A DNA stretch of 64,000 nucleotides. Origin: Chryseobacterium gotjawalense. Its GTDB lineage: Bacteria; Bacteroidota; Bacteroidia; Flavobacteriales; Weeksellaceae. The position numbers and the translations under genes are program-made. The notes under the pieces are model-generated. The model had not been told where the DNA came from and made no database searches. It saw only the letters and a program-made list of their open reading frames with translations. The DNA lies in NCBI RefSeq assembly GCF_030012525.1, contig NZ_CP124855.1, positions 1,302,001 to 1,366,000 of the forward strand, written 5' to 3'. Below are positions 1 to 64,000 of the stretch, one piece after another (the stretch's first letter is position 1; each line of letters opens with the position of its first letter).

Positions 1-965
1 CTTTATTCAAATCAAAACCTTTAAATGACTGGCAAAGCATTAACGAAAATATCCGCTACCGCTTCAGGTACAACGGTCATATCATTGGTGCGACGTTTAT
101 CGAGATGGAAATCGGGGACAAAACTTTAGTATTCTCGGGTGATATTGGAAGGGAAATCGATCCTTTACTGTTTCCGCCGGAAAAGCCGGAAAAAGCCGAC
201 GTGCTTTTCATTGAAGCCACTTACGGTGACCGCCTTCATCCTGAGATTCCTGTTATTGATGCTTTACAGAAAATCATCAACCGCTGTACTGAGAGAAACG
301 GAACCATCATCATCCCAAGTTTTTCAGTGGAGCGCACCCAACTCCTCATGTACCTTTTCTGGCAGCTGAAGAAAAGCGGAAAAATGGCAAAAATCCCGAT
401 TTACATGGACAGTCCGATGAGCCGGAATGTGCTGGAAGTTTTCCATCAGAACAGAGATTGGCACAAGCTTTCTCCAGAAGAATATTACGGGATGTGTGAT
501 GAGATCTCATTTATCGGTACCATTAATGAAACCCTTGCTTTGGCAAAAGATTCCCGTCCGAAAATCATTATCGCCGGAAGCGGCATGGCAGCAGGCGGAA
601 GGGTCCTCACCTATTTTGCAAAATATCTGGGGGATGCAAGCGCTACCATTATGCTGGCGGGCTTTCAGGCAGAAGGAACAAGAGGCCGGGCTTTACTCGA
701 AGGCGCAAAAGAAGTGAAACTTTATGGGAAATATTTTACCGTAAGGGCAGCGATCGAGAATATCGAAGGACTCTCCGGTCACGCCGACCAAAATGGTTTA
801 ATTGGCTGGATGAACAAACTCACCACCAAACCCGAAAAGATTTTCATCGTTCATGCAGAAAAAGAGGGAGCGGAAGGGCTGCAGCAGCAAATTAAAAAAG
901 TCTATGATTGGGATGCCGAAATCCCAGCTTTGAATGATCATGCTGAAATCACTGTCATTCCATAA
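1..965 (+). CDS. MBL-fold/beta-CASP metallo-hydrolase (5' end outside window)
   Basis: The reading frame is open to the left edge, so the start lies outside the window; the first in-frame ATG at 105 is internal. Upstream of it the frame already encodes GHIIGATFIE, a typical mid-domain segment of metallo-beta-lactamase (MBL) RNA-processing hydrolases. Further motifs are EATYGDR, the beta-CASP-type GSGMAAGGR, and a C-terminal SGHAD followed by IVHAE, matching the late His motifs and the RMMBL tail of this family. The family comprises zinc-dependent nucleases acting on RNA and related hydrolases. The N-terminal HxHxDH zinc motif is not visible because it is upstream. The substrate cannot be told from sequence. 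Confidence 0.85.
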   Translation, partial: LFKSKPLNDWQSINENIRYRFRYNGHIIGATFIEMEIGDKTLVFSGDIGREIDPLLFPPEKPEKADVLFIEATYGDRLHPEIPVIDALQKIINRCTERNGTIIIPSFSVERTQLLMYLFWQLKKSGKMAKIPIYMDSPMSRNVLEVFHQNRDWHKLSPEEYYGMCDEISFIGTINETLALAKDSRPKIIIAGSGMAAGGRVLTYFAKYLGDASATIMLAGFQAEGTRGRALLEGAKEVKLYGKYFTVRAAIENIEGLSGHADQNGLIGWMNKLTTKPEKIFIVHAEKEGAEGLQQQIKKVYDWDAEIPALNDHAEITVIP

Positions 966-988
966 AGTTAAAAATTTAATTCCTATAA

Positions 989-1528
989 ATGGAAAATAGA
1001 AAAATCCAGACGAACTGGAATGTCATTACCGGCGGACCGTGCACCGGCAAAACAACAGTGGTGGATCTCCTTGCAAAAAGGGGCTACAGAACGACCATTG
1101 AGTTTGCCCGTCATTATATTGATATGCAGGAAATAAAGGGACGGACCGTGGAGGAAATAAGGAAGAATAAAAAAGAATTTCAGTTAAACGTCCTGAAAAT
1201 GCAGATTGCAAAAGAATCAAGCCTGGACCCTCATGAACAGGTCTTTCTGGACCGGGCTTTACCCGATGCGATGGCGTACTATCAATTTTTAGGTTTGAAG
1301 TATGATGACATTCTCATTGAGGAATGCCATAAATATGCATATCACAAAATTTTCATTTTAGACCGGCTCCCTTTAACCAATGATTATGCGCGGCTTGAAG
1401 ATGAATCGGAACAGTTGCGGATCCATCACCTTATCATCAGCGTGTACGAAAGTTTACACTTTCCACTGGTTCATGTACCGGTTTTACCGCCGGAAGAACG
1501 CGTGGATTTTATTTTGAAAAATATTTAA
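989..1528 (+). CDS. AAA/P-loop ATPase, NadR/AAA_28-like
   Basis: A 179-residue cytosolic protein with a clear Walker A loop GGPCTGKTT at about residues 15-23, followed by an FARHYIDM segment and a later FLDRALPDA motif. This pattern fits the small P-loop kinase-like ATPases of the AAA_28 group, which resemble the kinase half of NadR. The family is thought to bind ATP or GTP and phosphorylate or sense a small ligand, but the substrate is unknown here. It lies 23 nt after the MBL hydrolase on the same strand and may be co-transcribed with it. No membrane segment or signal peptide is seen. Confidence 0.7.
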   Translation: MENRKIQTNWNVITGGPCTGKTTVVDLLAKRGYRTTIEFARHYIDMQEIKGRTVEEIRKNKKEFQLNVLKMQIAKESSLDPHEQVFLDRALPDAMAYYQFLGLKYDDILIEECHKYAYHKIFILDRLPLTNDYARLEDESEQLRIHHLIISVYESLHFPLVHVPVLPPEERVDFILKNI

Positions 1529-1563
1529 TTACCAGAAGTGACTGATAAAAAAAGAAATCCTCT

Positions 1564-1594
1564 AAAAAGATCCGTTTTTAGCTGGTCTTTTTTT
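1564..1594 (+). terminator. Weak possible terminator after P-loop gene
   Basis: An A/T-rich hairpin (AAAAAGA-T-CC, 10-nt loop, GG-TCTTTTT, with one bulged T) runs into a T tract. It lies between the P-loop ATPase gene and aroE and abuts the aroE -7 element. Stability is marginal. Confidence 0.35.
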
Positions 1595-1601
1595 AATTTT
1601 G
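1594..1601 (+). promoter_or_regulatory. Bacteroidota -7 element before aroE
   Basis: TAATTTTG matches the Bacteroidota TAnnTTTG -7 element and ends only 4 nt before the aroE ATG at 1606. This implies a transcript with almost no 5' leader. No clean TTTG lies at the usual -33 distance. Confidence 0.4.
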
Positions 1602-1605
1602 AAGA

Positions 1606-2340
1606 ATGGAACAAAAAAAATTGGGACTCATCGGAAAAAATATTTCCTACTCTTTTTCTAAAAATTATTTTGAAAATAAATTCAAAAAACTATTTCTTAC
1701 CAATCATACGTACGACATTTTCGATTTAAATGACATTGGCGACGTTGACCAAGTTTTCAATGATGCACATCTATACGGTCTCAATGTGACCATTCCTTTT
1801 AAAGAAAAAATAATTCCTTATCTGGATGAATTAAGTGATGAAGCTGAAAAAATCGGTGCCGTAAATACGGTTCTTATAAAAGACAATATTAAAAAAGGAT
1901 TTAATACCGACGCTTTTGGTTTCGAGAAGACACTTTTACTTCACAAAAAAGACCATCACCGTTCATCATTAATTCTAGGCAATGGCGGTGCTGCGAAAGC
2001 TATACAATATATTTTGGAAAAGCATGGAATCCCTTATCAAACGGTGACCAGAAAAGGAGATTTAAATTTCGAGAATCTTAGTGAAGAAATCGTTAGGGAA
2101 AATCCGTTAATCATTCAATGTACCCCGGTTGGAACTTTCCCCAATGTGAAAGATTGTCTTGAATTCCCTTTTGCCGGCTTAACTTCCGGTCATTTAATTA
2201 TCGACCTGATTTACAATCCGGAATATACCACTTTTATAAAAAAATCCGCTGAAAATGGCGCAAAAACAGTGAATGGGTTTTATATGCTTGAACAACAAGC
2301 AGAAAAAGCATGGGAAATTTGGAATGTTCAAAAAAAATAA
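1606..2340 (+). CDS. aroE: Shikimate dehydrogenase
   Basis: Reduces 3-dehydroshikimate to shikimate with NADPH in the chorismate pathway (cytosol). The 244-residue protein has the substrate-binding SFSKN at about 16-20, NVTIPFKEK at 60-68 with the catalytic Lys of the family, GAVNTV at 84-89, FNTDAFG at 99-105 and the dinucleotide-binding LGNGGAAKA at 124-132. Length is slightly under the usual 270, which is normal for Bacteroidota AroE. The start at 1606 is preferred because it gives the standard N-terminus and sits just after a -7 element. It is flanked by unrelated housekeeping genes. Confidence 0.95.
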   Translation: MEQKKLGLIGKNISYSFSKNYFENKFKKLFLTNHTYDIFDLNDIGDVDQVFNDAHLYGLNVTIPFKEKIIPYLDELSDEAEKIGAVNTVLIKDNIKKGFNTDAFGFEKTLLLHKKDHHRSSLILGNGGAAKAIQYILEKHGIPYQTVTRKGDLNFENLSEEIVRENPLIIQCTPVGTFPNVKDCLEFPFAGLTSGHLIIDLIYNPEYTTFIKKSAENGAKTVNGFYMLEQQAEKAWEIWNVQKK

Positions 2341-2406
2341 GTTAATTTAGTGCACTGTTTATCGTTGAAAATAAACTGACCAAAAAAACTTAATAAAAAG
2401 ACTGCT

Positions 2407-4395
2407 ATGATTACAGAAGATTCACTTTCTGAAAACCACGAGAAAGAACCAATTAACAAAGAGGTTTCAAACGAACAAACAGCTGAAAACCCAGCAGCAA
2501 CAGTTACTGAAACCCCTTCAGACAATCCTGTAGATGCAGTTGTAGAAGAACAGGAAGAAACCCAAAAAGTACAGGAAGCTCCTGCAGAAATTCAGCCAAC
2601 CATCGAGGAAAAAGAATCTTCTGAAAAACCAGACGCCGTTAAAGAAGCAGAGACCAAATCATTTGCCACTGAAAAACCGGAGGAAAACGAAGAGGAAGAA
2701 CATCATGAAGAGCAAGCGGAAGATTTATCCTACTTATCTTTATCTGAAATTCTGTCCTTAATGGAAGCCCTCATTAACAAAGAAGATGCCGGTGCGCATT
2801 TTAGAAAATTCAATCAACTGAAAGAACTGGCGAATCATTTGATCCACAATCAAACCGAAGATTTAAAAAGTGAATTCGTTGCCGCAGGAAATCCTATAGA
2901 ACTTTTCAGTCATCAACATCCATCCCAAGCCAAACTTTCGGGCTTGCTGAATATCTATCGGGAAAAAAACGCTGAATACCACAAAAAACAAGAAGAAAGT
3001 CACCATATAAACTTAGAGCACCGTCAGGGGATTATCGAAAATCTGAAAAACCTCTATACCAATACCGAAGCAGGAACCAATCTTTTCAAAGCCATCCGCG
3101 AAATAAAAGAAGAATGGAAAAATGCCGGTCAGGTGGCAAAATCCGAATTCAAATTACTGAATAACAATTACTTCCATCATCTGAATCAGTTCTATCAAAT
3201 GCTTGATATGAACAAAGAATATATGGAGCAGGAATTTGCACACAATTTAGAAAAAAGACAGCACATCATTGAAAGAGCCAAAGAATTACAGCAGGAACCT
3301 TCTGTGCAAAAAGCGCTGAATGAGTTGCAGTATCTTCATAAACTCTGGAAAGAAGAAGCAGAACCTGTTGCCGAAGAATTCAGAGAAAAAACATGGGACG
3401 AATTCAAAGAAATCTCGAACAAAATCCATGACAGGAAATCTGAACTGACCGAGCAAATCGAAAAAGAACAAAACGATAACCTGGTTCGCAAGAATGAAAT
3501 TATCGGAGAGATTAAAAAAATGGCGGAAGCCACAAAAGAAATCAATCATAATTATTGGCAAAACTCCATTAAAAAAGTGGAAGCTTTGCGCACCGAATTC
3601 TTAAGATTAGGAAATGTCCCAAGAAAAGTTTCGAATCAAAACTGGAACGACTTTAAAGAACATTTAAGAAACTTTAATGTTAAGAAAAATGAATTTTACA
3701 AAGGTTTAAAAAATTCTCAGCAAACAAACCTTGACGAAAAACTGAAATTAATTGCCACCGCAAAAGACAATATGCTGTCTGAAGAATGGGAAGTCGTTGT
3801 TCCTTTATTTAAAAAATTACAGGAAGACTGGAAAAAAATCGGCCACGTACCACGAAGCATGACCAACAAAGTTTGGGACGATTTCCGGGAAGCATGCAAT
3901 ACTTTCTTTAATAATTTCAGAGAAAAAAACAATACAGCCAACGATAACTGGAAAGAAAACTTCAAAAGTAAAAAACTGCTTTTGGATGAATTAAAAGAAA
4001 TCGGCAACGAAGAAGGAAGCGTAGAAAAAATAGAGCAGATTAAATCAAAATGGAATAATATCGGAAAAGTTCCAAGAGAGAAAATCACCATCAATACCGA
4101 GTTCAACAAAGTGCTTCGCGACAAACTGAAACTGAACAAAATTCACGAGTATGATTTGAAAGAAGAAGGACTTTCTGAAAACCAAGTGACCGATAAAGCC
4201 AGAAAAATCAAAAATCAAATTGCTGATTTAGAAGCGGAAATCGTGAAAATGGAAAACAATGTTGGATTCTTCAGTAATTCATCCAGAGAAAACCCTTTAC
4301 TAAAAGAAACTTACCAGAAAATTGACGACAAAAAAGAACAGCTCGAGAGCATGAAACAAAGCTTGCACAGTATTCTGATCGGCGAAAATCAATAA
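2407..4395 (+). CDS. DUF349 repeat protein
   Basis: A 662-residue, very charged protein. The first 100 or so residues are a low-complexity Glu/Pro/Ala-rich acidic tail. Then comes a long, mostly helical region with at least five DUF349-type repeats, recognisable by W-x3-G-x-VP-R motifs such as LRLGNVPRK, WKKIGHVPRS and WNNIGKVPRE. The C-terminus (about 600-655) looks like a coiled coil. DUF349 proteins of Flavobacteriia are cytosolic and of unknown function. There is no signal peptide. It follows aroE by 66 nt and precedes a small exported protein by 7 nt, so the latter two may be co-transcribed. Confidence 0.85.
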   Translation: MITEDSLSENHEKEPINKEVSNEQTAENPAATVTETPSDNPVDAVVEEQEETQKVQEAPAEIQPTIEEKESSEKPDAVKEAETKSFATEKPEENEEEEHHEEQAEDLSYLSLSEILSLMEALINKEDAGAHFRKFNQLKELANHLIHNQTEDLKSEFVAAGNPIELFSHQHPSQAKLSGLLNIYREKNAEYHKKQEESHHINLEHRQGIIENLKNLYTNTEAGTNLFKAIREIKEEWKNAGQVAKSEFKLLNNNYFHHLNQFYQMLDMNKEYMEQEFAHNLEKRQHIIERAKELQQEPSVQKALNELQYLHKLWKEEAEPVAEEFREKTWDEFKEISNKIHDRKSELTEQIEKEQNDNLVRKNEIIGEIKKMAEATKEINHNYWQNSIKKVEALRTEFLRLGNVPRKVSNQNWNDFKEHLRNFNVKKNEFYKGLKNSQQTNLDEKLKLIATAKDNMLSEEWEVVVPLFKKLQEDWKKIGHVPRSMTNKVWDDFREACNTFFNNFREKNNTANDNWKENFKSKKLLLDELKEIGNEEGSVEKIEQIKSKWNNIGKVPREKITINTEFNKVLRDKLKLNKIHEYDLKEEGLSENQVTDKARKIKNQIADLEAEIVKMENNVGFFSNSSRENPLLKETYQKIDDKKEQLESMKQSLHSILIGENQ

Positions 4396-4402
4396 AAAAG
4401 TC

Positions 4403-4993
4403 ATGTTAAAAAAAATATTCTTCCTCCTTTTCCTCAGCACTTTATCTTTTGCTAAAGCACAGGACAGCGTACCGGATTTATTATCGATCCCAGGTCCGAT
4501 CGAATATGATGGGACAGAATATTTTTTATCCTGGAGCAAACCAATGTCGAAAACCCTTTATCGACAGCAGTATTTACCCAGTGATGAGCGAATTGAAGAC
4601 TTCACTCAACTCCTCGATTTTTCCTATTTCACCAAAGAAATAGAAATGGACTTAGCGGTCCGTCAAAAAGTTGAGGGAATCCAGCAAAGAGCAAAATCAG
4701 ATAAATTTGCAAAAGTGAATATAGTTGAAAGTCCCGATGGTAAGGAATATATCGTCGATTATTTCATTTCTGAAAGTCCGGAAAAAGGCAGTTCTTTTAT
4801 CGAGTATAATGTCTACCGTTTTAAAAAGTATGACAACGGAACCTCAAAAAGCTTCCTTATTTTATCTCATGCAAAAAGAATGTACGGCGACCTAAAATCT
4901 GCCGCGAAATCTCTGGCGAGACAAAGGGACCATCTCATTGCCACGATGATTGAGTTCAAGATTCCGGAAATAAAAGTTGTTGCTAAAAATTAA
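4403..4993 (+). CDS. Exported hypothetical protein
   Basis: A 196-residue protein with a classical N-terminal signal peptide (Lys-rich start, hydrophobic core, cleavage probably after AKA near residue 19). The mature part is about 175 residues, alpha/beta, without recognisable motifs or lipobox, so it is predicted to be periplasmic. I do not recognise a characterised family. It starts 7 nt after the DUF349 gene and ends just before a good terminator, so it is the last gene of that transcription unit. Confidence 0.75.
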   Translation: MLKKIFFLLFLSTLSFAKAQDSVPDLLSIPGPIEYDGTEYFLSWSKPMSKTLYRQQYLPSDERIEDFTQLLDFSYFTKEIEMDLAVRQKVEGIQQRAKSDKFAKVNIVESPDGKEYIVDYFISESPEKGSSFIEYNVYRFKKYDNGTSKSFLILSHAKRMYGDLKSAAKSLARQRDHLIATMIEFKIPEIKVVAKN

Positions 4994-5012
4994 TCTTTAA
5001 TGATAATCAATA

Positions 5013-5041
5013 AAACACCCGGCAACCGTTGGGTGTTTTTT
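5013..5041 (+). terminator. Intrinsic terminator
   Basis: The 8-bp stem AAACACCC/GGGTGTTT, with a 10-nt loop, is followed by a T run. It ends the DUF349/exported-protein unit just before ribD. Confidence 0.85.
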
Positions 5042-5048
5042 AATTCAG

Positions 5049-6071
5049 ATGAACCACGAAATTTACATGCGGCGCTGCATCAATCTCGCCCAAAAAGCTT
5101 TAGGACAAACCTATCCAAATCCTTTGGTGGGTTGCGTAATTGTATATAATAACGAAATTATCGGCGAGGGATTTCATGAAAAGGCAGGTTGTGCTCACGC
5201 TGAAATCAATGCAATTAATTCTGTCAAAAACACAGCATTATTAAAGGAATCTACGATCTATGTTTCGCTGGAACCCTGCGCACATTTTGGAAAAACACCT
5301 CCATGTGCCAACAAAATTGTAGAAATCGCTTTCAAAAAGGTGGTCATCGGAACTTTGGATGCTCATGATAAAGTGAATGGAAAAGGAAAACAGATTATAG
5401 AAGACGCAGGAATTGAAGTTATTTCCGGAATCCTGGAAAAAGAATGTCAGGAACTGAACAGACGGTTTTTTACTTTCCATCAAAAACGGAGACCTTATCT
5501 TATTTTGAAATGGGCCGAATCTGGCGATGGATTTTTAGATCAGGATTTTAGACCGACTCAAATCGGTAATGCTTTGACCAGGCAATTTGTTCATCAGTTG
5601 AGGAGTCAGGAACATGCGATTTTAGTGGGAACAAATACGGCTTTGACAGACAATCCAAGTTTGACAACCAGAGAAATTGTGGGAAGAAATCCGGTGAGAA
5701 TATTAATCGATTTTGATTTAAAAGTTCCTACCCATTTTAATTTATACAATGACGAAGCGGAAACACTGGTTTTCAATGCTGTGAAAAATTCAGTTGAAAG
5801 AAATATTACTTTTATTAAAATTGAAAAACAAAATTTCTTAGAAACGTTAATGGAAAAATTATTTGAACAGCAAATTCAATCGGTTATCATTGAGGGCGGG
5901 AGTTTTACTTTGCAACAGTTTATCGGCCAAAATCTTTGGGATGAAGCCATTATCATTAAAAATGAAAATCTGCATTTACTTCATGGAACAAAAGCACCGG
6001 AATTTGATTTTGAAAAGTTGGAAACAAAACAATTTCGGGACAATAGAATTGAATTCTATAAAAATTCTTAA
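5049..6071 (+). CDS. ribD: Riboflavin biosynthesis deaminase/reductase RibD
   Basis: Bifunctional enzyme for the second and third steps of riboflavin synthesis: deamination of the diaminopyrimidine product of GTP, then NADPH-dependent reduction of the ribosyl chain. The N-terminal CMP/dCMP-deaminase-like domain (about 1-145) shows the zinc site H50-A-E52 plus PC(77)AHFGKTPPC(86). The C-terminal reductase domain (about 150-335) has LKWAESGDGF and an IIEGGSFTLQQF segment. The 340-residue length is typical. It begins 8 nt after a terminator. No FMN riboswitch is possible in that space. Its stop is 2 nt from the yigZ-like start, so the two are probably co-transcribed. Confidence 0.95.
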   Translation: MNHEIYMRRCINLAQKALGQTYPNPLVGCVIVYNNEIIGEGFHEKAGCAHAEINAINSVKNTALLKESTIYVSLEPCAHFGKTPPCANKIVEIAFKKVVIGTLDAHDKVNGKGKQIIEDAGIEVISGILEKECQELNRRFFTFHQKRRPYLILKWAESGDGFLDQDFRPTQIGNALTRQFVHQLRSQEHAILVGTNTALTDNPSLTTREIVGRNPVRILIDFDLKVPTHFNLYNDEAETLVFNAVKNSVERNITFIKIEKQNFLETLMEKLFEQQIQSVIIEGGSFTLQQFIGQNLWDEAIIIKNENLHLLHGTKAPEFDFEKLETKQFRDNRIEFYKNS

Positions 6072-6073
6072 CC

Positions 6074-6682
6074 ATGGAATTTTCATTTGACACCATAAAA
6101 TCGCCGGTCGAAAACATCCTTATTAAAGAAAAAGGAAGCAAATTCATTGGTTTTGCTTTTCCCGTAGAAAATGAAAAGGAAGTAAAAGAGGCTTTGGCGA
6201 GAGTTAAGGAAGCACATCCAAAGGCAACCCATCACTGCTACGCTTTCCGTTTGGGAATAAATGGTGAAAATTACCGTGCAAACGATGACGGCGAACCTTC
6301 CGGCAGCGCAGGATTACCGATTTACAATCAGTTGCTGGCGCATAATATTACCCAGGTCCTGCTGATCGTGGTAAGATATTATGGCGGAACAAAATTAGGC
6401 GTTTCGGGTTTGGTTAAAACGTATAAAGAATCGGCTAAATTCACGTTGGAATCCTGCGAACTGATTACCAAAGAATTACAGTCTGAAATAGAAATTCAGT
6501 TTGAATTCGACCAGCAAAATGTGATTTTCACTTTATTAAATAAATTCGGTGCAAAAATAATTGATTTTAAAACAGAAGAAAAATGCACTATTTCCGCCCA
6601 ACTCAAAACTTCTGAAAAAGAAAACATCTCAGAGCAGTTGTCTGAGATGCAAAATATTTCGTTTGAATTTGTGGATTCTTAG
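6074..6682 (+). CDS. YigZ/IMPACT family protein
   Basis: A 202-residue UPF0029 (IMPACT N-terminal) protein followed by a small C-terminal ferredoxin-like domain (about 135-200). The family signature is visible as HHCYAFR at 53-59, NDDGEPSGSAGLPI at 70-83 and VVRYYGGTKLG at 99-109. Eukaryotic relatives affect translation under amino acid starvation; the bacterial YigZ role is not established. The start 2 nt after ribD and the same strand indicate an operon. Confidence 0.9.
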   Translation: MEFSFDTIKSPVENILIKEKGSKFIGFAFPVENEKEVKEALARVKEAHPKATHHCYAFRLGINGENYRANDDGEPSGSAGLPIYNQLLAHNITQVLLIVVRYYGGTKLGVSGLVKTYKESAKFTLESCELITKELQSEIEIQFEFDQQNVIFTLLNKFGAKIIDFKTEEKCTISAQLKTSEKENISEQLSEMQNISFEFVDS

Positions 6683-6789
6683 GAATAAACTCTTCCTAAA
6701 TTAAATTCCATAGCGTAAATCCCTATCATCCATAAAATCATTCCTCTGGTAATTGGTTCTTTTTACTTAGCCTTTTTTACCTGGCTCTT

Positions 6790-7497
6790 TTAATCCCTCC
6801 TTCCCATTAGTAGTGATGCCCAGTATAAGAGTTGTGCCAATGAACCCAATGCTGCAACCACATATGTTCTAGCCGCCCAGGTCAGGGAATCTTTTACCCC
6901 TACATATTCTTCTGAAGTCACCGTTCCGGTATCTTTCAACCATTTCATCGCCCGGTTACTTGCATCGTATTCCACAGGCAAAGTCACAAAGGCAAAAAGA
7001 GTGGTTACTGCAAACATGGCTACCCCAATAGCAAGAACGGTGGTATTCCCATTTGGATTTTGGATGGTTCTGGTGGCGCCCATCAAGACGATCCCACCGA
7101 TTAATACAAACTGCATTAAATTAGAACTGATGTTGACCATCGGAACCAATTTTGACCGTAACTGCAACATAGAATATCCCACAGCATGCTGAACAGCGTG
7201 ACCGCATTCGTGTGCCGCAACTGCCGCTGCTGCTGCATTTCTCTGCATATAAACCCCTTCTGATAAATTTACTGTTTTGTTTGCCGGATTATAATGATCC
7301 GTCAATTGTCCCGGAACTGAAATTACTTTAACATCATTGATGCCGTTATCTCTCAACATTTTTTCGGCGACTTCTTTTCCGGACATCCCGTTGCGCAAAT
7401 GTACTTGCGAATAATGTTCGAATTTTGCTTTTAATCTGGATGAAACCAACCAACTTACCAACATTGAAATCCCAATAATTACATAATACCCTGTCAT
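6790..7497 (-). CDS. Membrane-bound zinc metallopeptidase (YugP-like)
   Basis: A 235-residue integral membrane protein of the neutral zinc metallopeptidase family (Pfam Peptidase_M, YugP type). An N-terminal membrane segment (about 4-20) precedes the zinc-binding helix HECGH at 96-100, followed by further hydrophobic segments at about 120-140, 155-175 and 205-230. The first two His and the Glu match the HExxH metalloprotease motif. Substrates are not known for this family. It is a single gene on the minus strand, convergent with yigZ and divergent from the GNAT-like gene. Confidence 0.88.
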   Translation of the reverse strand: MTGYYVIIGISMLVSWLVSSRLKAKFEHYSQVHLRNGMSGKEVAEKMLRDNGINDVKVISVPGQLTDHYNPANKTVNLSEGVYMQRNAAAAAVAAHECGHAVQHAVGYSMLQLRSKLVPMVNISSNLMQFVLIGGIVLMGATRTIQNPNGNTTVLAIGVAMFAVTTLFAFVTLPVEYDASNRAMKWLKDTGTVTSEEYVGVKDSLTWAARTYVVAALGSLAQLLYWASLLMGRRD

Positions 7498-7580
7498 TTT
7501 TTCTTTTTTTATCTAAATTTAATAATCGACTATCTAGCAATAAAAAACGTGCCAAAGTTTTTAGTTTTGGCCGAATGATT

Positions 7581-7588
7581 TATCTTTG
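7581..7588 (+). promoter_or_regulatory. -7 element of GNAT-like gene
   Basis: TATCTTTG fits TAnnTTTG. It lies within the stretch that a longer start at 7575 would translate, so it argues for the ATG at 7608 as the true start. Confidence 0.55.
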
Positions 7589-7607
7589 TTTTCTCAAACT
7601 AAAACTG

Positions 7608-8747
7608 ATGAATGTGATTACGATTCTTGAAGTAAAAACCGATGCTGATTTAAAAAATTTCATCAAATTTCCGATGGAACTCTACAAAAGTAATGAAAAT
7701 TACGTTCCGCCCTTAATCAATGACGAAAAAAACATCTGGAATCCCAGGGAAAATGCGGCTTTGGATTATTCAGAATTCAAAAAATATCTGACTTACAAAG
7801 ACGGAAAAGTGGTGGGCAGAATTGCGGTGATGATTAATCATAAAGAAGTCAATGAATTAAAAATCAATAAAGTAAGATTCGGATGGTTAGATTTTATCGA
7901 TGATATTGAGGTTTCAAAAGCGCTGATTGAGAAAGCCATTGATTATGCCAGAGAAAAAGGCATGTCTAAAATCGAAGGACCGATGGGTTTTACCAATTTA
8001 GACAAAGCCGGCATGCTGACCATGGGATTTGATAAGATCGCTACGATGATTGGCTTATATAACTTCGAATATTATCCACAACATTTAGAAAAATTAGGTT
8101 TAGTTAAAGAAAAAGAATGGGTAGAATTTGAACTGGATTTTCCGGAAGTTCTGTCAGAAAAAGTGCAGAAATTCAGTAATCTAATCGCTGAGAAATATAA
8201 ATTGAGAGTACTGCAGTTTAATAATAAGAAAGAAATACTTCCTTATGTGGAACCCATGTTCAGACTGCTGGATGAAACCTACAAAACCCTCTCAACCTAC
8301 ACTCCTATTACAGATGAGCAAATAAAAACCTACCAGGAAAAATATTTTGGTTTTATTGACAAAGATTACATTGTTTGTATCGTCGATGAACACAACGAAC
8401 TTATTTCCTTTGCGATTACAATGCCTTCTTATTCGAAAGCTTTGCAGAAAGCCAACGGTAAATTATTTCCTTTTGGTTGGTACCATTTTTTACAGGCGGG
8501 CAAAAAGAACCTGCGTGCTAATTTTTATCTCATCGGAATTCATCCGGATTATCAAAGAAGAGGCGTAACTTCAATTATATTTAAAGAAATTTGGCGTAAT
8601 TTCAGTAAAAAAGGGGTTAAAATCCTTGAAACGAACCCCGAACTCGAAGAAAATAAAAGTGTACAGGTTCTCTGGCAGGATTACAATCCTGTAAATCACA
8701 AACGCCGCAGAACTTATTCAATGGAAATTGGCAACGAAAAACAATAA
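7608..8747 (+). CDS. GNAT-like acetyltransferase family protein
   Basis: A 379-residue protein with an N-terminal segment on keeping or altering a ligand (FPMELYKSNENYVPP) and a C-terminal GNAT-like core that includes FYLIGIHPDYQRRGVTSII, the acetyl-CoA-binding beta4-alpha3 R/Q-x-x-G-x type motif at roughly residues 310-328. This two-part architecture is widespread in Bacteroidota and usually annotated as N-acetyltransferase; no substrate is known. The longer ORF from 7575 is rejected because it would begin upstream of a promoter-like -7 element. It is followed 7 nt later by a small membrane protein. Confidence 0.75.
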   Translation: MNVITILEVKTDADLKNFIKFPMELYKSNENYVPPLINDEKNIWNPRENAALDYSEFKKYLTYKDGKVVGRIAVMINHKEVNELKINKVRFGWLDFIDDIEVSKALIEKAIDYAREKGMSKIEGPMGFTNLDKAGMLTMGFDKIATMIGLYNFEYYPQHLEKLGLVKEKEWVEFELDFPEVLSEKVQKFSNLIAEKYKLRVLQFNNKKEILPYVEPMFRLLDETYKTLSTYTPITDEQIKTYQEKYFGFIDKDYIVCIVDEHNELISFAITMPSYSKALQKANGKLFPFGWYHFLQAGKKNLRANFYLIGIHPDYQRRGVTSIIFKEIWRNFSKKGVKILETNPELEENKSVQVLWQDYNPVNHKRRRTYSMEIGNEKQ

Positions 8748-8754
8748 GACGAAA

Positions 8755-8943
8755 ATGAAGAAACAACTCTACATCTACATGGCGATGATCATCGCATTCA
8801 TCGTCTACAACCAGTTTTTTCAGGTCAAAGACGCCCGGCTTAATGAAGCGATCAACATTATTTTTGCCAGTTTTCTTTTTCTGTATATCGGGTATTTGGC
8901 GTATCTGGTCCTGAAAAGGATAAAAGATACCGGCAAAAAATAA
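8755..8943 (+). CDS. Small two-helix membrane protein
   Basis: A 62-residue protein with two predicted membrane helices (about 4-22 and 32-52) and a Lys-rich C-terminus. The ATG at 8755 is chosen over an earlier in-frame start at 8728 because the earlier one overlaps the end of the GNAT-like gene and would add a hydrophilic tail in front of the first helix. It starts just after the GNAT-like stop codon and is probably co-transcribed. Family and function are not recognised. Confidence 0.65.
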   Translation: MKKQLYIYMAMIIAFIVYNQFFQVKDARLNEAINIIFASFLFLYIGYLAYLVLKRIKDTGKK

Positions 8944-9026
8944 ATTATATGCTTGTCATACATTTAAATTTGTTTGGTAACAACGATATTTAAGGGTTAT
9001 AATTTTTTCTATTATACTTAATTCCT

Positions 9027-9034
9027 TAAATTTG
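9027..9034 (+). promoter_or_regulatory. Probable nuo operon promoter (-7)
   Basis: TAAATTTG matches the Bacteroidota -7 consensus, with a T6 tract (9003-9008) about 18 nt upstream where a TTTG-like -33 is expected. The start of nuoA is 25 nt downstream of the element. Confidence 0.6.
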
Positions 9035-9058
9035 CATGATTAAGAAAATAATGACAAG

Positions 9059-9430
9059 ATGAATCTCCCCGAAAATTATATCCCGATTATTCTTCAGATT
9101 GCGGTTGGTGCTGGTTTCGTTTTACTCTCTATCTTAGGAACTCATTTTTTAGGACCAAGACAAAAATCGACGTCTACCAAAAAGAATGAAAGTTTCGAAT
9201 GTGGTGTAGAAGTAGAAGGAAATGCAAGAACGCCGTTTTCTGTAAAGTATTTTTTAACAGCAGTACTTTTTGTACTGTTCGATATCGAGATCGTCTTTTT
9301 TTACCCTTATGCGGTTAACATCCGTGAATTCGGTGTCGAAGGTTTCTTCGCAGTACTTACCTTTATCTCTGTATTTTTCATCGCTTTCGTTTATGTATGG
9401 AAACGCGGCGCACTGGATTGGGATAAATAA
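9059..9430 (+). CDS. nuoA: NADH-quinone oxidoreductase subunit A
   Basis: Membrane subunit of complex I. The 123-residue protein has three membrane helices (about 10-32, 63-85, 92-113). The conserved loop NESFECGVE at about 42-50, which in complex I lies near the quinone entry and ND3 Cys loop, is present, as is FDIEIVFFYPYA at about 75-86. It is the first gene of the nuoA-N cluster, 43 nt before nuoB. Confidence 0.96.
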   Translation: MNLPENYIPIILQIAVGAGFVLLSILGTHFLGPRQKSTSTKKNESFECGVEVEGNARTPFSVKYFLTAVLFVLFDIEIVFFYPYAVNIREFGVEGFFAVLTFISVFFIAFVYVWKRGALDWDK

Positions 9431-9473
9431 CAGTCTGAAAATTTGAATTTTTAGTAACTTTAAGAAAATTAAA

Positions 9474-10031
9474 ATGTCTGATAATAAACCAGTAATAAGA
9501 ATGGATGCGGAAGCTCCGGAAGGTTTTGAAGGAGAAGGTTTTTTCGCCACCAAACTCAGCAGTGTGATTGGGATGGCAAGAAAATTCTCGCTTTGGCCAT
9601 TGCCTTTTGCAACTTCATGCTGTGGAATTGAATTCATGGCTACGCTAAATCCAACTTTTGATGCTTCAAGATTTGGTATGGAAAGAAACTCTTTCTCGCC
9701 AAGACAGGCAGATATGTTAATGGTTTGTGGAACCATTTCAAAAAAATTAGGACCTGTTTTAAAACAGGTATATACCCAAATGGCTGAGCCAAAATGGGTG
9801 ATCGCTGTGGGTGCCTGTGCCTCAAGCGGTGGGATTTTCGATTCTTATTCTGTATTGCAGGGAATTGACAGAATAATCCCGGTAGATGTATATGTCCCTG
9901 GCTGCCCGCCAAGACCTGAACAAATCATTGAAGGCGTCATGCAGGTACAAGCCCTTTGCGAAAGTGAAAGCATCCGCAGGAGAGATTTGCCGGAATACCA
10001 ACAATTATTAGCCTCTTACGACATAAACTAA
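9474..10031 (+). CDS. nuoB: NADH-quinone oxidoreductase subunit B
   Basis: Peripheral-arm subunit that carries the terminal [4Fe-4S] cluster N2, which passes electrons to quinone. The four ligands of the family are visible: the tandem C49-C50, C114 in VGACASSGG and C144 in VPGCPPRPE. The 185-residue length is normal. The stop overlaps the nuoC start by one base (TAATG), indicating translational coupling. Confidence 0.97.
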   Translation: MSDNKPVIRMDAEAPEGFEGEGFFATKLSSVIGMARKFSLWPLPFATSCCGIEFMATLNPTFDASRFGMERNSFSPRQADMLMVCGTISKKLGPVLKQVYTQMAEPKWVIAVGACASSGGIFDSYSVLQGIDRIIPVDVYVPGCPPRPEQIIEGVMQVQALCESESIRRRDLPEYQQLLASYDIN

Positions 10032-10531
10032 TGGAAATGACGAATGAATTTGTTTTAGAAGCAATTACCAGAGAGTTTCCAGAATCCGTACTGTCTCATG
10101 ATACCCCTTACGATTTTTTAACTTTAGAAATAAAGAAAGAAGATATCAAAAAGGTAATTCATCATCTAAAGGATTCTTCTCTTCAAATCAATTTCCTGAC
10201 TGATATTTGCGGTATTCACTACCCTGAAACTCCCGAAAAAGAAATTGGTGTGATTTATCATCTTCATAATATGATGACTAATTTCAGAATACGCCTGAAA
10301 ACATTCATGACCAGAGAAAATGCAGAAGTAGATTCTATGACAGATCTCTACGCAGGTGCCAACTGGATGGAAAGAGAAACTTTTGATTTCTACGGAATTA
10401 AATTTAAAGGACATCCGGATTTAAGAGTCATCCTGAATATGGAAGATTTAGGCTATCATCCCATGCTAAAGGAATATCGTTTAGAAGATGGAACCAGAAC
10501 CGACAAAGACGATAAAATGTTCGGAAGATAA
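10031..10531 (+). CDS. nuoC: NADH-quinone oxidoreductase subunit C
   Basis: The 30-kDa-type structural subunit of the peripheral arm, 166 residues. It contains the signature region ANWMERETFDFYGIKFKGHP at about 110-129, with L-x-D-Y/E-W-like ending HPMLKEYRL. It is a separate gene, not fused to nuoD as in enteric bacteria. Translation is coupled to nuoB through a one-base overlap. Confidence 0.96.
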   Translation: MEMTNEFVLEAITREFPESVLSHDTPYDFLTLEIKKEDIKKVIHHLKDSSLQINFLTDICGIHYPETPEKEIGVIYHLHNMMTNFRIRLKTFMTRENAEVDSMTDLYAGANWMERETFDFYGIKFKGHPDLRVILNMEDLGYHPMLKEYRLEDGTRTDKDDKMFGR

Positions 10532-10573
10532 TTAGTTGAAAGGGAAATCCTTTTAACTTAAAGTCAAATAATT

Positions 10574-11797
10574 ATGAAAGACAACGCACTCTCAAATATA
10601 CTGAACCAGCACGATTCTAAGGAACAGATTGACGGACAATTATACACCTTGAATCTCGGTCCAACTCACCCGGCGACCCACGGAATTTTCCAAAACGTCC
10701 TTACCATGGATGGTGAAAGAATTTTGCACGCCGAACAAACCGTAGGATACATTCACCGTGCTTTTGAAAAAATTTCTGAAAGAAGAAACTTCACACAGAT
10801 TACAACATTAACCGACCGGATGAATTATTGTTCGGCTCCTATTAATAATATAGGATGGCACTTAACAGTTGAAAAACTCTTAGGTTGCGAAATTCCTAAA
10901 CGTGTAGACTATATGCGGGTGATTATGATGGAGTTGGCCAGAATTTCAGATCACCTGATCTGCAACGGAGTTATTGCGATGGATGCTGGTGCAATTACAG
11001 GATTAACTTATCTTTTCCAGGAAAGAGAGAAAATCTACGAAATGTACGAAGAAGTATGTGGAGCAAGATTGACGACCAACATGGGTAGAATTGGAGGTTT
11101 TGAAAGAGATTTCTCTCCGAAGTTCCATGAACTTTTGAAAACCTTCCTGAAAAAATTCCCGGTTGTATGGCAGGACTTCTGTTCTCTGAATGAGAGAAAC
11201 AGAATCTTCATGGACAGAACCATTAACGCCGGACCAATTTCTGCGGAAAGAGCTTTAAGTTATGGCTTCACCGGTCCAAATCTACGGGCAACAGGCGTGG
11301 ATTATGATGTACGGGTTGCCCAACCCTACTGTTCTTATGAAGATTTCGATTTCATAATTCCCGTTGGAACTTCCGGAGATACTTACGACCGATTCATGGT
11401 TCGTCAGCAGGAAGTTTGGGAAAGTCTAAAGATCATCGAACAGGCCTACACCAATTTACCGGAAGGACCTTTCCATGCTGATCTTCCAGAGTTTTACCTA
11501 CCGGAAAAAGCAGATGTGTATAACAATATGGAAGCTTTGATTTACCACTTTAAAATCGTGATGGCAGAAACAGAAGTTCCAAAAGGTGAAGTTTACAGTT
11601 GTGTAGAAGGTGGAAATGGTGAATTAGGATTTTACCTCGTAAGCGATGGTGGAAGAACTCCTTACCGACTTCACTTTAGAAGACCTTGCTTTATTTATTA
11701 TCAGGCCTATCCGGAGATGATACAGGGCAGTTTGATTTCTGATGCGATTGTTACTTTATGCAGCATGAACGTAATTGCAGGAGAATTAGACGCGTAA
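10574..11797 (+). CDS. nuoD: NADH-quinone oxidoreductase subunit D
   Basis: The 49-kDa-type subunit (407 residues) that forms the quinone-binding cavity with NuoB. Family signatures include LGPTHPATHG near residue 30, GYIHRAFEKI near 60, and the C-terminal RPCFIYYQAYPEMIQG with the family's conserved Arg-rich region. The hydrogenase-like fold has lost its metal-binding Cys residues, as is normal for NuoD. It is followed by an unusual 137-nt spacer before nuoE. Confidence 0.97.
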   Translation: MKDNALSNILNQHDSKEQIDGQLYTLNLGPTHPATHGIFQNVLTMDGERILHAEQTVGYIHRAFEKISERRNFTQITTLTDRMNYCSAPINNIGWHLTVEKLLGCEIPKRVDYMRVIMMELARISDHLICNGVIAMDAGAITGLTYLFQEREKIYEMYEEVCGARLTTNMGRIGGFERDFSPKFHELLKTFLKKFPVVWQDFCSLNERNRIFMDRTINAGPISAERALSYGFTGPNLRATGVDYDVRVAQPYCSYEDFDFIIPVGTSGDTYDRFMVRQQEVWESLKIIEQAYTNLPEGPFHADLPEFYLPEKADVYNNMEALIYHFKIVMAETEVPKGEVYSCVEGGNGELGFYLVSDGGRTPYRLHFRRPCFIYYQAYPEMIQGSLISDAIVTLCSMNVIAGELDA

Positions 11798-11934
11798 AAT
11801 TGAGTATTAAGAGAAAAGAAAATAGATGAAAGATGAAAAACTTTTCAACTTTTATCATTAAAAAAATTAAATAGAATACGGAACAATTTTAGAGTTTTTA
11901 CTCTTTGTTCTTTGTTCTTTAATCTATCAAAATA
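11798..11934 (+). other. A/T-rich spacer inside the nuo operon
   Basis: The 137-nt gap between nuoD and nuoE has no open gene. It is purine-rich on the left, and on the right carries a CTTTGTTCTTTGTTCTTT stretch (7-bp TTTGTTC-type repeat) just before the nuoE start. It could hold an internal promoter, but no clear TAnnTTTG was found. Confidence 0.4.
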
Positions 11935-12444
11935 ATGAGCGAAACGATTGCTTTTAAACCTGAAACCTTGGCTCAGGTCGATAAAATTACCGCACGATAT
12001 CCAGCAGAAAGAAAAAAATCAGCGTTAATTCCGGTGCTTCATTTGGCACAAAAGGAATTTGGTGGCTGGCTGCAGGTTCCAGTAATGGATTATGTTGCAG
12101 AACTCTTAGAAATCAAACCTATCGAGGTTTATGAAGTAGCGACGTTCTACAGCATGTTCAACATGAAACCTGTAGGAAAATACGTTTTAGAAGTTTGTCA
12201 AACGGGACCGTGTATGTTAAACGGTAGCGATGAAATCATTCAACATATTAAAGAAACATTGCACATCAATGCCGGAGAAACTTCTGCCGATGGACTGTTT
12301 ACTTTAAAAACAGTAGAATGTCTCGGTGCTTGCGGCTACGCTCCGATGATGCAACTCGGGAAATTTTATCATGAACATTTAACAAAAGAAAAAGTAAACG
12401 AAATCCTTGAGCTGTGCAGACAGGGAACGCTTGCTTTGGATTAA
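11935..12444 (+). CDS. nuoE: NADH-quinone oxidoreductase subunit E
   Basis: The 24-kDa-type subunit (169 residues) with a thioredoxin-like domain carrying the [2Fe-2S] cluster N1a. Its four ligands are C88, C93, C129 and C133 (CQTGPC and CLGAC). It works with NuoF in the NADH dehydrogenase module. The N-terminal helical part with ALIPVLHLAQKEFG is typical. It starts after a long spacer and ends 12 nt before nuoF. Confidence 0.97.
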   Translation: MSETIAFKPETLAQVDKITARYPAERKKSALIPVLHLAQKEFGGWLQVPVMDYVAELLEIKPIEVYEVATFYSMFNMKPVGKYVLEVCQTGPCMLNGSDEIIQHIKETLHINAGETSADGLFTLKTVECLGACGYAPMMQLGKFYHEHLTKEKVNEILELCRQGTLALD

Positions 12445-12456
12445 TTTATAAGAATA

Positions 12457-13812
12457 ATGAGTAAAAAACTTTTACTTAAAGACGCCCATATAGAAGGAAT
12501 CCGCACTTACGAAGTTTACCGCAAACAAGGTGGCTACGAAGGGGTGGAAAAAGCTTTCAAAATGGCTCCCGACGCCATTACCGAAGAAGTGAAAACTTCT
12601 GGACTCAGAGGTCGTGGTGGCGCAGGATTTCCCACAGGAATGAAATGGAGTTTCCTGGCAAAACCAGAAGGCGTGCCAAGATATTTGGTGGTCAATGCAG
12701 ATGAATCTGAACCGGGAACTTTCAAAGACCGGTATTTGATGGAACATATTCCCCATCTTTTAATCGAAGGAATGATCATTTCCTCTTTCGCTTTAGGAGC
12801 GCATACTGCCTATATTTATATTCGTGGTGAGTTCGCCTGGATTCCGGATATTCTGGAACAGGCAATCGAAGAAGCCAGAGCTGCTGGATTCTTAGGCAAA
12901 AATATTTTAGGAACTGGTTTCGATTTGGAAATTTATGTTCACCGCGGTGCTGGTGCTTATATCTGTGGTGAGGAAACTGCCCTTTTAGAATCTCTGGAAG
13001 GAAAAAGAGGAAATCCCCGTTTGAAACCACCCTTTCCAGCGGTCAAAGGACTTTGGGAATCACCAACAGTTGTAAACAATGTAGAAACAATTGCGGCAGT
13101 TGTTCCAATTATCAATATCACCGGAGCAGAATATGCGAAGATTGGTGTTGGCCGTTCGACAGGTACGAAATTAATTTCTGCTTGTGGGAACATCAATAAG
13201 CCTGGAGTTTACGAAATCGACATGACCATTACCGTAGAAGAATTCATTTATTCTGACGAATATTGCGGCGGTATTCCAAACGGCAAAAGATTAAAAGCAT
13301 GTATCCCTGGCGGTAGTTCTGTGCCGATTGTCCCAGCAAATTTATTGCTGAAAACCATCAATGGTGAACCAAGACTCATGAATTATGAATCCCTTTCAGA
13401 CGGTGGTTTTGCTACCGGAACAATGATGGGATCAGGCGGATTTATCGTTTTAGATGAAGATCAGTCTGTCGTTAAACACACCATGACTTTAGCCCATTTC
13501 TATGCGCATGAAAGCTGTGGCCAATGTACGCCTTGTAGAGAAGGAACGCCTTGGTTGTATAAGATTTTGAAAAAAATACACAGCGGTGCAGGAACGTTGG
13601 CAGATATTGATCTGCTATGGGATGTTCAAAGAAAAATCGAAGGAAATACAATTTGTCCGCTTGGTGATGCTGCCGCTTGGCCAGTTGCTGCAGCGATACG
13701 TCATTTCCGTGATGAGTTTGAGTGGTATATCGATAATCCGGAATCTCAAACCAGAAATTATGGTTTGGCCAATTACGCTGACCCAATTCCGGTGGCCGCA
13801 AAAGCAGAGTAA
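12457..13812 (+). CDS. nuoF: NADH-quinone oxidoreductase subunit F
   Basis: The 51-kDa-type flavoprotein (451 residues) that binds NADH and FMN and holds [4Fe-4S] cluster N3. The FMN/NADH loops are seen as GLRGRGGAGFPTG near 49-61 and HRGAGAYICGEETALLES near 165-182. Cluster ligands are the CGQCTPC motif near residue 354-360 and the Cys of NTICPLGDAA near 400. Partner genes nuoE and nuoG lie on either side, but an outer-membrane protein gene separates it from nuoG. Confidence 0.97.
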   Translation: MSKKLLLKDAHIEGIRTYEVYRKQGGYEGVEKAFKMAPDAITEEVKTSGLRGRGGAGFPTGMKWSFLAKPEGVPRYLVVNADESEPGTFKDRYLMEHIPHLLIEGMIISSFALGAHTAYIYIRGEFAWIPDILEQAIEEARAAGFLGKNILGTGFDLEIYVHRGAGAYICGEETALLESLEGKRGNPRLKPPFPAVKGLWESPTVVNNVETIAAVVPIINITGAEYAKIGVGRSTGTKLISACGNINKPGVYEIDMTITVEEFIYSDEYCGGIPNGKRLKACIPGGSSVPIVPANLLLKTINGEPRLMNYESLSDGGFATGTMMGSGGFIVLDEDQSVVKHTMTLAHFYAHESCGQCTPCREGTPWLYKILKKIHSGAGTLADIDLLWDVQRKIEGNTICPLGDAAAWPVAAAIRHFRDEFEWYIDNPESQTRNYGLANYADPIPVAAKAE

Positions 13813-13859
13813 AAAGAAGTTTTATTAAGAAGATATAAAGAGTGCACACTCTTTAAAAC

Positions 13860-14690
13860 ATGAAGAAAGTAGTAGTTTTAGCAGCGGTATTTTTAGGATC
13901 TGGTTTTGGCTTTGGTCAGGATATAACCCCTAAAAATGAACCATTGACCAAAAAAGGTCAAATGTTCGTTTTTTACGGTTGGAACAGAGGTGCTTTTAGC
14001 AATTCTGATATTCACTTTAAAGGAAATGGATACGATTTTCAGTTGAATAATGTAGCCGCGGCAGACAGACCTACGAAATTTGGATTGGTTTATTTTGATC
14101 CGGTCTGGTTTACGGTAACACAGTATAATTTCAGAATAGGATATTTTATCAAAGATAATTTAGCTTTAGTTTTGGGAATCGACCACATGAAATATGTGAT
14201 GGACCAAAATCAAACGGTTAATTTTTCAGGAACAATCAGCGATCCAAAATATGCAGCTTATGTGCAAAACGGACAGGTGAATTTAGCAGATGAAAACTTC
14301 CTCACTTTCGAGCATACCGACGGATTGAATTATGAAAACCTGGGTTTGGAAAAATATCAAAATCTCATTAATAAAGACAAAATAGATTTGGTTTGGTCTT
14401 ACGGTGCAGGTATTGGAGTGATGTTTCCAAAGAGTAATGTAAAATTATTCGGGAACGAAAGAAGCGACCGTTTTCACATTGCAGGAATGGGAACCGATCT
14501 GAGAACAAGTTTGAATTTAGTCTTCTGGAAACACTGGATAGCCAGAGTTGAAGCAAAAGCTGGGTACATCAATATGTGGGACATCAAAACGACTCTAAAT
14601 AATAAACCTGACAAAGCGACCCAGGATTTTGTTTTCGGACAGATTAATGCAGGGATAGGATACACTTTTAATACAAGAAAAAATAATTAA
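13860..14690 (+). CDS. Outer-membrane beta-barrel protein inside nuo operon
   Basis: A 276-residue protein with an N-terminal signal peptide (cleavage near GFGFGQ, about residue 20) and a mature part of alternating aromatic/polar beta-strand patterns (for example MFVFYGWNRG, YNFRIGYFI, GQINAGIGYTF) ending close to the C-terminus, as in outer-membrane beta-barrels. It has no Cys cluster or complex I motif. It lies 47 nt after nuoF and 22 nt before the nuoG start, same strand, with no terminator seen on either side, so it is almost certainly transcribed with the nuo genes. A role in complex I is not evident; it may simply use the operon's expression level. Confidence 0.8.
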   Translation: MKKVVVLAAVFLGSGFGFGQDITPKNEPLTKKGQMFVFYGWNRGAFSNSDIHFKGNGYDFQLNNVAAADRPTKFGLVYFDPVWFTVTQYNFRIGYFIKDNLALVLGIDHMKYVMDQNQTVNFSGTISDPKYAAYVQNGQVNLADENFLTFEHTDGLNYENLGLEKYQNLINKDKIDLVWSYGAGIGVMFPKSNVKLFGNERSDRFHIAGMGTDLRTSLNLVFWKHWIARVEAKAGYINMWDIKTTLNNKPDKATQDFVFGQINAGIGYTFNTRKNN

Positions 14691-14712
14691 TTCATTTTTG
14701 AATTCATCCATA

Positions 14713-15711
14713 ATGAGCGAAGAAGTTAAAAAATTCAAAATAACCATCGATGGTCAAACTACCGAAGTTTTGCCTGGCACTTCTATTCTGGAAGCCGCGA
14801 GACAAATCGGCGGTAAATCGGTACCACCGGCAATGTGTTATTACAAACCGCTGGAATCTAGCGGCGGTAGATGTAGAACCTGTCTGGTAGAAGTATCTAA
14901 AGGATCTGACGCTGATTCACGACCGATGCCGAAATTAGTAGCGAGTTGCAGAACAAGCGTGATGGACGGAATGGAAGTGAAAAACCTCACCTCCGAAAAA
15001 ACGCAGGAAGCCAGAAAAGCCGTAACAGAATTTCTACTGATCAATCACCCGCTGGATTGCCCTATCTGTGATCAGGCAGGAGAATGTCATTTACAGGATT
15101 TAGGTTACGAACATGGTTTAGAAAGAACAAGAACAGAATTCGAAAGAAGGACTTTTGAGCCGGAAGATATCGGTCCAAATATTAAGTTGAACATGAACCG
15201 GTGCATCCTGTGTGCAAGATGCGTTTTGGTGGCCAATCAATTGACCGAAAACAGAGAACACGGTATTTTGTTCCGGGGAGAACACGCAGAGATTTCGACC
15301 AATCTGAACAAGGCTTTAGAAAATGATTTCATTGGAAATGTCATTGATGTTTGTCCCGTTGGTGCTTTAACCGACAGAACGGCAAGGTTCGCAAGCAGAG
15401 TTTGGTTTACCAAACCAATGAATGCCACTTGCGAATGTTCAAAATGTGCAGGTAAAGCAGTCGTTTGGATGAAAGGCGAGGAAGTGATCAGGGTAACTGC
15501 CAGAAAAGACCAGTACGATGAAGTACAGGACTGGATCTGCGACGACTGTAGATTCCACAAAAAAGATTTGAAATACTGGACGATTGAAAGACCACGTCAT
15601 ATCGATCGTCATTCGGTAATCTCTTTGAACCATTACGAAAAACCTAAAAATATGATCAGTCTTTTGGATAATCCGGATGCAAAAGAACTGAGCGATAAAG
15701 ACGAGAAATAA
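14713..15711 (+). CDS. nuoG: NADH-quinone oxidoreductase subunit G, short form
   Basis: The 332-residue iron-sulfur subunit. It has the N-terminal [2Fe-2S] ferredoxin-like domain (CYYKPLESSGGRCRTC, about 40-60, then ASCRT), the His/Cys cluster motif HPLDCPICDQAGEC near 112-125, and the [4Fe-4S] motif NRCILCARC with DVCPVGAL near 160-215. It then stops after a Cys-rich segment (CECSKC, later WICDDCRF), so the large molybdopterin-type domain of the roughly 900-residue enteric NuoG is absent. Short NuoG seems usual in this phylum, from memory. The ATG at 14713 is preferred over the TTG at 14698. Confidence 0.93.
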   Translation: MSEEVKKFKITIDGQTTEVLPGTSILEAARQIGGKSVPPAMCYYKPLESSGGRCRTCLVEVSKGSDADSRPMPKLVASCRTSVMDGMEVKNLTSEKTQEARKAVTEFLLINHPLDCPICDQAGECHLQDLGYEHGLERTRTEFERRTFEPEDIGPNIKLNMNRCILCARCVLVANQLTENREHGILFRGEHAEISTNLNKALENDFIGNVIDVCPVGALTDRTARFASRVWFTKPMNATCECSKCAGKAVVWMKGEEVIRVTARKDQYDEVQDWICDDCRFHKKDLKYWTIERPRHIDRHSVISLNHYEKPKNMISLLDNPDAKELSDKDEK

Positions 15712-15713
15712 TT

Positions 15714-16775
15714 ATGGAGTTAATTACTTTTAAAATAATATTAGTTGTTACACTTTTCGCTGTATCCTTAGGTGTTGCGGCCTATTCTACATGGGGCGAA
15801 AGAAAAGTGGCGGCGATTCTTCAAGACAGAATTGGTCCTAACAGAGCCGGTCCATTCGGGATTTTGCAACCATTAGCCGATGGTGGAAAACTCTTCTTCA
15901 AAGAAGGATTTGTACCACAGGGAGCCGATCGGTTTTTATTCTATGTCGGTCCTGCATTAACCATGTTTATTTCCCTGATTACCGGAGCAGTGATTCCGTG
16001 GGGGAAATCTTTGAATATTGGTGGGAATTCTTTTTACATTCAGGTGGCCAATATCGATGTAGGGGTTTTGTACTTGATAGCAATGGTTTCCATCGGAGTT
16101 TACGGAATGATGATTGGAGGTTGGGCTTCGAATAATAAATACTCGCTGATCGGTGCAATCCGTGCTTCATCGCAAATGATTTCTTACGAACTGGCAATGG
16201 GTCTCTCTCTTCTTTCTATTATATTAATGGCCGGAAGTTTAGATTTACATTTCATCACTTCTTCACAAGGTGAAGGTAAAATATGGGGTTTTATTCCGGC
16301 AGACGGAATGAACTGGAATATCTTTTATCAGCCTTTAGCATTTATCATCTTCTTCGTTGCAGCGATGGCAGAAACAAACCGTCACCCTTTTGATTTACCG
16401 GAATGTGAATCCGAGCTGGTGAATGGTTATATGACCGAATATTCCTCCATGAACTTCGGGCAGTATATGTTCGGTGAATATGTCAACATGTTTATCTCCA
16501 ATGCTTTAATTGTAACTTTATTTTTCGGTGGATTTAATTATCCTGGAATCAACTGGGTTTCTGAAAACTGGGGTGAAAATATTGCCGGAACATTAAGTAT
16601 TTTCGCAATGTTAGCGAAAGTAGTATTTGGAATTTTAGTCTTTATGTGGATCCGTTGGACCATCCCAAGATTCAGATATGACCAATTGATGCATTTGGGT
16701 TGGAAAACATTAATCCCTTTAGCATTAGTGAATTTAGTGATTACTGCAGCAGTGATTGTTTTCTTCGCCCATTAA
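15714..16775 (+). CDS. nuoH: NADH-quinone oxidoreductase subunit H
   Basis: Membrane subunit (353 residues, about eight helices) that forms the quinone channel and the first part of the proton path. Signatures: GERKVAAILQDRIGPNRAGP near 28-47, AETNRHPFDLPECESELVNGY near 220-240 split by a conserved Glu quartet, and FGQYMFGEY. It starts 2 nt after nuoG. Confidence 0.97.
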   Translation: MELITFKIILVVTLFAVSLGVAAYSTWGERKVAAILQDRIGPNRAGPFGILQPLADGGKLFFKEGFVPQGADRFLFYVGPALTMFISLITGAVIPWGKSLNIGGNSFYIQVANIDVGVLYLIAMVSIGVYGMMIGGWASNNKYSLIGAIRASSQMISYELAMGLSLLSIILMAGSLDLHFITSSQGEGKIWGFIPADGMNWNIFYQPLAFIIFFVAAMAETNRHPFDLPECESELVNGYMTEYSSMNFGQYMFGEYVNMFISNALIVTLFFGGFNYPGINWVSENWGENIAGTLSIFAMLAKVVFGILVFMWIRWTIPRFRYDQLMHLGWKTLIPLALVNLVITAAVIVFFAH

Positions 16776-16829
16776 TTAAAAATAGAAGTTTTAATGCAAC
16801 ACTGAAAAGTGGCGCTAAAACCCATTAAT

Positions 16830-17378
16830 ATGAAACTGACAAACAGATCAAAAGTAGTCTCGAACAAAGAGATGACTTTTATGGAAAAATTATACCTCCC
16901 GGAAATTTTCAAGGGAATGGCAATTACGTTGAAGCACGCGATAGCAGGACCGAAAGGTAAAGTTTATTCTTACCCTGAAGTTCAAAAACCAAGAACTAAA
17001 ATCTGGCGCGGACTTCATGTCTTAAAACGTGATGAAGAAGGCAGAGAAAGATGTACCGCTTGTGGACTTTGCGCAGTGACTTGTCCTGCAGAAGCAATTA
17101 CCATGACGGGTGCAGAACGGACCAAAGACGAACAACATCTCTATCGTGAAGAAAAATACGCGTCGGTTTATGAAATCAATATGCTGAGATGTATTTTCTG
17201 TGGTCTTTGTGAAGAGGCTTGTCCGAAATCAGCTATTTATTTAACAGACCGTTTGGTAGATGTAGAAACCAACCGCGGAAGTTTCATTTATGGTAAAGAT
17301 AAATTGGTGGAAAAAATCAACGAAAGAATTGATATTACGGAGCGTCAAAGTGAATTGCAAAAAAAATCAGTAAAATAG
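16830..17378 (+). CDS. nuoI: NADH-quinone oxidoreductase subunit I
   Basis: Peripheral subunit with two [4Fe-4S] clusters (N6a and N6b). The motifs are CTACGLCAVTCP near residues 75-86 and CIFCGLCEEACP near 119-130 of the 182-residue form. The start at 16830 (ATG) is chosen. A GTG at 16809 would add seven residues. The protein sits 1 nt before the nuoJ start on the same strand. Confidence 0.96.
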   Translation: MKLTNRSKVVSNKEMTFMEKLYLPEIFKGMAITLKHAIAGPKGKVYSYPEVQKPRTKIWRGLHVLKRDEEGRERCTACGLCAVTCPAEAITMTGAERTKDEQHLYREEKYASVYEINMLRCIFCGLCEEACPKSAIYLTDRLVDVETNRGSFIYGKDKLVEKINERIDITERQSELQKKSVK

Positions 17379-17379
17379 T

Positions 17380-17874
17380 ATGGAACAGATCATATTTTTC
17401 TTCGTGGCATTTTTGGCGTTGGCAAGCGGATTTTATTTTGTTTTTGCAAGAAACGCCATTTACTCTATTTTGTCACTCATCGTTACTTTCTTTTCGATTG
17501 CAGCCTTATATATTTTACTCAACGCACAGTTCCTGGGAATTGTACAGATCATAGTTTATGCAGGTGCGATCATGGTTCTGTTCCTCTATATCTTAATGAT
17601 GCTGAACCTGAATAAAGAAGATGAAAGTAAAAAGAAAAACCTTCCCAAATTCATCGGTGTATTTTCCGCAGGATTATTATTGGTAGGAATTTTAGGAGCA
17701 TTCAAAGGTTTGAACCAAAAAACATTTGCAGGAAATATCGATTCGTCGGTTGGTTTAACTAAAAACCTTGGCCGGTTATTGTTTAACGAATATGTTTTGC
17801 CGTTTGAGTTGGCCTCAATCCTTATTCTTGCCGGAATTGTAGGAGCAGTTTTAATTGGTAAAAAAGATTTATAG
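17380..17874 (+). CDS. nuoJ: NADH-quinone oxidoreductase subunit J
   Basis: A 164-residue membrane subunit with five helices. Conserved parts include the NAQFLGIVQIIVYAGAIMVLFLY region around residues 48-70, the pi-bulge helix TM3 of this subunit (shown here in part), and VGAVLIGKK at the C-terminus. It directly follows nuoI and lies next to nuoK with a short gap. Confidence 0.96.
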   Translation: MEQIIFFFVAFLALASGFYFVFARNAIYSILSLIVTFFSIAALYILLNAQFLGIVQIIVYAGAIMVLFLYILMMLNLNKEDESKKKNLPKFIGVFSAGLLLVGILGAFKGLNQKTFAGNIDSSVGLTKNLGRLLFNEYVLPFELASILILAGIVGAVLIGKKDL

Positions 17875-17878
17875 AGTT

Positions 17879-18208
17879 ATGGGAGAAGTAAATACATTTA
17901 TACAGGCAGTTCCGCTGGAATATTTCATTATTCTAAGTTCTGTTCTGTTCAGTCTCGGTGTGCTGGGGGTTTTGATCCGCAAAAATGCCATCATCATTTT
18001 AGGATGTGTAGAGTTGATGCTGAATTCTGTAAACCTTTTGCTCGCAGCTTTCTCATCTTATAAAGGTGACGGAAACGGGCAGATTCTGGTTTTCTTCATC
18101 ATGGTGGTTGCCGCTGCGGAAGTTGCCGTAGGTTTAGCAATTATCGCGATGCTGTACAGAAATACAAAATCAGTAGACATCAGTATTTTTAATAAATTAA
18201 GAGGATAA
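17879..18208 (+). CDS. nuoK: NADH-quinone oxidoreductase subunit K
   Basis: A 109-residue membrane subunit with three helices. Two conserved acidic residues of the proton path are in the ELMLNSVNLLL segment (about residue 48 onward) and in AEVAVGLAI (about 80). An earlier start (TTG at 17855) would overlap nuoJ and add eight residues; the ATG at 17879, 4 nt after the nuoJ stop, is used. Confidence 0.96.
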   Translation: MGEVNTFIQAVPLEYFIILSSVLFSLGVLGVLIRKNAIIILGCVELMLNSVNLLLAAFSSYKGDGNGQILVFFIMVVAAAEVAVGLAIIAMLYRNTKSVDISIFNKLRG

Positions 18209-18214
18209 TAAAGG

Positions 18215-20110
18215 ATGGAAAATTTAGTTTACGCGATTATACTTTTACCACTTGCAGGATTTCTGATCAACGGATTATTCGGAAAAAAACTTCCGAAGAT
18301 GTTGGTAGGAACTTTGGCCACTGCGGTAGTATTTGCTTCATTTATTATTGCTTTGAGTTTATTCTTAAAGTTTAATGCAGATTCACAACCCGTTATTGTA
18401 AGAGCTTTTGAATGGTTCAGGATTAATGGTATTCAAGTGAATTTCGGTTTTCAAATCGATCAGTTATCATTAATGATGATTATGATTATTACGGGAATCG
18501 GATCTTTGATACACCTCTACTCTATCGGATACATGAGTACTGACGAAGGTTTTCATAAATTCTTTTCTTACCTGAATTTATTTATCTTCATGATGTTGCT
18601 TTTGGTAATGGGAAGCAATTATCTGATTCTTTTCATCGGATGGGAAGGGGTTGGATTATGTTCTTATTTATTGATTGGATTCTGGTACAAAAACAAGGAA
18701 TATGGTGCAGCGGCTAGAAAAGCCTTCATCATGAACCGTATTGGTGACTTAGGAATGATTATCGGAATTCTGATGATTGCCTCTCAAACCAATGCTGTCG
18801 ATTACCTTTCTGTTGCGCAAAACTCAGGGAAATTCGAATTAGATTCAACGGTTATTATTTTCATCACCGCGAGTTTATTTATTGGAGCAGTAGGAAAATC
18901 TGCACAGATTCCATTATTCACCTGGCTTCCTGATGCGATGGCCGGACCAACTCCGGTTTCTGCATTGATCCACGCGGCGACGATGGTAACTGCAGGGATT
19001 TATTTAGTAGTTCGTTCGAACTTCCTGTTCTCGTTAGCGCCAACCACGATGGACGGAATCCTCTTCATAGGATTATTAACCGCTTTGGTAGCAGCGTTCA
19101 TTGGCCTTCGACAAAATGATATTAAAAAAGTTTTAGCCTATTCTACCGTTTCTCAGTTAGGATTTATGTTCGTAGCAGTAGGTACTGGCGCTTATACAGT
19201 AGCAATGTTCCACCTGATGACGCACGCGTTTTTCAAAGCGTTGCTATTCTTAGGTTCTGGTTCTGTAATTCATGCGATGAGCGGCGAACAGGATATGAGA
19301 TTAATGGGTGGATTAAAGAAAAAAATTCCAATTACACATATTACTTTCTTAATTGGAACATTAGCAATTTCGGGATTCCCATTCCTTTCAGGGATGATTT
19401 CCAAAGATGAAATCTTAGCAAATGTTTATGGAAGAAGTCCTTATTTATGGGCAGTTCTTTTCATCATTGCAGCGATGACTGCGATTTATATGTTCAGAGC
19501 ATACTACTTAACTTTCCACGGTGAGTTTAGAGGAACGGAAGAACAAAAAAATCATCTTCACGAAAGTCCTTTAAATATGACTTTACCTTTAATGGTTTTG
19601 GCTGTACTTTCAGTGATTGGAGGTTTCATCAACCTTCCGCATTTTATCGGCCACGGCAGCTATGCGAAGTTAGGAACCTGGTTACAGAATATTTACGTTT
19701 ATGATGTAGAACTTCCAGAAGTTCCTTTGATGACAGAAATGATTCTTCTGGGGTTAACTGTTTTAATGTTCTTCGTAGTTTGGTTCATTGTAAGAAACAT
19801 TTACGTTACTAAGAAAAAAATGGCTTTACCGGAAGAAAATTATACCGGCTGGGAGAAACTTTCTACTAAAAAATTATACATCGATGAACTGAATAACGCA
19901 ACATTTGTGAAATTCATCGAGGGTCTTGGTATCGGCGGAAATATGTTTGACAAAGGTATTCTCAAAAGATTTGTAGATTACATCGGTATCGGAGCAGAAG
20001 ATTCTGGAAGAGCCGCAAAAAAGCTTCAGAACGGAAATGTAGAGAATTATGTTCTCATCATGTCTTTAGCCATCGGAATTATTTTAATTGTTAACTTTAT
20101 ATTACAATAG
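18215..20110 (+). CDS. nuoL: NADH-quinone oxidoreductase subunit L
   Basis: The largest antiporter-like proton-pumping subunit (631 residues, about 16 helices). The core has IGWEGVGLCSYLLIGFW near 140-156, LPDAMAGPTPVSALIHAATMV near 238-258 (family hallmark, abbreviated) and LMTHAFFKALLFL near 335. The C-terminal part includes the lateral helix that runs along the membrane arm, then a last membrane helix. It starts 6 nt after nuoK. Confidence 0.97.
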   Translation: MENLVYAIILLPLAGFLINGLFGKKLPKMLVGTLATAVVFASFIIALSLFLKFNADSQPVIVRAFEWFRINGIQVNFGFQIDQLSLMMIMIITGIGSLIHLYSIGYMSTDEGFHKFFSYLNLFIFMMLLLVMGSNYLILFIGWEGVGLCSYLLIGFWYKNKEYGAAARKAFIMNRIGDLGMIIGILMIASQTNAVDYLSVAQNSGKFELDSTVIIFITASLFIGAVGKSAQIPLFTWLPDAMAGPTPVSALIHAATMVTAGIYLVVRSNFLFSLAPTTMDGILFIGLLTALVAAFIGLRQNDIKKVLAYSTVSQLGFMFVAVGTGAYTVAMFHLMTHAFFKALLFLGSGSVIHAMSGEQDMRLMGGLKKKIPITHITFLIGTLAISGFPFLSGMISKDEILANVYGRSPYLWAVLFIIAAMTAIYMFRAYYLTFHGEFRGTEEQKNHLHESPLNMTLPLMVLAVLSVIGGFINLPHFIGHGSYAKLGTWLQNIYVYDVELPEVPLMTEMILLGLTVLMFFVVWFIVRNIYVTKKKMALPEENYTGWEKLSTKKLYIDELNNATFVKFIEGLGIGGNMFDKGILKRFVDYIGIGAEDSGRAAKKLQNGNVENYVLIMSLAIGIILIVNFILQ

Positions 20111-20113
20111 TAA

Positions 20114-21607
20114 ATGTCGTACCTATTATTAACATTACTGCTTTTACCTCTTATAGGCTCAGTATTGGTGTTCGCGTGGAAAAATCCCGCCAGTAAATAT
20201 CTCGCATTAGGAATTGCATTTGCACAAATGTTATTGACCTTTTATATGCTGACCGGTTTCGATTTCAAACCTACCGTTGACGGAGTTTTGCAATATGAAA
20301 TCAATTATCCGTGGTCCAACTATATCAAGAGTAATCTGCATTTCGGGATCGATGGAATGAGTATGCTGATGTTGTTATTAACCAATATTTTAACACCGCT
20401 TATTATCCTTTCTTCCTTTAATGAAAAACCGGGATACAGAAATACTTTTTACGGATTAATTTTATTAATGCAATTCGGTCTAATTGGAGTTTTCACTTCT
20501 TTAGATGGTTTATTATTCTATATTTTCTGGGAAGTAACCTTGATTCCAATCTGGTTGATTGCCGGAATTTGGGGACAGGAAGACAAAAAAATTCAGTTTA
20601 CAACAAGATTCTTTGTGTACACTTTTGTCGGATCCCTGTTTATGTTGATCGGTTTGATCTACGTTTACAATCACTCTGCTTCATTTACACTGACCGATTT
20701 GTATAACGCCGATTTAACCTCAGGAGCGCAAACCGTAATTTTCTGGTTCATCTTCTTTGCCTTTGCAGTGAAGTTACCGATTTTCCCATTCCATTCTTGG
20801 CAACCGGATACTTATACGTATTCACCAACACAAGGTTCCATGTTACTTTCGGGAATTATGTTGAAAATGGCCGTTTATGGTTTACTACGATGGTTATTAC
20901 CAATTACGCCAGAACCTATTTTAGGAATTTCAGGACAGATTGTATTGGTTCTCGCAATTATCGGAGTCGTTCACGGTGCTTTAATTGCCATTATTCAAAA
21001 TGATTCAAAAAGATTAATTGCCTATTCTTCTCTATCTCACGTTGGTTTAATGACTGCCGGTATTATGGCGTCTGCAATCTTGACGGTGAAAGGAACTTTG
21101 ATGATTGAAGGTGGCGAAGGAGCGTTGATTCAATCATTTGCTCACGGGATCAACGTAGTAGGACTATTCTACTGTGCTGATATTCTTTACAAAAGATTCA
21201 AAACCAGAGACATCCGACAAATGGGTGGTTTGGCAAGAGTCGCACCGAAATTCGCCGTTTTATTCATGGTCATTTTATTAGGATCAATTGCGCTTCCATT
21301 AACCAACGGATTCGTGGGAGAATTTATCTTAATCAAATCGATTTTCGATTACAGTATTATCGCCGCGGTGATTGCCGGAACAACCATGATTTTCTCCTCA
21401 GTTTACCTTTTCAGATTTTATGCAAAAGCCATGTTTGGAGAAGGTGACGAAGAAGTATTGGCAAGCGCAGGAGATTTAACCGGTGTTGAATTTTCGGTAT
21501 TGGCAAGTTTGGTTGTTTTTGTAATATTCTTAGGAATATTCCCGCAGCCAATCCTCGATATGGTGAACAGTTCGTTGAAGTTTATTTTCACTTCAATGAT
21601 GAATTAA
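20114..21607 (+). CDS. nuoM: NADH-quinone oxidoreductase subunit M
   Basis: Antiporter-like proton-pumping subunit (497 residues, about 14 helices). Key features include LFYIFWEVTLIPIWLIAG near 136-153 with the conserved Glu, FAVKLPIFPFHSWQPD near 218-233 and SSLSHVGLM near 304-312. The start is 3 nt after nuoL. A tandem repeat lies in the 84-nt gap to nuoN. Confidence 0.97.
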   Translation: MSYLLLTLLLLPLIGSVLVFAWKNPASKYLALGIAFAQMLLTFYMLTGFDFKPTVDGVLQYEINYPWSNYIKSNLHFGIDGMSMLMLLLTNILTPLIILSSFNEKPGYRNTFYGLILLMQFGLIGVFTSLDGLLFYIFWEVTLIPIWLIAGIWGQEDKKIQFTTRFFVYTFVGSLFMLIGLIYVYNHSASFTLTDLYNADLTSGAQTVIFWFIFFAFAVKLPIFPFHSWQPDTYTYSPTQGSMLLSGIMLKMAVYGLLRWLLPITPEPILGISGQIVLVLAIIGVVHGALIAIIQNDSKRLIAYSSLSHVGLMTAGIMASAILTVKGTLMIEGGEGALIQSFAHGINVVGLFYCADILYKRFKTRDIRQMGGLARVAPKFAVLFMVILLGSIALPLTNGFVGEFILIKSIFDYSIIAAVIAGTTMIFSSVYLFRFYAKAMFGEGDEEVLASAGDLTGVEFSVLASLVVFVIFLGIFPQPILDMVNSSLKFIFTSMMN

Positions 21608-21657
21608 TAAAATTAATAATTAAGAAATAAAGAGATCGAGACCAGGACAAAATCTAA

Positions 21658-21687
21658 AATCTCAAATCTATAAATCTCAAATCTATA
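21658..21687 (+). repeat. Tandem 15-bp repeat before nuoN
   Basis: Two perfect adjacent copies of AATCTCAAATCTATA end 4 nt before the nuoN ATG, so this stretch replaces any Shine-Dalgarno sequence. It looks like a slipped-strand duplication in a spacer. Confidence 0.85.
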
Positions 21688-21691
21688 CTCA

Positions 21692-23071
21692 ATGAGCGTT
21701 TTAATAATTATATTCCTTACCGCAGTTATCGCATTATTTGCGGGTGTTTTTGAACAGGGAAAATTCTCAAGATACATTGGTATTTTGGGACTGATGATTG
21801 CTTTTTATGTCAGTTTCTTACCGGAAATTTCATTCTTCAGCCAATACCAACACATGTTTGAGTTTGGCGCCAATGCTGCATTATTCACTAAAATAGCGAT
21901 TGTTATTACAATCTTGTTATTCTTTCTGGGAGGATTTTCTTTCAGCAATCACCGCAATCACCAGTCAGAATTATATGCGCTGATGTTATTTTCACTCTGC
22001 GGAGGAATCATTTTATTTGGATTTCAAAATTTAGTGACCTTATTTTTAGGAGTCGAAATCCTTTCAATTCCACTTTATGTTTTAGCAGGAAGTAACAAAA
22101 CCGATTTACGGTCCAATGAAGCTTCTATAAAATATTTCCTGATGGGCGCTTTTGCCACAGGATTCCTTTTATTCGGTGTCGCCCTGATTTACGGAAGCAG
22201 CGGAAGTTTTGATCTCTATAAAATCCACGAATTTGCCGTTGTAAATCCTAAAAACTTAATGTTTATTTTAGGTGCGGTTTTAATGTTAGTCGCTTTAGCT
22301 TTTAAAGTTTCTCTTGCGCCTTTCCACATGTGGAGTCCGGATGTGTATCAAGGTTCGCCTTCACTCATCACCGCCTTTATGATGTCGGTGGTAAAGATCG
22401 CTTCCTTCTTTGCTTTCTTTAAATTAATGACCATCGGCTTCCTGGGAATTACCGGAGAATGGATCAATATTATCGGTGTTTTAATTATCATTACTTTATT
22501 CCTGGCCAATGTCATGGGATTAGCACAAACCAACGTAAAAAGAATGTTGGCCTACTCTTCCGTTTCTCACGTGGGATATTTATCTTTGATTTTCTACGGA
22601 ATGAACAGTCTGTCAAGTTATAATCTTGCTTTCTACTTATTCGCTTATTCCTTAGCAACGGTGGGCGTTATGATGTGTCTGATCTGGGTAGAAAAACTGA
22701 AAAGAGAAACATCTTACACCGCATTTAATGGCTTGGCACACACAGAACCAATTCTTGCGGTTGCTGCAACAGTATCATTATTATCAATGGCCGGAATTCC
22801 ATTAACAGCGGGATTCATGGGGAAATTTTCGATTTTTGCCCAAGCGATTGATCAAGCACCATTTTTAGTTTTAGTAGCTGTTTTGGGCTCTGCAATTTCA
22901 ATTGCCTACTATCTCCGTTTGATCATGGCCATGTTCTTCCCGAAAGAAAGCAGTTTCAAAACCTCAGAAAGAGTTTCCTTAACTTACAATATTGTGGCGG
23001 TTTTCATCATCTTCGCTTTAGTAACGATGGGTGTTTTCCCGGATTTGTTTGCGAAACAATTTGGACTGTAA
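21692..23071 (+). CDS. nuoN: NADH-quinone oxidoreductase subunit N
   Basis: Antiporter-like proton-pumping subunit (459 residues, about 14 helices), last gene of the complex I cluster. Signatures: FLGVEILSIPLYVLAG near 118-133, FKVSLAPFHMWSPDVYQGSP near 205-224 and YSSVSHVGYL near 288-297. It is followed by an intrinsic terminator, which fixes the 3' end of the operon. Confidence 0.97.
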   Translation: MSVLIIIFLTAVIALFAGVFEQGKFSRYIGILGLMIAFYVSFLPEISFFSQYQHMFEFGANAALFTKIAIVITILLFFLGGFSFSNHRNHQSELYALMLFSLCGGIILFGFQNLVTLFLGVEILSIPLYVLAGSNKTDLRSNEASIKYFLMGAFATGFLLFGVALIYGSSGSFDLYKIHEFAVVNPKNLMFILGAVLMLVALAFKVSLAPFHMWSPDVYQGSPSLITAFMMSVVKIASFFAFFKLMTIGFLGITGEWINIIGVLIIITLFLANVMGLAQTNVKRMLAYSSVSHVGYLSLIFYGMNSLSSYNLAFYLFAYSLATVGVMMCLIWVEKLKRETSYTAFNGLAHTEPILAVAATVSLLSMAGIPLTAGFMGKFSIFAQAIDQAPFLVLVAVLGSAISIAYYLRLIMAMFFPKESSFKTSERVSLTYNIVAVFIIFALVTMGVFPDLFAKQFGL

Positions 23072-23093
23072 AACCAAATTACCATATAATATT

Positions 23094-23122
23094 AAACGTA
23101 ATTCTTCTGAGTTGCGTTTTTT
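23094..23122 (+). terminator. nuo operon terminator
   Basis: The 8-bp stem AAACGTAA/TTGCGTTT (one G-T pair) with a 10-nt loop is followed by T residues, 22 nt after the nuoN stop. Confidence 0.75.
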
Positions 23123-23127
23123 ATTTC

Positions 23128-23176
23128 ATATGGTTTAATCATTTGATTAATTAATTTGTTTAATTCATTTGTTTAA
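23128..23176 (+). repeat. 13-bp tandem repeats upstream of tetR-type gene
   Basis: Three copies of ATTTGnTTAA start at 23141, 23154 and 23167, exactly 13 bp apart; a weaker fourth (9/13 match) begins at 23128. The last copy supplies the TTTG of the likely -33 element, so a protein bound here could control the downstream gene. Confidence 0.7.
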
Positions 23177-23200
23177 ATCAAAAAAATAATGCTAACTTTA
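23168..23200 (+). promoter_or_regulatory. Promoter of TetR-type regulator
   Basis: TTTG (23168-23171), 21-nt spacer, TAACTTTA (23193-23200), close to the Bacteroidota TTTG-N19/21-TAnnTTTG pattern. It lies 17 nt before the start codon. Confidence 0.5.
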
Positions 23201-23217
23201 CTTTAGATTAAAAAGAT

Positions 23218-23814
23218 ATGAAATCAGACGAGCTTTCTTCCGAAGACAAAATATTACTCGCAGCCTCTAAAATATTTACCGAAAAAGGTTTTTCCGGAAC
23301 CAGAACGCGCGATATCGCTGAAGAAGCTGGAATTAATGTGGCGCTTCTCAATTATTATTTCCGAACCAAAGAGAAATTATTTGAACAGGTCATGAAAGTG
23401 AAAATCGTTTTGCTTTTCGGAAAAATTATTCCAATCATTACGAACGAGAAAACGTCATTAGATGAAAAACTCGACTTGGCAAGTGCAAAATATTTCGAGA
23501 TTCTGTCTGAAAACCCTAATCTTCCCATCTTTGTTTTGAGCGAAATTCAAAAGAAAACATCAGATGTGAAATCAATTCTTCCCTTTGACAAAGTATTGAA
23601 AAACTCATTCATCATAAGACAGATTCAAGAGCGCAAACCTGAAATCGATCCTTTTCATTTTCTATTGAACTTTTTAAGCATGACCGTTTTCCCATTTTTA
23701 GGAAAACCCATTTTACAGTCATTTGATTTAATGGATGACGCTGAATTTCAGAAATTCGTGGAAGAAAGAAAAACTCTTGTTCCAATGTGGATGAAAATGA
23801 TGCTAAATCATTAA
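23218..23814 (+). CDS. TetR/AcrR family transcriptional regulator
   Basis: A 198-residue regulator. The N-terminal helix-turn-helix (about 12-57) reads KIFTEKGFSGTRTRDIAEEAG and then NVALLNYYFRTKEKLF, typical of TetR. The C-terminal part is the ligand and dimer domain. It is the first gene of a seven-gene export locus and very likely controls it, as CecR does for ybhGFSR in E. coli (analogy, not proven here). The tandem repeats just upstream are candidate binding sites for this or another regulator. Confidence 0.88.
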   Translation: MKSDELSSEDKILLAASKIFTEKGFSGTRTRDIAEEAGINVALLNYYFRTKEKLFEQVMKVKIVLLFGKIIPIITNEKTSLDEKLDLASAKYFEILSENPNLPIFVLSEIQKKTSDVKSILPFDKVLKNSFIIRQIQERKPEIDPFHFLLNFLSMTVFPFLGKPILQSFDLMDDAEFQKFVEERKTLVPMWMKMMLNH

Positions 23815-23849
23815 AATACCTGCGCACCATTTTTTTAAATTGATTAAAA

Positions 23850-25097
23850 ATGAGAATTTTAAAATATCTATTGCTCTTCCTTTTCGTTTCGGTTAATGCC
23901 CAGACATTGACTTTGGAAGAATGTTACGGTTTGGCGAAACAAAATTATCCGCTCATCAAAAGAAATAATTTAATTGCCAAAACAAAGGAATACAATCTGC
24001 AGAATGCCGCAAAAGGCTGGCTTCCACAAATCCAGATAACCGGACAGGCTACTTATCAGAATGATGTTACGCAATTGCCCATTCAAATTCCTAATTTCAC
24101 CATTAATCGAGTCAGTAAAGACCAATATAAAGTGTACGCAGATGTTCAGCAAAATATGTACGACGGCGGAATGATTGCCAATCAAAAGAAAATGGCTATC
24201 GTAAATTCAGACATCGAATTGCAGAAAACCGAAGTCGAAATTGATCAATTGGAAGTAAGAATCAACCAGATTTATTTCGGAATTCTACAAACCGACGAAC
24301 AAATCCAGCAAACAGAACTCACAAAATCCGACCTTTTAAACGGATTAAAAAAAGCAGAAGCACAACTGCAGAATGGTGCTATCTATAGAAGTAACGTGGA
24401 TGTTCTGAAAGCTCAACTCATCAATTTGGAACAGAAACAGTTGGAACTTCAAAGTATGAAAAAAAGTTTCTTACAGATGCTTTCCCTTTTTATTCAAAAA
24501 AAACTAGACGAAAATACTGAACTACAAAGACCGCAAAAAATCCTCATCCCTGAACAGAATAAACGCGCAGAACTAAAACTTTTCGATTTGCAGAAACTGG
24601 CTTTAGAAGACCAAAAATCATTGATTAATTCTAAAAACACACCGAAGTTAGGCGCATTTTTCCAGGGCGGTTACGGAAAACCGGGTTTCAATATGCTGAA
24701 AAATGAATTCGATATTTTCTATATCGGCGGTTTGCGTTTGAATATTCCCATCTCGGGATTTTATACCCGGAAAAACGATTTGGCTTTAATCCAAAACCGA
24801 CAACAGGAAATCGACGTACAGAAAGAAAACTTCCTTTTCAATCTCCAGTTCGAAACCATTCAGAACAATAACGATCTGGATAAAATCCAGGAGTTTATTA
24901 ATAAGGACGATGAACTCATCATCCTGCGCGAAAGCATTAAAAAAGCTTCTTTGGCTCAGCTTGCAAACGGCGTTATCACAACAAGCGATTATCTGCGGGA
25001 AGTCAATGAACTCGACCGCGCTAAAAACCAGAAAATCACTCACGAAATCCAATATCTCTTAACGCAGTACAATCTGAAAGCGCATCTTAATCAATGA
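23850..25097 (+). CDS. TolC family outer membrane efflux protein
   Basis: A 415-residue outer-membrane factor with a signal peptide (cleavage near VNAQ, about residue 18). It has the two-fold repeated coiled-coil architecture of TolC: a TLEECYGLAKQNYPLI start, long Gln/Lys-rich heptad regions, and YQNDVTQLP-like barrel strands. It forms the outer-membrane exit duct. It is 35 nt after the TetR gene and 74 nt before the adaptor gene, all same strand, so it is part of the ABC export system. Confidence 0.9.
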   Translation: MRILKYLLLFLFVSVNAQTLTLEECYGLAKQNYPLIKRNNLIAKTKEYNLQNAAKGWLPQIQITGQATYQNDVTQLPIQIPNFTINRVSKDQYKVYADVQQNMYDGGMIANQKKMAIVNSDIELQKTEVEIDQLEVRINQIYFGILQTDEQIQQTELTKSDLLNGLKKAEAQLQNGAIYRSNVDVLKAQLINLEQKQLELQSMKKSFLQMLSLFIQKKLDENTELQRPQKILIPEQNKRAELKLFDLQKLALEDQKSLINSKNTPKLGAFFQGGYGKPGFNMLKNEFDIFYIGGLRLNIPISGFYTRKNDLALIQNRQQEIDVQKENFLFNLQFETIQNNNDLDKIQEFINKDDELIILRESIKKASLAQLANGVITTSDYLREVNELDRAKNQKITHEIQYLLTQYNLKAHLNQ

Positions 25098-25171
25098 TTA
25101 AGTGTTTGAATATTTGAATGTTTGAGTTCTAAAATGAACGGCAATTTTATTTAAAAATCAAAAAACTTCTC

Positions 25172-26143
25172 ATGAAAAAATATATTTTCTTAATAACTGC
25201 TCTCACGCTCTTTTCCTGCAGGAATGTAGATCATAAGTACGATGCTTCGGGCACTTTCGAGGCCGATGAAGTCATGGTCAGTGCCAAAGCCAATGGCACC
25301 ATCACCCGACTGAATGTGGAAGAAGGCCAACAGCTTACCAAAAATCAAAACGTTGGGGAAATCGATCCGAAATCGGTCGAATTACAGAAAGCGCAGGTTA
25401 TCGCAAGTCTCGATGCAATCGGGGAAAAAACCAATTCGGCAGTTCCTCAGATTCAGGTTTTACAGTCGCAGTATCATTCTCAAAATGCCAATATTTCGGT
25501 ATTAAAGGAACAGTTGCAAAACGCAGTCAGAGAGCGAAACAGAACAGCGAATCTTGTCCGTGAAGATGCGGCAACCAGAAAACAACTCGACGATGCAAAC
25601 GGGCTCACCGATGTTATTCAAAAACAAATTGCAGCAGCACAAACTCAACTGACAACGCTCAATCAACAAATCTCCGCAGCTAAAGAAAATGTTGCCATTC
25701 AAAACAGAGCAGTTTTAAGTGAAAGAAAACCAACAGAAAAAAAAGTTGAACAGATCGATGAACTGCTGAAAAACAACACCATTGTAAGTCCCATTTCCGG
25801 AATGGTTCTGACGAAATATTCCAGTGAAGGTGAGTTTGCCACGGTGGGAAAACCAATTTTCAAAATGGCCGGTCTCGACCTGATGACTTTAAAAACATTT
25901 ATCACCGGCGATCAGTTGCCAAAAATAAAAACCGGTCAGCAAGTCAAAGTCTTACTCGACAAAGGCGACGGAAAAACCAGCGAAGTTCCCGGAACCGTTT
26001 ACTGGATAAGTTCCAAAGCCGAGTTTACGCCAAAAACAATTCAAACCAAAAACGAAAGAGCGAACTTGGTTTATGCCGTAAAAGTTCATGTAAAAAATGA
26101 TGGTTATCTAAAAATCGGAATGTACGCCGACGTGAAGTTTTAA
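25172..26143 (+). CDS. HlyD-family periplasmic adaptor (lipoprotein)
   Basis: A 323-residue membrane-fusion protein. A lipobox (LFSC) near residue 16 predicts a lipoprotein anchored to the inner membrane. The lipoyl half-motifs are split (VSAKANGTITRLNVEEGQ near 32-49; NNTIVSPISGMVLTKYS near 200-216) around a coiled coil (about 70-185). It bridges the ABC transporter to the TolC protein. E. coli YbhG holds the same position in the comparable operon. Confidence 0.88.
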   Translation: MKKYIFLITALTLFSCRNVDHKYDASGTFEADEVMVSAKANGTITRLNVEEGQQLTKNQNVGEIDPKSVELQKAQVIASLDAIGEKTNSAVPQIQVLQSQYHSQNANISVLKEQLQNAVRERNRTANLVREDAATRKQLDDANGLTDVIQKQIAAAQTQLTTLNQQISAAKENVAIQNRAVLSERKPTEKKVEQIDELLKNNTIVSPISGMVLTKYSSEGEFATVGKPIFKMAGLDLMTLKTFITGDQLPKIKTGQQVKVLLDKGDGKTSEVPGTVYWISSKAEFTPKTIQTKNERANLVYAVKVHVKNDGYLKIGMYADVKF

Positions 26144-26339
26144 AAATAAAAAATTAACCATGAAGTTACAAAAATGCAATGTAAAACTTCAATCACAAAA
26201 ATTCGTAACAGGAAGCTTTCATTAAAACCAAAACTTTTACAGTCTTTTGACTCACTGAAATATACAGTTAACTTTTGTCTCTTTTGCGGTAAAAAAAATT
26301 TAGATATAATCCTACATCCAGCACCAAACATCCATCATC
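26144..26339 (+). other. Intergenic spacer with dispersed repeat copy
   Basis: The 196-nt gap contains no credible gene. Its right part (about 26270-26310) reads ACTTTTGTCTCTTTTGCGG then TAAAAA and is nearly repeated at 55296-55330 upstream of the rhodanese gene. Confidence 0.6.
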
Positions 26340-27272
26340 ATGAAATCAATCACCGTCAATAACCTCGTAAAAACCTACGGCAAAGGAAAAGAAAAAATCC
26401 TTGCGGTTGACGACGTGAGCTTCGGCGTTGACCACGGCGAAATATTCGGATTGATCGGTCCCGATGGTGCCGGCAAAACTTCCATATTCAGAATGCTGAC
26501 CACGCTTCTTTTGCCCAACTCCGGTTCTGCAACCATTGAGGATTTTGACATGGTAAAAGATTATAAAAAAATCAGAAATATCCTGGGATATATGCCCGGA
26601 AAATTTTCGCTCTATCAGGATTTAACCGTTGAAGAAAATCTGAAATTTTTCGCCAGCGTTTTCAATTCAACCATCGAAGAAAACTACGGTTTAATCAAAG
26701 ATATTTATATTCAGATCGAACCTTTTAAAACCCGGAGAGCCGGACAATTATCGGGCGGTATGAAACAGAAACTCGCCTTGTGTTGCGCCCTAATTCACAA
26801 ACCGAAAGTTTTATTTCTCGATGAACCTACGACCGGAGTTGATCCCGTTTCGCGAAAAGAATTCTGGGAAATGCTCAAACGTCTGCAAACGCAGGGAATC
26901 ACCATGGTCGTCGCTACGCCTTATATGGATGAAGCTTCTCTCTGCGACCGAATCGCTTTAATGCAAAACGGAAAAATCCTGTCCATTGCAACGCCTGAAA
27001 ACATCAGCAACTCCTACCCTGACTTATTATTTGAAGTAAAAGCGGGCCGGACTTCTGAAGTTTTAAAAGCGCTGGAAAATTTCAAACAGAAAAAAAACGC
27101 CTATGCATTTGGTGAATTCGTGCATTTAAGCGCAGACCAGAACAGCAAGTTCGAAATCGGTTCCATCTATCAATTTTTAAAAAATAAAGGATTTGAAAAT
27201 ATAGAAGTCACAGCCATAAAAGCAAATACCGAAGACAGTTTCATACAGCTTCTTTCAAATGAAAACCATTAA
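26340..27272 (+). CDS. ABC transporter ATP-binding protein (first NBD)
   Basis: A 310-residue ATPase. Walker A GPDGAGKTS is near residue 40-48, the signature is LSGGMKQK near 137-144, Walker B VLFLDEPT near 156-163. The switch region reads ATPYMDEA, so the H-loop His usually found in THYMDEA is replaced by Pro. The second ATPase next door lacks the signature instead, so the two appear to form a heterodimer with one consensus ATP site. The locus matches ybhF split into two genes. The gene overlaps the next by 14 nt if that starts at 27259. Confidence 0.92.
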   Translation: MKSITVNNLVKTYGKGKEKILAVDDVSFGVDHGEIFGLIGPDGAGKTSIFRMLTTLLLPNSGSATIEDFDMVKDYKKIRNILGYMPGKFSLYQDLTVEENLKFFASVFNSTIEENYGLIKDIYIQIEPFKTRRAGQLSGGMKQKLALCCALIHKPKVLFLDEPTTGVDPVSRKEFWEMLKRLQTQGITMVVATPYMDEASLCDRIALMQNGKILSIATPENISNSYPDLLFEVKAGRTSEVLKALENFKQKKNAYAFGEFVHLSADQNSKFEIGSIYQFLKNKGFENIEVTAIKANTEDSFIQLLSNENH

Positions 27273-28026
27273 AATGAATCCTGAAAATCCAAATACCGCC
27301 ATCACTGCTGAAAACATCACCAAATCGTTCGGTGATTTCGTGGCGGTTGACCACATCAGTTTTGAAGTAAAAAAAGGAGAAATTTTTGGTTTCCTCGGAG
27401 CGAACGGTGCCGGAAAAACAACCGCGATGAGAATGTTCTGCGGACTTTCTGTTCCTACTTCCGGAAATGCAACGGTTGCCGGTTTTGATATTTATCGCGA
27501 TACAGAAAAAATCAAAAGAAATATCGGCTACATGAGCCAGAAATTTTCACTCTACGGCAATCTGACCGTTAAAGAAAATCTGGAGTTTTTCGGGGGAATT
27601 TATGGAATTCCAAGAAAAGAACTGAAAACAAAAAGTGCAGAACTCATCCGGAAATTGGGGCTGGAAGAGGAAAAGAACAAACTGGTATCGCAGCTTCCTC
27701 TAGGTTGGAAACAGAAACTGGCATTCTCTGTCTCCATCTTTCATCAACCTGAAATTGTGTTTTTAGATGAACCCACAGGCGGCGTTGATCCTGTAACACG
27801 GAGACAGTTCTGGAGCATGATTTATGAAGCGGCTGACCGTGGAATCACCATTTTCGTAACCACCCATTATATGGATGAAGCAGAATATTGCGACCGCGTC
27901 TCTATCATGGTCGATGGAAAAATTGCCGCACTGGATACGCCATCCCATCTGAAAAAACAGTTTAATGCAGTAACGATGGATGACGTTTTTTATGAACTGG
28001 CGCGTGGCGCGCAACGGACTGAATAA
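27259..28026 (+). CDS. ABC transporter ATP-binding protein (second NBD)
   Basis: A 255-residue ATPase. Walker A GANGAGKTT is near residue 52-60, Walker B IVFLDEPTGG near 162-171, and the H-loop His is present in TTHYMDEA. The signature, however, reads LPLGWKQK in place of LSGGxxQ, as I recall for the C-terminal half of YbhF. It pairs with the preceding ATPase. The start at 27259 overlaps the upstream gene; an ATG at 27274 is an alternative. It precedes the first permease gene by 15 nt. Confidence 0.92.
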   Translation: MKTIKMNPENPNTAITAENITKSFGDFVAVDHISFEVKKGEIFGFLGANGAGKTTAMRMFCGLSVPTSGNATVAGFDIYRDTEKIKRNIGYMSQKFSLYGNLTVKENLEFFGGIYGIPRKELKTKSAELIRKLGLEEEKNKLVSQLPLGWKQKLAFSVSIFHQPEIVFLDEPTGGVDPVTRRQFWSMIYEAADRGITIFVTTHYMDEAEYCDRVSIMVDGKIAALDTPSHLKKQFNAVTMDDVFYELARGAQRTE

Positions 28027-28041
28027 GAAAGAACTTTAAAA

Positions 28042-29142
28042 ATGAACCAACTCCTCACATTTGTACAAAAAGAATTTTATCATGTGTTACGTGATAAAAG
28101 AACTTTGCTTATTCTTTTCGGGATGCCGGTCGTGCAGGTTCTGCTCTTCGGTTTCGCCCTAAGTACGGAGGTTAAAAACACAAAAATCGGAGTTCTCGAT
28201 CAGGACAAGACCCAAATCTCCGCCGAGCTGATCTCGAAAATAAATGCCAACCAATATTTCGATGTCGATAAATATTTGAAATCCATCGATCAGGCCGAAA
28301 ATGCTTTTAAAGGTGGAGAAATAAAAATGATTCTGGTTATCCCACAGCAGTTTACGGAAAATTTAATCTTAGGAAAAAAAACACAGCTCCAACTGATTAC
28401 CGACGGAACCGACATCAATCTCGCCAATCAGATTTACAATTTCATGTCCAATATTTTAATGGATTATAATGGTCAACAAACCTTGCAAAATGTTTCCGGT
28501 GTGCAGCCTGAAATACGGATGCTCTACAATCCTCAACTTAAAGGGGCACCCAATTTCGTTCCCGGCGTCATGGCCTTAATTCTTCTCATTATCTGCGTAT
28601 TAATGACCGCCGTTGCCATCGTACGCGAAAAAGAATCGGGAACCATGGAGGTTCTTTTGGTATCGCCTATGAAACCATCCACCATCATTCTGGCCAAGGC
28701 GATTCCGTACTTTATATTGTCGATGGTTATTCTTATTTCCATCATGATTTTAAGTGTGACCCTACTCGATTTACCCATCAAAGGAAACCTGATCCTGCTT
28801 TTTCTGGTCAGTACGATATTCATTATCACCAATCTGTTACTCGGGATTTTAATTTCAATTTTAACCGATACGCAACAGGTCGCCATGCTGATTTCCCTCG
28901 TCGGAACCATGCTTCCCACTTTAATGCTGAGTGGTTTTATGTTCCCCGTCGAAAACATGCCGGTTCCGCTGCAGCTCATCAGCAACCTCATCCCGGCAAA
29001 ATGGTATTATGAAATCGTAAAAAACGTGATGATCAAAGGCACCGGCCTGGAAGTCATCTGGAAACAGACACTGATCCTTTTAGCAATGATGGCGCTCTTG
29101 TTCGTCATCGCTGTGAAAAAATTTAAAATACGATTGGAGTAA
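28042..29142 (+). CDS. ABC-2 type permease
   Basis: A 366-residue permease of the ABC-2/YhhJ type. An N-terminal helix (about 20-40) is followed by a large extracytoplasmic domain (about 45-170), then five helices with VREKESGTMEVLLVSPM near 195-211, the conserved cytoplasmic loop of this family. It forms the membrane channel with the next permease. It is 15 nt after the second ATPase gene. Confidence 0.9.
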   Translation: MNQLLTFVQKEFYHVLRDKRTLLILFGMPVVQVLLFGFALSTEVKNTKIGVLDQDKTQISAELISKINANQYFDVDKYLKSIDQAENAFKGGEIKMILVIPQQFTENLILGKKTQLQLITDGTDINLANQIYNFMSNILMDYNGQQTLQNVSGVQPEIRMLYNPQLKGAPNFVPGVMALILLIICVLMTAVAIVREKESGTMEVLLVSPMKPSTIILAKAIPYFILSMVILISIMILSVTLLDLPIKGNLILLFLVSTIFIITNLLLGILISILTDTQQVAMLISLVGTMLPTLMLSGFMFPVENMPVPLQLISNLIPAKWYYEIVKNVMIKGTGLEVIWKQTLILLAMMALLFVIAVKKFKIRLE

Positions 29143-29147
29143 GATGA

Positions 29148-29191
29148 TAGACGGATAGATGCTAGACGGATAGACAGCTAGACGGATAGAT
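29148..29191 (+). repeat. Triple TAGACGGATAGA repeat between permease genes
   Basis: TAGACGGATAGA[T/C] occurs at 29148, 29163 and 29179 (periods 15 and 16), inside the 87-nt gap between two permease genes. It is not coding. Confidence 0.85.
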
Positions 29192-29229
29192 GAAAGAAAA
29201 AAGAGAAAAGATTATAGACAAGAGATAAA

Positions 29230-30354
29230 ATGTTCAGAACTTTAGGCATATTAATCAAAAAAGAATTCCTGCAGATTTTCAGGAACAAAGCAATCCTGGC
29301 CGTGATTTTTGTGATGCCGGTTATTCAGCTCGTGATTCTTCCTTTGGCGGCGAGCTATGAAATTAAAAATATAAAAATTGCAGTTGTTGATCATGACAAA
29401 TCCACTTTTTCCAGAGAACTCATCCGGAAGATTACCGCTTCAGGGTATTTTGAAATCATCAATTACGGTGAAAGTTATATGCAGGCTTTTCAGGAAATTG
29501 AAACCGATAAAGTCGATTTAATTTTAGAAATCCCAAACAATTTCGAAAAAAATCTGGTTCGTGAAAACAACGAAAAAGTACTGCTCGCCATCAACGCCAT
29601 CAATGGGACAAAGGCAGGACTTTCTGCCAGTTATCTTGCGCAGATTCTACAGAATTACAACCGGCAGATCCAGGTAGAACTCGCACCGGAAACCGAAAAC
29701 ATCACAAAAACATCGGGTTTGGAAATCGTTCCCCAATTCTGGTTTAATGAAAATTACAATTACAGGCTGTCTTTGGTACCGGGAATTTTAGCGTTTCTGA
29801 TTACTTTGATTTCCGGCTATTTGACAGCGCTAAACATCGTTCAGGAAAAAGAAAACGGAACCATCGAACAGATTAATGTATCGCCGGTTACGAAAACAGA
29901 TTTTATCATGGGGAAACTCATCCCTTTTTGGTTACTGGCGATGCTGGCCTTTACTATCGGACTTTTGGTGACCATCTTGGTGTACGGAATTCAAATGCAG
30001 GGAAGTTTTCTGCTGCTCTATGGATTTGTTGCGGTTTATCTCATCGCCATTTTAGGACTGGGACTTTTGGTTTCTGTTTACAGTGAAACCCAGCAGCAAG
30101 CCATGTTTGTCGTCTTTTTCTTTATGATGATTTTCGTTTTGATGAGCGGACTATTTACACCTGTAGAAAGCATGACCGACTGGGCAAAATATATCGCCTA
30201 CGCCAATCCGGTAACTTACGGTGTAGACGCTATCCGGTTGATTATACTCAAAAACAGCAGCTTCAAAGATTTACTGCCTCATTTTGGGTTTATCACCGGA
30301 TTGGCAATCGTTGTCATTTCGTGGGCGGTATTGCGGTATAGAAAAACGAATTAG
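29230..30354 (+). CDS. ABC-2 type permease
   Basis: A 374-residue ABC-2 permease paralogous to the preceding one. It has an N-terminal helix, a large periplasmic domain, and the cytoplasmic VQEKENGTIEQINVSPV loop near 200-216, with a further four to five helices toward the C-terminus. Together the two permeases and two ATPases would make one full exporter working with the adaptor and TolC. It is the last gene of the locus; no terminator is obvious downstream. Confidence 0.9.
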   Translation: MFRTLGILIKKEFLQIFRNKAILAVIFVMPVIQLVILPLAASYEIKNIKIAVVDHDKSTFSRELIRKITASGYFEIINYGESYMQAFQEIETDKVDLILEIPNNFEKNLVRENNEKVLLAINAINGTKAGLSASYLAQILQNYNRQIQVELAPETENITKTSGLEIVPQFWFNENYNYRLSLVPGILAFLITLISGYLTALNIVQEKENGTIEQINVSPVTKTDFIMGKLIPFWLLAMLAFTIGLLVTILVYGIQMQGSFLLLYGFVAVYLIAILGLGLLVSVYSETQQQAMFVVFFFMMIFVLMSGLFTPVESMTDWAKYIAYANPVTYGVDAIRLIILKNSSFKDLLPHFGFITGLAIVVISWAVLRYRKTN

Positions 30355-30578
30355 AAATAAAGAATTTAACCATTAGGAATAATAAAGTATTAAGAAAATT
30401 AAGTTTTATAAAAACAGAACAAAGTGTTCAGACAAAAGCGGCGAAAAACACCTTTCCTAATCCAATTAATTTCTAAATGATAAAAAAGTAAAATACTGAT
30501 TTTTCTTTTGCAGACTGAGTAGAAGCCCTTTAATTAAAGAACATCAATTATTAAGCGTATATTTATGTATTTACAATT
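30355..30578 (+). other. Intergenic spacer, no gene
   Basis: The 224-nt gap is A/T-rich. A motif ACAAAAGCGGCGAAAAACACC near 30431 resembles the CGCAAAAG-type dispersed sequence seen at 55185. A TATATTTA sequence near 30560 could be a -7 element for the next gene. Nothing else is supported. Confidence 0.35.
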
Positions 30579-30950
30579 ATGAAAAAAACAATACTACTCA
30601 TCTTCCTTCTCCTGTTCGGATTCCTCACACTTTTCATGAGCAGTTCGGTCTTATTTGACTGGTTTGGAATCAGAGCAAAAGAAGGCAATTTTGTTCCGTT
30701 CATCGTTTGGGCGAACTGGCTTTGTGGAGTGCTTTATTTAATTACTGCCTATGCAATTTTTAAAAATCAGGTTTGGGCGAAGGTGCCTTTAATTATTTCA
30801 TTAATAATCCTGATTCTGGCTTATGCTGGGTTATTTATTCACATCAATAATGGGGGATTATTTGAAACAAAAACCGTGGGGGCGATGGCTTTCAGAATTT
30901 TAGTGTCGGCAACATTTTTATATATCACAACAAAAATTTCTAAAAAATGA
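30579..30950 (+). CDS. Small four-helix membrane protein
   Basis: A 123-residue membrane protein with four predicted helices (about 4-26, 45-62, 68-88, 100-118). No family is recognised. The stop overlaps the start of the next gene by 4 nt (ATGA), so the two are translationally coupled, which suggests a shared function with the His-rich lipoprotein. Confidence 0.7.
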   Translation: MKKTILLIFLLLFGFLTLFMSSSVLFDWFGIRAKEGNFVPFIVWANWLCGVLYLITAYAIFKNQVWAKVPLIISLIILILAYAGLFIHINNGGLFETKTVGAMAFRILVSATFLYITTKISKK

Positions 30951-31438
30951 AAAAACTATTTGTATCTGCAATCCTCGGATTAACAATCGTAATTTCCTGT
31001 GAGAAGAAACAGGAGGAACATGTACACCAGGAGAAAACAGCGACAGAGCAACACGTTGCTGACGAACATGCAACAGAAAATAAGGAAAAATCTGATGACC
31101 ATGACGATCATGTAAAACTGGAATTAAACAACGGCGCAAAATGGGCTGCGAATGCAGAAATGAAACCTTTTATCTCCGAGATGGAAACCCAGCTTAATGC
31201 GTACAAACCGGAAAATGGTGACTATAAAATGTTGGCGGCTCACCTGAGTGCCACAAATGATAATCTTGTAAAAAGCTGTACGATGACAGGGACATCTCAT
31301 GAGATCCTGCACGCCTGGTTAGCTCCTTACATGAAAGAAATAGAAAAACTAAAGAAAGCTGAAAACCGGGAAGATGCCAATCACATCGTTGGCAAACTCA
31401 AAGAATCGATGAAGGAATACCATCAATATTTTGATTAG
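30947..31438 (+). CDS. His-rich lipoprotein, metal-binding type
   Basis: A 163-residue predicted lipoprotein: a signal peptide with lipobox (VISC) near residue 18, then a 40-residue low-complexity linker rich in His, Glu and Asp (EEHVHQEK, DDHDDHVK), then a helical domain with KWAANAEMKPFI. His/Asp-rich linkers of this kind often bind zinc, copper or nickel. The C-terminal domain resembles small helical proteins found near metal-efflux loci in Flavobacteriia, by recollection. Coupled to the preceding membrane protein by a 4-nt overlap. A strong terminator follows. Confidence 0.7.
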   Translation: MKKLFVSAILGLTIVISCEKKQEEHVHQEKTATEQHVADEHATENKEKSDDHDDHVKLELNNGAKWAANAEMKPFISEMETQLNAYKPENGDYKMLAAHLSATNDNLVKSCTMTGTSHEILHAWLAPYMKEIEKLKKAENREDANHIVGKLKESMKEYHQYFD

Positions 31439-31453
31439 AAAAGAGTATCAATT

Positions 31454-31486
31454 GTAACCTTCAGTATATCTGGAGGTTACTTTTTT
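31454..31486 (+). terminator. Intrinsic terminator
   Basis: The 11-bp stem GTAACCTTCAG/CTGGAGGTTAC (one G-T pair) with a 5-nt loop is followed by six T residues. It ends the His-rich lipoprotein unit before the convergent FUSC gene. Confidence 0.9.
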
Positions 31487-31490
31487 AATC

Positions 31491-32564
31491 TCAATTCCTG
31501 TTCAACTTCATTTTTGTTCCGCGGATCTTCTTTTCTATAGTGGCGATTAAAGTGTGGTGATGCAAAAACCATCCAGCAGCAAGTCCGATTAAACTTCCGA
31601 TGACCGTATCTAAAATCCTTGCTCCCATTAATTCATTAACATTAATCATCGCTCCCGAAGAATTTTCAGCGAGAAAAATGGTTAAAGGCGTAATGAAAAT
31701 AACTGCCAAACCGTAATTGCGGACCACGATGAGTTCGATCACAAACTGCAAACCTGCAATAATTAAAACCAATGCCAAACCTTTTGGTTCTAAAATCAAA
31801 ATGATCCAGGTAACTCCCATGCCAATAAATGTCCCGATGATGCGGTGCAAATTGCGCTGTCGTGTGTGTAGTAAATCTTTGCCCTGCATAATTGCCAAGG
31901 CGGAAACGGGAATCCAATAAGCGCTTTTCATTTCTAAAATATTGGCGGTTAAAAGTGCTGAAAACATCGCGACGGCAAGAATAAGACTTTCGACAATACC
32001 CGTATAGCGTTTCTTTTTCAGAACTCTTCTCGCTTTTGGTGCTTCTGCTTTTTTCGCAATGAAAACCGAATAGAAAAATGCCAAACATACAGAAAGCATT
32101 GCACCCATCGAAACCAAACCCACTCTCACAGGAATCGATTCGAACTCAAAAGGAAGGGAAATGGCCACTGCACCAATCATAATGAAAAAGAAATTTCCCG
32201 GCGGCGGAATATCAAAATAGGTTGATATTAAATGAGCAAGAAAAGCGATCAGTCCAAGCGCAGCAGCACTTACGTAGGGATTAAAACTCAAGACCGATCC
32301 CAACGCAAACGAAAGCGTAAAACCGAAGGCACAAACACACAGATGAATCATTCTTTTAGCGAGGGGCGCTTGCGTAAAGTAAAGAATTACCAAGGCACCG
32401 ATGCTCGCAAGATTTCCGTATGCAGGTTTCTGAAAATACCACCCAATAAAAAGGCAAACACCAACACAGATTCCCGCTAAAAAAGGAAAATGCCAAAGTC
32501 GCTCTGTTTTTTTGATTTCCACGAGCGATTTTACGTGGTCATTTAATTGATGTTGAAATCTCAT
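31491..32564 (-). CDS. FUSC family inner membrane protein
   Basis: A 357-residue membrane protein with two sets of hydrophobic segments separated by a cytosolic loop, the arrangement of the FUSC/YccS family (aromatic acid exporter-related). The C-terminal part contains the family-like GARILDTVIGSLIGLAAGWF. Function is not established for bacterial members; some are linked to efflux of aromatic acids. It starts 5 nt downstream of the mazG stop, so it is likely co-transcribed with mazG. Confidence 0.8.
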   Translation of the reverse strand: MRFQHQLNDHVKSLVEIKKTERLWHFPFLAGICVGVCLFIGWYFQKPAYGNLASIGALVILYFTQAPLAKRMIHLCVCAFGFTLSFALGSVLSFNPYVSAAALGLIAFLAHLISTYFDIPPPGNFFFIMIGAVAISLPFEFESIPVRVGLVSMGAMLSVCLAFFYSVFIAKKAEAPKARRVLKKKRYTGIVESLILAVAMFSALLTANILEMKSAYWIPVSALAIMQGKDLLHTRQRNLHRIIGTFIGMGVTWIILILEPKGLALVLIIAGLQFVIELIVVRNYGLAVIFITPLTIFLAENSSGAMINVNELMGARILDTVIGSLIGLAAGWFLHHHTLIATIEKKIRGTKMKLNRN

Positions 32565-32569
32565 TTTTC

Positions 32570-33337
32570 TTATTCAAATAGTTTAGCTTCTTCCCAAAGT
32601 TCATCCATTTGCTCCAGACTTAAATCTGATAAACTGATATTTTTTGCGAGTGCCAGATTCTCCATTTTCTGAAATCTGCCGATGAACTTATTATTGGTTC
32701 TTTCCAAAGCCGAATCAGGATTGATCCCTAAAATTCTGGCATAATTAATGAGCGAGAAAAAAACATCGCCCAACTCCGATTCTTTTTTGTCCAAATCGGT
32801 TTCAGCGTGGAATTCCGCGAGTTCCTCATCTACTTTTTTCCAGGCATCTTCGGCGTTGGCAAACTCAAAACCGATTCCTTTTACTTTATCCTGAATCCGG
32901 TACGCTTTTATCAAACTCGGAGTTCCTTTCGTCACGCCAGAAAGTACGGATTTGTTGCCTTCTTTCAGTTTCAGTTTTTCCCAGTTTTGTTTAACTTCTT
33001 CTTCATCTTTCACCTCCAAATTACCATAAATATGGGGATGGCGGAAAATAAGTTTTTCATTTAAAGAATTAATCACATCAGCGATATCAAAACTTCCTTT
33101 CTCAGATCCGATTTTTGCATAAAAAACCAAATGGAGCAGAACATCTCCCAACTCCTTTTTGATCTCCGGTAAGTCCTCTTGCAGCAAAGCATCAGAAAGT
33201 TCATAAACTTCTTCCAAAGTCAAGTGCCGAAGGGTCTGCAAAGTCTGTTTTTGATCCCACGGACATTTTTCGCGCAGATCATTCATGATATCGAGTAAGC
33301 GGTCGAAAGAGGCTAATTGTTCTGCTCTGGAATTCAT
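32570..33337 (-). CDS. mazG: Nucleoside triphosphate pyrophosphohydrolase MazG
   Basis: Hydrolyses NTPs to NMPs and pyrophosphate, with a housecleaning or stringent-response role known from E. coli MazG. It has two tandem MazG domains (about 1-115 and 150-245), with EEVYE plus ELGDVLLHLVFY and later ELGDVFFSLINY helices that carry the acidic Mg ligands. The ATG at 33337 is preferred to one at 33367, because a promoter-like TAAATTTG lies over the longer N-terminus and the extension is repetitive non-coding-like DNA. Followed by FUSC after 5 nt. Confidence 0.93.
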   Translation of the reverse strand: MNSRAEQLASFDRLLDIMNDLREKCPWDQKQTLQTLRHLTLEEVYELSDALLQEDLPEIKKELGDVLLHLVFYAKIGSEKGSFDIADVINSLNEKLIFRHPHIYGNLEVKDEEEVKQNWEKLKLKEGNKSVLSGVTKGTPSLIKAYRIQDKVKGIGFEFANAEDAWKKVDEELAEFHAETDLDKKESELGDVFFSLINYARILGINPDSALERTNNKFIGRFQKMENLALAKNISLSDLSLEQMDELWEEAKLFE

Positions 33338-33364
33338 GGGGTGTAGGGTGTTGGGTGATGGATG

Positions 33365-33397
33365 CAAATTTAGTTTAAATAAAAAAACTTCGACAAA
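33365..33397 (-). promoter_or_regulatory. mazG promoter, overlapping a terminator stem
   Basis: On the minus strand, TTTG (33397-33394), a 21-nt spacer and TAAATTTG (33372-33365) match the Bacteroidota promoter pattern. The TTTG is part of the stem of the upstream gene's terminator. Confidence 0.55.
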
Positions 33398-33417
33398 AAT
33401 TTAATTCCTTGTCGAAG
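33381..33417 (-). terminator. Intrinsic terminator of DUF5606 gene
   Basis: A 9-bp stem CTTCGACAA/TTGTCGAAG with 12-nt loop, followed on the minus strand by seven T residues. Confidence 0.9.
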
Positions 33418-33475
33418 CAGATTTATTTTAATGGAAAAAAAAATTGCAATATTACTGATTAAAAATTGCGGCTGT

Positions 33476-34027
33476 TTATCCCATTTTTCGGTGTGTACTT
33501 TTCGGCGCTGATTTGGCTGATGAAGTAGAAGCTTTCGCTTTTGGAGTGGTTGCTTTCTCTGTTTTTGGAGCTGCTTTTTTAGTTTCCTTTTTTTCTGCGA
33601 TTGCCGGTTCTTCTTCGGCCTCGACCTCTGGTTTAACAAAACTGTCCGGCGTAATATATCCCGCTTTGTGAAGGATATTATACCATTGAGCCAATTTTTT
33701 GATGTCGGAAACATATACTCTTTCCTTGTCATAATTGGGCAGAGATGTAGACATCAATGCTCGCAAATCCTCTTCGGAAGATTTATGAGAAATCGTTTCT
33801 TTATAATCTTCGTTTTTTGCTAAGTTTTCGAAAACCTCAAACAAAGGAATTTCATTGTCTTTCGTAAACATCGCGATATTATCGAGCAAGCTTACTTGTG
33901 AAGAATTAGAAATACTGACTTTTTTCTTGGTCAGCACATCTTCGATGATAAATCCGTTTTTCAACTGCGAAATCAATTTGTAAAGTCCTGGTTTCCCGGA
34001 AATTGATATTATTTTCTCTAACTTCAT
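33476..34027 (-). CDS. DUF5606 family protein
   Basis: A 183-residue protein. The N-terminal domain (about 1-130) starts KLEKIISISGKPGLYKLIS and matches the DUF5606 family found in Bacteroidota, of unknown function. A C-terminal tail of about 45 residues is Ala, Lys, Ser and Pro rich, a low-complexity region like a flexible or nucleic-acid-binding tail. It lies 58 nt after def on the same strand, and has its own terminator. Confidence 0.8.
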   Translation of the reverse strand: MKLEKIISISGKPGLYKLISQLKNGFIIEDVLTKKKVSISNSSQVSLLDNIAMFTKDNEIPLFEVFENLAKNEDYKETISHKSSEEDLRALMSTSLPNYDKERVYVSDIKKLAQWYNILHKAGYITPDSFVKPEVEAEEEPAIAEKKETKKAAPKTEKATTPKAKASTSSAKSAPKSTHRKMG

Positions 34028-34053
34028 TTTTTTAATATTTGTTTGAATTTTAT

Positions 34054-34082
34054 TTTTAGCTGGATCCGCCTTTTAGCTGGAT
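34054..34082 (+). repeat. Direct repeat of TTTTAGCTGGAT
   Basis: Two 12-bp copies at 34054-34065 and 34071-34082, between def and the DUF5606 gene. TTTTTAGCTGG also occurs at 1576 in another spacer. Its role is unknown. Confidence 0.7.
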
Positions 34083-34085
34083 TAT

Positions 34086-34658
34086 TTACTTGGGAAATCT
34101 CATTTTATAAGTCACGGACACGTCCCCATGGGAAATCTTCAACAGTTTCCCTTTGACTAATTTTTTCTTTAATGAACTCAAATGATCGGTAAAAAGAATT
34201 CCTTCAATATGATCATATTCATGCTGAATTACGCGCGCTCTCATGTCTGAAAAAGTGTCGGTATGTTTAACGAAGTTTTCGTCATAATATTCAATCAGGA
34301 TGGTTTCTTTTCTTTTCACATCCTCACGTATATCGGGAATGGACAGACAACCTTCATTGAATTTCCATTCTTCGCCACTTTCTTCCAGAATTTTCGCGTT
34401 GATGAAAACCTTTCTGAAATCCTTCAGTTCATCGGCAATATCTGCATAATCCTCATCTTCTGCCAACGGAGAAACATCTACTACAAAAAGGCGGATATCC
34501 AAACCAATCTGTGGTGCTGCCAAACCTATGCCGTTTGCGCTGAGCATGGTTTCGAACATATTATCCAATAAGGATTTCAGCTCCGGATAATCTTTGTTAA
34601 TTTCGTGACAATGTTTTCTTAATACAGCATCTCCAAATGCTCTTATCGGTAATATCAT
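34086..34658 (-). CDS. def: Peptide deformylase
   Basis: Removes the formyl group from new N-terminal Met. The 190-residue metalloenzyme has all three motifs: GIGLAAPQ at 43-50, EGCLS at 102-106 (Cys metal ligand) and HEYDH at 146-150. The protein is cytosolic. Its start overlaps the ruvX stop by 4 nt (ATGA), which shows that ruvX and def form an operon. Confidence 0.96.
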   Translation of the reverse strand: MILPIRAFGDAVLRKHCHEINKDYPELKSLLDNMFETMLSANGIGLAAPQIGLDIRLFVVDVSPLAEDEDYADIADELKDFRKVFINAKILEESGEEWKFNEGCLSIPDIREDVKRKETILIEYYDENFVKHTDTFSDMRARVIQHEYDHIEGILFTDHLSSLKKKLVKGKLLKISHGDVSVTYKMRFPK

Positions 34659-35071
34659 TTCTGTTTCTGTTCTAAATAATTTTGCAATATAATGGTTGCA
34701 CTTATTTTATCAATCAATCCTTTTTCTTCTCTTTTCTTCTTCGTCTTTCCACTTTGTGAGATAAAAAAAGAAGCCATTTTTGAGGTAAAACGTTCATCAA
34801 AACGATCTACTTCAATGGTCGGAAATTCGGTTTTGAATTTTTCTATAAATTTCAAAATATGAACTTCCACTTCATTTAAATTTCCTTTTAAATCAGTGGG
34901 AAGTCCTACTACGATTTGCTCTACCTTGTTTTCACTAAAATACTTTTTTAAAAATAAAAAAACATCTTTGGTGGCAACAGTATCCAAACCACTGGCAATG
35001 ATTTGCATATCATCGGTGACCGCAATACCGCACCGGGCTTTTCCATAATCAATTGCTAAAATTTGTGACAT
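34655..35071 (-). CDS. ruvX: Holliday junction resolvase-like protein RuvX/YqgF
   Basis: A 138-residue RNase H-fold nuclease, of the YqgF family (proposed Holliday junction resolvase; also involved in 16S rRNA 5' processing). The start residues MSQILAIDYG show the Asp of the catalytic site, followed by GIAV; VGLPTDLKG and DERFTSK are family motifs, as is the late DKISATIILQNYL. The ATG at 35071 is preferred to 35080, since the latter falls inside a -7 element. It is divergent from the alcohol dehydrogenase gene. Confidence 0.9.
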   Translation of the reverse strand: MSQILAIDYGKARCGIAVTDDMQIIASGLDTVATKDVFLFLKKYFSENKVEQIVVGLPTDLKGNLNEVEVHILKFIEKFKTEFPTIEVDRFDERFTSKMASFFISQSGKTKKKREEKGLIDKISATIILQNYLEQKQK

Positions 35072-35077
35072 CGGGTA

Positions 35078-35085
35078 CAAATTTA
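35078..35085 (-). promoter_or_regulatory. ruvX -7 element
   Basis: TAAATTTG on the minus strand, ending six bases before the ATG at 35071. The transcript would have nearly no leader. Confidence 0.5.
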
Positions 35086-35214
35086 CAAATATTTGTCTTT
35101 GCGTACAATATTTAAAAAGTAGTGATTAAAATCATTTCTTTTTTCGGAAAAGTCACCGGTAATCTTTCTATCTTTAATAAGGCAAAAAATGTCTCATTAA
35201 TAATCACATTCATT

Positions 35215-36255
35215 ATGAAAGCTTTAGTATTTAAAGGACCCGGACAAAAAGACCTCGTCGATTGTCCGATGCCGGTGATAAAAGAATCAACCGACGTGAT
35301 TGTAAAAATGGTAAAATCTACCATTTGCGGAACAGACCTTCATATTTTAAAAGGCGATGTTCCTGAAGTAACTCCGGGAAGAATCCTGGGACATGAAGGA
35401 ATTGGTATTGTAGAAGAAGTCGGAAGTTCCGTCATCAGCTTCAAAAAAGGAGATAAAGTATTGATTTCCTGCATTACCTCCTGCGGAAAATGCGAGAACT
35501 GTAAAAAACAACTCTATGCCCACTGTTCTGATGGTGGCTGGATTTTAGGACATTTAATCGACGGAACTCAGGCGGAATATGTACGGATTCCTCACGGTGA
35601 CAATTCGCTTTATCCTTTGCCAGCAGATATGAATGAAGAAGGAGCAGTAATGCTGAGTGATATCTTACCCACCGGTTTTGAAATCGGCGTACTGAACGGA
35701 AAAGTAAGTCCCGGCGATACCGTGGCTATTGTTGGTGCAGGACCTATCGGATTTGCAGCACTGCTGACGGCTCAGTTTTTTGCTCCTTCAAAAATCATTA
35801 TGATTGATTTGGACCAGGAAAGACTGGAACTTTCAAAAAGTTTTGGTGCTACCGATATTATTAACAGCGGAGACGGTAATGCCGTAGAAGCCTTGAAAAA
35901 AATAGTAGGCGAACAGGGAGTTGATGTCGCCATAGAAGCAGTGGGAATCCCGGCTACGTTTGACATTTGTCAGAAAATCCTGAAACCCGGTGCTCACCTC
36001 GCGAACGTAGGCGTACACGGAAAACCTGTGGAATTGCATATCGAACAACTGTGGATCAGAAACGTAACGATTACCATGGGACTGGTTTGTACCAATACGA
36101 CACCGATGCTTCTGAAAAATGTAGAAAGTAAAAGACTGCAGCCCGAAAAACTCATTACCCACCGTTTCGATTTCAAAGACATGATCCGCGCGTATGAAGT
36201 GTTCGGTAATGCCGCAAAAGAAAAAGCACTGAAAGTTATTATTAATTTCAACTGA
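35215..36255 (+). CDS. Zinc-dependent alcohol dehydrogenase family protein
   Basis: A 346-residue medium-chain dehydrogenase. The catalytic zinc ligands C38 and HE at 60-61 fit the family; structural zinc ligands are C90, C93, C96 and C104. The nucleotide loop is GAGPIGF near 167-173. Substrate probably a simple alcohol or related compound; not known. The ATG at 35215 gives the standard start (MKALVFKGPG), the upstream 31 residues of the longer ORF look non-coding. A possible GTGAT-N4-ATCAT palindrome lies upstream at 35122-35135. A strong terminator follows. Confidence 0.92.
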   Translation: MKALVFKGPGQKDLVDCPMPVIKESTDVIVKMVKSTICGTDLHILKGDVPEVTPGRILGHEGIGIVEEVGSSVISFKKGDKVLISCITSCGKCENCKKQLYAHCSDGGWILGHLIDGTQAEYVRIPHGDNSLYPLPADMNEEGAVMLSDILPTGFEIGVLNGKVSPGDTVAIVGAGPIGFAALLTAQFFAPSKIIMIDLDQERLELSKSFGATDIINSGDGNAVEALKKIVGEQGVDVAIEAVGIPATFDICQKILKPGAHLANVGVHGKPVELHIEQLWIRNVTITMGLVCTNTTPMLLKNVESKRLQPEKLITHRFDFKDMIRAYEVFGNAAKEKALKVIINFN

Positions 36256-36284
36256 TTTTTTAAAAATGTTTAATATTTCACTTT

Positions 36285-36320
36285 AAAAAAGGGGAAGTAA
36301 CCTCACTTCTCCTTTTTTTT
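36285..36320 (+). terminator. Intrinsic terminator of alcohol dehydrogenase gene
   Basis: An 11-bp stem AAAGGGGAAGT/ACTTCTCCTTT (one G-T pair) with a 6-nt loop, followed by a long T run. Confidence 0.92.
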
Positions 36321-36350
36321 ATTTAATTTTAGTCTCCGAAAAAAAACCAA

Positions 36351-36827
36351 ATGAAAACACTGATTCTTGTCCGCCATGCTAAAAGCGACTGGCCCGAAAA
36401 CACCGAAGATTTCGACCGGCCACTTGCTGAAAAAGGGATACATGATGCCGAGAAAATGTCTCATTTTCTGAAAGAAAAAAACATTGAAATCGAGAAATTC
36501 TTCACCAGTCCTGCTTTACGGGCATTTTCAACGTGTGAAATTTTCAACAAAGAATATAAAGTTGAAATCGAGACCATACAAAAACTGTACAACGCATCCG
36601 ACACTAATTTCGAAAATATCACTTTGGGGTTAGATGACCAACTGAATAAAGTGGCGATGTTTTCTCACAATAACGGCATCTCGAATTTTGCCAACACCAT
36701 GACTGATGATATGCTTATCTTCCCAACTGCCGGTGTTGCGGGTTTTGAAATAGACTGCGATTCATGGTCTGATTTTCATTCTGCCAATAAAAAACTGATC
36801 TTCTTTTATGACCCCAAGCACATTTAA
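36351..36827 (+). CDS. sixA: Phosphohistidine phosphatase SixA family
   Basis: A 158-residue histidine phosphatase of the SixA branch. The catalytic RHAKSDW is at 8-14 with the phospho-accepting His at position 9; SPALRAFSTCEIF and FSHNNGISNF (second catalytic His) follow. E. coli SixA removes phosphate from His in phosphorelay and phosphotransferase proteins. It is a single gene with terminators on both sides. Confidence 0.9.
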   Translation: MKTLILVRHAKSDWPENTEDFDRPLAEKGIHDAEKMSHFLKEKNIEIEKFFTSPALRAFSTCEIFNKEYKVEIETIQKLYNASDTNFENITLGLDDQLNKVAMFSHNNGISNFANTMTDDMLIFPTAGVAGFEIDCDSWSDFHSANKKLIFFYDPKHI

Positions 36828-36935
36828 ATCATCTACCGAAAAACATCAATGAAAATTGAACGATCGGTTTAAGGTGGTGAAAAAATTTCTGTAAAATTCA
36901 CCTTTCTGGTTTTTTTAAAGAAGAATTTACTATAA

Positions 36936-36966
36936 AAAAATCCTGAAGATGATCTTCAGGATTTTT
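36936..36966. terminator. Bidirectional terminator, sixA/gcvP
   Basis: The 14-bp stem AAAAATCCTGAAGA/TCTTCAGGATTTTT with a 3-nt loop, with A and T runs on either side, serves the convergent sixA and gcvP genes. Confidence 0.93.
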
Positions 36967-36984
36967 ATTTTTATTTCAATTTAA

Positions 36985-39843
36985 TTACATATAACTTTCA
37001 ATCGGTGCACAGGTACACACCAGATTTCTGTCGCCGTACGCTTCATCAACACGGGAAACAGACGCGAAGAATTTGTGATCACGAACCCAATCCAATGGAT
37101 AAGCTGCTTTTTCGCGGCTGTATGGTCGATCCCAGGCATCCGAAATCACGACCTGTTCTGTATGTGGCGCGTTTTTCAAAACATTGTTTGCGGTATCATA
37201 CTTTCCTTCTGCGATTTCATCAATCTCTCTTTTGATTGAAATTAATGCTTCTGCGAAACGGTCCAATTCTGATTTACTTTCAGACTCAGTCGGTTCAATC
37301 ATTAAAGTTCCAGCAACCGGGAAACTTACTGTTGGAGCGTGGTAACCGTAATCCATCAACCGTTTTGCGATATCCGTAACTTCAATTCCAAGAGGCTTAA
37401 ACTGGCGGAAATCGATGATACATTCGTGGGCAACTCTGCCCTTCCCATTCGAATAAAGTACCGGGAAATGCTCGCCCAGAACTTCTTTCAAATAATTAGC
37501 ATTAAGAATCGCATGACCGGTCGCTTTTTTCAAACCAAACGTTCCCAGCATTTTGATATAAGCGTAAGAAATATTCAGCACTAAAGAAGAACCGTAAGGG
37601 GCACTGGAAATAGCTTCAATAGACTCTTTGGTTCCGATTTTAATATTAGGATTACTCGGTAAAAATTTCACCAAATGCTCTGCCACACAGATTGGGCCAA
37701 CTCCGGGACCACCACCACCATGCGGAATTGCAAAGGTTTTGTGTAAGTTCAGGTGACAAACATCAGCTCCGATATTTCCAGGCGACGTGTAGCCAACCTG
37801 CGCATTCATATTCGCGCCATCCATATAAATCTGTCCACCGTGGGAGTGAATTAAATCTGTTATTTCAATGATATTATCATCAAAGAAACCGTAGGTTGAC
37901 GGATAAGTAATCATCACTGCGGCAAGATTTTCACTGTGCAGTTCGGCTTTTGCTTTTAAATCTTCGAAATCGATTTCACCGCTTTCAAGATTTTTCACTA
38001 CTACCACTTTCATGCCCGCCAGAACTGCAGACGCAGGATTTGTTCCGTGCGCAGATTGTGGAATCAAAGCGATATTCCGGTGACCTTCACCACGGGATTT
38101 ATGATACTCGCGAATCACCATTAATCCTGCATATTCTCCTTGAGCACCAGAATTTGGCTGTAGAGAAGTTCCTGCAAAACCTGTGATTTCCGCTAAATCT
38201 TTTTCTAATTCTTTAATTAAGATTTGATAACCTCCAGCTTGTTCAACGGGTACAAAAGGATGAACACTTCCCCATTCTGCCCAGGATAACGGTAACATTT
38301 GGGTTGCGGCATTCAACTTCATCGTGCAGGAACCAAGTGAAATCATCGACTGCGTCAAAGAAAGATCTTTCTTTTCTAAGCGTTTGATGTATCTCATTAA
38401 CTCGGTTTCTGTATGGTATCTGTTGAAAACTTCTTCTTTCAGAATTTCATCAGTTCTTAAAAATTCCTGTGGAATTTGAACTTCCTCTTTAAAGGTTAAT
38501 TTGAAACTTTGTTTATCTAAAAATCCTGCAAAAGCATCAAAAAGATATTGAACTTTGGCCGTAGTTGAAGATTCGTTTAAAGAAACACTTACAATTCCTT
38601 CCGAGAAATAATTAAGGTTGATTTTTCGGTCACGCATCATTCTCATTAAACGACTTTTATCGTCTTCATTAATTCTGAATTTTACGGTATCGAAAATTGG
38701 TCCTTCTACCACTTTATAACCCAAAGTTGCCAGTCCGTCCCGCAAAGCAACCGCTTTGAAATGGATTTGGTCAGCAATGAAATTCAATCCTTTCGGGCCG
38801 TGGTAAACAGCGTACATTCCAGCCATAACCGCTAAAAGAACCTGTGCGGTACAGATATTAGAAGTTGCTTTTTCTCTTTTAATATGTTGCTCTCTGGTTT
38901 GAAGCGCCATTCTCAAAGCTCTCTTTCCGTAAGCATCCTGAGAAACTCCGATAATTCTGCCGGGAAGATCACGTTTGTATTCGTCTTTACAGGCAAAAAA
39001 TGCTGCGTGAGGACCGCCGTAACCCATCGGAATTCCAAATCGCTGGGTAGTTCCAACTGCGCAATCTGCGCCCATATCTGCCGGTGATTTCAGTTTCACC
39101 AAAGACATCGGATCACAGGCAACAACTACCTGCAGCTCAAATTCTTTATACTGTTTAATGCTTTCTGAATAGTCTATAATCATTCCGTTTTTCCCCGGAT
39201 ACTGCAAAATCACACCAAAACAAGACTCGTCGAACTGATGCATTTGGTGATCTCCTACAATCACTTCGATTCCCAAACCTTCTGCTTTTGTTTTCAAAAC
39301 AGCCAACGTTTGCGGTAATACTAAATCTGAAACGAAGAATTTATGAGCCCCGGATTTTTTCTGCGTTTTTGTTCTGCTCTCGAAGAACATGTGCATCGCT
39401 TCGGCAGCGGCAGTAGATTCATCTAAAAGGGAAGCATTCGCTAACTTAAAACCGGTTAAATCACAAACTACCGTTTGAAAATTCAATAATGCTTCTAATC
39501 GCCCTTGAGCAATTTCTGCCTGGTAAGGCGTATAAGCAGTGTACCAGGACGGATTTTCCAAAATATTACGTTGGATAACACTTGGCAAAACCGTGTTGTG
39601 ATATCCGAAACCGATATAGTTATCGAACATTAAATTTTTGGCAGCTAATTCTTTGGAATGCGCTAACATTTCCTGCTCCGACAGTGCTTCCGAAATATCG
39701 AGCTCTTTCTGCAATCGAATGGAATCCGGAATGGTCTGACCAATTAATTCTTCAATACTTGCAACGCCTACTTTTTCTAACATCGCTTGTGTATCGGCTT
39801 CATTCAAGGAAATGTGACGATTTACAAATTGTGTGGTATTCAT
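36985..39843 (-). CDS. gcvP: Glycine dehydrogenase (aminomethyl-transferring), P protein
   Basis: P-protein of the glycine cleavage system: PLP-dependent decarboxylation of glycine with transfer of the aminomethyl group to lipoyl H protein. The 952-residue single-chain form carries both homologous halves. The PLP lysine lies in HLNLHKTFAIPHGGGGPG near 697-714. The early signature YTPYQAEIAQGRLE is near 125-138. No other glycine-cleavage genes are adjacent, and no glycine riboswitch was seen in the 200 nt upstream. Confidence 0.97.
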   Translation of the reverse strand: MNTTQFVNRHISLNEADTQAMLEKVGVASIEELIGQTIPDSIRLQKELDISEALSEQEMLAHSKELAAKNLMFDNYIGFGYHNTVLPSVIQRNILENPSWYTAYTPYQAEIAQGRLEALLNFQTVVCDLTGFKLANASLLDESTAAAEAMHMFFESRTKTQKKSGAHKFFVSDLVLPQTLAVLKTKAEGLGIEVIVGDHQMHQFDESCFGVILQYPGKNGMIIDYSESIKQYKEFELQVVVACDPMSLVKLKSPADMGADCAVGTTQRFGIPMGYGGPHAAFFACKDEYKRDLPGRIIGVSQDAYGKRALRMALQTREQHIKREKATSNICTAQVLLAVMAGMYAVYHGPKGLNFIADQIHFKAVALRDGLATLGYKVVEGPIFDTVKFRINEDDKSRLMRMMRDRKINLNYFSEGIVSVSLNESSTTAKVQYLFDAFAGFLDKQSFKLTFKEEVQIPQEFLRTDEILKEEVFNRYHTETELMRYIKRLEKKDLSLTQSMISLGSCTMKLNAATQMLPLSWAEWGSVHPFVPVEQAGGYQILIKELEKDLAEITGFAGTSLQPNSGAQGEYAGLMVIREYHKSRGEGHRNIALIPQSAHGTNPASAVLAGMKVVVVKNLESGEIDFEDLKAKAELHSENLAAVMITYPSTYGFFDDNIIEITDLIHSHGGQIYMDGANMNAQVGYTSPGNIGADVCHLNLHKTFAIPHGGGGPGVGPICVAEHLVKFLPSNPNIKIGTKESIEAISSAPYGSSLVLNISYAYIKMLGTFGLKKATGHAILNANYLKEVLGEHFPVLYSNGKGRVAHECIIDFRQFKPLGIEVTDIAKRLMDYGYHAPTVSFPVAGTLMIEPTESESKSELDRFAEALISIKREIDEIAEGKYDTANNVLKNAPHTEQVVISDAWDRPYSREKAAYPLDWVRDHKFFASVSRVDEAYGDRNLVCTCAPIESYM

Positions 39844-40033
39844 ATGTTTTTACTAGATTTTTTCTGAAATAAAGGTTCGTAAAAATACAAATTTTTGCGC
39901 ATTACCACAATTGATAAATCTCATTTAATTAAGATCATAGACCGCTTTGCCGATAGACAAAAGATAAAATACTTTAATTGCAAAGAAAACTTTAATCGCC
40001 TGAAGAATACTTTTAAATTTCCACACTCCTTAT

Positions 40034-40064
40034 TTTGATTTATTCTAAATTAGATTTATATTTG
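40034..40064 (+). promoter_or_regulatory. Consensus promoter of Cys-rich small ORF
   Basis: TTTG (40034-40037), exactly 19 nt spacer, TATATTTG (40057-40064): a near-ideal Bacteroidota promoter. The downstream ATG is only 4 nt after the -7 element. Confidence 0.75.
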
Positions 40065-40068
40065 CATC

Positions 40069-40221
40069 ATGAATGGTCAGATTATCCCTTTTAAAGTATC
40101 ACCACTGATGCCCTTTAGCGAAATTAAAGAGGAATTAACCTGTGGTAAAAAGAACTGCTGTAAAAAATTTAAGAAAGGAAAACGGTGTAAGAAATGTCCC
40201 GGCCGGCTTAAAATGGTCTGA
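40069..40221 (+). CDS. Small Cys-rich, Lys-rich protein (50 aa)
   Basis: A 50-residue ORF that length filters would drop. The N-terminal half is a helical or loop region (SPLMPFSEIKEEL), the C-terminal half has five cysteines spaced C-x4-C-C-x8-C-x2-C in a strongly basic context (CGKKNCCKKFKKGKRC), which resembles a small zinc-binding knot. An excellent promoter precedes it with a 4-nt leader. No family is recognised; nucleic-acid binding or metal binding is a guess from charge and Cys pattern. It lies alone between gcvP and the J-domain gene. Confidence 0.7.
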   Translation: MNGQIIPFKVSPLMPFSEIKEELTCGKKNCCKKFKKGKRCKKCPGRLKMV

Positions 40222-40241
40222 AAAAACCGTCGGATTTCTTT

Positions 40242-40892
40242 TTAATTAAAGAAATTCTTCCATAATATCATCATGACAATCAGAATCATGACGAGTGCGA
40301 TGATGATCCGGATGGACCTCGGAATTCCGTGCGGATTGATGGATGTTGGTTTTTCGGGTTTAAATAAATTTTCGACATCATTTCTAAATTCCTCGCTTTT
40401 ATTCTCAAAGATTTCGGTGATTGTAATTCCCTGCACCACCGTTTTATTCAACAGCGAATTGGTCACGTGCAATAACAATTGAAATTTGCCGTCCTGAAAT
40501 TCCGTAATTCGGATTACTTTCTCGCCATATCCTTTCTGCAAGCCAAATGGTAACACTTTTACAATATCAGCATTTTGAGTCTGCCACGAAATAATCACTT
40601 CCTCCCCTTTTTGAACCCTCACTTTATTCGCCGAAAAAGATTTGATTGAGGGTGGAAGATTCGGCCGATAACTTCTTTGCAGATGACTTAAATTGTCATC
40701 GTAAATTCTTCGTTTCTCAGCATCAATCAACATTTCATACGCTTCTTTAATTTCCATGAAACGGCTTTCGAAAAAATAATCGTCCGGATTTTTATCGGGA
40801 TGGTATTTTAAAGACAATTTACGATACGCTTTTTTGATGTCTTCTTCTGAAGCATTTTCTTTAACACCGAGAAAATAATAGTAATTTTTCAT
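40242..40892 (-). CDS. Membrane-anchored J-domain protein
   Basis: A 216-residue protein with a canonical J domain at 1-65 (HPDKNP motif at 31-36) that would stimulate a DnaK-type chaperone. It lacks the zinc-finger and the rest of DnaJ. A central beta-rich part (about 80-165) is followed by one C-terminal membrane helix (about 190-212), so the J domain probably faces the cytosol at the inner membrane. Its client or partner is not known. Single gene. Confidence 0.85.
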
Positions 40893-41035
40893 TCCAGTTT
40901 AAAAACGTTTTCCAAACGTAATTTGATGAGCAAAAGTAAGGATTTTAAAAATTAATTATTGCAAAAAAAGTCAAGTCTGTTGTAATAATAAGCATCTGCG
41001 AAATATAAAACTTATCCTTTAAAGAGAAGATCAAT

Positions 41036-41068
41036 AAAAAAGTGCAAAAGAAAGGATTCTCTGCACTT
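41036..41068 (-). terminator. Possible terminator of the 79-aa gene
   Basis: A 7-bp stem AAGTGCA/TGCACTT with inner AGAA/TTCT pairing, followed on the minus strand by T residues. It would end the small 79-residue gene upstream. Confidence 0.5.
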
Positions 41069-41113
41069 GTAATAATAATTTAGGATGAAATGAAATGGCA
41101 CTTAAGATTCACT

Positions 41114-41353
41114 TCATTTTTTACAGCATTCCGACTTATATTGATTTTTAATTTTATCCTTCATTTCCGTATACTTTTCGTCATTCATTTCCCGGATTTT
41201 ATCAACAACACCAAAAACCGTTTTTTCAATGATTCCATATTCCTCAAGAATAGCTTTCATGGCTTTTCTTCTTTGATACATTTTGTTTGCTGCCATAACC
41301 AAACCTAGTACAGCGAAAGCTCCAAAGGCCGTTTTTACATTTGAATTTTTCAT
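41114..41353 (-). CDS. Small helical protein, possibly membrane-linked
   Basis: A 79-residue protein: an N-terminal short hydrophobic helix (about 8-24, AFGAFAVLGLVMAANK) resembling the YtxH-type small proteins, then a charged amphipathic helical part, ending in CCKK. Family not recognised with confidence. Single gene on the minus strand with about 200 nt of non-coding DNA on each side. Confidence 0.6.
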   Translation of the reverse strand: MKNSNVKTAFGAFAVLGLVMAANKMYQRRKAMKAILEEYGIIEKTVFGVVDKIREMNDEKYTEMKDKIKNQYKSECCKK

Positions 41354-41542
41354 TTTTTTAAATTTTAAATTTTACGTTGAACTGATCTTCTTTTTATTAA
41401 AGAGGAATGAATTCCGTTTTTACTTTAATTTTTAAAAGAAACAATCTCCTTTTATTTGACAGATGGATCAGCTGAAAATTTACTTTAAATAAATTTTGTA
41501 ATTTTTATTATGTTCAAAAAGCAGCAATCATTATTCCACAAT

Positions 41543-41567
41543 AAAAAAAAGCAGATATAAACCTGCT
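41543..41567 (-). terminator. Terminator of SRPBCC gene cluster
   Basis: AGCAG/CTGCT stem with 8-nt loop, then eight T residues on the minus strand. It lies just downstream of the last SRPBCC gene. Confidence 0.65.
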
Positions 41568-41578
41568 CTCATTTTTTT

Positions 41579-42022
41579 CTATTCTTTTTCGGCCAGCTTT
41601 TTCAGCATTGCGAAACCTTCTTTAAAACCTTTATTCATCAAATCTTCATTTTCATTGCTGGTATGAAGACTCGCCCTGAGTTGCGTCATATTTTCGTCAA
41701 CCGCCCGCAGAAAATATTTTTCTTCGGCGCCACTCCAGTCTTTAACGTCCTTTGTGTACGTATCTTCTACCCCATCTTTTACAATTCCCAAATGCTTGAA
41801 AACAACTTCATTGGGCTCGTCTAAACTTTCAATGGTCGAAACCATCCCTTCACCTTTCTGATTGGTAAAATAGGTTTTGCCACCAACTTTCCAGTCAGAT
41901 TTCATTTGTGAATCTGGTGCAAAAAACTGCGTCCATATTGGATATGTTTCCGGGTTCCATAGTAAATCCCAAACTTTTTGAATCGGCGCATTGATATGAA
42001 TTTCGTAATCTAAAGTTTCCAT
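41579..42022 (-). CDS. SRPBCC/START-like (AHSA1) domain protein
   Basis: A 147-residue single-domain SRPBCC protein, of the AHSA1-like branch (helix-grip hydrophobic cavity). It starts with the typical IHINAPIQKVWDLLWNP and has W-x-G-x-Y/F loops and a long C-terminal helix. These proteins bind hydrophobic ligands; substrate unknown. Together with the next four genes it forms a run of ligand-binding proteins, all on the minus strand. Confidence 0.85.
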   Translation of the reverse strand: METLDYEIHINAPIQKVWDLLWNPETYPIWTQFFAPDSQMKSDWKVGGKTYFTNQKGEGMVSTIESLDEPNEVVFKHLGIVKDGVEDTYTKDVKDWSGAEEKYFLRAVDENMTQLRASLHTSNENEDLMNKGFKEGFAMLKKLAEKE

Positions 42023-42039
42023 GGTTTTGCGTTTTAAAA

Positions 42040-42465
42040 TTATTGCTCTTCCGAAAGTTCTTTTATTTTTTCAAAATTTTTCGGATATTTTGTATTGAAG
42101 AAATCTACAAATTCATCCAGCGAATTTACCTTTCCTATTAAAAGAGTTTTGTTTTCATAGGGTTCTAAAAGATAGCTGATGGTCGAGTCTTCCCAATCCT
42201 GAGGACTGACTTCGCCATCAAAAATCCAGCCCAAATGTTTCATGCTGAGTTCCTGATTGGGAATATTTTTAATCACCTGATTGTACATTCCATTATTTTT
42301 GGGATCAAGAAATTTCATCACGCTTCCCTCTTCCCAATTTCCTTCGAAATAGGTACCTTCATTCATCGCAGAAGCCCATTTTTGGTAAGCATCCTGAGTG
42401 AACAGCACTTCCCAAACTTTTTCAGGAGTGGCATTAATCTGTATTTTAAACTCTAATAATTTCAC
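42040..42465 (-). CDS. SRPBCC/START-like (AHSA1) domain protein
   Basis: A 141-residue SRPBCC protein (IQINATPEKVWEVLFTQDAY start, helix at the C-terminus). It is 17 nt after the VOC gene and 17 nt before the next SRPBCC gene on the same strand, so it is probably co-transcribed. Function unknown. Confidence 0.85.
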   Translation of the reverse strand: MKLLEFKIQINATPEKVWEVLFTQDAYQKWASAMNEGTYFEGNWEEGSVMKFLDPKNNGMYNQVIKNIPNQELSMKHLGWIFDGEVSPQDWEDSTISYLLEPYENKTLLIGKVNSLDEFVDFFNTKYPKNFEKIKELSEEQ

Positions 42466-42482
42466 TTGTATTCAATTTATTT

Positions 42483-43349
42483 TTAAGAATTATAGGCGTA
42501 TTCTAACGCTGAAATTTCAATTTTCTGCATGCTCATCATTGCTTCTACAACTTTTTGCGCTTTCACCGGTTGATTGAAATCATTCATTAATTCTAATAAT
42601 CTTTTGGGAACAATTTGCCAACTGACGCCGAACTGATCTTTTAACCATCCGCACATCGACGGTCGTCCGCCATTCTCAATAAGCGAATTCCATAAATGAT
42701 CCGTTTGTATTTGGTCATCGGTCATTACGACAATTGAAATTCCTTCATTAAAATCAAATTGATGATCGTAAGAATTATCCATACAGAAGAATGAATAATG
42801 ATCAATTACAAAATGAGCATGCTGTATATTTTCGGGATTTTCCTGACTTTTACCGCCGATTCCTTCCCCATATTTCAGGACACTTTCTATTCTGGAATTA
42901 GGAAAAATTCCGGTGTAAAACTCCATCGCTTTCATCGCTTTTCCATTGTTCTGATGAATGAACATCAAGGTAGGAATTATTTTCTGACCGTTTTTTTTGT
43001 CCGTAAGATTAATCTGCCAAGTAACGCCAAACCGGTCACGAACCCAGCCGTATTTTTTCGACCACGGATATTCGCCCAAATCCATTAAAATGATGCCGTC
43101 TTGAGAAATATTTTGCCAGTATTTCTGAACTTCCTCTTCGGTTTCACAAAGAACCATGAAAGAAATAGAAGCATTTTTTTCGAACTGCGGACCACCGTTG
43201 AGAAACATTAATTTCTGCCCGAACAATTCGATATTTAAAACAACCGGAGTATCAGCGGTAATTTTTCCACCAAAGGTTTCGCAGTAAAAATCAGCGGCTT
43301 CTTTTCCATCGCCGTTGAACCAAAGACAGGGAAATATAGTATTGTTCAT
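42483..43349 (-). CDS. VOC family protein, two PhnB-like domains
   Basis: A 288-residue protein with two tandem VOC (glyoxalase/bleomycin-resistance-like) domains of the PhnB / 3-demethylubiquinone methyltransferase-like type. Each carries the FYxxxFxx and WG-x-D/QQFGVxWQI motifs: first domain ends YGWVRDRFGVTWQINL; second ends CGWLKDQFGVSWQIVP. Metal binding is likely. The ligand is unknown. It sits between SRPBCC genes. Confidence 0.85.
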   Translation of the reverse strand: MNNTIFPCLWFNGDGKEAADFYCETFGGKITADTPVVLNIELFGQKLMFLNGGPQFEKNASISFMVLCETEEEVQKYWQNISQDGIILMDLGEYPWSKKYGWVRDRFGVTWQINLTDKKNGQKIIPTLMFIHQNNGKAMKAMEFYTGIFPNSRIESVLKYGEGIGGKSQENPENIQHAHFVIDHYSFFCMDNSYDHQFDFNEGISIVVMTDDQIQTDHLWNSLIENGGRPSMCGWLKDQFGVSWQIVPKRLLELMNDFNQPVKAQKVVEAMMSMQKIEISALEYAYNS

Positions 43350-43392
43350 ATTTTTGAATTAAAAAACAGCATAAAAAAACGCTGTAAATTTA

Positions 43393-43806
43393 TTAATTAT
43401 TCTCGACGTATTTATGAAAGCGGTCTAAAATTGCATAATAACCAACGCGTTGCATTTCTGTGGAATATTGTTCTTCCGGTTCGAAAACCTCTACAACTTC
43501 GGTGGTAGTTTCATCAATTTTATTAAAATACACTTCGATCATCCTGCCATCATTTAAAATACTTTTCACATATTCCAAATCTCTGATTTCTACGATTTGG
43601 CCGGAGAAATCATAACCGAAGCTTTTATCTTTATATTCCAGACGATAATCAAAGAGTCCACCTTCGCGAAAATCGATCACCGCTTTGGGGCAATGCCAGT
43701 TGGGTGTGGTAAAGTTCCATTTTACAATATGCTTTGGGCTGTAAAAATAATCCCATACTTTTTGAATGGGTTTTAGAATGGTAATGTTTATCGTTATCGG
43801 CTCCAT
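43393..43806 (-). CDS. SRPBCC domain protein (paralog 1)
   Basis: A 137-residue SRPBCC protein (TILKPIQKVWDYFYSPKHI). It is a close paralog of the next gene (43869-44282): the same length and alignment without large gaps, with shared TILKP, YAILD and FHKYVEN parts. A tandem duplication is the simple explanation. Function unknown. Confidence 0.85.
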   Translation of the reverse strand: MEPITINITILKPIQKVWDYFYSPKHIVKWNFTTPNWHCPKAVIDFREGGLFDYRLEYKDKSFGYDFSGQIVEIRDLEYVKSILNDGRMIEVYFNKIDETTTEVVEVFEPEEQYSTEMQRVGYYAILDRFHKYVENN

Positions 43807-43868
43807 AGATTATTTTTTATAAAAATACGGAATAATTTTTAAAATTTAATATAAGGAAGTCTGTACGG

Positions 43869-44282
43869 TTAATAATTCTCTACATATTTATGAAAATTAT
43901 CAAGAATTGCATACCAGCTTTCTCTCTGCATGAGCTCTGGCTGCCCTGGATCCGGCTCGAAGATTTCGGTTACAGTTGTTGTATTCTGATCTAGAATTTC
44001 AAATAATACCTCCACCTTTCTGCCATCTTCCAAATGATATTTTATCTTTTCAAAAGGAGCAACCTCATCATAGATTCCTTTAAAATCAAAACCGAAACTC
44101 TGGTCTTTTGCTTCCATTCTATAATTGAATTCGCCACCGATCTGTAAATCATTTTCTGCTTTGGGGCAAGTCCATTCATCACTTGCGAAATTCCACTGGG
44201 TGATATGTTCGGGTTGGGTGAAAAATTCCCACACGGTTGAAACGGGTTTTAGAATTGTTATTTCAATTTTTATTGAATCCAT
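43869..44282 (-). CDS. SRPBCC domain protein (paralog 2)
   Basis: A 137-residue SRPBCC protein, TILKPVSTVWEFFTQPEHI at the start, ending in FHKYVENY. Paralog of the neighbouring 43393-43806 gene. The conserved WNFASDEWTCPKAEND region fits the AHSA1-type ligand pocket. It heads the SRPBCC/VOC run, 91 nt from tpx. Confidence 0.85.
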   Translation of the reverse strand: MDSIKIEITILKPVSTVWEFFTQPEHITQWNFASDEWTCPKAENDLQIGGEFNYRMEAKDQSFGFDFKGIYDEVAPFEKIKYHLEDGRKVEVLFEILDQNTTTVTEIFEPDPGQPELMQRESWYAILDNFHKYVENY

Positions 44283-44320
44283 TATTTAAATATTTAAAGT
44301 TAAAAAATTTCGGTATAAAT

Positions 44321-44354
44321 AAAAAAACTTGCCAGTTTACTACTGACAAGTTTT
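44321..44354 (-). terminator. Terminator of tpx
   Basis: A 13-bp stem AAAACTTGCCAGT/ACTGACAAGTTTT with one mismatch and a 5-nt loop, followed on the minus strand by T residues. Confidence 0.75.
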
Positions 44355-44373
44355 ATGATTGGTTTTTTACAAT

Positions 44374-44871
44374 TTACTTTAAAGCATTCAAAGCTGCTTC
44401 GTAATTAGGTTCCTGTGCAATTTCGGGAACCTGCTCTGTATAAATTACTTTTCCGTTTTCATCGGCCACAATTACGGCACGGCTCAAAAGATCCTGCATT
44501 GGAGAATCGGAAATTTTCACCCCGAAATCATCTCCAAAAGAGCCACGATAATCTGATAAACTTACCACATGATCGAGACCTTCTGCAGCACAGAAGCGGT
44601 TCAATGCAAAAGGCAAATCTTTTGAAACATTGATCACTACGGCATTTTCTAACGTCCCTGCTTCTTCATTAAATTTTCTCGCAGAAGCCGCACAAACACC
44701 GGTATCAATACTCGGAAAGATATTGAAAATCTTCTTTTTGCCGGAAAAATCATCATTGGTTTTTTCTTTTAAATCCACATTGATCAGTTTAAAGTTTTTC
44801 AACGTGGTTCCTATTTCTGGCAAGTTCCCGACTGTGTGAACCGGATTGCCCTGTAATGTAATGTCTGCCAT
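44374..44871 (-). CDS. tpx: Thiol peroxidase
   Basis: Cytosolic or periplasmic Tpx-type peroxiredoxin that reduces alkyl hydroperoxides and H2O2 with thioredoxin. The 165-residue protein has the peroxidatic Cys in DTGVCAASARKF (C60) and the resolving Cys at C94 (RFCAAEGLD). These are the typical Tpx Cys pair spacing of 34. It is a single gene with its own terminator, and a TAATTTTG element lies upstream at 44902-44895. Confidence 0.95.
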   Translation of the reverse strand: MADITLQGNPVHTVGNLPEIGTTLKNFKLINVDLKEKTNDDFSGKKKIFNIFPSIDTGVCAASARKFNEEAGTLENAVVINVSKDLPFALNRFCAAEGLDHVVSLSDYRGSFGDDFGVKISDSPMQDLLSRAVIVADENGKVIYTEQVPEIAQEPNYEAALNALK

Positions 44872-45056
44872 AATTTCGATTATTTATATTCATTCAAAAT
44901 TAGGAAAAATTTAACCAAGATCGGTACGATGAAAGTTAAATTAATCTTAATTAAACCTTCTGTCTCAGAAAATATTTTTCAGTCATCATTTATTTTTTTT
45001 AATAATTTAAGCATTTCTGCGGCAGTCAAAAAAACATTTAAATGAAAACGAGCCAA

Positions 45057-45626
45057 TTAAATTATGACAATATCATATTTATCCAGCAGTCCGGAAATTC
45101 CTGAGACTGAAAATTTCGCCTTTTTGAGACGGTTATTTTCAGGATCGATGGAATAATTGTAAGCGGTTCGGAAATCTGCTTTTTCTAAAATACTGTGCGC
45201 AAAAATGGCCTGTAAAAGATCGCAGTTGTCAAAAATAACACCGGTTAAATTGGATTCTGAAAAATCGATTTCCCGTAACTGACAATTTCTAAAGACGGTT
45301 TTTTTGATATTCATCTGAAAAAAGGTCGAATGGTTCAATTGGCAATTTTCAAAAGAAAAGGACAGTCCAAAATCATTGCACGTTTCAAACTGAAGACCGA
45401 GCATTTTACAGCCGGTGAACTTCACCTCCCGCAAAACCGTTCCATGCAGCAGCGCCAGGCTCCAGTTGCAATCCCGGAATTCGCAGTCAACGAATTTAAA
45501 TTCAGTGAGATTAGTTTCTTCAAAATTGCAGTTTGTGAACAGGCAGTTTTCATATTCGCCTTTAATTAAAGGTTTTTGGGAAAAATCTATTTTGTCAAAA
45601 GTTTGGTCGTGTAAATTATAAGACAT
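45057..45626 (-). CDS. Pentapeptide-repeat protein
   Basis: A 189-residue right-handed beta-helix protein, built of about 25 A(D/N)LXX-type pentapeptides, with many F and C in the central position (FTNCNFEETNLTEFKFVDC). It ends in YNYSIDPENNRLKKAKF and a C-terminal helix, an arrangement found in Qnr- and MfpA-like and related proteins. Qnr-type proteins protect DNA gyrase from quinolones, but whether this one does cannot be judged; most such proteins have unknown roles. No signal peptide. Confidence 0.85.
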   Translation of the reverse strand: MSYNLHDQTFDKIDFSQKPLIKGEYENCLFTNCNFEETNLTEFKFVDCEFRDCNWSLALLHGTVLREVKFTGCKMLGLQFETCNDFGLSFSFENCQLNHSTFFQMNIKKTVFRNCQLREIDFSESNLTGVIFDNCDLLQAIFAHSILEKADFRTAYNYSIDPENNRLKKAKFSVSGISGLLDKYDIVII

Positions 45627-45688
45627 GAATCTTTTTGTTAGTGTTTAGATCACTGCTAATTATCGTATAAATGAAAAAAGCAAATTTT

Positions 45689-46663
45689 TTATTTATCTTC
45701 TGTTTTTCTCCATCTCATTTCCCGCCACTCTTTTTGCTCTTCTTTCGACAGGAAAGACCACGCGATAATTCGACTTGATTTATTACCTGTTCCGATGGGA
45801 ATGGTTTTAATTTGGGCAACTTCCATTTCATTTAAGGCTTTATAAATCCCTTTCAGATTTGATTGTTTTGACACCAAAGTCGAAAACCAAAAACAGTTCT
45901 CTGCAAATTTCTGACTTTCGGTAATCATATCGTGAATAAACCTGGATTCGCCTCCTTCACAAATCAATTCACTGCTGATGCCGGCAAAATTAAGCGCCGG
46001 TCTTTCGGTTTTTTTTCCTTTGAGGTTTTTCACTTTTCGATGACTTCCTTTTTGAGCTTCTTCAGTGGAAGAGTGAAAGGGAGGATTGCACATGGAGAAA
46101 TCAATTTTCTCCTCACTGCTTAAAATTCCATCAAAAAAAGCTTTTGGATTCTCCTGTAAACGAACTTCGATTTTTCCTTCCAAAGATGGATTTGAAGTGA
46201 CAATATTATTTGAAGATTCCACAGACTGCGGATCAATATCTGACCCGATAAAATTCCAGCCATATTCTGAAACCCCGATGACCGGATAAATACAACTGGC
46301 GCCGACACCAATATCTAAAACTTTGATTTTATCACCTTCCGGCAGATCACCAAAATTACTTTGACCTAACAAATCGGCCATATAATGCAGATAATCGGCT
46401 CTACCGGGAATGGGCGGACATAAATTTTCATCCGGGAAATCCCAGTTTTTTATTCCGTAATAATGATTCAGCAAAGCTTTATTGAGCAATTTCACCGCTA
46501 TAGGATTTGCAAAATCAACCGATTCGGTACCATATTTATTAACTGTAATATGTTCAGCCAATTCAGGTACCGCTATTTTCAGGGCATCTAAATCATATCT
46601 TTCGCGATTTTTATTACGGATATGAAGTCTTATTTTTTCTTGCGTATTTTTTTCTGTTGACAT
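45689..46663 (-). CDS. rlmF: 23S rRNA (adenine(1618)-N6)-methyltransferase
   Basis: Methylates A1618 of 23S rRNA with SAM. The 324-residue protein has the SAM-binding VLDIGVGASCIYP near 120-132 and the N6-adenine methyltransferase motif NPPFHSS near 192-198, preceded by a DF-type turn. Length is close to E. coli RlmF. It is a single gene, transcribed from the 3' side of a short degenerate sequence that runs the other way. Confidence 0.93.
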   Translation of the reverse strand: MSTEKNTQEKIRLHIRNKNRERYDLDALKIAVPELAEHITVNKYGTESVDFANPIAVKLLNKALLNHYYGIKNWDFPDENLCPPIPGRADYLHYMADLLGQSNFGDLPEGDKIKVLDIGVGASCIYPVIGVSEYGWNFIGSDIDPQSVESSNNIVTSNPSLEGKIEVRLQENPKAFFDGILSSEEKIDFSMCNPPFHSSTEEAQKGSHRKVKNLKGKKTERPALNFAGISSELICEGGESRFIHDMITESQKFAENCFWFSTLVSKQSNLKGIYKALNEMEVAQIKTIPIGTGNKSSRIIAWSFLSKEEQKEWREMRWRKTEDK

Positions 46664-46665
46664 AA

Positions 46666-46923
46666 TTGATATTGATTTCTTGGCTGAGATTCAGGCGAAC
46701 TCACCTCTTAATTCTTAATTTGCAAAGAACGAAAAAAGCAGGTTGGAAACCTAACAATCTTAGTCAGTACTTTTCTCTTTTGCTCGTTTATTTCGGAATG
46801 GAACCACAATACTTTAGATGAGTTGAGAAAATTTATGATTTTCCCGCGAATGTGCAATTCCGTTTCTTGAAACTATTCGAAACCAATGCGACTGAGGTGT
46901 ATTTAAAAAAGCGCTTAGTCTAA
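46666..46923 (+). pseudogene. Degenerate ORF remnant, premature TGA
   Basis: A plus-strand frame that is protein-like but broken. The first section (46666-46818) includes GWKPNNLSQYF and LLLVYFGMEPQYFR. It is interrupted by TGA (46819-46821), and the same frame then continues for 33 codons with YDFPANVQF and FLKLFETNATEVYLKKRLV to a TAA at 46921. The composition reads like a real protein with one stop-creating point mutation. No family is recognised, and no start or complete N-terminus is seen. The 3' end overlaps the AhpD-like gene. Confidence 0.45.
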
Positions 46924-47352
46924 AGGTGTTCTTGTTGTAATCGCTATTCTGTTCCAACCATTGATGGCGACAACTGCCATGATGACGGCAGCCAATTCAT
47001 TTGGTGCTAAATGTTCTTCGGCATTTTTATAAACATCGTCTGGAACATGACCGTCAGTAATCAAAGTCATCGCTTCTGTCAACGCTAAAACTGCTCTTTC
47101 TTTCTCTGTAAAAAGTTCGGTTTCCCGCCAGGCATCCAATAAAAATAATCTTTGTGAGGTTTCACCCAATTTCATCGCATCACGCGTGTGCATATTAATG
47201 CAGAATGCGCAACCATTTATTTGCGAAGCTCTGGTTTTAATAAGTTCGTAAAGTATTTTATCCAAACCACTTTGGGCAAGATATTTTTCAAGTCCTATCA
47301 TGGCTTCGTACGCCTTGGGATCTACTTTTGAGATATTTATTCTGGTTTTCAT
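46915..47352 (-). CDS. AhpD-like carboxymuconolactone decarboxylase family protein
   Basis: A 145-residue AhpD/CMD-family protein. The active motif is CAFCINMHTRDA at 48-59: C48-x2-C51-x3-H55, the redox and proton-relay triad of the AhpD family. Members reduce disulfides or peroxides, or act on lactones. It is a probable antioxidant protein. Single gene on the minus strand. Confidence 0.88.
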   Translation of the reverse strand: MKTRINISKVDPKAYEAMIGLEKYLAQSGLDKILYELIKTRASQINGCAFCINMHTRDAMKLGETSQRLFLLDAWRETELFTEKERAVLALTEAMTLITDGHVPDDVYKNAEEHLAPNELAAVIMAVVAINGWNRIAITTRTPLD

Positions 47353-47431
47353 TGTTGAATATTTTATATGTTTTTACCTCAAAAACAACTACTGTTTTAA
47401 TTAAAAAGGTAGAAAGGAGCTGAATTAATTA

Positions 47432-47941
47432 TTACAGTTTGATCTCAAAATAACACACGTCGGCATTTTGATAATGTTCCTGCAATTCAGAAGAATCTTT
47501 TAGCTTTTTCATTCCTAAAAATTGAAATCCACTATTTTTATAATGATTGATTAACCGATCGTTTTGTCCGCAAGTATCCATTCTTACAAATTTTTTATTT
47601 TGTTTTTTGGCAAATTCTTTTGACCATTCGGCAATTGTCTGAACAAAGTTATTTCCTCTAAAATCAGGATTTGTCGCGATTCGATGAAGGTAGATGGCAT
47701 CATTGTTTTCACTCTCCTCCCAAATCTGCGCATCATTATAAGTAATCGCCCAAATGCAGGCAATTTTACCGTCGATCATTATTTTGAACTGTCGGTTTTC
47801 CATGACTTCAGTTGCAATAAAATCTTTATCAAATTCCGGCCAGACATTTCCGGGAAAGGTGATTTTTTGATAATCGGTTGCGAATTTATAAAGTCTGAAA
47901 ATTTCGGGGATATCGTCTAAAACGCTGTTTGTTATGATCAT
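47432..47941 (-). CDS. GNAT family N-acetyltransferase
   Basis: A 169-residue GNAT acetyltransferase. The acetyl-CoA-binding stretch has the R/Q-x-x-G-x-G/A pattern in NPDFRGNNFVQTIAEW, preceded by YLHRIATNP, and a late YKNSGFQFLG. The substrate is unknown. Single gene; 174 nt separate it from hemN. Confidence 0.88.
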   Translation of the reverse strand: MIITNSVLDDIPEIFRLYKFATDYQKITFPGNVWPEFDKDFIATEVMENRQFKIMIDGKIACIWAITYNDAQIWEESENNDAIYLHRIATNPDFRGNNFVQTIAEWSKEFAKKQNKKFVRMDTCGQNDRLINHYKNSGFQFLGMKKLKDSSELQEHYQNADVCYFEIKL

Positions 47942-48064
47942 TATTTAAGGTGAAATTTAACTTCTTTTCGTAAAGATAATGATAATCGGCTCGAAAATGC
48001 GGAGATGCGACAATAATAAAACATCTAAAAAAACAAAAATCGAAACTTTTAATTTTCACGTAAC

Positions 48065-48092
48065 GAAAAAAGCGACTTTTTCAGGCCGCTTT
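48065..48092 (-). terminator. hemN terminator
   Basis: AAAGCG/CGCTTT stem, extended by GAC/GGC imperfect pairing, then T residues on the minus strand, 25 nt after hemN. Confidence 0.7.
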
Positions 48093-48115
48093 CTATTTTT
48101 ATTTTAATATCAAAA

Positions 48116-49474
48116 TTATATGGTCATCGAAAAAATCCTTGTTTCGGGTTTGTTCCGCATCATTCTTAAATCAAAAGTCATCGCTACATTTCGGGTAAAA
48201 GCGCGGCCTTTTTCGGTTATTTTAATGGTATTGTCAGCAATTTCTACCAAGCCATCGGTTTCCATTTCTTTTAAGGCTTCCAGCGCATTTTCGATTTCGG
48301 GGAAAGCAGTTTGCAAATCCCAGGAAGTTTCCAGACGGCACATTAAATTCAGAATATGTTTTCTGATGATTAAATCTTCCTGATTCAAGACATGTCCTTT
48401 TACCACAGGAATAATTCCTTCTTCTACGATTTTCTGATACTCCTCTACACTTTTATTATTTTGGGCAAAAGCATACCAGGAATCTGAAATTGCCGACATT
48501 CCCAAACCAATCATTAACTGGGTTTTGCTGGACGAATATCCCATAAAATTTCGGTGAATATCGCCGGAAACCATCGATTGATAAAGGTCATCGTGTTCCA
48601 AAGCGAAGTGATCCATTCCTACTTCGATATAGCCTAATTCTTCCAACAGTTTTTTTCCGTTGGTATAGAGTTTTCTTTTTTCTTCACCGCTTGGCAAATC
48701 GTTTTCGTCGAAACCTCTTTGTCCAACTCCTTTAATCCAGGGAACATGGGCGTAAGAATAAAATGCTAAGCGGTCCGGTTTTAATTCCAAAGTTTTGCGA
48801 ATTGTATATTCCATTTTTTCCCAAGTGTGAAATGGCAAACCAAACACCAAATCGTGAGAAACGCCTTTGTAACCGATTTCACGCGCCATTTCGGTCACCT
48901 TTTTTACATTTTCAAAAGGCTGAATTCTGTTGATCGCTTTCTGAACCTGAAGATCATAATCCTGCACCCCGAAACTGGCTCTTCGGAAACCTAAATCATA
49001 TAAAGTCTGCAAATGCTCTCTGGTCGTATTATTCGGATGTCCTTCAAAAGAGAATTCCGGATGCTCGGCGATTTCTGCTTTGGCAAAAATCCCTTCCAAT
49101 AGAATTCTTAAATTTTCTGGAGAAAAGAAAGTGGGTGTTCCGCCACCTAAATGGAGTTCTTTGATTTTGGGAGTTCGGCCAAATAATTTCACATATAAAT
49201 CCCACTCTTTCAGAACCGTTTCCAGATACGGAGTTTCTACAGAATGTTGCTTGGTAATTCTTTTGTGACAGGCACAAAACGTACACAACTGCTCACAAAA
49301 CGGCAAGTGAATATAAATGGAGATCCCTTCGGAATCATTGGTTTCATTAAAAGTTCTCAAGACAGACTGCTGCCAAAGATCGCTGGTAAAACTGGCGTCA
49401 TCCCAAAAAGGAACGGTTGGATAAGAAGTATAACGCGGTCCGGGAATATTATATTTATCGATTAAAGAATTCAT
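48116..49474 (-). CDS. hemN: Oxygen-independent coproporphyrinogen III oxidase
   Basis: Radical-SAM enzyme of heme biosynthesis for low oxygen: decarboxylates coproporphyrinogen III to protoporphyrinogen IX. The 452-residue protein starts with the HemN N-terminal YTSYPTVPFW, has the radical-SAM cluster C60-x3-C64-x2-C67 (CEQLCTFCACH), the GGGTP motif near 120 and the C-terminal HemN winged-helix (about 375-440). TATTTTTG at 49537-49530 is a likely -7 element. It stands alone. Confidence 0.96.
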   Translation of the reverse strand: MNSLIDKYNIPGPRYTSYPTVPFWDDASFTSDLWQQSVLRTFNETNDSEGISIYIHLPFCEQLCTFCACHKRITKQHSVETPYLETVLKEWDLYVKLFGRTPKIKELHLGGGTPTFFSPENLRILLEGIFAKAEIAEHPEFSFEGHPNNTTREHLQTLYDLGFRRASFGVQDYDLQVQKAINRIQPFENVKKVTEMAREIGYKGVSHDLVFGLPFHTWEKMEYTIRKTLELKPDRLAFYSYAHVPWIKGVGQRGFDENDLPSGEEKRKLYTNGKKLLEELGYIEVGMDHFALEHDDLYQSMVSGDIHRNFMGYSSSKTQLMIGLGMSAISDSWYAFAQNNKSVEEYQKIVEEGIIPVVKGHVLNQEDLIIRKHILNLMCRLETSWDLQTAFPEIENALEALKEMETDGLVEIADNTIKITEKGRAFTRNVAMTFDLRMMRNKPETRIFSMTI

Positions 49475-49625
49475 TTGGAAGTATGGTTTTTACGGATATT
49501 TATGAAATTCATTTTGAAATTTCATTTTGCAAAAATACGAAATAACTTAAGAGTGGTCGAATTCTGAAATAGAACTTGTAAATCGTACAGATGAGTTTTG
49601 ACAGTTTTCTAATGTTTGAAAATGA

Positions 49626-50654
49626 CTAAAGACCATTACTGAACTTCATCTTCACAATCCTGTTTTTTCCTGCAAAAACAGCCGTATTTTCATCAATCCA
49701 CTCGCAAACATACAATCCTTTTTCCTCTGAAATGGTTTTCCAGGTTTTGCCGTAATCATTAGAAAATTCGATATTTTGATCACCGACTGCGATCATATCT
49801 TTTCCTTTCGATTTCGGACGGAATTTTACGCAGGTTTTATAACCGCCATTTTTGCCGGAAGCTTGAATCTGCCACGTTTTTCCGCCATCGTTTGTGGTAG
49901 CGATATTATTAATATTTTCTGCTTGTTTGGTATAATCGCCGCCGACAGCAATTCCGAAATTTTCATCATAGAAATCGATGGAGTAGATTCCTTGGGAAGA
50001 AGTCCCCTGAATAAATGGTGTTTCAAATAAATGAATTTTTCCTGTTTTCAAATTCATCTTTATTATTCGGGACACCATTCCGCCTGTCGCTATCCAAATA
50101 TTTTTCTTGGAAGAAGCTATATTGGTATTGCTTGCAGCAAAAGCAGCTTCTCCTTTTTTCAAATCCAAAAGCTCTTTATTAAGATAATTAATATTAAAAT
50201 TTCCGTTGCCGGTGAATCTTGCAAATTTCAATTTTAAATTCTCTTCAGGATCGCTGAAAGTATAAAAATAATTACCTTGAAAATACAGGGCGTCATAAAA
50301 AGCGTTTTTCGCGCTATCGGTATGCACCACTTCCGGTTTCAGCGTCAACTTATCAATTCTAAAAAAGTAAGCAGGACTTTCAATATTAATAGCGTAAAAA
50401 TAAGCATTATTCTGCGCTAAGGTGCGAAACTGCAAATTCTCACCGGACAATCTTATTTGCTTTTTATCCGCAGAATCCTTTAAACTGACATATCCGAATT
50501 TGGAATCTGTTCCGGAATACCATACTTTTCCATCGTAAATCTGCAAGGCACGAATGGAGATATTATCTTTTAATAACGTTTGAAATTCCACCTTTTGAGC
50601 AAAGAGAAAATTTAAGCATAAAAGAAAGAGCACGAAACCGAAAGCTTTTTTCAT
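49626..50654 (-). CDS. Exported BNR/Ycf48-like beta-propeller protein
   Basis: A 342-residue protein with a signal peptide (about 1-19). The body is predicted to be a beta-propeller, with Asp-box (BNR) motifs TNDGGKTWQ near 251-259 and SNDYGKTWK near 300-308. Such proteins in Flavobacteriia are often annotated as oxidoreductase or exo-alpha-sialidase-like, without function evidence. TATTTTTG at 50678-50671 is a likely -7 element. The gene stands beside the IS1182 insertion and reads away from it. Confidence 0.8.
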   Translation of the reverse strand: MKKAFGFVLFLLCLNFLFAQKVEFQTLLKDNISIRALQIYDGKVWYSGTDSKFGYVSLKDSADKKQIRLSGENLQFRTLAQNNAYFYAINIESPAYFFRIDKLTLKPEVVHTDSAKNAFYDALYFQGNYFYTFSDPEENLKLKFARFTGNGNFNINYLNKELLDLKKGEAAFAASNTNIASSKKNIWIATGGMVSRIIKMNLKTGKIHLFETPFIQGTSSQGIYSIDFYDENFGIAVGGDYTKQAENINNIATTNDGGKTWQIQASGKNGGYKTCVKFRPKSKGKDMIAVGDQNIEFSNDYGKTWKTISEEKGLYVCEWIDENTAVFAGKNRIVKMKFSNGL

Positions 50655-50837
50655 TGAGATTTAATTTAATCAAAAATAGTAAAAAAAGGCGAGTGTCTTT
50701 TTAACATTGAGAGATTAAGGAAAATTAAGATTTTCATCGAGTATTATAATTAAATGAATCTAACTGGGGTTTAGCTCTAAAAAAATCCGATTTGGGAAAC
50801 AGTTAGGATTTTAAGTTTTGACCAAAAAAAATCCCGC

Positions 50838-50845
50838 CAAAAAAT
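50838..50845 (+). repeat. Left copy of 8-bp IS target duplication
   Basis: CAAAAAAT, immediately left of the IS1182 element, identical to 52591-52598 on the right. Confidence 0.8.
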
Positions 50846-50876
50846 GAGGTCACTGAAAAAGTGCTTTATAATAAAC

Positions 50877-50912
50877 AAAGGAGGGAAAACAGTTTTGTTT
50901 TCCCTCCTTTTT
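50877..50912 (+). terminator. Strong hairpin at left end of IS1182 element
   Basis: A 14-bp stem AAAGGAGGGAAAAC/GTTTTCCCTCCTTT with 6-nt loop AGTTTT, followed by TT. Position, upstream of the transposase gene, fits a shield that stops outside transcripts from entering the element. Confidence 0.8.
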
Positions 50913-50946
50913 CGTATCTTAAAGGCGTATTTCAAAAGCAGAATAT

Positions 50947-52395
50947 ATGTTGGTACAGCAAGAAAAACTAGCACTGAGTTCCTATTCCGGATTATATGAT
51001 TTAATTGTTCCCAGAGAAAATCTTCTTCGTAAAATTAATGAGCTTATTGATTTTTCTTTTATCTATGATGAGCTTTTGAACAAATATTGTTTAAGCAACG
51101 GTCGTAATGCAGAAAGCCCTGTGCGGATGTTCAAATACCTGCTTTTGAAAAGTATTTATACGGTTTCTGATGTAGATGTGGTGGAGCGTTCCCGGTATGA
51201 TATGTCGTTCAAGTATTTTTTGGGAATGACTCCCGAGGAGAATGTCATTAATCCCAGCTCGCTTACAAAATTCAGAAAACTGCGTTTGAAAGACAGCGAT
51301 CTGTTAAGTTTACTTATAGGCAAAACTGTGAGCATTGCCATTGAAAAAGGGATCATCAAATCCAGATCAATTATTGTAGACGCGACGCATACCCTGTCCA
51401 GAAGTAACCCTTTTTCCACGATAGAAGCATTGCGGGAACGCTCAAAATTACTTCGGAAAACCGTTTATCAGTTTGATGACGAATTTAAAACTCAAATGCC
51501 TTCAAAAAACACCGATAATGATCTAAACAAGGAATTGGATTATTGCAGAGAACTCGAAAAACGTATTGAAAACGACCCCGCTGTCTGTGAGATCCCTGCC
51601 GTAAAGGAGAAACTAAACCTTCTGAAAGAAATGATGGAAGACACCAACGAGCAATTGGTTTTTTCAAAAGACGGTGACGCCAAAACGGGTCATAAATCCG
51701 CTGACAGTTCTTTTTTCGGATACAAAACGCATCTGGCCATGAGCGAAGAGCGCATTATCACGGCAGCCGTTGTAACTTCTGGAGAGAAGGGTGATGGCCC
51801 GGAGCTTCCAAAATTATTGCAGATGAGCCAGGATAACGGGATGGAGGTAGATGCCATTATTGGCGATGCCGCTTACAGCGGAAAAGAAAATCTGAAATTA
51901 GCAAAGGAACAAAACATCAAAGTGGTCGCCCGACTGAATCCCGCCATCACGCAGGGGTTTCGAAAAGATGAAGATCAGTTTGACTATAATAAAGATGCTG
52001 ACCGTTTTGTTTGTCCTGCCGGGCACATGGCAATCCGCAAGGCTAGGCAGGGCAAGAAAAACAAAGGGAAAAATCAGGTTGACACTTATTATTTTGATAT
52101 CGAAAAGTGCAAGGTTTGCCCACTGAACGAAGGCTGCTACAAAGCCGGGGCGAAATCCAAAACCTATTCAGTCTCCATTAAATCAAATTTCCATCAGGAG
52201 CAAATGGCTTTTCAGGAAAGCGATTATTACAAAGAAAGATCCAAACACCGCTATAAAATTGAAGCCAAAAACAGCGAACTTAAAAATGTGCACGGCTATA
52301 ACAGAGCGATTGCCTACGGCATCGAAAACATGCAAATGCAGGGAGCAATGGCTATTTTCGCAGTTAATTTGAAGAGGATACTGAAGTTAATATAG
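50947..52395 (+). CDS. IS1182 family transposase
   Basis: A 482-residue DDE transposase. An N-terminal InsH/DUF772-like helical domain (about 30-110, FKYLLLKSIYTVSDVDVVER) precedes the catalytic RNase H-like domain: first Asp in IIVDATHT (about residue 144), second in IIGDAAYSG (about 305) and Glu in IEAKNSELKN (about 441). A Cys-rich insert (DRFVCPAGHM, CKVCPLNEGC) before the last motif is typical of IS1182. The gene is full length and appears intact, so the element may be active. Confidence 0.95.
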   Translation: MLVQQEKLALSSYSGLYDLIVPRENLLRKINELIDFSFIYDELLNKYCLSNGRNAESPVRMFKYLLLKSIYTVSDVDVVERSRYDMSFKYFLGMTPEENVINPSSLTKFRKLRLKDSDLLSLLIGKTVSIAIEKGIIKSRSIIVDATHTLSRSNPFSTIEALRERSKLLRKTVYQFDDEFKTQMPSKNTDNDLNKELDYCRELEKRIENDPAVCEIPAVKEKLNLLKEMMEDTNEQLVFSKDGDAKTGHKSADSSFFGYKTHLAMSEERIITAAVVTSGEKGDGPELPKLLQMSQDNGMEVDAIIGDAAYSGKENLKLAKEQNIKVVARLNPAITQGFRKDEDQFDYNKDADRFVCPAGHMAIRKARQGKKNKGKNQVDTYYFDIEKCKVCPLNEGCYKAGAKSKTYSVSIKSNFHQEQMAFQESDYYKERSKHRYKIEAKNSELKNVHGYNRAIAYGIENMQMQGAMAIFAVNLKRILKLI

Positions 52396-52496
52396 AGAAG
52401 AACGATATCTGAGCAGTAATTTATCAAAAGTCGTCACAGAGCACACATCCAAGACCATAAAGCCACAAAAATTTTATACACAAAAAAAGAAAAGAA

Positions 52497-52528
52497 CTTA
52501 TTACGAAAGTTTTAAACATCGTAATAAG
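52497..52528 (-). terminator. Hairpin/terminator at right end of IS1182 element
   Basis: A 10-bp perfect stem CTTATTACGA/TCGTAATAAG with a 12-nt loop. On the minus strand it is followed by a T-rich tract (TTCTTTTCTTTTTTT), so it may terminate transcripts that come from the amino acid permease gene. Confidence 0.7.
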
Positions 52529-52590
52529 CTCTCCTTTGTAACCCAAATTAGAAGAATAAACTAAAAATCATAGGGTTTTTCAGTGACCTC

Positions 52591-52598
52591 CAAAAAAT
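52591..52598 (+). repeat. Right copy of 8-bp IS target duplication
   Basis: CAAAAAAT directly after the right inverted repeat, identical to the copy at 50838-50845. Confidence 0.8.
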
Positions 52599-52628
52599 GA
52601 CGGGAAATCTATTGTTATATTTTGATAT

Positions 52629-54314
52629 TTACTTTTTGTATTTAAAGAAATAATATCCATATAAAACAGTGTGTACAATAAGCATTCCTATAGAGAACAT
52701 GATCAGACCACTGTCATCAACTTCTGCATTCTGGTGATGCAGATAAGCCAATACTCCTAAAAGTACGACTAAGAAAAAACCGGAAATAGCAGTTATAGAA
52801 TAATTTTTCGGATCGTCAGTCGTGCTGTTTTGTTTTCCTAAAATAGAGTTTTTAATTCCACGATAGAGATAAACATCCAGACCGATCATCATCCAACACA
52901 CCAAACGGATCCAGGTATCAAACGGTAAGAAAACCATCATTCCCAGACACACCAGTATTCCTAAAACCGGAATCAACGGAACCAGCGGCGTTCTGAACGC
53001 ACGCGGCGCATTGGGTTGTGTTTTTCTTAAAACCAATACTCCTACACAAACTAAAATAAAGGCAAATAAAGTCCCAATACTGGTCATCTCACCCACAACT
53101 CTTCCCGGTACGAAAGCCGCAAACAAACTCACAAAAACCAAGAAGAAAAGATTGGATTTATAAGGAGTTCTGAATTTTGCATGAACTTCGCTGAAAACTT
53201 TTGGCAACAAACCATCTTTACTCATGGAGTAGAATACACGGCTTTGCCCCATCAACATTACCAAAATAACCGATGAATACCCCAACAAAATCGCTAAGAT
53301 AATCGTGGTATTCAACCAGGGATATGCAGGAACCATTGTTCCGTTCACTACACTTCCCATCGCTTCAATTGCAATGGCAACCGGCGCTAAATGATCGCCA
53401 CCACCACCGGCAGTAAATGCTTTATAGTTTACTACCCCTACCATTACGTAAGCAAAAATAATATACAGCACGGTACAGATAATGAGCGATCCCATAATCC
53501 CGATCGGCATCGATTTTTTAGGATCTTTGGTTTCCTGTGCAGCGGTTGAAACTGCATCAAAACCAATATAGGCAAAGAAGACTACGGCAGCCGCCCGTAT
53601 AATTCCAGACCAGCCATATTCACCAAATTTACCAGTATTGGCGGGAATTAGCGGTTGTAGGTTTTCTGGTTTTACATATTTCCACCCCACAACGATAAAG
53701 ATAATAACGATGGAAACTTTAAGAATTACAATTAAAGTATTAACAAATGCGGATTCGCTTGTTCCTTTAATTAAAATCAAGGACATAATGGTTACAATGA
53801 AAACAGCAGGCAGATTGATTAAACCTGTGTGAGCTACACCATCGACTATATAATTGTCAAAGGGCGTCATCATTAAATTATTAGGCAGTGAAACCCCAAA
53901 ACTGGAAAAGAATTTTCCAAGATATCCCGACCAGCTCGAGGCTACAGTGGCTGCTCCTACCGCATATTCGAGGACTAAATCCCAGCCGATAATCCATGCT
54001 ATAAATTCACCCATCGTGGCATACGAGTAGGTATAAGCACTTCCTGCAACAGGGATCATTGAGGCAAATTCTGCATAACACAATCCGGCAAAAGCACAGC
54101 CAATAGCTGCGATAATAAAGGAAATCATGATTCCAGGCCCGGCGTAGTTAGCAGCCGCAAGCCCGGTGATTGAGAATAATCCGGCACCAATAATGGCACC
54201 GATTCCCAAAGCCACCAACGAAGCGGAAGACAATGTTTTTTTCAATCCGTCTGAAGTCTCGTCAGATTCTGACAAAAGCTGGCTCAGAGGTTTGGTTCTC
54301 CAAAGATTTGACAT
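52629..54314 (-). CDS. CAT-type amino acid permease (APC superfamily)
   Basis: A 561-residue inner-membrane transporter of the cationic amino acid transporter branch (APC superfamily), with about 14 helices. The first helix has the substrate-binding break LGIGAIIGAGLFSITG near 37-52, then GLCYAEFASMIPVAGSAYTYSY near 77-98 and FFAYIGFDAVSTAAQETKDP near 240-259. A long C-terminal hydrophobic region is normal for these bacterial members. The original terminator of this gene is split by the IS1182 element. TATTTTTG at 54344-54337 is a likely -7 element. Confidence 0.92.
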   Translation of the reverse strand: MSNLWRTKPLSQLLSESDETSDGLKKTLSSASLVALGIGAIIGAGLFSITGLAAANYAGPGIMISFIIAAIGCAFAGLCYAEFASMIPVAGSAYTYSYATMGEFIAWIIGWDLVLEYAVGAATVASSWSGYLGKFFSSFGVSLPNNLMMTPFDNYIVDGVAHTGLINLPAVFIVTIMSLILIKGTSESAFVNTLIVILKVSIVIIFIVVGWKYVKPENLQPLIPANTGKFGEYGWSGIIRAAAVVFFAYIGFDAVSTAAQETKDPKKSMPIGIMGSLIICTVLYIIFAYVMVGVVNYKAFTAGGGGDHLAPVAIAIEAMGSVVNGTMVPAYPWLNTTIILAILLGYSSVILVMLMGQSRVFYSMSKDGLLPKVFSEVHAKFRTPYKSNLFFLVFVSLFAAFVPGRVVGEMTSIGTLFAFILVCVGVLVLRKTQPNAPRAFRTPLVPLIPVLGILVCLGMMVFLPFDTWIRLVCWMMIGLDVYLYRGIKNSILGKQNSTTDDPKNYSITAISGFFLVVLLGVLAYLHHQNAEVDDSGLIMFSIGMLIVHTVLYGYYFFKYKK

Positions 54315-54555
54315 TTTATATTTTTTTTAAGATTTTCAAAAATATAAAAATTAACTAATTATCACCTCTTTTTAATCAATTTCTTTTTGAAAAACTCCTT
54401 AAAAATCGCTAAAAACCTGAATTCCATAGCGAAACCGCAAAACCATATAAGCATATAAAACGTATTAAACAACTACTTTTCTGATTAAAAGCCGTAAGAA
54501 CTCATAAATTGTTATAATATCAAATACGAAATGATAATTTTGTTAACTTTATGCC

Positions 54556-55164
54556 ATGGTTTTAAAAGATATTTTCCAGTCAGATTTAGTGAAAGAAATT
54601 GAAGAATCCGGCAACCTGAATCATTTCAAAGCGGGCGAAACTATCGTGAATATGGATTCGTACATCAAAAATATTCCGGTGGTGATTTCCGGAAGTATTA
54701 AAGTAATCCGGACCGAAGAAGATGGACGTGAAATCCTGCTCTATTATTTAACTCCGGGGGAAAGCTGCATCGTTTCCATTCTTTCAGGGATGAAAAATGA
54801 GACTTCAAAAATCAAAGCCATCGTAGAAGAAGACGCAGATATCATGCTGATTCCTGCAGATAAAGCCAAAGAATGGGTGAAAAAATATCCCGATTGGACC
54901 GAGTTTATTTTTGATCTGTACCAAAAACGTTTTGAAGAACTTTTGGATGTGGTCAATTCAGTTGCTTTCCAGAAAATAGATACCCGGCTTTTACACCTTA
55001 TCAAACAAAAAGTACAGTTATATAAGTCCAAAGAAATTTCGGTTACCCATCAACAACTCGCTGATGAATTGGGCATTACCCGCGAAGCAACAAGCCGGGT
55101 GCTGAAACAGATGGAAAAGGAACATCTCCTTATTCTTTCCCGAAATAAAATTGAACTTCTGTGA
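54556..55164 (+). CDS. Crp/Fnr family transcriptional regulator
   Basis: A 202-residue regulator: cyclic-nucleotide-binding-like beta-roll (about 20-115), dimer helix (about 120-150) and C-terminal winged helix (about 155-200, VTHQQLADELGITREATSRVLKQ). The recognition helix has R-E-x3-R, matching the residues with which Crp reads GTGA half-sites. It has a single Cys (C71, in PGESC), so it cannot hold an FNR-like [4Fe-4S] cluster. Two nearby operons carry TGTGAT-type palindromes, so it is probably their regulator. Its signal is unknown. Confidence 0.9.
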   Translation: MVLKDIFQSDLVKEIEESGNLNHFKAGETIVNMDSYIKNIPVVISGSIKVIRTEEDGREILLYYLTPGESCIVSILSGMKNETSKIKAIVEEDADIMLIPADKAKEWVKKYPDWTEFIFDLYQKRFEELLDVVNSVAFQKIDTRLLHLIKQKVQLYKSKEISVTHQQLADELGITREATSRVLKQMEKEHLLILSRNKIELL

Positions 55165-55335
55165 TTGGAGGAAAAATTTTCTACCGCAAAAGCGGCAAAA
55201 GAAAAATTTGGATTTTAATCACTTCAAAAGAAAGCAAATGTAGGAACGATAATCATTGCGCTTCTGCAAACTTTTGAATAACTAAATTTTTAACCTGAAC
55301 TTTTGTTTCTTTTGCGGTAAAAAATTTAAGCTTCT
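55165..55335 (+). other. Intergenic region with dispersed repeat
   Basis: No gene. Two facing copies of a sequence that includes ACCGCAAAAG at about 55182 and CTTTTGCGGTAAAAA at about 55308 form a long-range inverted repeat; the right copy is also found at 26270-26295. Confidence 0.55.
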
Positions 55336-55353
55336 GTGATATAGATTACTGTA
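55335..55353 (+). promoter_or_regulatory. Crp/Fnr-type operator of rhodanese-osmC unit
   Basis: TGTGAT-atag-ATTAC-TGTA, palindromic core 55336-55349 (GTGAT-N4-ATTAC). Its centre is 29.5 nt upstream of the TAAATTTG element at 55372. The same motif at the same distance lies before tolC. Confidence 0.7.
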
Positions 55354-55371
55354 GCCATATTTTCTCTGACT

Positions 55372-55379
55372 TAAATTTG
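55372..55379 (+). promoter_or_regulatory. -7 element of rhodanese-osmC unit
   Basis: TAAATTTG, a perfect TAnnTTTG. No TTTG is seen at -33, as expected for a promoter that depends on an activator. Confidence 0.6.
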
Positions 55380-55409
55380 CATTATTAAATCAATCAAAAA
55401 CGCAAAATT

Positions 55410-55721
55410 ATGTTAGACACCATTAATCATCTTTTCGGATTCAAAAAAACAGATTACGCAGACCTTATTAAAAAAGGAGCTATTATTTTGGATGTACGCA
55501 GCAAAGAGGAATTTGCCGGAGGTCATATCAAAAACTCCATCAACATTCCTGTAGATCAACTTCTGAAAAATCTATCGAGATTGAAAGACAAAAACAAAAC
55601 CATCATCACGTGTTGCGCTTCCGGAATGAGAAGTGCTTCTGCAAAAACGCTGCTTGTAAAAAATGGCTATACCGATGTTCATAACGGCGGCGGTTGGGCA
55701 AGTTTAAACAGTAAAATTTAA
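55410..55721 (+). CDS. Rhodanese-like sulfurtransferase domain protein
   Basis: A 103-residue single rhodanese domain, cytosolic. The active loop is CASGMRS with catalytic C69 (preceded by another Cys, C68), fitting sulfane-sulfur transfer by a Cys persulfide. Preceding features DVRSKEEFAGGHI are typical. It lies 4 nt before osmC and is preceded by a Crp-type operator and -7 element, so it is the first gene of a two-gene unit. Confidence 0.92.
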   Translation: MLDTINHLFGFKKTDYADLIKKGAIILDVRSKEEFAGGHIKNSINIPVDQLLKNLSRLKDKNKTIITCCASGMRSASAKTLLVKNGYTDVHNGGGWASLNSKI

Positions 55722-55725
55722 AAAA

Positions 55726-56160
55726 ATGGAACCTCATTTATATAACGTAGATATTACCTGGTCGAAAGACCGGCAGGGAGAAATGTCTTCACCGGAACTT
55801 TCCACAACCGTAGAAATCGCTACTCCACCGCAATTCCCAAAAGGCGTGGAAGGAATTTGGTCTCCCGAACATTTGTTCACTTCTGCAGTTGCAAGTTGCC
55901 TGATGACCACATTTTTATCTATCGCGGAAAATTCCAAATTAGAGTTCACAGGTTTCACGTGCAAATCACACGGAAAACTGGAGCAAATAGAAGGAAAATT
56001 CCTAATGACAGAAGTTATTTTGGAACCAACTGTTACCATTGCGAATGAAAGCGACCGTGAAAAAGCAGAACGTGTTTTACAAAAATCTGAGCAGCATTGC
56101 TTGATCTCCAATTCAATAAAGTCGAAAGTCACAATGAAAACTACAATCGTCACTCTTTAA
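55726..56160 (+). CDS. OsmC family protein
   Basis: A 144-residue OsmC/Ohr-type protein. The conserved Cys pair is seen as C58 (ASCLMTTFL) and C125 (QHCLISNSIK), as in peroxide-reducing OsmC and Ohr proteins; it may act on organic hydroperoxides or persulfides. It is 4 nt downstream of the rhodanese gene, so the pair is translationally close. A terminator follows. Confidence 0.92.
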   Translation: MEPHLYNVDITWSKDRQGEMSSPELSTTVEIATPPQFPKGVEGIWSPEHLFTSAVASCLMTTFLSIAENSKLEFTGFTCKSHGKLEQIEGKFLMTEVILEPTVTIANESDREKAERVLQKSEQHCLISNSIKSKVTMKTTIVTL

Positions 56161-56186
56161 AAACACATCTTATCAATGATAGAAAT

Positions 56187-56218
56187 AAAACCTCGAGAAG
56201 TCGGGGTTTTGTTTTTTT
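56187..56218 (+). terminator. Terminator of rhodanese-osmC unit
   Basis: A 10-bp stem AAAACCTCGA/TCGGGGTTTT (one G-T pair) with a GAAG tetraloop, followed by a seven-T run. Confidence 0.92.
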
Positions 56219-56260
56219 CATCCAATATGAAACCAGCAAAATTTCTTTATTAATGGGCTT

Positions 56261-56279
56261 TGTGATAAACATCACTGTA
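56261..56279 (+). promoter_or_regulatory. Crp/Fnr-type operator of tolC-RND operon
   Basis: TGTGAT-aaac-ATCAC-TGTA, with a perfect 14-nt palindromic core (GTGAT-N4-ATCAC, 56262-56275). Its centre is 29.5 nt before the TACTTTTG element, about -40 from the start of transcription, a class II activator position. Confidence 0.75.
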
Positions 56280-56297
56280 CAGGATTTTTCACAGTCT

Positions 56298-56305
56298 TAC
56301 TTTTG
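56298..56305 (+). promoter_or_regulatory. -7 element of tolC-RND operon
   Basis: TACTTTTG fits TAnnTTTG. No -33 TTTG at the right distance, consistent with activator-dependent initiation. Confidence 0.6.
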
Positions 56306-56322
56306 TCATCAAATTAAGATTT

Positions 56323-57618
56323 ATGAAAAAATTATTGTTTTTACTCTTTATTTCTACCCAAATTTTTGGTCAGGATACTCTTCAGATTTCTAAAAAAGAT
56401 TTAGAAGCCCGAATTGAAGGACAAAATTTATCGGTAAAATTAGCCAACGATGAAGTGAATGCTGCAAAAGCAAGTTTACTGGAAACCAGAGCGATGTATT
56501 TGCCTAATGTAACCGCTTCTTACACGGGAATTTCCACCAATAATCCATTGATGGCATTTGGTTCAAAACTGAATCAGGAGCGCATTACGATGATGGATTT
56601 TGATCCGGCAAAACTCAACAATCCAGATAATATTTTCAATTTCGCCACGAAACTGGAAGTTCAGCAACCGATTTTTAATAAAGATGCCGTTTATCGGAAA
56701 AAAGCGGGCGAAGTTCAGGTAGATGTTTTAAAAATAAAAGCAGAACGAACCAAAGAATATCTTCAGTTCGATTTGAATAAAGCGTATCTCCAGCTGCAAA
56801 TGGCGTATAAAGTGGTCAACGTTCTGGAAGAAGCCCAACAAACTACGCTTGCCAATAAAAAAGTCATCGACAATTATTACAAAAACGGCATGATTCAGAA
56901 ATCAGAAGTGTTGTACATGGATGTGCGTGTTTCTGAAATTGAAAACCAGATCCAATATGCAAAATCCAATGTGAGAAACGCTTCGGATTATCTCTATTTT
57001 TTGCTAAATGAAGATTCTAAAAACAAAGTATTCAAACCATCCGAGAAATTCTCTTATCAAGAACATATTTTAGAAGAAAATCCCCAACTCAACATCGATA
57101 GAAAAGATTTGCAGGCGTATGAGAAATCTATGGAAGCATACCATTATCTCATCAAATCATCGAAAGCGAAATTCTTACCCAAATTAAATGCCTTCGGAAG
57201 TTTCGAACTTTATGACAATAAACCCTATCAGTTTGATGCCAACGGATATTTGGTCGGACTGCAGCTTTCCTGGAACGTGTTCGATGGCCTGAAAGCGAAA
57301 AGCGAACAAGAAAAATACCGCGCAGATTTATCCAAAGCACAAACTGAAATTCAGCAATACCAAAAACAGAATCAGCTAGAACTCAATAAATCATACCGCC
57401 AGGTTTTAGATGCGGACCGAAAAGTTTCCCTTTCCAAATTAGCCTGGGAACAAAGCGGAGAAGCTTATAGAATAAGAAAAAACAGATATGCTCAGGGTTT
57501 GGAGAAATCATCAGATTTACTTTCCGCGGAAACCCAAATGTCCCAAAAAGAACTGGAACATCAGCAGGCGATTTTCGAATATAATTCAGCTCTTGAATAC
57601 TTTAAATTTTTAAAATAA
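56323..57618 (+). CDS. TolC family outer membrane efflux protein (RND operon)
   Basis: A 431-residue outer-membrane factor with an N-terminal signal peptide (cleavage near IFGQ, about residue 16). Repeated barrel and coiled-coil halves with SVKLANDEVNAAKASLLETRA and later YAQGLEKSSDLLSAETQM. It is the first gene of a five-gene operon and forms the exit duct for the RND pump. The second TolC-type gene of this window belongs to the ABC exporter. Confidence 0.92.
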   Translation: MKKLLFLLFISTQIFGQDTLQISKKDLEARIEGQNLSVKLANDEVNAAKASLLETRAMYLPNVTASYTGISTNNPLMAFGSKLNQERITMMDFDPAKLNNPDNIFNFATKLEVQQPIFNKDAVYRKKAGEVQVDVLKIKAERTKEYLQFDLNKAYLQLQMAYKVVNVLEEAQQTTLANKKVIDNYYKNGMIQKSEVLYMDVRVSEIENQIQYAKSNVRNASDYLYFLLNEDSKNKVFKPSEKFSYQEHILEENPQLNIDRKDLQAYEKSMEAYHYLIKSSKAKFLPKLNAFGSFELYDNKPYQFDANGYLVGLQLSWNVFDGLKAKSEQEKYRADLSKAQTEIQQYQKQNQLELNKSYRQVLDADRKVSLSKLAWEQSGEAYRIRKNRYAQGLEKSSDLLSAETQMSQKELEHQQAIFEYNSALEYFKFLK

Positions 57619-57629
57619 AAAAAAATCCA

Positions 57630-58706
57630 ATGAAAATATTAATTTACTCCGTCCTTTTATTAGGATTAACGATAAGTTGTTCAGAAGACGAAAAAGACGC
57701 AACCCTGCAGCAAAAACCCATTGAAGTAACCGTGAGTCAGTCCCGGTCCAGCTCTGAAGGTGCTTTTGCCACCGCAAGCGGAAAATTAGTCTCAAAAAAC
57801 TCCATAAATGTAAGCACCAGAATAATGGGCTACATAACCGGAATGAAAGCCGAAGTGGGCCAAAACGTAAGCGCCGGACAATTGTTGGTAAGCATCAACA
57901 GCGCCGACATTCAGGCAAAAGGCGGACAGGCCGGCGCGCAGATTTCACAGGCGCAGGCAAATTTCAACAGTGCTAAAAGAGACTACGAACGTTTTTCTAA
58001 TTTATATAAAAGTCAAAGTGCTTCTCAAAAAGAACTCGATGATATGAGAGCGCGTTACGAAATGACAAAAGCAGGATTAGATGCGGCTCAAGCAATGAAA
58101 AGTGAAGTGAATGCACAATACAGATACACCAATATTACCGCGCCCATTTCCGGAGTCATTACTGCAAAATATGCCGAACAAGGCGATATGGCAAGTCCGG
58201 GAATGCCTTTGCTGACGATCGAATCTCCATCTGCTTTAAAGGCGCAGGTATTGGTTTCTGAGCAAAATATCACTTTAATAAAACAGGGAATGCCTGTGAA
58301 AATCACCTTGAAATCAACTAATCAGGAAGTCGGCGGAACAGTTGCGGAAATCAGCAGATCATCCGCAAACACAGGTGGACAATACTTGGTTAAGGTGAAT
58401 GTCTCCAACAGTGCCAATCTCTTGTCGGGAATGTTTGTGAACGTTCAATTCCCCTTTAAAAATAATGGAAAAACGAATCAGGATTCCCAGGAAGGTGTGA
58501 TGATTCCCAAATCTGCTTTGGTAGAAAACGGACAATTAACGGGAGTTTATACCGTAAGCGCAAATAATACTGCGATTCTTCGTTGGGTGAAAACCGGAAA
58601 AGATTTAGGCGATCAGGTAGAGATTTTATCTGGTCTAAATGCAAAAGAACCGTACATCATTTCTGCACAAGGCAAACTTTTCAACGGAGTGAAAGTAAAA
58701 AAATAA
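57630..58706 (+). CDS. RND efflux periplasmic adaptor (lipoprotein)
   Basis: A 358-residue membrane-fusion protein, with lipobox (ISCS) near residue 16. Lipoyl parts are at about 50-90 (VGQNVSAGQLLVSINSADI) and 165-200 (ITAPISGVITAKYAEQGDMAS), a coiled coil between, and the beta-barrel domain near 200-280. It links the TolC protein to the RND pump. It is 11 nt after tolC. A 149-nt gap containing an inverted repeat precedes the permease gene. Confidence 0.9.
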   Translation: MKILIYSVLLLGLTISCSEDEKDATLQQKPIEVTVSQSRSSSEGAFATASGKLVSKNSINVSTRIMGYITGMKAEVGQNVSAGQLLVSINSADIQAKGGQAGAQISQAQANFNSAKRDYERFSNLYKSQSASQKELDDMRARYEMTKAGLDAAQAMKSEVNAQYRYTNITAPISGVITAKYAEQGDMASPGMPLLTIESPSALKAQVLVSEQNITLIKQGMPVKITLKSTNQEVGGTVAEISRSSANTGGQYLVKVNVSNSANLLSGMFVNVQFPFKNNGKTNQDSQEGVMIPKSALVENGQLTGVYTVSANNTAILRWVKTGKDLGDQVEILSGLNAKEPYIISAQGKLFNGVKVKK

Positions 58707-58708
58707 TG

Positions 58709-58838
58709 TAACAGTTTATCAATGTAATAATTTACCAATCAATTCAATAATGAGTATTAATTGTCCATATTTTTCTTAAAAAAAATTGGTCGATTGAATA
58801 ACTAAAGATTGTTACACTGGTAAATTGATACACTGTTA
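58709..58838 (+). repeat. Long inverted repeat between adaptor and pump genes
   Basis: TAACAGTTTATCAAT (58709-58723) faces ATTGATACACTGTTA (58824-58838) with one mismatch; further short complementary pieces lie inside. The transcript could fold into a long hairpin in the 149-nt gap. Similar A/T-rich sequences are scattered in Chryseobacterium-like genomes, from recollection. Confidence 0.65.
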
Positions 58839-58855
58839 AATAAAAAAAATAAATT

Positions 58856-61800
58856 ATGCAAGAAGGAATAGCAGGAAAGATTGCCAAAGTCTTTATCAAT
58901 TCAAAACTCACCATTCTATTAATGGTTGCTTTGATGGTGATTGGCGCATACAGTTCCACTTTAATACCGAGAGAAGAAGAGCCGCAGATCATTGTTCCTA
59001 TGGCCGATGTAATGGTCGGTTATCCCGGTGCAAATCCCACAGAAGTAGAAAACCGTGTGGTGAAACCTTTGGAAAAAATAATTTCCAACATCAAAGGTGT
59101 AGAGCATGTTCACAGCATGGCAATGAACGGAAAAGCCATGATTATCGTACAATTTTACGTGGGCGAAGACACCGAACGTTCTTACGTGAAACTCTACGAT
59201 GAGATGATGAAGAACAAAAACATCTTCCCAAAAGGAGTGTATGAACCTTTGATAAAAACGCGTTCCATCGACGATGTTCCTATGTTGGGTTTAACGCTTT
59301 GGAGCGAAAAATATAACGATTTTCAGTTAAGACAAATTACAGAAGAACTTTCATCTGAAATAAAAAAGGTGAAAGATGTTTCTTTAACTAACGTGATTGG
59401 AGGAAGAAGCCGACAGTTAAAAGTAATTGTTGATAAAGATAAAATGGCAGAATCCAATGTAGATGCATTGGGAATTATGCAGATGATTCTGGCGAATAAC
59501 GGAAGTTCACAATCCGGAAGTTTCTCCAGTAACGATCAGGAATATTTACTCACCACCGGAGAATTTTTAAGTTCTGCCGAAGAGGTGGGAAATCTCGTGA
59601 TCGGAACTTCGCAAAATATGCCGGTTTATTTGAAACAGGTAGCAAAAATTGAAGACGGTGCTTCCTCTTCCACGAATTATGTAAATTTCGGATATGGAAA
59701 CGCAACCGAAAAAGGCAAGAGTTTCTTATCAGAATATCCTGCGGTAACGCTTTCTGTTTCGAAAGTTAAAGGTGCAGATGCAATGCATATTTCCGAGGAA
59801 ATTTTAGCAAAAGTAGAAACTTTAAAGAAAACTCTAATTCCCAATGATGTTCATGTAGAAGTCACCCGGAATTACGGGGAAACTGCGTCTCATAAAGTTT
59901 CAGAATTAATGGGACACTTGGGAATCGCCATTGTTGCCGTAACCATTTTGGTGATGCTTGCCATGGGATGGAGAGGCGGATTGGTCGTGTTTCTATCGGT
60001 TCCTTTAACTTTTGCTTTAACGCTTTTTTCCTATTATATGTTGGGTTATACGCTCAATAGAATTACGCTTTTCGCCCTGGTTTTCGTAGTGGGAATCGTT
60101 GTTGATGACAGTATTATCATTGCAGAAAATATGCACCGGCATTTTCACATGAAGAAATTACCGTTCAAGCAAGCCGCAATTTTCGCCATTAATGAAGTAG
60201 GAAATCCTACAATTTTAGCAACATTTACGGTAATTGCAGCGATTTTACCGATGGCATTTGTCTCCGGAATGATGGGACCTTATATGTCGCCAATGCCGAT
60301 TGGAGCGTCGATTGCGATGTTACTTTCTTTATTTATTGCTTTAACGATTACGCCTTATTTAGGATTCCATTTATTAAAAGTAAAAGATTCTGAAGAACAT
60401 AAAGAAGAACAGGGTCTGGAAACGGGTTTCATCTACAAAATTTACAAAAAAATTGAGCAACCATTGCTGGATAATGGTAAAAAAAGATGGACGATGCTCG
60501 GAGTTACTTTTATATTATTAATGATTTCCATGTTGGCTTTTGGTGCAAAATGGGTGGCGGTAAAAATGCTTCCGTTTGACAACAAAAATGAAGTTCAGGT
60601 GGTCATCGATATGCCCGAAGGAACGACTTTAGAACGAACTGCGGCAGCTACACAAGACATCGCGCAATATCTGAAAACCGTGCCGGAAGTGGTGAATTAT
60701 CAATCTTATATTGGGTCGGCATCTCCCATTACTTTTAATGGATTGGTTCGTCATTACGACATGCGTGGAAGCAGCAATACAGCGGATATTCAGGTGAATC
60801 TTTTGCATAAAGAAGACCGGAATCTGCAAAGTCACGATATTGCAAAAGTCATTCGCCCAGAAATTCACAGGATTGCGAAAAAATACGGTGCGAATGTAAA
60901 AATTGTAGAAGTTCCGCCAGGACCACCGGTTTTATCCACCATTGTTGCGGAAGTTTACGGTCCGGATTATAACGAGCAGGTGAGAATTGCAAATGAAGTT
61001 CAGAAAATCCTCATCAATACGGATGATGTTGTGGATGTGGACTGGATGGTAGAATCGCCACAAACGGAATTCAAAATTGTGGCTGATAAAGAAAAAACAA
61101 TGTTGAACGGCATTGTTCCACAACAAATTGTAGGAAACCTCACTTATCTGATTGGCGAACATTCCATCGGGAATTTATATGATCCAAAATCCAATGACGC
61201 CGTTGATATTGTAATAAAATTAAAAGATGGCGATAAAACCAGTATTTCGGACATTACCGATCAGAAAATAAAAGGTCAAAGCGGAATGGTTCCCGTAAGC
61301 GATTTGGTGAAAGTTCAGCGGGAAACTTTAGAAAAATCAATTTACCGAAAAGACCAGAAACGCGTGGTTTATATCCTTGCAGATATGGCTGGAGGATTAG
61401 AAAGTCCGGCTTATGCGATTCTCGGAATGGATAAAAAACTGAAAAACATTCAACTTCCGGCAGGATATTCATTGAATGAACTGTACATGAATCCTCCGAA
61501 AGATGAATCCGATTACACCGTGAAATGGGACGGAGAATGGCAAATCACTTTGGAGGTTTTCCGGGATTTGGGAGCGGCGTTTTTAGTGGTCATCATCATT
61601 ATTTATATGTTGATTGTGGGTTGGTTTCAAAACTTCAAAACACCGATTCTGATGATGATTCCAATTCCACTTTCATTAATCGGCATCGTGCTTGGACACT
61701 GGTTATTAGGCGCTTTCTTTACGGCAACTTCGTTTATCGGAATGATTGCTTTGGCAGGAATCATGGTGAGAAACTCGATTCTTCTCATTGATTTTATTGA

Positions 61801-62041
61801 AATCCGCCTGAAGGAAGGAACACCCATTAAACAAGCCATTATTGAAGCTGGAGCGGTAAGAACAACACCAATTTTATTAACTACTGGAGCAGTTGTAATC
61901 GGAGCGGTAGTCATTCTCTTCGATCCAATTTTCCAGGGATTGGCAATTTCGCTGGTATTTGGAGCCATTATTTCCACTTTGCTCACGCTGATTGTCATTC
62001 CGCTGATTTATTACATGTCTGAAAAGGACAAATGGCTTTAG
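58856..62041 (+). CDS. RND-type efflux pump, permease subunit
   Basis: A 1061-residue RND transporter of the AcrB/HAE1-like group: two halves, each with a large periplasmic domain and six helices. The proton relay pair is visible as VDDSIIIAENMHRH in TM4 near residues 415-428 (Asp-Asp), and the second-half signature is MVRNSILLIDF near 975-985. Substrates cannot be predicted; the neighbours point to sulfur- or peroxide-related compounds. It is the third gene of the tolC-adaptor-pump operon. Confidence 0.94.
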   Translation: MQEGIAGKIAKVFINSKLTILLMVALMVIGAYSSTLIPREEEPQIIVPMADVMVGYPGANPTEVENRVVKPLEKIISNIKGVEHVHSMAMNGKAMIIVQFYVGEDTERSYVKLYDEMMKNKNIFPKGVYEPLIKTRSIDDVPMLGLTLWSEKYNDFQLRQITEELSSEIKKVKDVSLTNVIGGRSRQLKVIVDKDKMAESNVDALGIMQMILANNGSSQSGSFSSNDQEYLLTTGEFLSSAEEVGNLVIGTSQNMPVYLKQVAKIEDGASSSTNYVNFGYGNATEKGKSFLSEYPAVTLSVSKVKGADAMHISEEILAKVETLKKTLIPNDVHVEVTRNYGETASHKVSELMGHLGIAIVAVTILVMLAMGWRGGLVVFLSVPLTFALTLFSYYMLGYTLNRITLFALVFVVGIVVDDSIIIAENMHRHFHMKKLPFKQAAIFAINEVGNPTILATFTVIAAILPMAFVSGMMGPYMSPMPIGASIAMLLSLFIALTITPYLGFHLLKVKDSEEHKEEQGLETGFIYKIYKKIEQPLLDNGKKRWTMLGVTFILLMISMLAFGAKWVAVKMLPFDNKNEVQVVIDMPEGTTLERTAAATQDIAQYLKTVPEVVNYQSYIGSASPITFNGLVRHYDMRGSSNTADIQVNLLHKEDRNLQSHDIAKVIRPEIHRIAKKYGANVKIVEVPPGPPVLSTIVAEVYGPDYNEQVRIANEVQKILINTDDVVDVDWMVESPQTEFKIVADKEKTMLNGIVPQQIVGNLTYLIGEHSIGNLYDPKSNDAVDIVIKLKDGDKTSISDITDQKIKGQSGMVPVSDLVKVQRETLEKSIYRKDQKRVVYILADMAGGLESPAYAILGMDKKLKNIQLPAGYSLNELYMNPPKDESDYTVKWDGEWQITLEVFRDLGAAFLVVIIIIYMLIVGWFQNFKTPILMMIPIPLSLIGIVLGHWLLGAFFTATSFIGMIALAGIMVRNSILLIDFIEIRLKEGTPIKQAIIEAGAVRTTPILLTTGAVVIGAVVILFDPIFQGLAISLVFGAIISTLLTLIVIPLIYYMSEKDKWL

Positions 62042-62109
62042 AATGAGCCTGTAGTTATAAAAGCAGAACCCGATTCCATTGAAGAAAATCTTAAGGATTA
62101 ATTAACTCA

Positions 62110-62141
62110 TTTCTCTGCTGGAAACTATTTCAGCAGAGAAA
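62110..62141 (+). other. Strong hairpin between pump gene and PII-like gene
   Basis: A 14-bp stem starting TTTCTCTGCTG/CAGCAGAGAAA with one G-T pair and a 4-nt loop. It is followed by only a few T residues, so it may be an attenuator or mRNA stabiliser and not a complete terminator. It lies 17 nt before the next start. Confidence 0.65.
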
Positions 62142-62157
62142 TTTAAAACATCAAACT

Positions 62158-62463
62158 ATGAAATTATTACTCATCACGGCCATCACGGAATTTGAAAATG
62201 AAGTGAAAAATATATTGGTGAAATCCGGGGCAAAATCTTTCACTTATCACACTGTTCAAGGTTTTAAGAATGAAAAAACCAGCAATGTATTAGAAAATTG
62301 GTTCGCCTCTTCCTATTCAGAAACAGAATCTTTGTTGTTCACAGTTTTTGCATCGGCGGAAAATTCCGTTCAAATTCTCGAAAAAATCAAAGAATTCAAT
62401 GGAAAACAAGAAACACTTTCGAAGATCCACATTGCGCTTGTCGCTTTAGAACAACAATTTTAA
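62158..62463 (+). CDS. Small PII-like alpha/beta protein
   Basis: A 101-residue protein with a ferredoxin-like alternation of strands and helices (LLLITAITEFENEVKNIL, FTVFASAENSVQILEKI, KIHIALVAL), as in PII/GlnB-like and CutA-like proteins. PII-like proteins and DUF3240 often sit beside RND pump genes in other bacteria; this one may be a small regulatory partner of the pump. No T-loop signature is seen, so the call is tentative. It follows a strong hairpin. Confidence 0.55.
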   Translation: MKLLLITAITEFENEVKNILVKSGAKSFTYHTVQGFKNEKTSNVLENWFASSYSETESLLFTVFASAENSVQILEKIKEFNGKQETLSKIHIALVALEQQF

Positions 62464-62480
62464 AATAAAAAAAAACAATT

Positions 62481-62684
62481 ATGAGAAATAGAATAATCCA
62501 TGCTTTCGCAGGAACCATGATTTTGGCAAGTATACTTTTAACCCTTTATATGAGCCAAAACTGGTTGTGGTTAACAGGATTCGTAGGTGTTAATTTACTG
62601 CAGTCCTCAGTGACGAACTGGTGTCTGCTGGATAAGATATTAACAAAAATGGGATATACCAATGACGATACGGATGATTTGTGA
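62481..62684 (+). CDS. DUF2892 (YgaP-type) membrane protein
   Basis: A 67-residue protein with two close membrane helices (about 5-25 and 28-50) and the family motif WLTGFVGVNLLQSSVTNWC. DUF2892 is the membrane part of YgaP, where it is fused to a rhodanese domain. Here the rhodanese gene lies about 7 kb upstream in the same locus. It is 17 nt after the PII-like gene and ends the operon. Confidence 0.85.
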   Translation: MRNRIIHAFAGTMILASILLTLYMSQNWLWLTGFVGVNLLQSSVTNWCLLDKILTKMGYTNDDTDDL

Positions 62685-62757
62685 TATTCAACTTCACCGG
62701 AAAAATTTCATCTGTAATTCAACCTTCTCTAAGTAACGTTCCATAATTGAAACAAAA

Positions 62758-62786
62758 AAAGGCAGCAATAAATTATCGCTGCCTTT
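62758..62786. terminator. Hairpin downstream of DUF2892 gene
   Basis: A 9-bp stem AAAGGCAGC/GCTGCCTTT with an 11-nt loop. The minus-strand side has a run of T residues (it would terminate the remnant at 62822 on that strand); the plus side has fewer. Confidence 0.7.
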
Positions 62787-62821
62787 CTAAATATAATTTG
62801 AAAAATAAAATTTCAATAAAT

Positions 62822-62902
62822 CTATTTGACTAAAACTTTTTGGGATTTTACTCCTTTATCAGTCTGCGGCATCAGCATAGATGTGTTATATTCCTGTCCC
62901 CA
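62822..62902 (-). pseudogene. C-terminal fragment of a lost gene
   Basis: On the minus strand a 26-codon run after an in-frame TGA reads WGQEYNTSMLMPQ then KGVKSQKVLVK and stops at 62822-62824. It ends just before a terminator hairpin. It looks like the end of a secreted or sorted protein; the upstream sequence continues in another frame (SGTITVFNCLMG), suggesting a frameshift. Family not recognised. Low support: no conserved domain seen. Confidence 0.35.
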
Positions 62903-63302
62903 TCAAACAATTAAATACTGTTATTGTTCCACTATTTTGAATCTTGTTCAGATTTCTTTTTTTTAAAGTTTAAATTCTCTGGAAGAAATGACGCTAATCA
63001 TCTTATATTCTTGCTTTTCCGCATTTTAAAAAATCATTGCCGTCAGCCCAATGAAAATAAAAAAAACGAATTTAGTCATAATTAATTTCATCCCTCATTC
63101 TACTTCAATAAAATCTGTCACATATGTAATTCTTACAGCAAATATGTAACACTTTTCAGGTAATTATATCTCATATTTACGTTTGTTCTACATTCAAAAA
63201 CTGGCTAAATCTTTCAATTTTAAGTAATATGAAACCGTAAGTTTTTCCGCGGGATTGTAAAAATTGAAAAAAACAGTTGTTCATTATTCTAAACTTATCA
63301 AG
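62903..63302 (+). other. Intergenic region, no gene
   Basis: About 400 nt without a plausible gene. Two ATATGTAA copies at 63122 and 63142 are 20 bp apart and could be half-sites of an operator for the isomerase gene. Confidence 0.4.
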
Positions 63303-64000
63303 ATGAGCAATCAAATGTATCCTTTAAAATTCGATCCTATTTATCAATATCGGTTATGGGGCGGTAGGAGATTAGAAAATTTACTTTCAAAACCACTTCC
63401 TGAAGACGAACCTGTGGGAGAAGCATGGCTGTTAAGCGACCGGAAAGATTATGCAAACGAGGTTTCCGAAGGAGCATTGAAAGGAACAACTTTGACAAAG
63501 TTAATGCATGATTTCCGGTACGAAATTATGGGTAAATTGGGTGGCCATTTCGATCACTTTCCACTTTTGTTAAAATTTCTGGATTGCAAAGAAGTACTGT
63601 CTGTTCAGGTTCATCCGTCGGATCATCAAAAAGAATATATCCCGGAAGGCGATTCCGGAAAAACGGAAGCCTGGGTCGTTTTGGAAACCAGTGAAACCAG
63701 CCGCATCTACGCAGGCTTAAAAAAAGGAACGACCAAAGAGAAATTGCTGGAATCTATTCAGAACAATACCGTATCCGATTGTTTGCACAGTTTCGTGCCC
63801 AAAGAAGATGACGCCATATTTATTCATTCAGGAGCGGTTCACACCCTTGGCGGGACGGTCGTTTTTGAAGTTCAGGAAAACAGTGATGTCACTTTCCGCC
63901 TCTATGATTGGGATCGAACTGATCAGAAAACGGGAAAACCACGCGAACTTCAGGTCGAAGAAGCTGTTGCCTGTATTGATTTTAATCAAGTGGATATTGG
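63303..64000 (+). CDS. manA: Mannose-6-phosphate isomerase, class I (3' end outside window)
   Basis: Interconverts mannose-6-phosphate and fructose-6-phosphate. The first 232 residues are present and the frame is open at the right edge. Features: KFDPIYQYRLWGGRRL at the start, the zinc-site motif QVHPSDHQ near 102-109, TEAWVVLE near 121, and the later IHSGAVHTLGG near 178-188 with a further His ligand, plus ENSDVTFRLYDWDR near 198-211. The N-terminal half of a class I isomerase is complete in sequence. Confidence 0.92.
   Translation, partial: MSNQMYPLKFDPIYQYRLWGGRRLENLLSKPLPEDEPVGEAWLLSDRKDYANEVSEGALKGTTLTKLMHDFRYEIMGKLGGHFDHFPLLLKFLDCKEVLSVQVHPSDHQKEYIPEGDSGKTEAWVVLETSETSRIYAGLKKGTTKEKLLESIQNNTVSDCLHSFVPKEDDAIFIHSGAVHTLGGTVVFEVQENSDVTFRLYDWDRTDQKTGKPRELQVEEAVACIDFNQVDI

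Follow-up and report, generated by a model that had tools for sequence, protein, structure and literature searches.

Terminator hairpins as targets of an IS1182-family element in Chryseobacterium and of its relatives

The element and its target site

The window, that is, the whole stretch of 64,000 nucleotides that was analyzed here, contains an insertion sequence of 1,745 bp (50846..52590, plus strand) that lies just past the 3' end of an amino acid permease gene (ORF at 52629..54314, minus strand). For the permease, the top NCBIfam match is a branched-chain amino acid transporter model, with a score below the cut-off. The element is bounded by perfect 15-bp inverted repeats, GAGGTCACTGAAAAA on the left (50846..50860) and TTTTTCAGTGACCTC on the right (52576..52590), both given on the plus strand; among relatives, GAGGnCACTGAA is kept at both ends. 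Between the repeats there is a single gene (50947..52395, plus strand), encoding a DDE-type transposase of 482 aa with DUF772 and DDE_Tnp_1 domains (Pfam PF05598, PF01609, and PF13751). This protein scores 371.5 bits against the NCBIfam model NF033551, “IS1182 family transposase”, for which the cut-off is 270, and its relatives bear the same annotation; the layout, with a lone DDE transposase gene bounded by inverted repeats, also fits the IS1182 family, whose members measure about 1.6–1.8 kb. The same assignment had been made in the original prediction. A PDB search with the transposase sequence returned no usable match.

The genome holds three full copies of the element: the second is identical to that in the window and the third is 96% identical. 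The domain match and the presence of two identical copies suggest that the element has transposed recently.

The element is flanked by an 8-bp target duplication, CAAAAAAT, with its left copy at 50838..50845 and its right copy at 52591..52598 (plus strand). Outside these copies are the two halves of a putative terminator of the permease gene, read on the minus strand: the 5' arm at 52599..52606 (plus-strand sequence GACGGGAA) and the 3' arm with its T-run at 50824..50837 (minus-strand sequence GCGGGATTTTTTTT). When the flanks are rejoined and one copy of the duplication is removed, the minus strand reads TCCCGTCA-TTTTT-TGGCGGGA-TTTTTTTT. The original prediction of an 8-bp stem, a 5-nt loop and eight T residues at the 3' end of the permease gene is reproduced by this sequence, with the detail that a G.U pair is among the eight. 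The duplication had been placed over the loop, and there it lies: CAAAAAAT spans the loop and the innermost bases of the stem, offset by half a base from the exact center. The hairpin begins ∼20 nt beyond the permease stop codon and, with its GC-rich stem, its T-run and its position past a gene, has the features expected of an intrinsic terminator.

Could such a hairpin have been met by chance? Its 34-nt core has a folding energy of −13.9 kcal/mol, a 48-nt stretch one of −17.4 kcal/mol, and equal stability is found at just 0.55% of 6,000 random positions in this genome; this figure, together with the other copies described below, rules out a chance hairpin. In addition, the empty site is available in a congener (genome G017), which has an uninterrupted AAAAAAAATCCCGCCAAAAAATGACGGGAAAT with a single CAAAAAAT and without the element. 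Its flanks are 91% identical to those in the window, and the hairpin, intact as had been anticipated for a close relative, is letter for letter the same as the joined flanks. Other, more distant congeners have the same stem with differing loops.

Sister-species empty sites were found for two of the three copies of this genome. The target of the second copy, L001, is ATCCCGCTCT-GAATTTCA-GAGCGGGAT; it is unoccupied in the same congener, where the loop differs by one base, and its stem shows compensatory changes among congeners, e.g., CGCTCT/AGAGCG to CGCACT/AGTGCG. The third copy, L003 (G000:C1:2650329-2652067), is this genome's exception to the hairpin rule: its 8-bp duplication is clean and perfect, the arms are unpaired and form no convincing hairpin, and the flanks carry an A-run on one side and a T-run on the other.

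Target sites of related elements

The target sites of related elements were surveyed in one genome per species, by whole-genome searches, and in plasmids and viral contigs, the last of which gave few extra sites. The survey comprises 124 distinct sites at which relatives from Bacteroidota and Bacillota have inserted. The ends of each element were set by means of the terminal repeat, and in the first set the agreement of the duplication helped to choose among candidate ends; hairpins were never used for this purpose. A hairpin was called strong when the rebuilt empty site had a minimum free energy (MFE) of −12 or lower, and background positions were drawn from a 400 kb sample of the genome.

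A duplication is present at 104 of the 124 sites (8 bp in 72, 9 bp in 31, and 7 bp in one). Among these 104, a strong hairpin with the duplication on its loop was rebuilt at 89, 88 are flanked, at 8 bp from the duplication, by an A-tract on one side and a T-tract on the other, and 97 have a strong hairpin or the tracts; with related copies, many of them from the same genomes, these sites are not fully independent and the sampling is uneven. In an earlier subset of 60 sites, the mean MFE was −16.9, versus −7.0 for random positions within the same flanks. Poor folding is seen at ∼14% of the duplicated sites, and 7 of the 104 have neither a strong hairpin nor the tracts. The preference for terminator loops that had been proposed from the window alone therefore holds for the majority of the sites but not for a minority with poor hairpins, L003 included. 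The designation of the target as a terminator loop is likewise correct as far as it goes but too broad, as most sites also have the two tracts, at a set spacing on either side.

With regard to the gene context, a stop codon precedes 66 of 81 sites by no more than 250 bp, the median distance being 36 nt, and both orientations of insertion are seen (25 versus 17). An independent large survey found IS1182 elements over-represented between convergent genes (PMC9208149). One orthologous terminator is occupied in two Chryseobacterium species (insertions L027 and L029, with flanks that are 93–94% identical); because the duplications are shifted by one base, this hairpin was probably struck twice, independently.

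Single cases extend the comparison to more distant elements. Relatives in Enterococcus (L283–L285), at 56% identity, have the same loop-centered duplication of 8–9 bp. Two further distant loci, L280 and L281, yielded ambiguous ends only. In Priestia, two distant IS1182 elements (L123 and L282, 28% identity) have duplicated 5 bp, CCTTG, located in a GC hairpin's loop; next to these elements are genes of group II introns or reverse transcriptases. The Flavobacterium NK2020 genome has about 30 copies, full or partial, among them a tandem pair: copy L037 directly adjoins the left end of its neighbor, and an 8-bp duplication marks the junction. Two other insertions (L156 and L161) are at the CCCGAAGGG / CCCGCAGGG apex of an apparent repeated palindromic element that is without a T-run.

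What of the copies without a duplication? These number 20 of the 124, and their own arms pair just slightly better than swapped arms. A separate mode of insertion was considered for them and rejected, given that mismatched half-terminators are better accounted for by recombination between copies; the 20 may thus be recombinants.

Target geometry and its possible readings

When the duplicated sites are aligned on the edges of the duplication, A occupies positions −9 to −12 in 86–93% of cases, and T occupies positions +9 to +12 in 85–96%. These positions are alike for 8- and 9-bp duplications, and the tracts are mostly present at the sites with weak hairpins too. Between the tracts, the arms of a site pair with each other at 6.45 of 8 positions, compared with 4.23 of 8 when right arms are swapped among sites, and the real value was reached in none of 5,000 permutations. 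The stem usually pairs the first bases outside the duplication with each other, whether 8 or 9 bp are duplicated.

How, then, are the cuts placed? The length of the duplication (8 or 9 bp) tracks the position of the hairpin axis, which either separates two bases or passes through one (41:18 versus 7:16, Fisher p = 0.0023, for one among several geometry measures tried). As a predictor of the length, the spacing from tract to tract goes in the right direction but is not significant (p = 0.12–0.15). Since the length follows the parity of the hairpin, the cleavage appears to be positioned from each arm and not by a fixed ruler.

The reading that we hold to be highly probable is that the transposase of the window element selects terminator hairpins, cuts astride the loop, and that the element brings its own terminator hairpins along. 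It draws on the target geometry, the empty site, the duplicated loop and the conservation of hairpins inside the element, all of them established by comparison of sequences. The preferred target would be a bidirectional terminator with the order A-tract/stem/loop/stem/T-tract, and its hairpin would be read as a DNA structure, either extruded or single-stranded. The strand cuts would flank the loop with a stagger of 8 or 9 nt, and the element would enter there; as a consequence of staggered cuts on either side, the loop would be duplicated and one arm of the stem left on each side.

Three other explanations have to be weighed against this one. In the first, which is unlikely but the most probable of the three, the transposase would read a dyad signal in duplex DNA (A-tract, 8 bp, 8–9 bp, 8 bp, T-tract), which terminators merely happen to carry, and no hairpin would be formed. 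The nearly fixed distance of the tracts from the duplication, weak-hairpin sites included, speaks in its favor, as does their spacing, which is tighter at the targets (sd 2.3) than at the ordinary bidirectional terminators of the genome (sd 6.2). However, the tract motif occurs at 1.6% of background positions, and a strong hairpin is found at only 5–6% of these, versus 42 of 50 tract-bearing targets in the first set, so that target choice involves the hairpin as well as the tracts. Moreover, the pairing of the arms is specific to each site; hairpins without the pair of tracts are also targets, as at the window site and at L164 (CCCAGG-GTTGAAACC-CTGGG); and distant relatives use the loops of GC hairpins.

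In the second, targeting would be coupled to transcription, and a paused or terminating RNA polymerase, or an RNA/DNA hybrid, would be recognized at terminators in place of a DNA structure. The location of most sites directly past a stop codon and the presence of a T-run are what this proposal would lead one to expect, but the polymerase pauses at the T-run and not at the loop, while the duplication is centered on the hairpin, both orientations are found, and hairpins without a T-run, such as L164, are hit too. We regard it as improbable. The third, near-random insertion with survival only in harmless places after genes, can be given almost no credence: it would explain why the sites cluster downstream of genes, but it is already contradicted, as the selective survival of harmless insertions can explain neither why the duplication sits on the loop nor why its length follows parity.

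Terminator-like hairpins inside the element, a second element, and known systems

If the element splits a terminator, the latter would be disabled, and the hairpins found inside the element become of interest. One terminator-like hairpin lies upstream of the transposase gene (50877..50912, plus strand; −22 to −23 kcal/mol) and is nearly symmetric, so that it could be used from both sides. Another, at the right end (52484..52533, minus strand; −19.8 kcal/mol), faces transcription entering from the permease gene. Scored one element at a time, the left-end hairpin is present in 71 of 72 distinct elements, versus 4.7% of random 130-bp stretches, and 59 of the 72 have an inward-facing hairpin at the right end, versus 8–11% of random stretches. 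Between two of this genome's own copies, the left internal stem shows a compensatory difference (GGAGGG/CCCTCC versus GGAGCG/CGCTCC). These hairpins would likely both block read-in toward the transposase gene and stand in for the split terminator. With hairpins that may end transcription in vivo supplied within about 70–110 bp of each end, transcripts that enter from neighboring genes should be terminated all the same, with the transposase gene shielded from read-in, and it may be on account of these internal hairpins that the insertions are tolerated.

The same genome contains a second IS1182-family element, found through the family model (452 bits) in four copies (L286–L289, at G000:C1:1412711, 1781250, 2524207, and 3051603). 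Its transposase is 18% identical to that of the window element. Both elements belong to one family and have terminator hairpins as targets; they differ in that the second replaces the hairpin and shows no evident target duplication. The outermost ends of this element are themselves terminator hairpins. At three of the four sites, a sister species has a hairpin exactly at the position of the element (AAGTCTTCCTAATAAGAAGACTT, AATCCCGAAAAAAATTCGGGATT, and AAAGCCACTTAATTGTGGCTTTTTT); at the fourth, the alignment is looser, with a strong hairpin within the gap. Judged from these alignments, the second element is one that replaces its target hairpins, in a mode like that of IS1272.

Hairpin targeting in the IS1182 family is previously known and has been described mainly for IS1272. 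In staphylococci, IS1272 and TnSha1 target hairpins, often confirmed terminators, without a fixed primary sequence; the hairpin is deleted partly or wholly and no target duplication is left, and a loop duplication was drawn in Figure 13c of the 2017 paper as a hypothetical pathway, not as an observation (PMC4923244, PMC5678879). The window element has a transposase of the same family and, judging from 89 of the 104 duplicated sites of its relatives, also takes a hairpin as its target, but it keeps both arms and duplicates 8–9 bp on the loop, so that the hairpin loss typical of IS1272 does not occur. According to Siguier et al. 2015, as quoted in the same two papers, some IS1182 members target palindromic sequences; in the account of the quoting papers that work holds no detailed data, and geometry, terminators and duplication length are apparently not covered in it. 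IS1397 and ISPpu9, which insert into REP palindromes (PMC1525189, PMC8450116), likewise prefer palindromic intergenic DNA, but they use particular repeated sequences, whereas elements of the window type accept almost any terminator hairpin. In the searchable literature outside ISfinder, the loop-centered geometry, the tracts, the built-in terminators and the two modes side by side appear to be new.

Intrinsic terminators are also the insertion sites of group IIC introns. These differ from the window element in that they move by RNA-based retrotransposition, without a transposase and without a loop-centered duplication.

A broader proposal is tentative, and we would give it somewhat less than even weight: IS1182 transposases may recognize extruded or single-stranded hairpins in general, with the position of the cut setting the outcome. 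A cut across the loop would give a loop duplication whose length, 8 or 9 nt, depends on hairpin parity, as for the window element; a cut at the outer feet would delete the hairpin, as for the second element and for IS1272. Each of these lineages would carry replacement terminators, and the pair could then be regarded as terminator parasites that spare termination.

Because IS1272 deletes the hairpin, the evidence of its target is destroyed; in the window type the target persists on both sides of the element, and the positions of the cuts can be read at >100 sites. With both outcomes in a single genome, each with empty sites in a sister species, a direct test of structure-guided transposition is possible. 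Landing after genes and bringing replacement terminators would amount to a self-limiting strategy that does little harm. Because such elements split terminators, they can also skew the annotation of genomes and the prediction of operons in Bacteroidota. One transposase family, it seems, attacks the same DNA structure in two ways.
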